Assembly (NCBI GenBank): GCA_026418035.1
Contig: JAOACC010000105.1
Coordinates: 1 to 34,545 of the forward strand
Direction of reading: 5' to 3'
DNA: 34,545 nucleotides
Source of the DNA: a bacterium
GTDB taxonomy: Bacteria; DUMJ01
Shown: positions 1-34,545 of the stretch, one piece after another
Position numbering within the stretch: the first letter of the stretch is position 1
How the letters are laid out: each line of letters starts with the position of its first letter
Program-made: the position numbers and the translations under genes
Notes under the pieces: model-generated
Database searches by the model: none
Told to the model about the DNA's origin: nothing
Seen by the model: the letters and a program-made list of their open reading frames with translations, nothing else

Positions 1-87
1 CTTCTAAGAGAGATAAATATAGTTATAGCTAGGTTGAAGAAGGAGGGAGTTATAGAAAAGCTCAGAGAGAAGTGGGCTAGTTGGTAA
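1..87 (+). CDS. Amino-acid ABC transporter substrate-binding protein, C-terminal tail (partial)
   Basis: The frame is open from base 1 and gives 28 residues ending in a TAA at 85-87. The last residues, GVIEKLREKW, are the usual C-terminus of periplasmic amino-acid binding proteins (SBP_bac_3 family), where the final helix reads like 'LKKEGVIEKLREKW'. The gene directly precedes a His/Glu/Gln-type permease and ATPase on the same strand, which fits binding protein, permease, ATPase order. The start and most of the protein lie outside the window, so substrate specificity cannot be judged. Confidence 0.75.
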   Translation, partial: LLREINIVIARLKKEGVIEKLREKWASW

Positions 88-123
88 CGCCAGCTTATTG
101 CTAATGAATCTTTCTTTTCATTT

Positions 124-759
124 TTGAGAAGTATACTTCCCCTTTTAGGAAAGGGTGCCTTAATGACTGTGGAGCTTACTATTATTTCAGTGGGATTAGG
201 GGTAATTATTGGTATCTTTGGTGGAATAGCTAGGGTTTCGAGGAATCCACTTCTTTTAATTCCCTCTACAATATATGTGGAAGTAATAAGAGGGACTCCT
301 CTCTTAGCTCAACTATTCCTTGTCTACTTTGGACTTCCCTCTTTAGGAATAAATCTTCCCCCTTTTACCGCTGCGGTTATCGCTATGGGTATAAATAGTG
401 GTGCATATGTTACTGAGATATTTAGAGGAGGAATTCAGTCTATAGAAAAGGGGCAGATGGAAGCGGCAAGGTCTCTTGGGTTATCTTATCTACAGGCTAT
501 GAGATACATAATCCTTCCTCAGGCTTTTAAAAGGATACTTCCTCCATTAGGAAATGAGTTTATTGCTATGTTAAAGGATTCTTCACTTGCCTCAACGATA
601 GCAATAGCTGAACTTATGAGGGTAGGAAGAGAGATTACCAGCAGGACCTTTAGAAGTTTTGAAGTCTTGACGGTAGTTGCTCTTCTATATCTAGCGATCA
701 CTTTACCACTCTCTTTAATTGTTAGATATGCAGAGAGGAGAATGAGTGTAAGTGATTAG
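124..759 (+). CDS. Polar amino-acid ABC transporter permease (HisM/GlnP type)
   Basis: Integral membrane permease of a polar amino-acid importer. The 211-residue length is normal. The N-terminal part has the family's GALMTVELT segment, and the coupling region that contacts the ATPase ([25 protein letters not shown], about residues 118-142) is textbook: the EAA loop with conserved Gly. Several hydrophobic helices are visible. The listed TTG at 124 has no Shine-Dalgarno sequence. The frame is open back to the upstream stop at 85-87 with an in-frame ATT at 97, and an ATG at 104 would enter this frame only if the T run at 120-125 had one more T, so the true N-terminus is uncertain. It overlaps the ATPase gene by 8 bp, which indicates translational coupling. 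Confidence 0.9.
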
Positions 760-1480
760 ACTAGAGAAGATATATAAAAGATTTGGGAAATTAGAGGTCC
801 TTAGGGGGATAGATCTCAATATTGATAAGGGTGAGGTTGTTGTGATTATAGGACCTAGTGGTGCTGGAAAAAGTACTCTATTAAGGTGTATAAATCTTCT
901 TGAAAGACCAACCTCTGGTAGGGTTATATTTGAAGGTGTAGATATAACAAAGATGGATGGAAGAGATATAGATAAGGTCAGAGAAAGGATTGGGATGGTC
1001 TTTCAACATATAAATCTCTTTAACCATCTAGATGTTATGGACAATGTCATCCTTGCCCCTATGAAGGTAAAGGGTTTATCTAAAGGTGAGGCTGAGCAGA
1101 TTGCTAGGGCTCTTTTAGAAAGGATGGGCTTAGGGGATAAGTTGTATGCGTATCCAAGTCAGTTATCTGGTGGACAGAGACAGAGGGTTGCTATAGCAAG
1201 AGCTTTGGCGATGCAGCCAGATATAATGCTTTTTGATGAACCAACCTCTGCCTTGGATCCCGAGATGATAAAAGAAGTCCTAGATGTTATGAAGGCTTTA
1301 GTGAATGATGGAATGACAATGGCTATAGTTACTCATGAGATGGGTTTTGCAAAAGAGGTTGCATCTAGGATAATATTTATGGATGATGGCTGCATTGTGG
1401 AGGAAGGAACTCCAAAAGAGATCTTTTCTAATCCAAAAGAGGAAAGAACAGCTATGTTCTTAAGTAAAATTCTTTACTAG
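752..1480 (+). CDS. Polar amino-acid ABC transporter ATP-binding protein (GlnQ/HisP type)
   Basis: Cytoplasmic ATPase that powers the adjacent amino-acid permease. The Walker A motif GPSGAGKST is at residues 34-42, the ABC signature LSGGQRQR is near residue 138, and Walker B with the catalytic Glu reads [12 protein letters not shown]. The H-loop is in [13 protein letters not shown], a stretch typical of the GlnQ subfamily. The 242-residue length is standard. The start is a GTG inside the permease 3' end, preceded by GAGGAG at about 11 nt. Family membership is clear. The specific amino acid carried (glutamine, glutamate, arginine or another) cannot be read from the sequence. Confidence 0.95.
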
Positions 1481-1492
1481 GTAGGAGGTAAT

Positions 1493-2728
1493 ATGCGGAT
1501 AGGACTTCCAATTAAAGTGGTAATAATTATAGCGTTAGTAGGTTTGAGTGTATGGACCTTTATGAGGTATTCTTTGAAGCTGGGACTAGACTTACAAGGT
1601 GGGGTACATTTGGTATTTGAAGCCCAAGATACTCCTGAAGTAAAAGTGACTGGAGATACCCTTAATAGAGTTCAGGCTATCATAGATTCTAGAGTAAATC
1701 AGCTTGGTATTACAGAGCCAATAATTCAAAGGGAGGGAGAAAGGAGATTAGTAGTAGAACTTCCAGGATATCAGCAAGACCCTCAGTCTGCTATAGATCT
1801 TATAGGTAAGACTGCCCTTTTGGAGTTTAAAGATACAGGGACCAAGTATGTTGAAGAAGGAACAAAGTTAATCGATGCCCCTATTATACTTACCGGGGCA
1901 GACCTTAAGGATGCTAGGGTTGGTTATGATCAGTATGGAAGACCTGTAGTTGAAGTAGAGTTTAATCCAAAGGGAGCGAAGATCTTTGCTGAATTTACAA
2001 AAAAGAATATAGGAAAGTATCTTGCCATAACATTAGATAGTGTTGTTATAAGTTGTCCTGTAATCCGTTCTGAGATACCAGATGGAAAGGGTCAGATAGA
2101 GGGTAACTTTACTCTTGATTCCGCAACTTAATTGGCGGTGCTTCTAAGGGCTGGTGCCTTACCAGTTCCCTTAGATCTTATAGAGATGAAGCGTGTAGGT
2201 CCCACCCTTGGTAAAGATACTATAGATGCCAGTATAAGGGCAGGAATCATAGCGGTGATTCTGGTGATGGTATTTATGCTTATCTATTATAGATTCCCTG
2301 GAATTATAGCTGATATAGCACTTATTGTTTATGTTGCCCTTTTGATAGGTTTAGTTTCTGCTCTTAGGGCTACCCTTACATTACCAGGTATTGCTGCACT
2401 TATAATGAGTGTAGGTATGGCTGTAGATGGAAATGTGATCATATTTGAGAGGATAAAAGAAGAGCTTAGAAAAGGAAAATCTTTAATGGCAAGTATTGAG
2501 GCAGGATTTAAAAGGTCTTATGCGCCAATTTTAGACTCTCAGATAACTACACTAATAGCATCAGCAGTTTTGTTTTACTTTGGAACTGGTCCTGTAAGAG
2601 GTTTTGCTGTGATGCTTGTACTTGGGACTGTGATAAGCTTATTTACAGCTGTGATAGTAACGCAAATTCTATTCCAGCTTTTTGAACGTTTAAGAGTCAT
2701 TAAAAGCGCTAAGATGTTTGGGATATAG
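1493..2728 (+). pseudogene. secD: SecD protein translocase subunit, reading frame interrupted by an in-frame TAA
   Basis: SecD works with SecF at the membrane to pull secreted proteins through SecYEG using the proton-motive force. The first part (1493-2131) gives TM1 and the periplasmic P1 region, including GLDLQGGVHLVFE. The second part (2132-2728) gives the remaining membrane helices, with VGPTLGKDTIDAS and VGMAVDGNVIIFERIKEEL. The two join without loss of frame: ...FTLDSAT, stop, LAVLLRAGALPVP..., where SecD proteins normally read straight through. Only one codon is affected (TAA at 2129-2131; a CAA Gln would restore it). The gene starts at an ATG behind AGGAGGT. The second part could start only at the TTG at 2132, which has no usable ribosome binding site. 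This could be a sequence error, a real lesion, a split gene or readthrough. Family identity is certain; functionality is not. Confidence 0.85.
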
Positions 2729-2737
2729 GAGGAGCCT

Positions 2738-3742
2738 ATGGGATACTTTGAGAAGTCTAAGGTAAACATTATAAAATATACATCTCTCTGGTTAGGAGCT
2801 GCGGTAATAGTTATTGTTCTTTCTTTGCTATTATTCTTTACAAAAGGGCTCAATTGGGGATTAGATTTTGTTGGAGGAACTTTAATAGAGTATAGATTAG
2901 GAAAACCTTTCGATAATGTAGGAGAAATAAGACCATTACTTACCGAATTTAACCTAGAGAAGACATTTATACAGAAGACAGAAGAGAATGGTGTTATTAT
3001 TAGGGCTAAAGAGTTATCCAATAAAACTAGAGAGGCTATAACTAAAAAGCTCTCTGAAAATTTTAGTGGTGCAGAACTTGTCCGCCAAGAATTTATAGGA
3101 CCTGTTATAGGAGCTGAACTTAAGAGAGCTGCTATTATAGCAACTGTCCTTGGATTGATAGCTCAGGTTATATATATAAGTGTAAGATTTAAGCCTGATA
3201 TGGCTTTGGCAGCAGATATTGCTCTTATCCACGATATATGTCTTGTTATATTAGCATTTATCCTTACTCAGAAGGAGATAAATACTCCATTTATAGCTAT
3301 ACTTCTTACAGTTGTTGGTTATTCTATAAACGATACCGTTGTTATATTCGATAGGATTAGAGAGAACTTAAAACTCAGACCTAGAGATTCAAGGGAAACT
3401 TTCCCAGAACTGGTTAATAGGAGCTTATTAGAGACCCTTACTAGAAGTGTAAATACAGTCCTTACTACAATAATTGCGGTATTGGTGGTATATTTCCTTG
3501 GTGGCTCTGCTATAAAAGACTTTGCCTTTGGGCTTGCGGTTGGAATAGCAACTGGAGGTTATTCGTCTATCTTTATAGCTGCACCAGTATTAGTCCTCCT
3601 TAGGAAGAGGGAGTGGTTAGAAGAGGAGGAGAAGCTTAAAAAAGAGTCTATATCGACACCTCCAAGTGTGACCAAGGTTATTGAGACTCCTCAGAAGCAG
3701 GTTAATCCAAAGGCTCCTTCGGTAAGGAGGAAAAGGAGGTGA
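2738..3742 (+). CDS. secF: Protein translocase subunit SecF
   Basis: SecF partners SecD in the Sec holotranslocon. The 334-residue protein begins with a hydrophobic helix, then the SecF-type motif LDFVGGTLIEYR, a small periplasmic region, and a block of membrane helices. That block contains VVGYSINDTVVIFDRIRENL, the conserved transmembrane stretch involved in proton-driven motion. The C-terminal tail is lysine- and arginine-rich (RRKRR at the end). ATG start with AGGAG upstream, 9 bp after the SecD frame ends. The frame is intact, which makes the break in secD stand out. Very sure of identity. Confidence 0.96.
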   Translation: MGYFEKSKVNIIKYTSLWLGAAVIVIVLSLLLFFTKGLNWGLDFVGGTLIEYRLGKPFDNVGEIRPLLTEFNLEKTFIQKTEENGVIIRAKELSNKTREAITKKLSENFSGAELVRQEFIGPVIGAELKRAAIIATVLGLIAQVIYISVRFKPDMALAADIALIHDICLVILAFILTQKEINTPFIAILLTVVGYSINDTVVIFDRIRENLKLRPRDSRETFPELVNRSLLETLTRSVNTVLTTIIAVLVVYFLGGSAIKDFAFGLAVGIATGGYSSIFIAAPVLVLLRKREWLEEEEKLKKESISTPPSVTKVIETPQKQVNPKAPSVRRKRR

Positions 3743-3748
3743 AATAGT

Positions 3749-4069
3749 ATGATGTATTTATATCTGGTCATAGTCTTTATCGTTGCCTTTTTTATTGCGT
3801 TGTTTGTACAGATAAATAACTATCCAATAAATCTAAATTATTTTTGGGGTACTAAGGAGGTAAGCCTAGCTTTAGCCCTTTTTATAGCATTTGTTATAGG
3901 TTTTCTTATAGCGGTTATAGCTAGGGTACCTCAAGATTTGGCAATTAAAAGAAGGTTTAGAAGCCTAGAGAGAGAATTATTTGAAAAGGAGAATAGATTG
4001 AAAAGTTACTATATATCTCAGAGTTCTTCTCAGACTCAAGAGAAGGCTGAGGGCGAACAAAAAAGTTAA
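3749..4069 (+). CDS. LapA-domain (DUF1049) small membrane protein
   Basis: A 106-residue protein with two hydrophobic segments (about residues 3-22 and 38-60) separated by a short loop, followed by a charged, probably coiled-coil cytoplasmic tail. The pattern FVQINNYPINLNYFWGTKEVSLALALFIAFVIGFL is characteristic of the LapA domain. Family members are linked to lipopolysaccharide assembly in E. coli, but in most other bacteria the role is unknown. It sits just behind secF with AAGGAGGTGAAATAGT before ATGATG, so the start could be either ATG. The C-terminal 20 residues are Ser/Gln/Glu-rich and low complexity. Confidence 0.75.
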   Translation: MMYLYLVIVFIVAFFIALFVQINNYPINLNYFWGTKEVSLALALFIAFVIGFLIAVIARVPQDLAIKRRFRSLERELFEKENRLKSYYISQSSSQTQEKAEGEQKS

Positions 4070-4078
4070 TTTATACTT

Positions 4079-5710
4079 ATGCGGTTTATACTTAGGGACT
4101 GCCCTCCTGATTGGAAGGACCTTAGTAATAGCCTGGGTATCCTTCCGCCAATAGCGAAGATCCTTGTTGGGAGAGGAATTTCCTCTCCTTTTTTAGCTAA
4201 GAGATTCTTATCTCCTTTTATAGAGGGTATCGCAGATCCTTTTTTGCTTCCAGATGTTGAGATAGCCATATCTAGGGTAAAAAAGGCCCTTGTTAATAGG
4301 GAGCGGGTTTGTTTGTATGGTGATTACGATGTAGATGGCCTTACCTCTATTGCTACTCTCTTTCATACGATGAAAGGGCTAGGTTTTGATGTCTTTTATT
4401 ATATACCCAATAGACTTACCGAAGGTTATGGTTTGAATATAGAGGCTATAGAGAAGATAAGAAAGCAAAATGCCTCTTTAATAATAACTTTAGATTGCGG
4501 AGTGTCTTCTTTTTCTTCTATAGAATATGCAAGTTCTATTGGGATAGATACTATAGTGATTGACCATCACAATGTTACCGAGTCTTTACCTAAAGCGATA
4601 GCAATAGTAGATCCAAAAAGAGAAGACTCTTTATATCCATTTAGACAACTCTCTGGGGTTGGGGTCGCCTGGCAGTTTGCTAGGGCATTAGTAAAGAGTT
4701 TACTAGATGAAGATTCTTATCTAGAAGAGACATTGGATTTGGTATCTTTAGGAACAATAGCGGATATCGTTCCTTTAACTGAAGAGAATAGAATCATAGT
4801 AAAGCGAGGTATAAATAGACTAAAATTCTCTCCGAGGATAGGCCTTTTATCCCTTATGCGAAGTTCAGGTATAGAGGATAGTATGTTAAGTGCTGAACTC
4901 CTCTCTCTAACATTAGTCCCAAGGTTAAATTCGGCAGGTAGACTTGGCTCTGTAGATGTTGCAATAGAGTTATTATTGACTTCAGATCCGGTAAGAGCTA
5001 AAGTCCTTTCTGGGCAACTTGAAGAGAAAAATAGAAGTAGACGAGGACTAGTAGATAAAATTTTAGAGGAGATTATTAGAAGATTAGAAGGAAAAACCCT
5101 TGGTTCTACTATACTTGAGTATTCTGATTCTTGGCATTCAGGTGTCCTTGGTATAGTAGCATCTAGACTTGTTGATATGTTTAATAGACCGGCATTTGTT
5201 GGTAAAAAGGAGGGAGATATAGTAAGGTTTTCTGTCAGAAGTCCTGAAGAGGTTGATATATACTCGGTACTCTTTCCACTTAAGAGTATGTTTCTAAAGT
5301 TTGGGGGACATCATTATGCCTTAGGTTTAACCATAAAAGAAGACGAAGTGGATAATCTTAAAAATATACTTGATAGTAGTGTCCATATTGAGGGAGAAGA
5401 GTTAGTAGAGATAGATGCTGATTTGCCTCTTAGAGAAATAAATCCGATTCTTCTAAATCAATTGTCTCTCCTTGAACCATTTGGAATGGGAAACCCTAGA
5501 CCAATATTCATCGCTAGAGGTGTAAGGATTGTTGGAAGAGAAATGCAAAGTAATTCAAAAAGCATTATAATAGAGGAGGAAGGAAAGAGATTTGAGGTTT
5601 TTGACTTGGATGAAAGTACTATTATGGATAACTGTATAGACTTAGTTTACAGCATAAAGGGAATTGGAAAAATCGTAGGAATAGGAGGATTGAAAGGTGG
5701 AAATAGTTGA
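4079..5710 (+). CDS. recJ: Single-stranded-DNA-specific exonuclease RecJ
   Basis: RecJ degrades single-stranded DNA 5' to 3' in recombination and repair. The DHH-superfamily motifs are all present: LYGDYDVDGLTS (motif I, about residue 80), TLDCGVSS, VIDHHNVTE (the DHH motif) and a QLSGVGVAWQ segment. PRLNSAGRLGS follows, and GGHHYALGL marks the DHHA1 domain. The C-terminal part, with LLEPFGMGNPRPIF, is the OB-fold region. At 543 residues it is at the short end for the family, as in many thermophiles. ATG start without a clear Shine-Dalgarno. The 3' end overlaps apt by 14 bp, as in many genomes where recJ-apt-rel are linked. Confidence 0.95.
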   Translation: MRFILRDCPPDWKDLSNSLGILPPIAKILVGRGISSPFLAKRFLSPFIEGIADPFLLPDVEIAISRVKKALVNRERVCLYGDYDVDGLTSIATLFHTMKGLGFDVFYYIPNRLTEGYGLNIEAIEKIRKQNASLIITLDCGVSSFSSIEYASSIGIDTIVIDHHNVTESLPKAIAIVDPKREDSLYPFRQLSGVGVAWQFARALVKSLLDEDSYLEETLDLVSLGTIADIVPLTEENRIIVKRGINRLKFSPRIGLLSLMRSSGIEDSMLSAELLSLTLVPRLNSAGRLGSVDVAIELLLTSDPVRAKVLSGQLEEKNRSRRGLVDKILEEIIRRLEGKTLGSTILEYSDSWHSGVLGIVASRLVDMFNRPAFVGKKEGDIVRFSVRSPEEVDIYSVLFPLKSMFLKFGGHHYALGLTIKEDEVDNLKNILDSSVHIEGEELVEIDADLPLREINPILLNQLSLLEPFGMGNPRPIFIARGVRIVGREMQSNSKSIIIEEEGKRFEVFDLDESTIMDNCIDLVYSIKGIGKIVGIGGLKGGNS

Positions 5711-6218
5711 ACTAGCTAAGTTTATAAGAAACATACCGGATTTCCCTATAAAAGGGATACTTTTTAGGGATATTACACCACTTCTTAAGAATAGAGATGC
5801 ATTTAGGTCTGCAATATCAATGTTAGCTGATAATTTTAGAGACCTTGGCGTTGATGTGGTATCTGCTGTTGAAGCTAGAGGCTTCATAATAGGTGCTCCT
5901 CTAGCATTAGAGTTATCCGCAGGCTTTGTGCCTATAAGAAAGCCTGGTAAACTACCGTATGAGAGTATTAGGGAAGAGTACGCTTTAGAATATGGGACGA
6001 ACGTATTGGAGATTCATAAGGATGCTATTAAACCTGGCGAGAAGGTCCTAATAGCTGATGACCTTATTGCCACAGGTGGAACAGCTATGGCATGTAAAAA
6101 TCTTATAGAGAGATTGGGAGGCAAGGTAGTAGGTTTTGCCTTTCTTGTTGAACTTACAGAATTTAAGGCAAGGGAGCAACTGAAAGGTTATGATGTCTAT
6201 TCCCTTTTGAAATTTTAG
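5697..6218 (+). CDS. apt: Adenine phosphoribosyltransferase
   Basis: Converts adenine and PRPP to AMP in purine salvage, in the cytoplasm. The start matches the family (IRNIPDFPIKGILFRDITPLL), and the PRPP-binding loop VLIADDLIATGGTA is near residue 120. The end, GYDVYSLLKF, is also typical, so the TAG at 6216-6218 is the natural stop. The 173-residue length is normal. GTG start inside the recJ 3' end. The downstream rel coding signal begins essentially at the apt stop, in the frame one base back. Confidence 0.96.
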   Translation: MEIVELAKFIRNIPDFPIKGILFRDITPLLKNRDAFRSAISMLADNFRDLGVDVVSAVEARGFIIGAPLALELSAGFVPIRKPGKLPYESIREEYALEYGTNVLEIHKDAIKPGEKVLIADDLIATGGTAMACKNLIERLGGKVVGFAFLVELTEFKAREQLKGYDVYSLLKF

Positions 6219-8290
6219 AAAAGTTTGATGAAATTGGTAAGAATCTTATAGTATCTGCCTATGAATTTGCCCTTTCTGCTCATAATGGGCAGAAGCGTAG
6301 ATCAGGCGAGGAGTTTTTTGTTCATCCGTTAGAAGTGGCAAAAATCCTCTCTAGTATGGATGTTGATGCAGTTACTATAGCATCTGCACTACTTCACGAT
6401 GTAGTTGAAGACACACGTGTATCTATAGAGGAGATAGAGAAGAGATTTGGTCAAGAGATTGCTACATTAGTTGATGGTGTAACAAAACTTAGTAAACTTA
6501 CCAGCTTAAGTGGAGAGGAACGTCAAGCGGAGAACCTCCGTAAGATGTTTTTAGCAATGGCAAAGGATGTCAGAGTAATCTTTATAAAACTTGCCGATAG
6601 GCTTCACAATATGAGGACTCTCTCATATCTTCCTTCAGATAGACAAAAGATAATCTCTAAAGAGACTTTAGATATATTTGCCCCTCTTGCCCATAGACTT
6701 GGTATGTGGAGAATAAAGTGGGAACTTGAGGACCTTAGTTTTAAGTATCTAGAACCTGAAAAGTATAGGGAGATATCAAAACTTGTTGCCAAGACTAGAA
6801 AAGAGAGAGAAGAACACATACAGGAGGCTATATCTATAATAAGGTCTAATCTTGATTCTCTAGGAATAAAGGCAGATATACAGGGAAGGCCTAAACATCT
6901 GTATAGTATCTATATGAAGATGCAAAGGGACAACCTCACATTTGACCAGATCTATGACCTACTTGGAATTAGGGTTATAGTGGATTCGACTAAGGACTGT
7001 TATACTGTTCTTGGAATCATACATTCACTTTGGAAACCTATCCCTGGAAGGTTTAAGGATTATATAGCGGTTCCAAAGTCTAATATGTACCAAAGTCTTC
7101 ATACTACCGTTATTGGTCCTAGGGGTGAACCTTTAGAGATACAGATTAGGACGTATGAAATGCATAGGATTGCCGAGTACGGTATAGCAGCACATTGGAA
7201 GTATAAAGAGGGTAGAACTGATCAGGATTTTGACATAAAGCTTTCCTGGCTCAGGCAACTCCTTGAATGGCAGAAGGATATGCAGGATGCTAAAGAGTTT
7301 GTAGAACAGGTAAAGGTAGACCTATTTGAGGATGAAGTTTTTGTATTTACCCCAAAAGGTGATGTTGTTTCTCTTCCTAAGGGGTCTACACCTATTGATT
7401 TTGCCTATCGTATACATACAGAGATTGGTAATAGATGTGTTGGTGCCAAGGTAAACGGTAGGATAGTACCACTAGACTATAAACTCAATAGTGGAGAGAT
7501 AGTTGAGATACTTACATCTAAATCTGCTACTCCAAGCCTGGATTGGCTCTCTTTTGTAGCTACTACTTCTGCAAGAAACAGGATAAGGCAATATTTTAAG
7601 AGATTACAGAGAGAAGAGAACATATTAAGGGGTAAGGAGATTTTAGATAAAGAGCTCAAGAGGATACAGGGTGACCTCCCTGATAAGATGAAGGAGCTTG
7701 ATTGGGCACCCCTACTTGAAGCCTTTGAGCTAAAAGACCCTGAAGAGCTCTTTCTTGCAGTAGGAAATGGAGAGATTACTCCACAGCAGATATTCCAAGT
7801 ATTACAGAAGAGTACAAAAGAAGAGAAGATCCTAAGTTTACCTAAGAAAGAAGAAAGTACAGGTGTGTATGTTGATGGTGCAGATAATCTCCTTATAAGA
7901 TTAGCAAAATGTTGTAGTCCATTACCTGGTGATGAGATTATAGGTTATATATCTCAGGGAAGGGGAATTACCGTTCATAGGAAAGAATGCACAAATATAA
8001 AGAATCTACCTAAAGAGAAATTAATAGGGGTTCGCTGGCATGCGGATAACATACACAAATTCAATGCAAGAATAGATGTATATGCAAGAGATAGGGTTGG
8101 TTTACTCAAAGATGTTTTGACCGAGATCTCTAATCTTGGTAGTAATGTTTATGATGCAAGGGCAGTGGTGAAAAATGGTAGGGTAAATATTTACATAGTA
8201 TTGGATGTTCAGAATATACATCATTGTGATGCTATTTTAAGGGCTATAAGAGGAGTGAAGGATGTTATCTCTGTTGGGAGGCATACATAG
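6212..8290 (+). CDS. rel: Bifunctional (p)ppGpp synthetase/hydrolase Rel; no canonical start codon in frame
   Basis: Makes and degrades the alarmone (p)ppGpp in the stringent response. Domains in order: HD hydrolase (LLHDVVEDT), RelA/SpoT synthetase with RFKDYIAVPKSNMYQSLHT, TGS (FVFTPKGDVVSLPKGSTPIDFAYRIHT), a zinc-finger-like region (AKCCSPLPGDEIIGY) and C-terminal ACT. The RFKD motif is the form found in bifunctional enzymes rather than synthetase-only RelA. The ORF track starts at GTG 6335, which would delete the conserved HNGQKRRSGEEFFVHPLEVA, including the first metal-binding His of the HD domain. That stretch is encoded in frame upstream but has no ATG/GTG/TTG. I start provisionally at ATT 6212. 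An alternative is ATG 6193 behind AAAGG, which enters this frame if one T of the TTTT run (6205-6208) is skipped or spurious. Confidence 0.9.
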   Translation: MLEKFDEIGKNLIVSAYEFALSAHNGQKRRSGEEFFVHPLEVAKILSSMDVDAVTIASALLHDVVEDTRVSIEEIEKRFGQEIATLVDGVTKLSKLTSLSGEERQAENLRKMFLAMAKDVRVIFIKLADRLHNMRTLSYLPSDRQKIISKETLDIFAPLAHRLGMWRIKWELEDLSFKYLEPEKYREISKLVAKTRKEREEHIQEAISIIRSNLDSLGIKADIQGRPKHLYSIYMKMQRDNLTFDQIYDLLGIRVIVDSTKDCYTVLGIIHSLWKPIPGRFKDYIAVPKSNMYQSLHTTVIGPRGEPLEIQIRTYEMHRIAEYGIAAHWKYKEGRTDQDFDIKLSWLRQLLEWQKDMQDAKEFVEQVKVDLFEDEVFVFTPKGDVVSLPKGSTPIDFAYRIHTEIGNRCVGAKVNGRIVPLDYKLNSGEIVEILTSKSATPSLDWLSFVATTSARNRIRQYFKRLQREENILRGKEILDKELKRIQGDLPDKMKELDWAPLLEAFELKDPEELFLAVGNGEITPQQIFQVLQKSTKEEKILSLPKKEESTGVYVDGADNLLIRLAKCCSPLPGDEIIGYISQGRGITVHRKECTNIKNLPKEKLIGVRWHADNIHKFNARIDVYARDRVGLLKDVLTEISNLGSNVYDARAVVKNGRVNIYIVLDVQNIHHCDAILRAIRGVKDVISVGRHT

Positions 8291-8293
8291 CAG

Positions 8294-8731
8294 ATGAGAG
8301 TGGTAATTCAACGGGTTAAGTCTGCAGATGTAAAGGTGGATGGTAAAGTGGTTTCTTCCATAGGTAAAGGTTTTCTTATACTTGTAGGCATAAGTAAGGA
8401 TGATACAAAAAAAGAAGTAAAAGAAATAGCAAAGAAGATTCCAAATTTAAGAATTTTTGAGGATGAAAACGGAAAGATGAACCTAAGTCTTAAGGATGTT
8501 GGAGGAGAGGTTCTTTCTGTCTCACAATTTACACTTTATGCCGATACTTCTAGGGGAAGACGTCCTGGTTTTGAGCTGGCAGCACCTAGAGATGTTGCAA
8601 TTGAGCTTTGGAATGAGTTTAATAGACTTTTAAGAGAAGAGGGCCTTACAGTAAAAGAAGGTGTCTTTGGTGAACATATGGAGGTATCTCTTATAAACGA
8701 TGGTCCAGTTACTATAATAATGGAGGAATAG
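8294..8731 (+). CDS. dtd: D-aminoacyl-tRNA deacylase
   Basis: Hydrolyses D-amino acids wrongly attached to tRNA, recycling the tRNA. The 145-residue protein has the family start MRVVIQRVKSADV and both active-site motifs, SQFTLYAD (about residues 77-84) and NDGPVT (near the C-terminus). ATG start 3 bp after the rel stop, and the gene ends directly against the next ATG, so it belongs to the same transcription unit. The rel-dtd neighbourhood is common in Firmicutes. GRRPGFELAAPRD differs slightly from the usual GRRPSFxxAAPP but is acceptable. Confidence 0.95.
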   Translation: MRVVIQRVKSADVKVDGKVVSSIGKGFLILVGISKDDTKKEVKEIAKKIPNLRIFEDENGKMNLSLKDVGGEVLSVSQFTLYADTSRGRRPGFELAAPRDVAIELWNEFNRLLREEGLTVKEGVFGEHMEVSLINDGPVTIIMEE

Positions 8732-9760
8732 ATGAATTCTTATGAGAGGGTTTTGACTGTTCTTTCAGGTAGGGTTCCAGATAGAGTTCCAATCTTTGAG
8801 CTTCTTATTGATAGAAAGGTTATAAAGAAGATTACCGGAAGAGAAGATTATCTAGATTTCTGTGAGAAGTATCCCATAGATATTGTTCTAACAAATACCC
8901 CTTCAAAGCTTTACGAGGAAAGGGTTATAGATGCTAAAGATAGAGTCATTGTAAATGAATGGGGAATAAAGCGACAGTATACAGAGGAAGAAGTTTCTAT
9001 TCCCTTAGAGGGTCCTATAAAGACTCCAGAAGATCTTGAACATTTTGTGCCACCCGATCCTTATAAAGAGAAGAGATATGAAGAGTTGAAAGAGATAGTA
9101 AAGAGATTCAAAGGTAAAAAATTTGTTGGAATGCATCTACATGATGCACTCAATTATCCTCTCTATCTTAGAGGGGCAGAGCAATTGTTAATAGATACAA
9201 TAGAAAATCCTGAGCTTGTTCATAGGCTTGTAGATATATCTGTAACACATAACATTGCCATTGCTGAGAAGGCTATAGAACTTGGAGCAGACTTTATAAT
9301 CCTTGGTGACGACTATGGAGGCAGTAATGGTCCAATGATATCTCCAAAGACCTTCAGGGAATTCTTTTTACCTGGAATAAAAAGAATAGTTCAAGTGGTT
9401 AAGTCTAAAGGGGCTTTCTGTTTTAAACACTGTTGTGGGAATATAAATATTATACTTGATGATATGGTCTCTACAGGAATCTCTGCATTGCACCCTTTAG
9501 ATATAAGTGCTGGAATGGATATACTAGCGGTAAAGAATAAATATAAGAACTTAACGGTTATGGGTGGTGTAAACTGTGCTTCACCACTAACTGACTACAG
9601 TGTTGATGATCTACTTGAAGAGGTAAGGTGCGTCTTAAAAAGACTAATGCCAGGGGGTAGATATATCATTGCCTCCAGTAATTCCATACATAGTAAGGTA
9701 AAGCCAGAGAATCTTTTAGCAATGTGGGAGACAGTAGAAAGGTTTGGAAGGTATGATTGA
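8732..9760 (+). CDS. Uroporphyrinogen decarboxylase (URO-D) family protein, probably methyltransferase-like
   Basis: A 342-residue TIM-barrel protein of the URO-D superfamily (PF01208), which includes heme-pathway HemE and cobamide-dependent methyltransferases such as MtaA/CmuA. Visible features are the N-terminal MNSYERVLTVLSGRVPDRVPIFE, a central LGADFIILGDDYGGSNGPMISPKTFREFFLPG, and FCFKHCCGNINIILDDMV, whose His/Cys resemble the metal-binding positions of the methyltransferase branch. No other heme-pathway gene is in the window, and the protein lacks the typical HemE N-terminal PVWxMRQAGRYLPEY motif, so I do not call it HemE. The ATG abuts the dtd stop. A distant paralog lies at 24547-25662. 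Confidence 0.8.
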   Translation: MNSYERVLTVLSGRVPDRVPIFELLIDRKVIKKITGREDYLDFCEKYPIDIVLTNTPSKLYEERVIDAKDRVIVNEWGIKRQYTEEEVSIPLEGPIKTPEDLEHFVPPDPYKEKRYEELKEIVKRFKGKKFVGMHLHDALNYPLYLRGAEQLLIDTIENPELVHRLVDISVTHNIAIAEKAIELGADFIILGDDYGGSNGPMISPKTFREFFLPGIKRIVQVVKSKGAFCFKHCCGNINIILDDMVSTGISALHPLDISAGMDILAVKNKYKNLTVMGGVNCASPLTDYSVDDLLEEVRCVLKRLMPGGRYIIASSNSIHSKVKPENLLAMWETVERFGRYD

Positions 9761-10092
9761 CCTCTATGAGACTTCTCTGGTGGAAAAAGAAGTCTTATTC
9801 ATATGAGTATTATTACAAACAGTATCCTGAGAGGATAAGGGAGAAATTGAATAATAGAGATATCCATTTTGTAGAGAGAGTTCTTGCTATATGTAGAGAT
9901 GCTGGTGTTGGTATGAGTTCAGAAGAGATATGGGATGCTCTCTTGAGATTTAATAGCAGTATAGATATAAATCTTAAGGAAGATGTTATAAAGTGGATAG
10001 GTCAACTTAGAAACTTTGTTATGGAGTCAAAGGATGCCTATCCCTCAGGCCTATCAAAGTTCTTTAAGAGAAAAGATGAATACGAGGAATGA
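9757..10092 (+). CDS. Hypothetical protein (111 aa)
   Basis: I do not recognise this family. It is a small charged protein with an aromatic, lysine-rich N-terminus (LLWWKKKSYSYEYYYKQYPERI), then predicted helices, and no signal peptide or membrane segment. The TTG at 9757 overlaps the URO-D stop by 4 bp and has AAGG about 5 nt upstream. An ATG at 9766 is the alternative start. It is the last gene of the plus-strand run and faces sua5, with only about 20 bp between the stops. Coupling to the URO-D gene is the only hint of function. Confidence 0.6.
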   Translation: MTSMRLLWWKKKSYSYEYYYKQYPERIREKLNNRDIHFVERVLAICRDAGVGMSSEEIWDALLRFNSSIDINLKEDVIKWIGQLRNFVMESKDAYPSGLSKFFKRKDEYEE

Positions 10093-10115
10093 GATATTTG
10101 AATCCATTTTCCTTC

Positions 10116-11099
10116 TCATTCTCCTTGGCTAGCCTTCTTTATTCTGTTCATTATAGAGAAAAATATTCCGTATTCTGGTAATCTTTCAATGACTGCAGAT
10201 TGATACGGTGATTTATCAATGTATCTAAAACTCTTGTAGAGATTCTGAGCAATTGTATATGGCTGAGCATATGAACCAATTATATATGTATTATTGGCTT
10301 CACTTAAATACCTTTCCTTTGTTTCTTTTGTGCAGAGGATAAGTACGTCTTTGTTTGCATAATTTATAAGTAAATCTTTATCGATAAGTTTCAACTTCTT
10401 TTCTGGTGCATAGTGTTTATATTTCATACCCGGTGCAAGAGGTCGCTCATCTTCTTTGGTTTGGTATACTTCTACTTTCCCAAATATTTCTCTAAGCTCC
10501 TCTACTGTTATTGGACCTGGACGAAGTATAATAGGCATATCCTTTGTAAGATCAATAATTGTAGACTCAATTCCAAAGACACTTTCTCCTCCATCAATGA
10601 TACACTCTATCTTACCATTTAAGTCTTCCCATACCGATTCAAAATTAGTAGGGCTTGGTTTGCCTGAGAGATTTGCACTTGGCGCAGCTATAGCCCCTGC
10701 GCATAAAGCTAGACGTTGAGCTATTGGATGAGATGGAAAACGCACACCAACAGTATCAAGCCCTGCTGTTATTTCTACTGGTACAGATTCTTTCTTTCTG
10801 AGCACAAAAGTTATTGGTCCAGGAGTTATCTTTTTTATTATTTCAAAGTATTTCTCCTCAATATAACATATCATTTGCATCTGTTCTATTGAGCCAACGT
10901 GCACTATTAGAGGATTGTCAAAAGGACGTCCTTTAACAAGGAATATTCTGCGTATTGCTTCCGGAATAGATACAAGTGCACCAAGTCCATACACCGTTTC
11001 AGTTGGGAAAGCTACAAGCCCACCGTTTTTTAATATGTTACAAGCTTCCTCTATATTGTCTTCATAATAGTTACTAACCCTTATTATCTTTGTTTTCAT
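10116..11099 (-). CDS. sua5: L-threonylcarbamoyladenylate synthase (Sua5/YwlC)
   Basis: Makes threonylcarbamoyl-AMP from threonine, bicarbonate and ATP for the universal t6A37 modification of ANN-decoding tRNAs. The YrdC domain occupies about residues 12-200, with GGLVAFPTETVYGLGA, KGRPFDNPLIVHV, and PSANLSGKPSPT. A C-terminal Sua5 domain follows (about 215-320), joined through the linker RPLAPGMKYKHYAPEKKL, the conserved SPGMKYRHYAP-type motif. The 327-residue length is normal for the two-domain form. ATG start. A TATAAT-like box lies about 25 bp upstream on the minus strand but no clear -35 is visible, so its promoter is uncertain. Confidence 0.94.
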   Translation of the reverse strand: MKTKIIRVSNYYEDNIEEACNILKNGGLVAFPTETVYGLGALVSIPEAIRRIFLVKGRPFDNPLIVHVGSIEQMQMICYIEEKYFEIIKKITPGPITFVLRKKESVPVEITAGLDTVGVRFPSHPIAQRLALCAGAIAAPSANLSGKPSPTNFESVWEDLNGKIECIIDGGESVFGIESTIIDLTKDMPIILRPGPITVEELREIFGKVEVYQTKEDERPLAPGMKYKHYAPEKKLKLIDKDLLINYANKDVLILCTKETKERYLSEANNTYIIGSYAQPYTIAQNLYKSFRYIDKSPYQSAVIERLPEYGIFFSIMNRIKKASQGE

Positions 11100-11182
11100 T
11101 CTATCTAATTATGTTCAATTATACTATAAAATAAGAAAATTTTTAGAAAGGCTCACTTGGTGATTGATTGCAGTAAAAAGTT

Positions 11183-11938
11183 TTACCCTCTTACCGGTAG
11201 CCACCGGAGAAATCTTAGACCAGATCTTTTGGGCTTATAGAGTTCTTTGAAGCTCTTTAGAGCTTCTTTAAATCCCACATCTTTACCTAGTTCTTCGCTT
11301 TTATACCACTTATGTGTAGATACGTATAGGTATAAATCACCTAAAGTCTTATCAGGAAAGATTCTATCAAGTTTTTCTCTTTTTATTAGATTACAGCAAT
11401 CTAGAAAGTTCTTATACCATAATGCTACCGCATCTTCAAAAGACATATCATTTTTATTAGCCCAATCTTCTATTTCTCTTAAGAAATTTTCATATCCTAC
11501 TATCTCAGTCATTTCTATATCCAAGCCTGTTTTTTCTCTAAAAGATTCTCTATAACTGTATATTATATCCTCTTTCTTAGGTCTAAGGGGATAAGCCTGC
11601 AAGACATGGGCATCTATAAAATTTTGCCTTAATTCTTTTGCAACTGCAACCCTATGATGCCCATCTAACACATAGTATTCGTCTCTTATCTTATATACAT
11701 CTATAGGTGGAAGAATCTCTCCATTTTCCATTTTCTTTTTTATTTCTAGATATCTTTCTGTTGGTTTTCTCCATTTAAACCTAAAGTTTTCATCAAGGTC
11801 TTGAGGTCTTCCAACAGAACCGATAATCTTATTTACTTCTATTGCCCTAACACCAAGGTCTCTTGTTCTTAGATAACCAATACCACCATACTCTTCCTGT
11901 AGTGATTTTATATTTCCTATTCTTTTCATAGCTATCAC
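11183..11938 (-). CDS. ParB/sulfiredoxin-fold (ParBc-like) protein of unknown function
   Basis: A 251-residue protein whose middle part (about residues 70-112) carries the ParB nuclease-like signature: ILPPIDVYKIRDEYYVLDGHHRVAVAKEL, with the hallmark GHHR. There is no helix-turn-helix of a chromosome-partition ParB downstream, and no parA or parS beside it. The C-terminal half is helical and ends in the basic stretch KPKRSGLRFLRWLPVRG. ParB-fold proteins include ATP/CTP-using enzymes and kinases as well as partition factors, so its activity is open. ATG start with GGGGTGATAGCT upstream; GTG or ATG choices differ by only a few residues. Confidence 0.7.
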   Translation of the reverse strand: MIAMKRIGNIKSLQEEYGGIGYLRTRDLGVRAIEVNKIIGSVGRPQDLDENFRFKWRKPTERYLEIKKKMENGEILPPIDVYKIRDEYYVLDGHHRVAVAKELRQNFIDAHVLQAYPLRPKKEDIIYSYRESFREKTGLDIEMTEIVGYENFLREIEDWANKNDMSFEDAVALWYKNFLDCCNLIKREKLDRIFPDKTLGDLYLYVSTHKWYKSEELGKDVGFKEALKSFKELYKPKRSGLRFLRWLPVRG

Positions 11939-12027
11939 CCCTATTCAAATCCTACAGGAAGAGTTTTAAATAAGATTTAAAGGGGATTTAAGGTTAGATT
12001 AACTTTCTTTTAAAAACAGATTAAGCC

Positions 12028-13497
12028 TTACCTTATAACAATGCCAGCTCTTCTGTTATTGAAATTTCCCTTCTCTAAAACTATATTCCCATTTATAATT
12101 ACGTACTCTATACCTTCTGGATATTGGAATGGGTCTTCGTACGTTGCCTTATCGGTAATCTTTTCAGGATCAAAGATTGTTATATCTGCATATGCTCCTT
12201 CTTTTATTATCCCCCTATCCATTAATCTGAGTTTTTTTGCCGGTAAATAACTCATCTTTGATATAGCTTCTTCTAATGACAAAATCTTAAGTTCTCTTAC
12301 ATATCTACCTAGAATCCTGGGGAATGTCCCAAATGAACGTGGATGGGTTCTATCTTCCTCATTCCTTTTTTTATAGCTAGAACCATCAGAACCTACAAAT
12401 GAATGTTTGTAACTTAAAAAATTCTTTATGTCTTCTTCACTCATCTGAAAACTTATAACCCTTACCGGTTCATTTTTCTTCAGTAATTCTAAAGTAAATT
12501 CCTCTGGAGAAATCTCCCTCTCTCTTGCCAATTCTAAGATGCTTTTACCATTCTTTCGATTGTCTATGTTGTATTGAGGGATATGTATCAGGTCCCAATC
12601 TATACTGCTATTCTTCAATTTTTCTAATGCTTTTCTATATCTATCAGGATCTAATAGATCATTAATAGATACTCTAAATGGCATTATCGCAATATTTAGC
12701 CTTGTCATATATGCAGTGTAGGGATAAATATCATAAGATACATCAATATTGTCTCTTCTTGCATTCTCTATCATCTCTATAATTTTCTCTGATTTTCCCC
12801 AGTTTCTCTTTCTCTCTACCTTTATATGAGAAATCTGAACTGGTACTTCTGCCATCTTCCCTATCTCTATAGCCTCTTCTATTGCTAGCTCTACATAATC
12901 TCCCTCGTTTCTAAGGTGTGAAGCATATATGCCATCTCTTTTGGCAACAACCTTAGCAAGCTCTATCAACTCTTCGGTGGAAGAGTATATACCTGGCTCA
13001 TACTCTAGGCCAGTAGAAAGTCCTTTTGCCCCTTCACTGAGAGCTGATTCTAGAAGCTCCTTCATTTCATTAAGCTCTTCTTCTGTTGGTTTTCTCTTTT
13101 CGTTTCCCATTACCTTACTTCTTATTACTCCTTGACCTGCTAGGAAGATGAGATTTGTTCCAATACCTCTTTTTTCTATCCTCTCTATGAAATTACCAAG
13201 ACCTTCATCTATCATTCCTATGTTTATCCCGCAATTTCCAACAACTTGAGTTGTTATACCTTGTCTTATTATATTTTCCATCTCTGGAAAGTCCTTTATT
13301 GACAAGTCTGAATGGGAATGTATATCTATAAAGCCTGGAGCTACCACTAGACCACTAGCTTTTATACCTACTATAGCAGATTCTTCTATTTTACCTATCT
13401 TTACAATCCTATCCCCTTTTATCCCTATATCGCATATGTATCTATCTTTTCCTGTTCCATCTACTATTGTTCCATCAATTATTGCTATATCGAAAAT
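12028..13497 (-). CDS. N-acyl-D-amino-acid deacylase (D-aminoacylase), probable AUU start
   Basis: Amidohydrolase-superfamily enzyme that removes the acyl group from N-acyl-D-amino acids. It has the metal-binding GFIDIHSHSD, then VVGNCGINIG, GLEYEPGIYSS, ISHIKVERKRNWG, FVGSDGSS, HPRSFGTFPRILGRYVRE and a C-terminal ADITIFDPEKI, all in family order. The ORF track begins at GTG 13347, losing the N-terminal beta-sandwich strand. The in-frame sequence upstream encodes FDIAIIDGTIVDGTGKDRYICDI, exactly the normal family start. It would begin at ATT 13497, with GGAAGG 9 nt before it, two bases after the mazG stop. No ATG/GTG/TTG is available in frame. A GTG at 13507 would join the frame if one T of TTTT were removed. 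Confidence 0.88.
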   Translation of the reverse strand: MFDIAIIDGTIVDGTGKDRYICDIGIKGDRIVKIGKIEESAIVGIKASGLVVAPGFIDIHSHSDLSIKDFPEMENIIRQGITTQVVGNCGINIGMIDEGLGNFIERIEKRGIGTNLIFLAGQGVIRSKVMGNEKRKPTEEELNEMKELLESALSEGAKGLSTGLEYEPGIYSSTEELIELAKVVAKRDGIYASHLRNEGDYVELAIEEAIEIGKMAEVPVQISHIKVERKRNWGKSEKIIEMIENARRDNIDVSYDIYPYTAYMTRLNIAIMPFRVSINDLLDPDRYRKALEKLKNSSIDWDLIHIPQYNIDNRKNGKSILELAREREISPEEFTLELLKKNEPVRVISFQMSEEDIKNFLSYKHSFVGSDGSSYKKRNEEDRTHPRSFGTFPRILGRYVRELKILSLEEAISKMSYLPAKKLRLMDRGIIKEGAYADITIFDPEKITDKATYEDPFQYPEGIEYVIINGNIVLEKGNFNNRRAGIVIR

Positions 13498-13499
13498 TT

Positions 13500-14261
13500 C
13501 TATTCACCTTCCTTTATCTCTTCCCAGAGTTTATCCATCTCACTTAATGTCAGATCCTCTAAGGAGATATTTCTCTTTTTAGCCAATTCTTCCATCTGAT
13601 TAAATCTATTTATAAACTTTTTCACTGTATCCCTAAGTGCAGACTCTGAGTCTACTCCCAAAAGTCTAGCGGTGTTTACAACCGAGAATAGAAGATCCCC
13701 TATCTCTTCCTTGACATTTCCACCGGTATCTATTGCCCTATCCAGCTCTTTTAACTCTTCTTCTATCTTTTCTCTTGGTCCTTTATAATCTTCCCAGTCA
13801 AATCCTACCCTTCTTGCCTTTTCTTGCACCTTATTAGCCAAAACAAGGGAGGGAAGATTCAAAGGAACATCCATAAGTCTCTTATTCTCTTCCCTTTTTA
13901 TCAATTCCCAGTTAGTTAATGCCTCTTCTGAACTTTTTACCTTCACATTACCAAATACATGAGGGTGTCTGTTTATGAGCTTCTCTATTATCCTATCCAC
14001 TATATCTTCAAGGCCAAAGAGACCCTTTTCTTCAGCTATAATAGACATAAAGAAGATATTAAATAGAAGGTCTCCCAATTCCTCTTTTAGATGAGTATAA
14101 TCCTTTTCTTCTATTGCATCTATAACTTCATATGCCTCTTCTCTTAGGGTATATTTTAGTGAGTCAAAGTCCTGTTCCGCATCCCAAGGACATTTCTTTC
14201 TGAGTATTCTACCTATTTCAAGTAGCTCCTTTAATCTCTCTTCTAGAGTCTTTTTATCCAA
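13500..14261 (-). CDS. mazG: Nucleoside triphosphate pyrophosphohydrolase MazG
   Basis: Hydrolyses NTPs to NMPs and pyrophosphate (house-cleaning, and lowering of ppGpp effects in E. coli). Two MazG domains are visible: the first with CPWDAEQDFDSLKYTLREEAYEVIDAI and the EELGDLLF metal-binding helix (about residues 25-75), the second with REKIEEELKELDRA and KEEIGDLLFSVVN (about 165-205). At 253 residues it is the common two-domain form. The TTG start lies inside the mfd 3' end (8-bp overlap). Sits in the pth-mfd-mazG arrangement typical of Firmicutes. Confidence 0.94.
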   Translation of the reverse strand: MDKKTLEERLKELLEIGRILRKKCPWDAEQDFDSLKYTLREEAYEVIDAIEEKDYTHLKEELGDLLFNIFFMSIIAEEKGLFGLEDIVDRIIEKLINRHPHVFGNVKVKSSEEALTNWELIKREENKRLMDVPLNLPSLVLANKVQEKARRVGFDWEDYKGPREKIEEELKELDRAIDTGGNVKEEIGDLLFSVVNTARLLGVDSESALRDTVKKFINRFNQMEELAKKRNISLEDLTLSEMDKLWEEIKEGE

Positions 14262-17259
14262 GGCTTAACGCCTCCTTTATCTTTAGTAGCTTTTTGTTTT
14301 TATCTTCCCACCATCTTATAACCCAAGTATCACTATTTACCTTTTTTAGTTGCCCAAATCTTTCTAGATTTTTAATGGACTTTCCATTACTACTAGAATC
14401 TCTAAGTACTATTAATATCTTATCATCAGTAATTGATAATTTCTTTATATTTCTCTTTTCTGAAAGTATTCTTACTATAGTTATATTTATTAGATTTTCT
14501 ACCTCTTTCGGAATCTTTCCAAATCTATCTATAAGCTCTTCTCTTATCTCCTCTATCTCCTTTTTAGATGATGCAAGAGAAAGTCTCCTATATATCTCAA
14601 GCTTGTAAGGTGGTAATATGTAGAAATCTGGAATAATTGCTGGTATGGATATGTCTATTATTGTCGGTTCTGTTCTCCATTTTACAGGTTCTCCTCTTAA
14701 TTCCTTTACAGCATCCTCTAACATCTTTAGATACATATCAAATCCTACTGCAATTATATGCCCATGTTGTTCTTTACCTATGAGATTCCCTAATCCTCTT
14801 ATCTCTAGGTCTCTCATAGCTACATTAAATCCAGAACCCAAGACACTATTTTCATATATAGCCCTTAAACGCTCTTCCCCTTCAGGAGTAAGATTCTTAC
14901 TGTGGAATATATACGCATATGCTCTTTTGCCGGACCTCCCTATCCTACCTCTAAGCTGGTATAACTGGGCAAGACCGAATTTTTCTCCTTCCTCTATAAT
15001 AAGTGTGTTGGCATTAGGTATATCTATACCACTTTCAATTATCGCAGTGGATATAAGTAGTTTAGTCTCTCCTTTATAAAATCTCCAGAATCTCTCTTCC
15101 ACTTCTTCTTCGTCCATAGTTCCGTAGAGTATATCCATAGTTAAATCAGGAAACATATTTTTTAATTTAAACTCGAGCTCTTTGACCCCACTTATCCTTG
15201 GATGTATGTAAAAGACTTGTCCATTTCTTGCAAGCTCTCTTTCTATTGCGGATCTTACTATTTTTTCATCATACTCTCCCACATATGTTGTTATTGGAAT
15301 TCTACCCTCAGGAGGGGTCTCTATTATGCCGATCTCTTTTAATCCATACAGAGACATAGATAGCGTTCTAGGAATTGGTGTAGCGGAAAGTGTAAGGACA
15401 TCAATAAGTGGAAATAATTCTTTTAATCTTTCTTTCTGTTCTACACCAAATTTATGCTCTTCATCTATTATTAAGAGTCCTAAGTCTTTAAATTTTATAT
15501 CTTTACCAAGTATCTTATGGGTTCCTATGACAATATCGATACTTCCATCTCTTATCCCTTCTTTTATTCTTCTTATCTCTCTTGGAGGTGTAAACCTAGA
15601 GAGCATAGCAATATTTACTTGAAGTGTGGCAAATCTTTCTCTAAATGTCTCATAGTGTTGATGTGCTAGTATTGTTGTTGGAACAAGGAATGCTACCTGT
15701 TTACCATTTAAAACTGCCCTAAACGCTGCCCTAATAGCAACCTCCGTTTTTCCATATCCAGGGTCTCCACATACCAAAAAATCCATGGGTCTAGGTCTTT
15801 CCATACTCTTTTTGACTCGTTCTATAATCTCTCTCTGGTCTGGTGTCTCTTCATAGGGGAAACTTTCCTCTATGATTTTTTCCATCTTAGGATACGGTTT
15901 AAAAGATATCCCTGGCATAACCTCTCTTTTTGCATTTATCTCTATAAGATTTTTTGCTACATCTTTTACATCGTTCTCTACTCTATTTTTTATTCTTGTC
16001 CATTCTGGACTCTTTAATCTATATACTGGAGGTGGAGTATCATCAAAACTTCTATATTTATCAAGTCTTCCCGCTTGTTCTACAGGAACTAATAATCTAT
16101 CCTTTTCTGCAAATTCAAGGACTATAAATTCCCTAGGTGTCTTTTCTATGAGCTGTGTCTCTAGACCAGCAAATCTACCAATACCATGGTATGGATGGAC
16201 AACATAGTCTCCTATCTCAAATGGAAGTTCTCTTATACCTTCTATTGGGGATAAAGAAGCAGGGACAAACTCAAAATTAAATAGCTCCTTATCAGATAGA
16301 ATTATTATCTTAAGAGAATGAATTACAACCCCGCTAGATAATTTCTTCTTATAGAAGTTTAACTTTTTCCATTTTCTTAAAAGAGATTGTAATCTCTTTG
16401 CTTGGACTGTATATAGGTAGATGTTATAATTATTTTCTATTGCTGATTCTATATATTCCCTTATCCTTTCCATATCTCCCTGAAATGATGGTGGGGTCTC
16501 TCCCTTTATATCATCTCCAATATCTATCCTGAGAATCCTTCCCGATGTATCAAAGTTAGATGAGTGAACTATAAATAACGTCTCTGGAGGGAGAATCTCT
16601 TCAACCTTCGCTTTTACCTCTCCTGGATTAACAGGGACGATGCTTATAGGTAGCTCCATCTCTCCAATAGATCTCTGTGTTAAGGTATTAAACTTTTTGA
16701 TACTGGCTATCTCATCTCCAAAAAAGTCTAGCCTTATGGGATGGTTCAAGTTTACCGGGTATATGTCTACTATTCCACCCCGAATAGAGAATTCTCCACG
16801 TCTTTCTACCATAAAGACTCTTTTGTAGCCGAAATCTACAAGTCTATTTATTATGTATTCCCACCTACTTTCTTTCGTAATTATTAGAGAGACTCCTACT
16901 GCAGGAAAGTTCTTTATACTCTCTTCTGTCCCTACTAGTATAGAAAATTCTCCTCTGACAAATCCCCCAGCCAAACTAGTTCTCTTCCAGTTACTCTCTC
17001 TATCTATTGGGTCATATGGTAGGTATGTTATATCTATATCAAATATTGATCTTATATCGTTTTCTATTCTTATCGCAGATTCCTCATTGTTTACAACTAG
17101 CACAATAGGTACTTTGAGACTTATCGAGAGATATCCTGTTAGAATTGGAATAATAGAAAAAGACCCCACCCCTACGTGTGAAGAGGTAAAGCCTCTTACC
17201 TCTTCTACTAATTTAGAAAAAGCCTCCTCTTTTGAGAGGATAGATACTATAGAATTCAT
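14254..17259 (-). CDS. mfd: Transcription-repair coupling factor Mfd
   Basis: Displaces RNA polymerase stalled at DNA damage and recruits UvrA. Order of domains: N-terminal UvrB-like region (about 1-330), the RNA-polymerase interaction domain beginning EIGDYVVHPYHGIGRFAGLE, then RecG-like helicase with Walker A GDPGYGKTE near residue 500, DEEHKFGVEQKE, LSATPIPRTLSMSL and QLRGRIGRSGKRAYAY, and a C-terminal TRCF domain (KLEIYRRLS...). At 1001 residues it is somewhat shorter than the usual 1100-1180, with the reduction apparently in the N-terminal region. ATG overlaps the pth stop by 4 bp (ATGA). Confidence 0.96.
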   Translation of the reverse strand: MNSIVSILSKEEAFSKLVEEVRGFTSSHVGVGSFSIIPILTGYLSISLKVPIVLVVNNEESAIRIENDIRSIFDIDITYLPYDPIDRESNWKRTSLAGGFVRGEFSILVGTEESIKNFPAVGVSLIITKESRWEYIINRLVDFGYKRVFMVERRGEFSIRGGIVDIYPVNLNHPIRLDFFGDEIASIKKFNTLTQRSIGEMELPISIVPVNPGEVKAKVEEILPPETLFIVHSSNFDTSGRILRIDIGDDIKGETPPSFQGDMERIREYIESAIENNYNIYLYTVQAKRLQSLLRKWKKLNFYKKKLSSGVVIHSLKIIILSDKELFNFEFVPASLSPIEGIRELPFEIGDYVVHPYHGIGRFAGLETQLIEKTPREFIVLEFAEKDRLLVPVEQAGRLDKYRSFDDTPPPVYRLKSPEWTRIKNRVENDVKDVAKNLIEINAKREVMPGISFKPYPKMEKIIEESFPYEETPDQREIIERVKKSMERPRPMDFLVCGDPGYGKTEVAIRAAFRAVLNGKQVAFLVPTTILAHQHYETFRERFATLQVNIAMLSRFTPPREIRRIKEGIRDGSIDIVIGTHKILGKDIKFKDLGLLIIDEEHKFGVEQKERLKELFPLIDVLTLSATPIPRTLSMSLYGLKEIGIIETPPEGRIPITTYVGEYDEKIVRSAIERELARNGQVFYIHPRISGVKELEFKLKNMFPDLTMDILYGTMDEEEVEERFWRFYKGETKLLISTAIIESGIDIPNANTLIIEEGEKFGLAQLYQLRGRIGRSGKRAYAYIFHSKNLTPEGEERLRAIYENSVLGSGFNVAMRDLEIRGLGNLIGKEQHGHIIAVGFDMYLKMLEDAVKELRGEPVKWRTEPTIIDISIPAIIPDFYILPPYKLEIYRRLSLASSKKEIEEIREELIDRFGKIPKEVENLINITIVRILSEKRNIKKLSITDDKILIVLRDSSSNGKSIKNLERFGQLKKVNSDTWVIRWWEDKNKKLLKIKEALSLG

Positions 17260-17825
17260 CCTTTTATTCTTTTATTATACCTACTCATAGCCTTTTCTAT
17301 ATCTGTCACTATTAGGGGTAACCCTTCAAGAGTAGATTCTATCGTCTTTTCTAAAATCTTTAATTCTTCTTCTGAAAACTCTGAGAGAACAAAATCTACA
17401 CTACTTATCCCTTCTGGAAGAGGACCTATACCTATTCTTAATCTGGGTATATTTTCTGTGCCAAGTGCTTCTATTATAGATTGCATTCCATTATGTCCAC
17501 CACTTGAGCCCTTTATCCTTATCCTAACACTTCCTAAGGGGATCCAAAGGTCATCGTATACTACAAGGATCTCCTCTGGTAGAATAGAAAATCTTTTTAC
17601 TATTGGTGGAATTGCCTCCCCACTTCTATTCATATACGTGAACGGTTTTAAAATGAAGACCGAGTTACTATCTATGGATATCTTTCCCAGAATTCCTTTT
17701 CCTGTCTCTTCTAACCACTCCCCCCATTTTGAGACTACTGAATCAATGAACATAAAACCAACATTATGCCTAGTATTAGTAAATCTTAATCCTGGATTCC
17801 CTAAACCAACTATAAGTCTTATCAT
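17256..17825 (-). CDS. pth: Peptidyl-tRNA hydrolase
   Basis: Cleaves peptidyl-tRNA released during abortive translation so that the tRNA can be reused. Conserved stretches: LIVGLGNPGLRFTNTRHNVGFMFID (catalytic His in TRHNVGF, near residue 20), LKPFTYMNRSGEA, VVYDDLWIPLGSVRIRIKGSSGGHNGMQSI and PRLRIGIGPLP. The 189-residue length is normal. It follows rplY with a terminator-like hairpin between, and is translationally coupled to mfd. ATG start. Confidence 0.96.
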   Translation of the reverse strand: MIRLIVGLGNPGLRFTNTRHNVGFMFIDSVVSKWGEWLEETGKGILGKISIDSNSVFILKPFTYMNRSGEAIPPIVKRFSILPEEILVVYDDLWIPLGSVRIRIKGSSGGHNGMQSIIEALGTENIPRLRIGIGPLPEGISSVDFVLSEFSEEELKILEKTIESTLEGLPLIVTDIEKAMSRYNKRIKG

Positions 17826-17833
17826 ATCACAAT

Positions 17834-17868
17834 AAAAGGGTGATAGGAAAAATACCCATCACCCTTTT
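17834..17868 (-). terminator. Terminator-like hairpin between rplY and pth
   Basis: A perfect 11-bp inverted repeat (AAAAGGGTGAT / ATCACCCTTTT) with a 13-nt loop lies in the 52-bp gap between rplY and pth. Read on the minus strand, the stem ends in a short T run (CCCTTTTATTG), as expected for an intrinsic terminator; the plus-strand reading also ends in T's. It begins about 9 bp upstream of the pth ATG. It may therefore attenuate expression of pth-mfd-mazG rather than fully end transcription, or mean that pth has a promoter I cannot see. Confidence 0.65.
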
Positions 17869-17877
17869 TGATTTATA

Positions 17878-18495
17878 TTACTCTTGAGTTTCCTCTTGGA
17901 CCTGTGCTGATTCTGCTGGAGCTTCTTCAGTCTCTGGAGCAACTACTGTTACAATGACCTCTTCTGCTGATGTAACTATTGTAACACCTTCTGGCACTAC
18001 AAGATCTCTTACATGTATACTATCACCAATATTCAGATTACTTATGTCTACTTCTATATGCTGTGGTAGGTTCATTGGTAGGCATCTTATATCGACCTCT
18101 TCTAGAACTACTTCCAGTATTCCTCCTACTTTTGTCCCTACCGCTTCTCCCTTAAGCACAACAGGTATAGTAGCTTCTATCTCTTCTTCAAGGCTTATCC
18201 CGTGCCAATCTACATGAATAACATTTAGTTTTGTTGGATGGAATTGTATATCTTGTAGAATTGCATATTCTTTTTTTGTTTCTCCGTTCTGTATATTTAG
18301 TGTAAATAGTACCCCTCTACCTCCTTCAGTAGAGGCTAATATCTTAAGTAGGTCCTTTTCTGGTACCATAAGGCATACTGGTTCTTCTAGATGCTTACCA
18401 TATAGTATACTAGGGATAAACCCTTCAGCTCTTAATCTTTTTACCTTTTTCCCTTTTACGTCCCTTACAAATGCGTTAAGTTCTATCTGTTCCAT
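17878..18495 (-). CDS. rplY: Large ribosomal subunit protein bL25 (CTC/TL5 form)
   Basis: Binds 5S rRNA in the large subunit; the longer CTC form is stress-related in Bacillus. The N-terminal L25 domain is recognisable (ELNAFVRDVKGKKVKRLRAEGFIPSILYGKHLEEPVCL), followed by the C-terminal CTC beta domain (IPVVLKGEAVGTKVGGILEVVLEEVDIRCLPMNLPQHIEVDISNL) and an acidic tail rich in Glu/Ala. At 205 residues it matches CTC proteins. ATG with GGAGGAGATAAGTAA upstream. Prs lies 14 bp before it in transcription order, as in Bacillus (prs-ctc-pth). Confidence 0.95.
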   Translation of the reverse strand: MEQIELNAFVRDVKGKKVKRLRAEGFIPSILYGKHLEEPVCLMVPEKDLLKILASTEGGRGVLFTLNIQNGETKKEYAILQDIQFHPTKLNVIHVDWHGISLEEEIEATIPVVLKGEAVGTKVGGILEVVLEEVDIRCLPMNLPQHIEVDISNLNIGDSIHVRDLVVPEGVTIVTSAEEVIVTVVAPETEEAPAESAQVQEETQE

Positions 18496-18509
18496 TTACT
18501 TATCTCCTC

Positions 18510-19451
18510 CTATACAAATAGTTCGCTTACCGATCTGTTATTGTGAATTCTATCTATAGCCTCAGCAAATAGTTTTGCTACTGAGAGCACTTCTATTTTA
18601 TCACAAAGTTGTTCTTTATCCAATAATATAGTATTAGTTACTATTACTTTTTTTATATGACTCTTTTTTATATTTTCAATGGCATTTCCAGAAAATACTG
18701 GATGTGTAGCACATGCGTAAACCTCAATGGCTCCTTCCTCTAACAGTGCATCTGCTCCTTTTACAAGAGTTCCTCCTGTATCTATCATATCATCTATTAC
18801 TATACAGGTCTTCCCTTTAACGTCTCCTACTATATACATGACTTCTAATTCATTGGGAGCAGGTCTCCTTTTATCGATAATAGCTATAGGTAGATGTAAT
18901 CTAGAAGCAAATGCCCTAGCTCTTGCTACTCCTCCTACATCTGGGGAGACTACTACTGAGTTATCTAGATTTAGATTATTTTTTATGTATTCTGCTAATA
19001 TTGGGCTAGCCTGTAGAGGGTCCACGGGTATATCGAAGAACCCCTGAATCTGGCCGGCGTGAAGATCCATAGTAATAACTCTATTTGCCCCTGCTACTGT
19101 TATAAGATTTGCTAATAGCTTTGCTGAAATAGGTTCTCTCGGTCTAGTCTTTCTATCCTGTCTGGCATAGGCAAAATAAGGTATAACTGCAGTGATTCTT
19201 CCAGCAGATGCTCTTCTCACTGCATCCATCATAATGAGAAGTTCCATTATATGATGATCTACAGGATTACTTAGAGATTGGACTATATAGACATCACAGC
19301 CTCTTACCGTTTCCTCTATATTTACTCTAGTTTCTCCATTACTAAAGGTGGTTGCGTATCCCTGTCCAAGTGTCATCCCCAGATGGCTTGCTATCTCCTC
19401 AGCGAGAGGTATATTAGAGTTGCCAGCAAAGATCTTTATATTATTATTCAC
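18510..19451 (-). CDS. prs: Ribose-phosphate pyrophosphokinase
   Basis: Makes PRPP from ribose 5-phosphate and ATP, feeding purine, pyrimidine, His and Trp synthesis, and supplying the Apt reaction encoded elsewhere in the window. Family motifs: [59 protein letters not shown], and the PRPP-binding [14 protein letters not shown]. The 313-residue length is standard. The GTG start, with AAGGAGG about 5 nt upstream, overlaps the glmU stop by 8 bp. Confidence 0.97.
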
Positions 19452-20808
19452 TTTTTCCTCCTTCCTCCTTTGGCTTTCTCTCTATTGGACGAGCAGGAAC
19501 TCCTACTACAGTAGTTCCCGGTTCCACGTCCTTTAATACTACCGCTCCTGCCCCAGTTATAGCTCCTTTTCCTACCCTAATTGGTGCTCTCAGACAGGTA
19601 TGAGAACCAATAAACGCCTCATCCTCTATAGTAGTCTTATGTTTAGTCTTTCCATCATAGTTGCAGGTTATAGTTCCAGCCCCTATATTTACCCTCTCCC
19701 CTATCTCTGCATCGCCTAGATATGCCAGATGCATAGCTTTTGTATAGCTTCCTATTATGCTCTTTTTTACCTCGACAAAATCCCCTATGGCAGAATAACT
19801 CTTTATGTGAGCCTCATCTCTTATGTGTGCAAAGGGTCCTATCTTTACATTAGACTCTATCTTAGAATTTTTTACTACAGAGTAAAATACATCGCAATTG
19901 TCACCTATACTGGCATTTAGTAGATATGTGGATGGACCAATGGTACATTCTTTCCCTATTACAGTATTACCCTTTAAGACGGAAAATGGTTCTATTACTG
20001 TATCTTTTCCTATTTTTACGTCAGGCTCTATATATGTATTCTCAGGAGAGACAATAGTAACTCCTTCATTCATAAGCTCTTCCATCTTCTGCTCTAATAG
20101 TCTTTTTGTCGCTAGGGCTAGATCTGACCTAGAATTTATTCCAAGGGCAAGAGATCCTAGGTCTGTCTGATGAGATATAACCTTCTTTCCCATACTATTC
20201 AGTATCTCAACTAATTGTGTTATATAATATTCTCCCTGGGCATTATTGTTGTCTAGTTTGTCTATCACTAGTTTTAGGTCTTTTACTGAAAAACAGTAAG
20301 CACCAGTATTTACTTCTCTTATTTCCCTTTCCTTAAGGCTTGCATCCTTTGCCTCTACTATTTTTATAACATTTCCGTCTTTATCCTTTACTACCCTTCC
20401 GTAGTGCATTGGGTCATCTAGAACTGTAGAGAGTACAACTGCAGATATGCCATCTTTATAAGAATTTAAGAGCCCTTTAAATACAGTATCTGTAATTAAT
20501 GGGGCATCTCCATTTACTACAAGAACAGTATCAAACCCATCTAGCTCTGGCATAGCCTTTTTTAGGGCATCTCCAGATCCAAGAGGCTTTTCCTGGAATA
20601 CATAGATAACATTATCTTTTCCAATCTCTCTAAAATTTTTCTCCTCCTCAGGCGGAATAACAAGAATAACCTTATCTAGATTTAACTTTGAGATATTTTC
20701 CAATACATACTGAATGATAGGCTTACCTAAGAGCTTGTGAAAAAGCTTAAGAAGAGAAGACTTCATCCTTACCCCTTTACCACCAGCAAGGACTACCCCG
20801 GCAGTCAC
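19444..20808 (-). CDS. glmU: Bifunctional GlmU: glucosamine-1-phosphate acetyltransferase / UDP-GlcNAc pyrophosphorylase
   Basis: Makes UDP-GlcNAc, the entry metabolite for peptidoglycan. The N-terminal uridylyltransferase half has [37 protein letters not shown] and EVNTGAYCF. The C-terminal left-handed beta-helix acetyltransferase has hexapeptide repeats and [46 protein letters not shown]. At 454 residues it is typical. GTG start with AAGGAGG 8 nt upstream, about 30 bp behind the tRNA-Gln gene. The coding sequence shows no defect. Confidence 0.97.
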
Positions 20809-20839
20809 TTTAAAAACCTCCTTATAAAAGATATAATAT

Positions 20840-20914
20840 TGGCTGGGGCGGTAGGATTCGAACCTACGAATCTGGGATCCAAAGTCCCATGCCTTACCGC
20901 TTGGCCACGCCCCA
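20840..20914 (-). tRNA. tRNA-Gln (anticodon TTG)
   Basis: On the minus strand the sequence folds as a cloverleaf: acceptor TGGGGCG pairs with CGCCCCA, the D-arm contains GGCCAAGCGGTAAGGC, the anticodon loop reads ACTTTGGAT (anticodon TTG), and the T-arm is GTAGGTTCGAATCCTAC. The discriminator base G and a genome-encoded CCA follow (20842-20840). The U1-A72 first pair is usual for bacterial tRNA-Gln. It lies between spoVG and glmU, 8 bp from the spoVG stop, so it is probably co-transcribed with the mRNA and cut out by RNase P and 3' processing. Confidence 0.97.
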
Positions 20915-20922
20915 ATTATTTT

Positions 20923-21180
20923 CTATTGAGCCTTGTTGAAGGCCTCTAGAACGGCGTTCTGGATACTCTCTCTCATCTGATTATTAATTGGATGAGCTAC
21001 ATCCTTAAACTCTCCATTCCCCACATCCCTTCTTGGCATAGCAACAAAGTATCCATTCTTTCCGTCTATAACCTTTAATCCATGGACTACAAATGCATTA
21101 TCAAACGTTATAGACGCAAACGCCTTTACTTTTCCCTCTTGGGAAGTCACTTTCCTAATCCTTACATCTGTAATCTTCAT
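20923..21180 (-). CDS. spoVG: SpoVG family regulatory protein
   Basis: An 85-residue protein of the SpoVG family: MKITDVRIRKVTSQEGKVKAFASITFDNAFVVHGLKVIDG, then the diagnostic FVAMPRRDVGNGEFKDVAHPI. SpoVG was named from sporulation in Bacillus but is found widely, including in non-spore-formers, and binds nucleic acids to regulate division, virulence or metabolism. ATG with AGAGGTGG about 7 nt upstream, and a strong promoter before it. It heads the transcription unit running through tRNA-Gln, glmU, prs and rplY. Confidence 0.96.
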   Translation of the reverse strand: MKITDVRIRKVTSQEGKVKAFASITFDNAFVVHGLKVIDGKNGYFVAMPRRDVGNGEFKDVAHPINNQMRESIQNAVLEAFNKAQ

Positions 21181-21213
21181 TAATCTACCACCTCTTCATT
21201 AAATCTAGGAGAT

Positions 21214-21242
21214 ATTATAACAGAAAATATGATATATGTAAA
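21214..21242 (-). promoter_or_regulatory. Sigma-70 type promoter of spoVG
   Basis: On the minus strand, TTTACA (21242-21237) and a perfect TATAAT (21219-21214) are separated by exactly 17 bp. Transcription would start near 21207, giving a leader of about 27 nt that includes the spoVG Shine-Dalgarno AGAGGTGG. This is among the best-looking promoters in the window and probably drives spoVG, tRNA-Gln, glmU, prs and rplY. Confidence 0.75.
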
Positions 21243-21275
21243 TTGCCGATTTTATACCAGCAAAAACTAAGCCTA

Positions 21276-21539
21276 TTATCTATTTTCGATGAAGTCTATC
21301 GAGGTAAGGCCCAAATAATCTGCTATTATCTTAAGATGCTTATCATGGTGAAGGAGAAGACAGTCGTAACTTTCTGCAATAGATGCAATAATGATATCGA
21401 TAGTAGGCACAGTTATACCCTTTCTTCTAAGTTCATATCCAGTATTATAGGCAATTTGCCAACTCTTATCATTCATTGACAAGTTCTCAAGTGATTCGAG
21501 TCTTAACTGAATAGCCTTGTATTCATCCCTGTCAAGGCA
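21276..21539 (-). pseudogene. VapC-type PIN-domain toxin remnant (N-terminus missing)
   Basis: The listed ORF starts at a TTG (21482), but the frame is open back to 21542 and reads CLDRDEYKAIQLRLESLENLS and then the C-terminal half of a VapC PIN domain: AYNTGYELRRKGITVPTIDIIIASIAESYDCLLLHHDKHLKIIAD. The later acidic residues of the PIN active site are there (TIDIIIA and HHDKH). Two stop codons just upstream cut off the N-terminal half with the first catalytic Asp, no start codon fits, and no VapB antitoxin gene is seen. I read it as a decayed toxin gene about half of normal length. Confidence 0.65.
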
Positions 21540-21603
21540 TCCTTATTAGATGCAACAATAAAGAGTAACTTAGAATTACCATGAGATAAAAATAATTCTA
21601 TAG

Positions 21604-21631
21604 TTTAATGTTATAATTTTAATGTTATAAT
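21604..21631 (+). repeat. Perfect tandem repeat 2 x TTTAATGTTATAAT at the FIST-GGDEF start
   Basis: The 14-base unit TTTAATGTTATAAT occurs twice with no gap. Each copy ends in a perfect TATAAT -10 box. The second box (21626-21631) ends 7 bases before the ATG at 21639, which places the transcript start at or next to the start codon. No Shine-Dalgarno sequence is present. The repeat may be doubled -10 elements or an operator overlapping the promoter; no good -35 box is visible for either copy. Confidence 0.6.
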
Positions 21632-21638
21632 TATTTTA

Positions 21639-23693
21639 ATGAAAGTTGGTTTTGGGTTTAGTGCTTTGGATGACTCATATAGTGCAGGATTACAGGCATT
21701 TAAAGATGCTGTTTCTATGTCTGGAGATCCGTCTTTAATTGTTCTTTTTAGCACATTTAATTATAATCCATACGAGGTCTTTAGAAGCATAAAGGAAAAT
21801 ATTAAGGATTCAAAACTGATAGGTGGTACAAATAGATATATTATTGTTTATGACGAATTAGTATCAAAGGGTATTAGTATACTTACACTTAGCGGTAAAG
21901 ATATAAAAGTGAAGACCTTTGCTCAAGAAAAATCTTCTAAGAGTGATGTTGAGATAGGAGAGAGAACTGGCAAATTTTTTCTGGAAAATAATTTTGATAG
22001 CGGAGTAGTTATAACGTTTTTTGCCCATGGGCTTATAGATGTCTCTAAGATGCTTTCTGGTCTATACAATACTATGGGCCCAGGGTTTAAATATATAGGT
22101 GGAGGATGCGACCCTAATCCTGAATCTTCCTCTATCTATACATTTACGGAGCGGGGAGTTAATACCGGTCCCTTAGTATCAGCAGTTGTTGGTGGTATAG
22201 AATTTTCTACTGCTGTTGGACATGGGTTTGATAGTATTAAAGATCCACTGGTAATAAATAAGACCTTTAGAAATAAGATATTAGAGATTGATGGTATTCC
22301 TGCCATTGATGCCTATATAAGAAGATTTAATGTTATACCAAATAAAGACCTTCTTATTCAGATAATTCTTCATCCATTAGGTTTTCCAAATCTCTCTGGA
22401 GATTATTTAATAAGAGACCCTATAGGTATAGATAAGAAGAGTATCTTATTTCCAGTAGAGATTCCAGAAGGAGCTGTAGGCTATGTGATGGAGGGGAGAA
22501 TAGATAAACTTGTTGAGAATACTAGCCTTATAACAGCTAAAGCGCTGAATAGTATAACTGATCCTGGCTTTGTTTTAGTCTTTGACTGTATTTCCAGAGA
22601 ATCTCTTATGGGGGATAAATTTTTGTTGGAATTAAAAGCCATTAGAGATACTATAAGGCTTGATATACCTATCACTGGTATGCTTAGCGTTGGAGAGATT
22701 GGTTGTTATAGTGATTCCCCCATATATCACAATAAGACCACAGTTATAGCAGTTGGAGGAAGAAAAAGAGATTATGAAAAGGAGTTTATATTAGAAAAAA
22801 CGGACGTTGATATCTTGAGTGCTGAGCTATCTATGCTCCATGAGATAGCTTCTCTATCCTCTTTAGTTTCAGAAAAAGACCTCATAAATGGTTCTATAGA
22901 AAAATCTGTAAGGCTCTTTGGTGTTAGGCGTTCTGCCTTTATAAAAAAGGGGAAGAGAGGTTATAAATTGTTATCTTCATGGGGGTTTAGAGACGTCAGG
23001 GAAGTTTTAGAAAGTATCGATGAAGATGCCCCTAATAAAGCAGTTTTTCCATTGGGTAAAGGTGAGAAGTATGGTGTTTTATACCTAGAGATGAGTAGAA
23101 TGATTGATGAGCGAGAAAGACGTATCTTTAGGATATTTGCCAAAAGGCTAGAAGAGATATTTGATACAATAGAGACTTATAAAAAGAGGAAAAAGATAGA
23201 GAGGTCTCTTAGAGAATTAGCTCTTACTGATGATTTGACTAAGCTCTATAATAGGAGAGGTTTTTTATTACTAGGGGAACAGTATCTAAAGCTTAGTGAG
23301 AGATTAAAGCGAAAGGCTATTTTAATATTCATGGATGTAGATAATCTAAAATGGATCAATGATAACCTAGGACATAATGAGGGTGACAAGGCTCTTATAG
23401 AGATTGCCTCAATCCTTAGAAAGACTTCTAGAAAGTCTGATATACTAGCTCGTATAGGTGGCGATGAGTTTGTCCTTTTGGGATTAGAGACAGGGAATAA
23501 TAATTATAATGCTTTATTAGAAAGGATAAAAGAGAAGATTAAGTCTAGAAATAAAAGAGGACATTTACTGTATAGTTTTTCAATAAGTATGGGGGTAGCG
23601 GTGTATGATCCGGATAATCCTTCATCCTTAAAATCCCTACTAGAAGAAGCGGACAGAAAGATGTACGAGGAAAAGAGAAAAAAGAAGGAATAG
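21639..23693 (+). CDS. FIST-domain diguanylate cyclase (FIST-N, FIST-C, GGDEF)
   Basis: A soluble sensor that probably makes cyclic-di-GMP in response to a small ligand. Residues about 1-230 are the FIST domain (VGFGFSALDDSYSAGLQAFKDAV, then KLIGGTN), 230-380 FIST-C, 390-510 a less clear, perhaps GAF-like, region with some coiled coil, and 515-684 GGDEF (LALTDDLTKLYNRRGFLLL, FMDVDNLKWINDNLGHNEGDKAL). The catalytic GGDEF is intact at about 607-611, and RKSD five residues before it matches the RxxD product-inhibition site. There is no signal peptide or membrane helix, so the ligand is sensed in the cytoplasm. FIST domains are thought to bind amino acids or similar small molecules. It has its own AT-rich promoter. 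Confidence 0.92.
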   Translation: MKVGFGFSALDDSYSAGLQAFKDAVSMSGDPSLIVLFSTFNYNPYEVFRSIKENIKDSKLIGGTNRYIIVYDELVSKGISILTLSGKDIKVKTFAQEKSSKSDVEIGERTGKFFLENNFDSGVVITFFAHGLIDVSKMLSGLYNTMGPGFKYIGGGCDPNPESSSIYTFTERGVNTGPLVSAVVGGIEFSTAVGHGFDSIKDPLVINKTFRNKILEIDGIPAIDAYIRRFNVIPNKDLLIQIILHPLGFPNLSGDYLIRDPIGIDKKSILFPVEIPEGAVGYVMEGRIDKLVENTSLITAKALNSITDPGFVLVFDCISRESLMGDKFLLELKAIRDTIRLDIPITGMLSVGEIGCYSDSPIYHNKTTVIAVGGRKRDYEKEFILEKTDVDILSAELSMLHEIASLSSLVSEKDLINGSIEKSVRLFGVRRSAFIKKGKRGYKLLSSWGFRDVREVLESIDEDAPNKAVFPLGKGEKYGVLYLEMSRMIDERERRIFRIFAKRLEEIFDTIETYKKRKKIERSLRELALTDDLTKLYNRRGFLLLGEQYLKLSERLKRKAILIFMDVDNLKWINDNLGHNEGDKALIEIASILRKTSRKSDILARIGGDEFVLLGLETGNNNYNALLERIKEKIKSRNKRGHLLYSFSISMGVAVYDPDNPSSLKSLLEEADRKMYEEKRKKKE

Positions 23694-23701
23694 CTTAGGT
23701 T

Positions 23702-24475
23702 TTATTTTTCAGCTATTATAAGTTGGATTTTGCGTTCAATTATCTTAGTCCTAAAGTCTTCTGGAATACTAGAATCAGTTATTATGGTACTAAAGGCTTC
23801 AATAGGAGCTATAGTTATAAAGGCAGTTTTACCAAATTTACTTGAGTCTAGAAGAAGAATACTTTCAGATGCAGACTCTATTAATGCCTGTTTACTTTCT
23901 ACCTCTAACATATTAGATGCGGTAAGCCCATTCTCAAATGTAAGTCCTTCTCCGGAAATAAAAGCCTTAACACAATGGAATTCTTTTAGGGCAAGAGATG
24001 TTAATTTACCTACCACAGAAAGTGAGACCTCTCTTACCATCCCTCCACATAAGATTACTTGAATTCCATGTTCGCCTACCAACTCTAAGGCAGCTTTAAT
24101 TCCAGTAGTTACAACTATAAGGTTAGAAAACTGTTTTCGCTTCAAGCTGCGTATGAAGTGTAATGCGGTGGTACTTGCATCTACCGCTATAGCAGTTCCA
24201 TCTTCTACTAGGTCAACTGCTTTACTTCCTATTAGAAACTTTTTCTCTTTATTGCGTTGTTCTCTTAAAGAGAAGGTAAGTTCGGCTGTCGTACTTTTAC
24301 TAAGTATAGCTCCGCCCTTTACTCTTCTTAATATACCCTCTCTTTCAAGCCTGACTAAATCTCGATGAATCGTCATATGAGATACAGGAAAGAGCTCTTC
24401 TAATTCTTTTATAGAAATACTTCCTTTGCGAGTAATCAAGTCTATGATAGTGGCTAATCGCTGAGCGGTATTCAA
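23702..24475 (-). CDS. DeoR-family transcriptional regulator
   Basis: Sugar-phosphate-responsive repressor type. The N-terminal winged helix-turn-helix is clear (GSISIKELEELFPVSHMTIHRDLVRLEREGILRRVKGGAIL, about residues 14-55), followed by the DeoRC effector domain with GTAIAVDASTTALHFIRSL and the ILCGGMVREVSLSVVG segment. The ORF track starts at GTG 24484, but the TTG at 24475 is better because GGAGG lies 9 nt before it. The gene is downstream of the RLP-dehydrogenase cluster on the same strand and probably regulates it. It converges with the FIST-GGDEF gene, with 8 bp between their ends. Confidence 0.9.
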   Translation of the reverse strand: MNTAQRLATIIDLITRKGSISIKELEELFPVSHMTIHRDLVRLEREGILRRVKGGAILSKSTTAELTFSLREQRNKEKKFLIGSKAVDLVEDGTAIAVDASTTALHFIRSLKRKQFSNLIVVTTGIKAALELVGEHGIQVILCGGMVREVSLSVVGKLTSLALKEFHCVKAFISGEGLTFENGLTASNMLEVESKQALIESASESILLLDSSKFGKTAFITIAPIEAFSTIITDSSIPEDFRTKIIERKIQLIIAEK

Positions 24476-24496
24476 AATTCTCACCCTCCATTAAAT

Positions 24497-24526
24497 ATTA
24501 TATATAAACTTTTCTATCCTAGGCAA
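24497..24526 (-). promoter_or_regulatory. Possible promoter of the deoR-type regulator
   Basis: On the minus strand TTGCCT (24526-24521) and a perfect TATAAT (24502-24497) are 18 bp apart, in the 71-bp gap between the URO-D gene and the regulator. The start site would be near 24490, about 15 nt before the TTG start. It would allow the regulator to be made independently of the upstream operon. The -35 match is only partial. Confidence 0.5.
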
Positions 24527-24546
24527 AATTATAAGATATCAATAAG

Positions 24547-25662
24547 TTACCCAAACTCTATAAGCTTTGTCTTTAATTCCATATAGTAAAGAAAATTTTC
24601 ATAAGGAATATCAGGAGGGAAACAATGATCTAAGTGTGGAATGTATCCTCCACTTTCTAAAAGTGGTGGTATCTTGCTATAAACCTCTTCTTCTATCTCT
24701 TTTTTGCCTTTAGTAAGAGCTCTCTTATCTATACCACCACATAAAACTAGATCTTTACCATATATTTTCCTGAGTTCTATAGGATCCATTCCAGATGCCT
24801 GTTCTAGTGGCCAATGGCAGTTAATACCAACTTCTAGCATCAGAGGTATGAGTACTCTAGTGTCCCCATCGCTATCAAGCCAGAAATATTTTATCCCAAA
24901 TTTACTAAAGTGGTCTATAATCTTTCTATAACAGGGAGCCAAAAATTTTCTAAAGAGCTGAGGAGAAATTAATGGTCCGCCTTTTCCCGCAAAATCTTCG
25001 AAGAAGTTAAAATAGTCAATTTGTGTCTCTCTTAGAGCCCTATTGCTTACTTCAATAATGAAATCAGTAATAAATTCTAACATTTCCTCAACTAGCCTAG
25101 GGTCATCATAGAAGAGATAGGAGATATTTTCTGTCCCTACCCAGGACCTTAGTTGGCTATAAAGTCCGATTGAACCATTGGTAAAAAGACATAGTGGATA
25201 ATCTCTATTCTTCCACAGCTTTACAAGTTCATCCCACCATAAGGGATATCTTATAGGTGAAGCTGGATCATATCTTTTCTTGATCTCTTCGAAGCTCCCT
25301 TTATCCTTGACGGGAAAGTCTATATACTGGTCCATAGAGGGTCTTGTCCCTCTTACTGTTCCTATCTTTAAAGCCTTTGTAACAATGCCATTTGAATGTC
25401 TATAGACTATATAACGTTCATTTTCTTCTATAACTTCTTCTTCAAAAGCAGGAATCATCCACACATTTATAGGTATAAAGGCTCGTTTGTCTATATGGAA
25501 ATAAGGTTCCCCTTCAAACCAATTCCAATAACACACATCTCTAGGAAGTCCTTCTTCGTACCATCTTTCTATCGTCTGTCCCCAAACTCCTAATTCGTAG
25601 TTTGGAATCCTATCCACAGATTTAAACTCCATAATGTTTAAAAATCTTTCTCTATTGTTCAT
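24547..25662 (-). CDS. Uroporphyrinogen decarboxylase (URO-D) family protein, second copy
   Basis: A 371-residue TIM-barrel protein in the URO-D/cobamide methyltransferase superfamily. Family features: the N-terminus MNNRERFLNIMEFKSVDRIPNYE, the central EDFAGKGGPLISPQLFRKFLAPCYRKII, FWLDSDGDTRVLIPLMLEVGINCHWPLEQASGMDPIELRK, VLCGGIDKRAL and the terminal GYIPHLDHCFPPDIPYENF. It is only distantly like the copy at 8732-9760. Members of this branch lie in sugar and carboxylic-acid gene clusters without a proven reaction. The ATG overlaps the ADP-ribosylglycohydrolase 3' end by 11 bp, so the two are translationally coupled. Confidence 0.8.
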   Translation of the reverse strand: MNNRERFLNIMEFKSVDRIPNYELGVWGQTIERWYEEGLPRDVCYWNWFEGEPYFHIDKRAFIPINVWMIPAFEEEVIEENERYIVYRHSNGIVTKALKIGTVRGTRPSMDQYIDFPVKDKGSFEEIKKRYDPASPIRYPLWWDELVKLWKNRDYPLCLFTNGSIGLYSQLRSWVGTENISYLFYDDPRLVEEMLEFITDFIIEVSNRALRETQIDYFNFFEDFAGKGGPLISPQLFRKFLAPCYRKIIDHFSKFGIKYFWLDSDGDTRVLIPLMLEVGINCHWPLEQASGMDPIELRKIYGKDLVLCGGIDKRALTKGKKEIEEEVYSKIPPLLESGGYIPHLDHCFPPDIPYENFLYYMELKTKLIEFG

Positions 25663-27718
25663 TCTGCACCTCTAAAATCGCTTCTGGAATGGCATAAAAT
25701 GCCTGTCTTGCACATATATAAGGTAGCTTTCTTTCTTCTATCAGTTTAGCAACCCTAAATGCATTATTCCTAATCCTCTCAAGAGAAGAGGGTTTAAAAA
25801 GTCCTATCCATTCTGAGGGAACATTACTTACCCCATTAAGAGCTCCAGAGAGCATGGCCGCTCTTCCAGCTATCGTATCTGAATCTCTACCAATATTTGT
25901 GCCTCCAATAGCTGAAAGTCTAACATCACCTTTAGCTACTTTGAATATAGCATAGGCTAGACCAAGCAGTTCTAGTGGATCTATCATATGATAATATAGG
26001 CATTTTTCATACAGCTCTTTACGTACCTCAAATACATCGTTATATTTACTCGCTATATCTATGCATAATTTTAGAAAATCATATGGTGTATCAATTTCTC
26101 TCCTATCAAATGTTATCATCTTTGTTTTAGGAGCAACCTCTAGTACGGTTTTCAGTATGCTATCTACGGTAGCATCAGGTTTTAGAGCTTCAGCTACAGA
26201 AGCAGCTAAGATTGAGGCAGAAACAACATCAAGTCCTCTTTGATACATATAACTTATTGAAGTAGCATCGATATATGCATTTATTGGATCACAAAGATGA
26301 TAAATACCTACAGGTTCCATACACATTACGGTAGAGCCTGTAACAATATTCCAATGCCCCGTTATTCTAGGGTCTATTCCTTTTCTAATAAGTTCATAAG
26401 AATTTCTCATGCAGTAGAAGAAATGATCTCTATTTAACCTTCTCCTCCACATATCTCCAAAATCTCTTGCAGAAGCAGGAAGACCTTCTCTTTCTATATA
26501 TGTTTCAATAAGAAGTGCTGCCATTTGATTGTCATCTTCACCTTCTAGTCTACTTGGATCAAGGATTGTTTTGACCCCACCAGGATATCTTTCATCAATC
26601 TCCCAATAAAACAAGCCTTCTACCACAGAACCCATAGCATTTCCAATAGCCCCAGCTAATAGACACCCATAAATCTTATCAAAGAGTAGATTCTTATTAT
26701 CCTTTTCAATATGAACTAGTTTATCAATCTCTTTAATAACAATTTGCTCCTTTTCTAGTTTCTTTTCAATTACATCTTTAATGCCTAACATTGGCTCTAA
26801 TATAGGACTAGCCTTTTCGATCCAATCCTTTGGGAAAGTTTTTATCCCTTTCAAAGCGCCAAGGATGGCTCCTACCACACTTGAACGTATTGAAGGAAAG
26901 GCGTCTAATAGTACAGAGATGGTCATTAGTCTTTCGCTATCTCCTTCAAAAGCTGATAGCAGAGCTAAAGCCCAACCTATTGGATTATGTCCTAACCATT
27001 GGTCTTTTTCGAACCTATTAGAGTAAGGAAAGACATTAATAAAATCTTCTTGTGTCCTCTTAGCTATATTAACTAGATTATTTATCTCATAAAATATGTC
27101 TTTATTATTTCTATGACTTAATTTAAGTACAATGTCTATTACTGAGTCAACTGTTGCCTCTGGTTTCAATGCCTCAGCTATTGCAGATGCGGTAAGGGCA
27201 GCCCAGTCAACCGCAGGCGATCGCTGTGTTACAGAGGCAATTTCTATCCCATCAAGATAAGCTATTTCAGGGTCCCCTATATGATAGATTCCTACAGGGA
27301 TTATACCTACACATATATTACCAGTAGGTGTTGCTCCTAATCCGCTTATCCTTGGATTCATACCTTCTTTTAGAAGTTCTATAGTTGAATGAATATCTAT
27401 CAGCCAAAAAGCTTTATTCTCGGTAATATTAGGATCATTCATCAATTCTAGAGCCCAATCTTCAGGGGTAATCCTTCCATCCTTTTTGATATAAGTCCTA
27501 GCAACATTCTGTATAAGAGGAGTTAAAGAAGTAAATCCTATACGTTTTGGATGTTGGGGTAGGATTTCTTTCCAAGTAAGTCTTTGCTTTAAAGCCTCTG
27601 TGGCCATTTTGGGAGATAATCTTTCTTCCGAAAGGATATTCCTTATCCCTAGCTCAGTTCCAATTACAGCACCTAAGAGGCATCCTTCTATCTTATTAGA
27701 AACAGTATCTATAAGCAT
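25652..27718 (-). CDS. Tandem-domain ADP-ribosylglycohydrolase family protein, first domain degenerate
   Basis: A 688-residue protein made of two copies of the ADP-ribosylglycohydrolase (ARH/DraG-like) fold, about 8-310 and 348-665. The duplication is visible in the sequence: PVGIYHIGDPEIAYLDGIEI in the first matches PVGIYHLCDPINAYIDATSI in the second, and both continue AEALKPxATVDS. The second copy keeps metal ligands in EDDNQMAA and GRDSDTIAGRAA. The first has FTSLTPL and RSSVVGAI at those places, so its metal site looks lost. Family members remove ADP-ribose or hydrolyse related glycosidic bonds; the substrate here is unknown. ATG with AGGAGG upstream. Confidence 0.88.
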   Translation of the reverse strand: MLIDTVSNKIEGCLLGAVIGTELGIRNILSEERLSPKMATEALKQRLTWKEILPQHPKRIGFTSLTPLIQNVARTYIKKDGRITPEDWALELMNDPNITENKAFWLIDIHSTIELLKEGMNPRISGLGATPTGNICVGIIPVGIYHIGDPEIAYLDGIEIASVTQRSPAVDWAALTASAIAEALKPEATVDSVIDIVLKLSHRNNKDIFYEINNLVNIAKRTQEDFINVFPYSNRFEKDQWLGHNPIGWALALLSAFEGDSERLMTISVLLDAFPSIRSSVVGAILGALKGIKTFPKDWIEKASPILEPMLGIKDVIEKKLEKEQIVIKEIDKLVHIEKDNKNLLFDKIYGCLLAGAIGNAMGSVVEGLFYWEIDERYPGGVKTILDPSRLEGEDDNQMAALLIETYIEREGLPASARDFGDMWRRRLNRDHFFYCMRNSYELIRKGIDPRITGHWNIVTGSTVMCMEPVGIYHLCDPINAYIDATSISYMYQRGLDVVSASILAASVAEALKPDATVDSILKTVLEVAPKTKMITFDRREIDTPYDFLKLCIDIASKYNDVFEVRKELYEKCLYYHMIDPLELLGLAYAIFKVAKGDVRLSAIGGTNIGRDSDTIAGRAAMLSGALNGVSNVPSEWIGLFKPSSLERIRNNAFRVAKLIEERKLPYICARQAFYAIPEAILEVQNEQ

Positions 27719-27742
27719 ATTTATCCTCCTTAATGAATAAAT

Positions 27743-27770
27743 GGGCGCCTCTCATTTATTGGAGGCGCCC
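27743..27770 (-). terminator. GC-rich hairpin between the solute-binding protein and ADP-ribosylglycohydrolase genes
   Basis: A perfect 9-bp stem (GGGCGCCTC / GAGGCGCCC) with a 10-nt loop (TCATTTATTG) fills the 70-bp gap. On the minus strand it is followed by ATTTATTCATT, T-rich but not a clean run. The stability and position suggest partial termination or 3'-end protection after the highly expressed solute-binding protein gene. A 12-bp palindrome TAGTTTAAACTA (27775-27786) lies beside it. Confidence 0.55.
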
Positions 27771-27788
27771 TAATTAGTTTAAACTAGC

Positions 27789-29678
27789 TTACTTCTTGAA
27801 GAAGTAGATTTCTCCAGCAAACTGTGCTGCAATCCCATAACCTTTCTTTGCTACATTCCCCAGGTCTTTTGATACAACTACTGGGTATTTTAGATCCTCT
27901 ACAGTAATAAACCACCAGATATTGTTATAAATTGATCTAATGAAATCTGTACGCAACTTAGCCCTCTCTTGAGGAGGTACTAGGTATAGTTTAGCAATTG
28001 TGTCATAGTATTTTTTTACTTCTGCTGGAGGTTCTTCTCCAGATTTACCCTTTGTTGTCATCCAGATATGCCATAATGGTCCCCAGTAGTTAGCTCCGGG
28101 GGTCCAGATTGCCCACCATAGATTTTTATCGTGGGTCCACATATACATAGTAGCCTTTAATTCATTCGCATCTAATCTTTGATAGAAAAGTCCTGGTTCT
28201 ATAACTTTAATAGTTGTATAGATTCCTATCTTTTTCCAGTATTCAGCTACTAGTTCTGCGGTCATCTTCTGCTCTTCAAAGTGTATAAAGAACTCAATTT
28301 CTATCGTAAATCTCTTACCATCAGGACCCAAACGCCATCCCTCTGCATCTCTCTTATTAAGGCCTATGCTATCTAAGATTTGTTCTGCCTTTTTAGGATC
28401 ATACTCGCTTGGCACTGAGGTAGGAGGTGATGCATATCCATAATAAACAGTTTCTATTAATTCCTTACGATTTATAGCCATGTTGAGAGCTCTCCTAAAT
28501 CGGACATCTCTTACTACTTTTCGCCACGTTGGGTCTGGATAGGTTAAGTTAAGTACAGGATCTGCTGTAGTTCTATGGAGGCCATAAAGTATTACTCTAT
28601 AATTACCTTTTTCTGCATTCTGCAGATATAATGGCATATTCTTGAAGACAGCATACTCGTATGAATGATCAGCTTCCCCTGCTATTATTCTTAAATTAGC
28701 TAACTCCGGATCTTGGACTAAAGTTGAAGTAAGTTTATCAATGTAAGGTAACTGATTACCAGCTGTATCTACTTTGAAATAGTAAGGATTACGTTCAAAT
28801 GTCTTATACTGTGTTGTTATTTGTGTAGGTATCCATGGAGTGAGATAGGGCATACTTACAGCATCTTTCTGAGCCATTTCCCAGATGGTGCAATCTTTCA
28901 GATGGAATAACTTGTTCCATTCCTCTTTACTAAGTTTCTGCTCTTTAAGTAGCGGTTCTAATTTTTCTACAGGTGTATATTTGATATGAAATTGCTTTAG
29001 ATAGTGCTTAGGCTTTAATAGGTCAGTATAACTTCTCCAGTTGTTTATTGCTAGTTGGACAAGGAAACCGCCATAGGGTTCATCAAATGTAATACGAAAT
29101 GTGTATTTGTCTAGGATATCTAACTTCATAGGTTTACCATCAGGTCTGTTTCCTGACCTTAGATATGTAGGAAAAACTGGAGTAAGTGTCTCGTTTAAAA
29201 GAAAATCTTCATAGGTGAACTGAACGTCCTCGGTAGTTACTGGTGTTCCATCAGACCATCTCAATCCCTCTCTAAGTTTAAATGTAAATGTCTTCCAGTC
29301 AGAAGATACTTTATAACTCTCTACTATATTTCCTTGAATGTTTGTTCCAGTAATTCCAGGACAACTTACTAGAGGTTCGTTATTCATAATAAAAGCATTA
29401 AGTTCTAGATCTGGCATATGGTGTATTAATCTCATCGTTCCACCATACTTTCCTATTTCAAAATCTAAATCATCCTTGGGAAGTAATACCCCAGGCCCAA
29501 CAACAAAGGGTTTCTTTGGTAATCTTTGCTCTATTGGTGCTAGTTTTCCCTGTTTCACTAATTCTGTTAACATTGGTGATTCATTATACTTCTTTTGAGC
29601 AAAAGAGATACTATTAAAACTCAGAAAAACAGTAGATACTAAGCTTAAAACTATTAATATTACTAGACTTTTTCTCAT
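27789..29678 (-). CDS. ABC transporter substrate-binding protein, family 5 (peptide/oligosaccharide type)
   Basis: Extracytoplasmic ligand-binding protein with a typical Sec signal peptide (MRKSLVILIVLSLVSTVFLSFNSISFAQ). The SBP_bac_5 fold is shown by GNIVESYKVSSDWKTFTFKLREGLRWSDGTPVTTEDVQFTYEDFL and RDVRFRRALNMAINRKELIETVYYGYASPP. There is no Cys at the cleavage site, so it is probably not a lipoprotein. At 629 residues it is on the long side, like the sugar-oligomer and peptide binders of thermophiles. No permease or ATPase genes follow it here. ATG with GAGGAGGGATAGAA upstream. Confidence 0.88.
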   Translation of the reverse strand: MRKSLVILIVLSLVSTVFLSFNSISFAQKKYNESPMLTELVKQGKLAPIEQRLPKKPFVVGPGVLLPKDDLDFEIGKYGGTMRLIHHMPDLELNAFIMNNEPLVSCPGITGTNIQGNIVESYKVSSDWKTFTFKLREGLRWSDGTPVTTEDVQFTYEDFLLNETLTPVFPTYLRSGNRPDGKPMKLDILDKYTFRITFDEPYGGFLVQLAINNWRSYTDLLKPKHYLKQFHIKYTPVEKLEPLLKEQKLSKEEWNKLFHLKDCTIWEMAQKDAVSMPYLTPWIPTQITTQYKTFERNPYYFKVDTAGNQLPYIDKLTSTLVQDPELANLRIIAGEADHSYEYAVFKNMPLYLQNAEKGNYRVILYGLHRTTADPVLNLTYPDPTWRKVVRDVRFRRALNMAINRKELIETVYYGYASPPTSVPSEYDPKKAEQILDSIGLNKRDAEGWRLGPDGKRFTIEIEFFIHFEEQKMTAELVAEYWKKIGIYTTIKVIEPGLFYQRLDANELKATMYMWTHDKNLWWAIWTPGANYWGPLWHIWMTTKGKSGEEPPAEVKKYYDTIAKLYLVPPQERAKLRTDFIRSIYNNIWWFITVEDLKYPVVVSKDLGNVAKKGYGIAAQFAGEIYFFKK

Positions 29679-29713
29679 TTCTATCCCTCCTCTTTATATT
29701 TTAAATCTGTACC

Positions 29714-29727
29714 GCCTTAACTAAGGC
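29714..29727. promoter_or_regulatory. Small inverted repeat upstream of the solute-binding protein gene
   Basis: GCCTTA-AC-TAAGGC, two 6-bp arms about two bases apart, lies about 36 bp before the solute-binding protein ATG, in the 102-bp gap behind E2. On the minus strand TTAAGG (within it) could pair as a weak -35 with TATAAA 16 bp on, so it may be an operator at a promoter. Only one copy was noticed, so this is a guess. Confidence 0.3.
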
Positions 29728-29780
29728 TGACTTGACTAAAAACTTAAATTCTTTAACGAACTTATCTTTATTAGCTTGTC

Positions 29781-30893
29781 CTATACCATCACCTCCTCTA
29801 TTAGCGTTAACGGATTCTCTAGAGTAGTCTTTAATTTTTCCAAGAAACGTGCCCCTGTAACCCCATCGATGACACGATGATCACATGAAAGTGTAACAGT
29901 CATCATCCATTTAGGAATAATCTGAAAGTTCTTTACCACTGGTCTTTCCTCAATCTTACCCACTGCTAAGATGGCTACTTCTGGTGGGTTAATGATGGCT
30001 GTAAATTCTTCTATATCATACATACCCAGATTTGATATTGTAAAACTTCCTCCTTCTAGATCTTCTGCAGTTAGCTTATTACTTCTAGCTTTATCTACTA
30101 TAGTATTTAATTCTCTAGCAATCTCGATAAGCCCTTTCTTATTTACTCTGTGTAATACTGGTATAATCATTCCATCGTCTACAGAGACAACTACCCCTAT
30201 ATCTGTATCTTTTTTGATGTAAATCTTGTCTTCCTTTACTAAGGCATTGAGTATAGGAAATTCCGATAGAGCTATCGAAGAGGCTTTTACAATTAGTGCA
30301 GTATAAGAAACCTCGGTGTCCTGCCTCTTAGATTTTAAATAGGAGTTCAGAAATTCTCTAAACTTTACTGCTTCGGACATATCTATACTTGTTTTTAGAT
30401 AAAAGTGAGGTATTGTACTCTTACTTTCTACTGTTCTTTGAGCAATAACTTTCCTTATTCCTGAGATGGGAATGATTTCAAATTCTGAATCTTTTAATGA
30501 AGGAATAATCTTTAATATATCTTCCTTTACAATTCTTCCTTCTGGTCCAGTCCCTTTAATCTTAGAAAGGTCTATTCCATACTCTTTCGCCAATTTCCTA
30601 GCTATAGGAGAAATCTTTAATCTCTCTTCACTTTTAACCTCTTTAGTTTCCTCTTCAGGTTTACTTATAATACCAATAATACTTAAGGCAGGAGCCTTTT
30701 CTCCCTCATTAACAAATATCTCAGTTAAAACTCCGTCAGTTACTGCTTCTACCTCTATATTTGCTTTGTCTGTTAGCACTTCAAACAGGGGCTCTCCTCT
30801 GACAACTTTTTCTCCTTTTTTCTTAAACCACTTAAGCAGAATTAATTCTTCGCTAATCTGTCCTAATTTGGGCATTATTATCTTCTCTGCCAT
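29781..30893 (-). CDS. Dihydrolipoamide acyltransferase (E2) of a 2-oxoacid/acetoin dehydrogenase complex
   Basis: E2 core enzyme that carries acyl groups on a lipoyl arm and passes them to CoA. Residues 1-75 form one lipoyl domain with the lipoylation site VLTDKANIEVEA (Lys43). Residues about 91-127 are the E1/E3-binding domain (KISPIARKLAKEYGIDLSKIKGTGPEGRIVKEDIL). The rest is the catalytic acyltransferase ending with SCDHRVIDGVTGARFL, which has the catalytic His/Asp motif DHRVxDG. At 370 residues with one lipoyl domain it resembles AcoC-type E2s. The start overlaps the E1-beta stop by 1 bp (TAATG). It is followed by the solute-binding protein gene. Confidence 0.93.
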   Translation of the reverse strand: MAEKIIMPKLGQISEELILLKWFKKKGEKVVRGEPLFEVLTDKANIEVEAVTDGVLTEIFVNEGEKAPALSIIGIISKPEEETKEVKSEERLKISPIARKLAKEYGIDLSKIKGTGPEGRIVKEDILKIIPSLKDSEFEIIPISGIRKVIAQRTVESKSTIPHFYLKTSIDMSEAVKFREFLNSYLKSKRQDTEVSYTALIVKASSIALSEFPILNALVKEDKIYIKKDTDIGVVVSVDDGMIIPVLHRVNKKGLIEIARELNTIVDKARSNKLTAEDLEGGSFTISNLGMYDIEEFTAIINPPEVAILAVGKIEERPVVKNFQIIPKWMMTVTLSCDHRVIDGVTGARFLEKLKTTLENPLTLIEEVMV

Positions 30894-31909
30894 TATCCTA
30901 ACATCTCCCTAATAGTCTGAATAATTCTCTCTTTAGTAGGAATAACGTAATTCTCTAGAACAGGAGAGAATGGTATGGGGACATCATATGTACATAATCT
31001 CTTGATTGGGGCATCTAAGTAGTCCATAGCTTCTTCTACTACAGTAGATGAGATTTCAGCTGCCCAACCGCCTGTCTTAGGACATTCATCAACTATCAAG
31101 ATGCGATTTGTCTTTTTCACAGACTTTATTATAGTTTCTTTGTCTAGTGGAATTAGAGTCCTTGGATCTATAACCTCTACACTAATTCCATCCTTCTCTA
31201 ATTCTTCAGCAGCCTCTAAAGCTCGATGTAACATTAAAAGTTTAGCAACTACAGTAATATCTTTTCCTTTCTTCTTTATATCCGCCACTCCTAGGGGGAT
31301 AGCATAATCTTCTTCTGGAACCTCTCCAAATAACTCTACTCCGCCTCTCTCTTTTCTAGCCCCTTTGCTTCCATATAACAACTTATGCTCAAAAAATAAT
31401 ACTGGATTATCGTCTCTTATACTAGATTTTAATAAGCCCTTAGCATCATACGGTGTGCTAGGAGCTACAACTTTCAAACCGGGAATACTAGTAAATAAAC
31501 CTTCTAAACTCTGAGCATGTTGGGCTCCTCTTCCTGTAGCTCCGGTAGGAGCCCTTAGGACTAGTGGTATCTTTATCTGTCCTCCAGACATATATCTTAA
31601 CTTTGCAGCCTGATTTGCTATCTGATCCATTGCACAGAATAGAAAGTCACAATACTGTACCTCTGCTACAGGTCTAAGCCCCATAATAGCCGCACCAATA
31701 GCTATTCCCACAATTCCTGTCTCAGATATAGGTGTATCTATGACTCTTTCATTGCCAAATTCTTCTGCTAACCCTTGGGTAACAGTAAAGGGACCTCCCC
31801 AACCACCAGGGATACCTATGTCTTCTCCAATAAGAATTACATTTGGATCTCTTCTCATTTCTTCTCTTAGAGCTTCTCTTATAGCTTCAGCCATCGTCAA
31901 CTTATGCAT
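30893..31909 (-). CDS. 2-oxoacid/acetoin dehydrogenase E1 component, beta subunit
   Basis: Forms the thiamine-diphosphate E1 together with the alpha subunit. The 338-residue sequence has MAEAIREALREEMRRDPNVILIGEDIG, the family's RVIDTPISETGIVGIAIGAAIMGLRPVAEVQYCDF, GGQIKIPLVLRAPTGATGRGAQHAQSLE and the C-terminal VEVIDPRTLIPLD transketolase-like domain. This branch (AcoB/PdhB-like) covers pyruvate, acetoin and branched-chain enzymes, and the residues visible do not settle which. It overlaps E1-alpha by 8 bp. Confidence 0.94.
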   Translation of the reverse strand: MHKLTMAEAIREALREEMRRDPNVILIGEDIGIPGGWGGPFTVTQGLAEEFGNERVIDTPISETGIVGIAIGAAIMGLRPVAEVQYCDFLFCAMDQIANQAAKLRYMSGGQIKIPLVLRAPTGATGRGAQHAQSLEGLFTSIPGLKVVAPSTPYDAKGLLKSSIRDDNPVLFFEHKLLYGSKGARKERGGVELFGEVPEEDYAIPLGVADIKKKGKDITVVAKLLMLHRALEAAEELEKDGISVEVIDPRTLIPLDKETIIKSVKKTNRILIVDECPKTGGWAAEISSTVVEEAMDYLDAPIKRLCTYDVPIPFSPVLENYVIPTKERIIQTIREMLG

Positions 31910-32864
31910 ACACGTCCTCCAAAGCTATCTCCAGCGGAGGAGATGGGCTTTCAATGGCAAAGTTTATAGCTTTTTCTATCTCTCTTTCTACTTCGGATTT
32001 TATTTGTTTATCAGCTTCTTCATCTAATATATTTAATTCGAATAATCTCTTTTTAAAGAGAACTATAGGATCCCTTGATTTCCAAAATTCTAACTCTTCC
32101 TTAGATCTATAATTGGCGGGGTCACTACGAGAATGCCCTGAATATCGATAGGTCTTACACTCTATTAATGTAGGTCCTTTCCCATCTCTAGCTCTACTAA
32201 CTGCCTCAGTAGCTACTTTATAGACCTCTAAGACATCCATCCCATCGATTACTACTCCGGGAATTCCATAAGCTGATGCCCGATCGGCTATATTTTCTAA
32301 TTTCATCACCTTAGAGATATGCGTAGAGGCACCGTAAAAATTGTTCTCACATACATATACAACGGGCAAATTATATATTGCCCCCATATTAAGGGCTTCA
32401 TGAAATGACCCGTTATTAGTGGCTCCATCTCCAAAGAAAGAAACTACTACCTGCTTAGTCCTCCTTAGTTTAAATGCCAGGGCAACTCCATTAGCTATGG
32501 GAATACCACTACCAACAATAGCTATGGCAGGAAGCATTCCAACAGAATAATCCCCTATATGCATTGATCCTCCCTTGGCACGGCAACACCCAGTTACTTT
32601 GCCAAACAACTCTGCAGCAATCTTTTCCATTGGTATTCCTTTGGCTATAGCATGTCCATGGGGCCTATGAGTACTAGTTATAAAATCATCTTCATTCAAT
32701 ACTGCACATACCCCTACTGCTATCGCTTCTTCTCCTTGATATTGATGTAATGTGCTAGGTATCATCCCTTGAAGAAAAAGTTGATATATACGATCTTCAA
32801 ATAGACGTATCGAAAGCATCTGTTTATATAGCAAGAGAAGTTTTTCTTTCCCTAGCCCCATCAT
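31902..32864 (-). CDS. 2-oxoacid/acetoin dehydrogenase E1 component, alpha subunit
   Basis: Thiamine-diphosphate-binding subunit. The TPP motif GDGATNNGSFHEALNMGAIYNLPVVYVCENN (GDG ... NN, about residues 145-175 from my start) is intact, as are GKVTGCCRAKGGSMHI and RYSGHSRSDPANYRS, which includes the phosphorylation-loop-type region. The track begins at 32951, but that extension reads through the RLP 3' end as unlike-family sequence. I start at ATG 32864 (or the adjacent ATG 32861), behind GGAGAAGG at about 6-10 nt. This overlaps the RLP TGA as ATGATG, a tight translational coupling. About 320 residues, matching AcoA-type subunits. Confidence 0.93.
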   Translation of the reverse strand: MMGLGKEKLLLLYKQMLSIRLFEDRIYQLFLQGMIPSTLHQYQGEEAIAVGVCAVLNEDDFITSTHRPHGHAIAKGIPMEKIAAELFGKVTGCCRAKGGSMHIGDYSVGMLPAIAIVGSGIPIANGVALAFKLRRTKQVVVSFFGDGATNNGSFHEALNMGAIYNLPVVYVCENNFYGASTHISKVMKLENIADRASAYGIPGVVIDGMDVLEVYKVATEAVSRARDGKGPTLIECKTYRYSGHSRSDPANYRSKEELEFWKSRDPIVLFKKRLFELNILDEEADKQIKSEVEREIEKAINFAIESPSPPLEIALEDVYA

Positions 32865-34201
32865 CTTTCGCCTTCTCCTTGTAAAGAAAGAGGACGATAT
32901 TGTGGGGCTATATATGTCCATGGAGTTATCGGACGTTTTATCATTCCCCACTTTTCTAAGGCAGCTTTCAACTCAGGATAATTCTTAGCAGCCTCTTCCA
33001 AAGGGATGTTATTCTTTATTGCCTCGAAAGCTTGTTGCCAAGCCTTTGCTCCGGCGGTATAACCCATAGGATGTCCTAGCATTCCTCCTCCAGCAGGAAT
33101 AATGATATCTATCCCTGCTTCTTGAATAATGGTAGGAGCAAGTCCAGGATGCATTCCTGCAGCAGGCATAGGAAATGTTCTTTTTATATGATAGAATGGG
33201 GCTCTTAAAACTTGGTAACAGCGTAAAGATTCCTCTAAGGAAGCTACTGGTATGCTTGACCAGATTGTAGGAGAAAGGGTCATATCAGCTCCACATAATC
33301 TTATCAGTTTAGAAAGTGCAACGAAACTAATTCTATTAAGTAAAGCTAACATATGCGAGGGGTGTAGTAAAATAGGGGCGTTAACTTCTGGGTCCTCTGC
33401 CAAGATCCTTAATATAGAAAGTCCTGCAGAGTAACATAAAAGTAATCCATTAGCTCCATTTTTTACAGCCCTCCTAGCCTTTTCTTGTATTTTATCTACT
33501 TCGTCTGTTATACTTATAAAATATAGAACTTTTTTACCAGTCTTTTTTTCTGCTTTTGCTAAAGCCTCCATTACAGCATCAAGGCGATCATCAAACCTGC
33601 AATAATCGGTATCGCTACACATTTCATCATCCTTAACCATGTCTACACCACCAAGAGCTGTCTCATAAACTTGCTCTGCGGTTTGCTTTGGTGTCATTCC
33701 CATCTTGGGCTTTATAATATGAAGGGATATTGGGCGATCGTAAACCCCTATTAGTTGCCTTATACCTTCTATTCCAAACTTAGGTCCCTTAAATTTTTCT
33801 ACTAGCTTTGGAGGAATGTATACATCAAGAAGCCTTAAATTCTTTGAATAGGCAAAACAATTTCCTGCGAAAGAAAGGATCATCATCGGTACGTTTGCTT
33901 CCCATGCTTCGATAGGAAATCCAAGTTGTATAACTGCCTTCTTTACTCCCTTAGGACTTGGAATTTCATAGTAACCCAATAGCTTTCCAGCAAGCCTTTC
34001 TCTTACTTCTGGGGTTTCTTCTTTTACCTCTTGCCAACTTCCAGTAGAACCTTCGACGATTATAGTCTTTATAAGGGAAAGATGGTCAAGAAACTCTACT
34101 CCTTCTACTGTGTCTTCTAAATAGTAAGTGGCAATAACATATTTATCAATACCACTCTCAAACATATACTCAAACAACTGAGGATCATATAACTGTTTCA
34201 T
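32861..34201 (-). CDS. RuBisCO-like protein (form IV RLP), no loop-6 lysine motif
   Basis: A 446-residue RuBisCO-superfamily protein. HIIKPKMGMTPKQTAEQVYE (about residues 161-180) matches the catalytic KPKxGL block, and GGVDMVKDDEMCSD keeps the carbamylated Lys (K190) and metal-binding D192/E193. GGGMLGHPMGYTAGA (371-385) is the phosphate-binding glycine stretch. Where RuBisCO has the flexible loop-6 motif GKxEG, this protein reads SPTIWSSIPVASLEESL, with no lysine, so carboxylase activity is improbable. Known RLPs act as enolases/isomerases in methionine salvage or as decarboxylases or hydrolases in isoapionate-type sugar catabolism. The E1-alpha coupling fits a role in making a keto compound. 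ATG preceded by AAAGGGGA. Confidence 0.92.
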   Translation of the reverse strand: MKQLYDPQLFEYMFESGIDKYVIATYYLEDTVEGVEFLDHLSLIKTIIVEGSTGSWQEVKEETPEVRERLAGKLLGYYEIPSPKGVKKAVIQLGFPIEAWEANVPMMILSFAGNCFAYSKNLRLLDVYIPPKLVEKFKGPKFGIEGIRQLIGVYDRPISLHIIKPKMGMTPKQTAEQVYETALGGVDMVKDDEMCSDTDYCRFDDRLDAVMEALAKAEKKTGKKVLYFISITDEVDKIQEKARRAVKNGANGLLLCYSAGLSILRILAEDPEVNAPILLHPSHMLALLNRISFVALSKLIRLCGADMTLSPTIWSSIPVASLEESLRCYQVLRAPFYHIKRTFPMPAAGMHPGLAPTIIQEAGIDIIIPAGGGMLGHPMGYTAGAKAWQQAFEAIKNNIPLEEAAKNYPELKAALEKWGMIKRPITPWTYIAPQYRPLSLQGEGER

Positions 34202-34219
34202 AGATGCTATCCCCTTTCT

Positions 34220-34545
34220 CTATTTAATTAAAGCTGTCCTAATTACCTCAGAAATTTCGGAAATATCTCCCTTATTTATTAAAGCCTCGATCCTCTCCAT
34301 CCCTATTTGCTCTATGACACCATTCAGACTTTTTATCCACTTAATTGATTCTCTAGCTGCCTTGACTCCGTCTTCTCTATAAGGGAAAATGTCTAGTGTA
34401 TACCAACCTTGATAGTTGCATCTCTTTAGCCAATAGAGAAGCTCTAAATATTCTATAATATGTACTGAGCCGACTATCATATCATCATCCCAAAGTCGAT
34501 AGTTATCATTCAGATGAACATAAAATAACTTATCCTCTTCAGCCA
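34220..34545 (-). CDS. Xylose-isomerase-like TIM-barrel (sugar isomerase/epimerase), C-terminal part (partial)
   Basis: The ORF track begins at an internal ATG (34480), but the frame stays open to the window edge and reads AEEDKLFYVHLNDNYRLWDDDMIVGSVHIIEYLELLYWLKRCNYQGWYTLDIFPYRED. The HLNDN...DDDMIVGSVH stretch is the metal-binding strand of AP-endonuclease/xylose-isomerase-like barrels, close to the L-rhamnose isomerase-like group. The 5' part lies outside the window. It is 18 bp before the RLP gene and on the same strand, so probably in the same operon and acting on the same sugar or sugar acid. Confidence 0.85.
   Translation of the reverse strand, partial: AEEDKLFYVHLNDNYRLWDDDMIVGSVHIIEYLELLYWLKRCNYQGWYTLDIFPYREDGVKAARESIKWIKSLNGVIEQIGMERIEALINKGDISEISEVIRTALIK

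Follow-up and report, generated by a model that had tools for sequence, protein, structure and literature searches.

A lone in-frame stop codon in a constrained secD gene, probably an isolated consensus error or minority variant in a draft genome

The secD gene within a 34,545-nucleotide stretch of bacterial DNA (hereafter, the window) is interrupted in frame by a single TAA codon. We consider this stop to be probably an isolated one-base consensus error, or a minority variant, in a draft assembly that is itself probably metagenome-derived, judging from its fragmentation and from the metagenome-assembled status of a sister genome. The gene is whole in both available congeners, and its constraint shows no sign of relaxation.

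Results

The secD frame occupies positions 1493-2728 of the forward strand, and the TAA lies at 2129-2131, corresponding to codon 213, where it is preceded by FTLDSAT and followed by LAVLLRAGALP without any frameshift. The upstream part (1493-2128, 212 codons, 96% identical to the congener G001) encodes TM1, the GG motif, the N-terminal portion of P1 and most of the P1 head (Pfam PF07549, PF21760 and PF22599). The downstream part (2132-2728, 198 codons plus the true stop, 88% identical to G001) begins with TTG and encodes the end of P1 together with the SecD_SecF_C membrane domain (PF02355). The Pfam P1-head domain spans the TAA, scoring 99.9 bits with the upstream half alone and 124.7 bits when read through. 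The read-through protein is identified as SecD by TIGR01129 (429.6 bits; cut-off, 244.4) and also matches solved SecDF structures, namely the fused Thermus thermophilus SecDF (3AQP) and E. coli SecD (5MG3), with the same domain order and sequence similarity over the whole length; it differs from these in the stop at codon 213 and in the arrangement of secD and secF as separate genes. One unbroken chain with TM1, P1 and TM2-6 is encoded in the sister species and is broken here at codon 213. The initial annotation, which had described an in-frame TAA splitting secD beside an intact secF, holds on both points, as the frame is continuous across the stop and the neighboring secF (2738-3742, forward strand) matches TIGR00966 and is preceded by a strong Shine-Dalgarno sequence. 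The secD gene is single-copy in this genome.

The genome comprises 2.13 Mb in 168 contigs, with 97.6% completeness and 2.5% contamination, and was compared with its only two congeners used here, G001 and G002. The resulting three-species genus looks isolated: all other genomes returned as relatives share the domain level only, and the closest SecD from outside it has about 50% identity. A comparison with sister genomes, set beforehand as a check, revealed an uninterrupted secD in both congeners, with identities of 92-93% at the protein level and 85-86% at the DNA level; the codons at the site of the TAA are CAA and CAG, both encoding Gln, and a single substitution suffices to convert CAA to TAA. 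In an alignment of 109 SecD relatives, read as amino-acid letters only because a codon tally is unreliable for loci in reverse orientation, none has a stop in the codon-213 column, which instead contains Asp, Asn, Glu, Gln, Arg, Thr, Lys and others. That a sense codon occupies this place in the two sister species and in every one of the 109 aligned relatives makes the stop more than a matter of chance. A second SecD flagged with one TAA in genome G013 was rejected, since that TAA is the normal end of the gene, and a chimeric contig was likewise rejected on the basis of a similarity to both sisters that remains level across the junction.

Pairwise dN/dS was approximately 0.02 upstream of the stop and, for each of the three species pairs, 0.08-0.10 downstream; these values were alike in comparisons with and without the species of the window. 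Lineage-unique changes in the downstream half amounted to 21 synonymous and 8 non-synonymous in the window species, 27 and 8 in G001, and 26 and 5 in G002; the three sets are similar, and no excess of amino-acid change was observed in the window lineage. Signs of a decayed pseudogene were absent from secD, with dN/dS as in the sisters and no second lesion. As the downstream constraint equals that of the sisters, the stop is either unreal or very recent, and secD was fully constrained up to the very recent past, if not up to the present.

To place secD in a wider context, we set approximately 350 kb of the genome, including the window, against approximately 770 kb of G001. Among the resulting 136 orthologous ORFs (approximately 42,000 codons), only secD was clearly interrupted internally. 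Each of the other flagged ORFs seems to be an antisense frame, a frame lying across a cluster of tRNA genes, or a case of a stop located 5' of the likely start. No other broken conserved gene was found within the window and no other pseudogene among the 136 ORFs. Since secD is the sole clear break, there is no sign of recoding or of a generally error-ridden assembly.

A relA/spoT gene apparently lacking its N-terminus (6219-6335) was considered as a second break and rejected, as the open frame extends back to 6194 and both sisters conserve it. This start region (6194-6335) overlaps the end of apt, and the frame holds no ATG, GTG or TTG between the upstream in-frame stop and the GTG at 6335. 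G001 and G002 conserve codons 6212-6334, with 14 of 19 and 18 of 23 changes, respectively, falling at third positions, and an ATT at 6212-6214 that overlaps the TAG stop of apt is retained in all three species. An ATT start for relA, or some coupling between apt and relA, is possible.

Discussion

A consensus error or minority variant is the explanation that we favor as probable. A C-to-T type change would have created the TAA from a Gln codon in a secD that is ordinary and still constrained; the TAA would then most likely not be the working state of the lineage, the organism would make normal full-length SecD, and a sense codon would be expected in the reads at 2129-2131. The two intact congeners (CAA and CAG), the lack of a stop in 109 relatives, the unrelaxed constraint and the 168-contig draft all support this explanation. 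Of all single substitutions, 4.9% create a stop codon; if the consensus error rate is taken to be 1e-5, a genome this large would carry roughly one nonsense error. Our literature search on nonsense error rates in metagenome assemblies returned nothing directly usable, and the weight placed on assembly error draws on a general expectation for draft metagenome-type genomes. By contrast, no other error was found in the sample, which speaks against this explanation and indicates that the assembly is generally accurate. The closest parallel is a lone nonsense substitution, whether consensus error or young pseudogene, that hits a conserved gene in a draft assembly: one base is affected, the frame is otherwise intact, the sisters are whole and the constraint is unrelaxed, and no difference from such a case was found.

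A real and very young nonsense allele is possible but less likely. Translation would then end at the TAA, leaving a 212-residue fragment that contains TM1 and most of P1 without TM2-6, and full-length SecD would be lost except, at most, for traces made by near-cognate tRNA-Gln misreading UAA. One substitution is enough to produce such an allele, and the strain may withstand the loss temporarily, SecDF being an accessory factor whose depletion in E. coli causes cold sensitivity and export defects without being immediately lethal (review, PMC8082313). In E. coli, tRNA-Gln has been reported to misread UAA (PMC5289835), and the genome examined here carries two ordinary tRNA-Gln genes, although misreading of this kind could yield only trace amounts of SecD. 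However, the constraint is not relaxed, the sample contains no other pseudogene and the downstream secF is intact, so that a nonsense allele, if real, could be only very recent.

Any working use of the stop appears very unlikely, and none of our tests lent it support. The initial annotation had listed four options, a base error (CAA to TAA), a nonsense allele, readthrough and a functional split, of which our tests favor the first two and disfavor the last two. A functional two-piece SecD cut within the P1 head, in which termination at the TAA would be followed by a restart, unaided by a Shine-Dalgarno sequence, at the neighboring TTG and by assembly of the two chains, we regard as very unlikely. 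The TTG at 2132 directly adjoins the stop, both halves are constrained, and reinitiation is known to work across very short distances (PMC10666635) and to be possible at UAAUG without Shine-Dalgarno pairing (PMC9955659). However, the candidate starts at TTG 2132, GTG 2138 and ATG 2186 show no Shine-Dalgarno pairing (+0.4 to +1.8 kcal/mol), in contrast to the strong duplexes at the starts of secD (-11.1 kcal/mol) and secF (-10.2 kcal/mol); these energies agree with the earlier suggestion that the downstream half lacks a ribosome binding site at its TTG. Two third-base synonymous changes 3' of the stop create the possible starts at 2132 (TTA to TTG) and 2138 (GTA or GTC to GTG), and the sisters carry TTA, without a stop, in the position of the former. 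From G001 to this genome, TTG replaces 12% of TTA Leu codons and GTG replaces 133 of 819 GTA codons, and because such synonymous changes are common, the TTG and GTG are unremarkable. The cut, moreover, falls inside the folded P1 head domain, and no split relative was found among the sisters and the 109 relatives. Termination-reinitiation gene pairs (translational coupling) likewise place a stop and a possible start side by side, yet secD here differs from them in having no overlap, a weak TTG start without a Shine-Dalgarno sequence, and no conservation. A local promoter for the second half of secD was also considered and is unsupported, as the region contains two promoter-like sites, fewer than in shuffled sequences.

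Programmed or suppressed readthrough, in which UAA would be read as Gln in some passages, we place lower again. No frameshift separates the two halves, and reading the codon as Gln would yield the residue present in the sisters, but UAA followed by U, the context found here, is the bacterial terminator described as most efficient (PMC5289835), and in each species two RF-1 family genes, of 348 and 359 aa, represent the release factors RF1 and RF2. None of the 42 tRNA genes, a set lacking some expected tRNAs, carries an anticodon pairing with a stop, and neither a further in-frame TAA in conserved genes (136 ORFs) nor conservation of the stop in relatives (109 sequences) was found. Reassignment of TAA to a sense codon throughout the organism, for which the secD site alone speaks, has an effectively negligible probability and is already contradicted by stop usage and by the lack of any other internal TAA in the 136 orthologous ORFs, as TAA is the commonest stop in the sample, ending 138 of 305 long ORFs, and ends 32 genes at the identical place in both species.

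The stop carries little biological weight; it shows that when a conserved gene in a draft genome contains a single in-frame stop, sister genomes and reads should be checked first. Were the stop real and used, it would mean that SecD is able to work as two chains.
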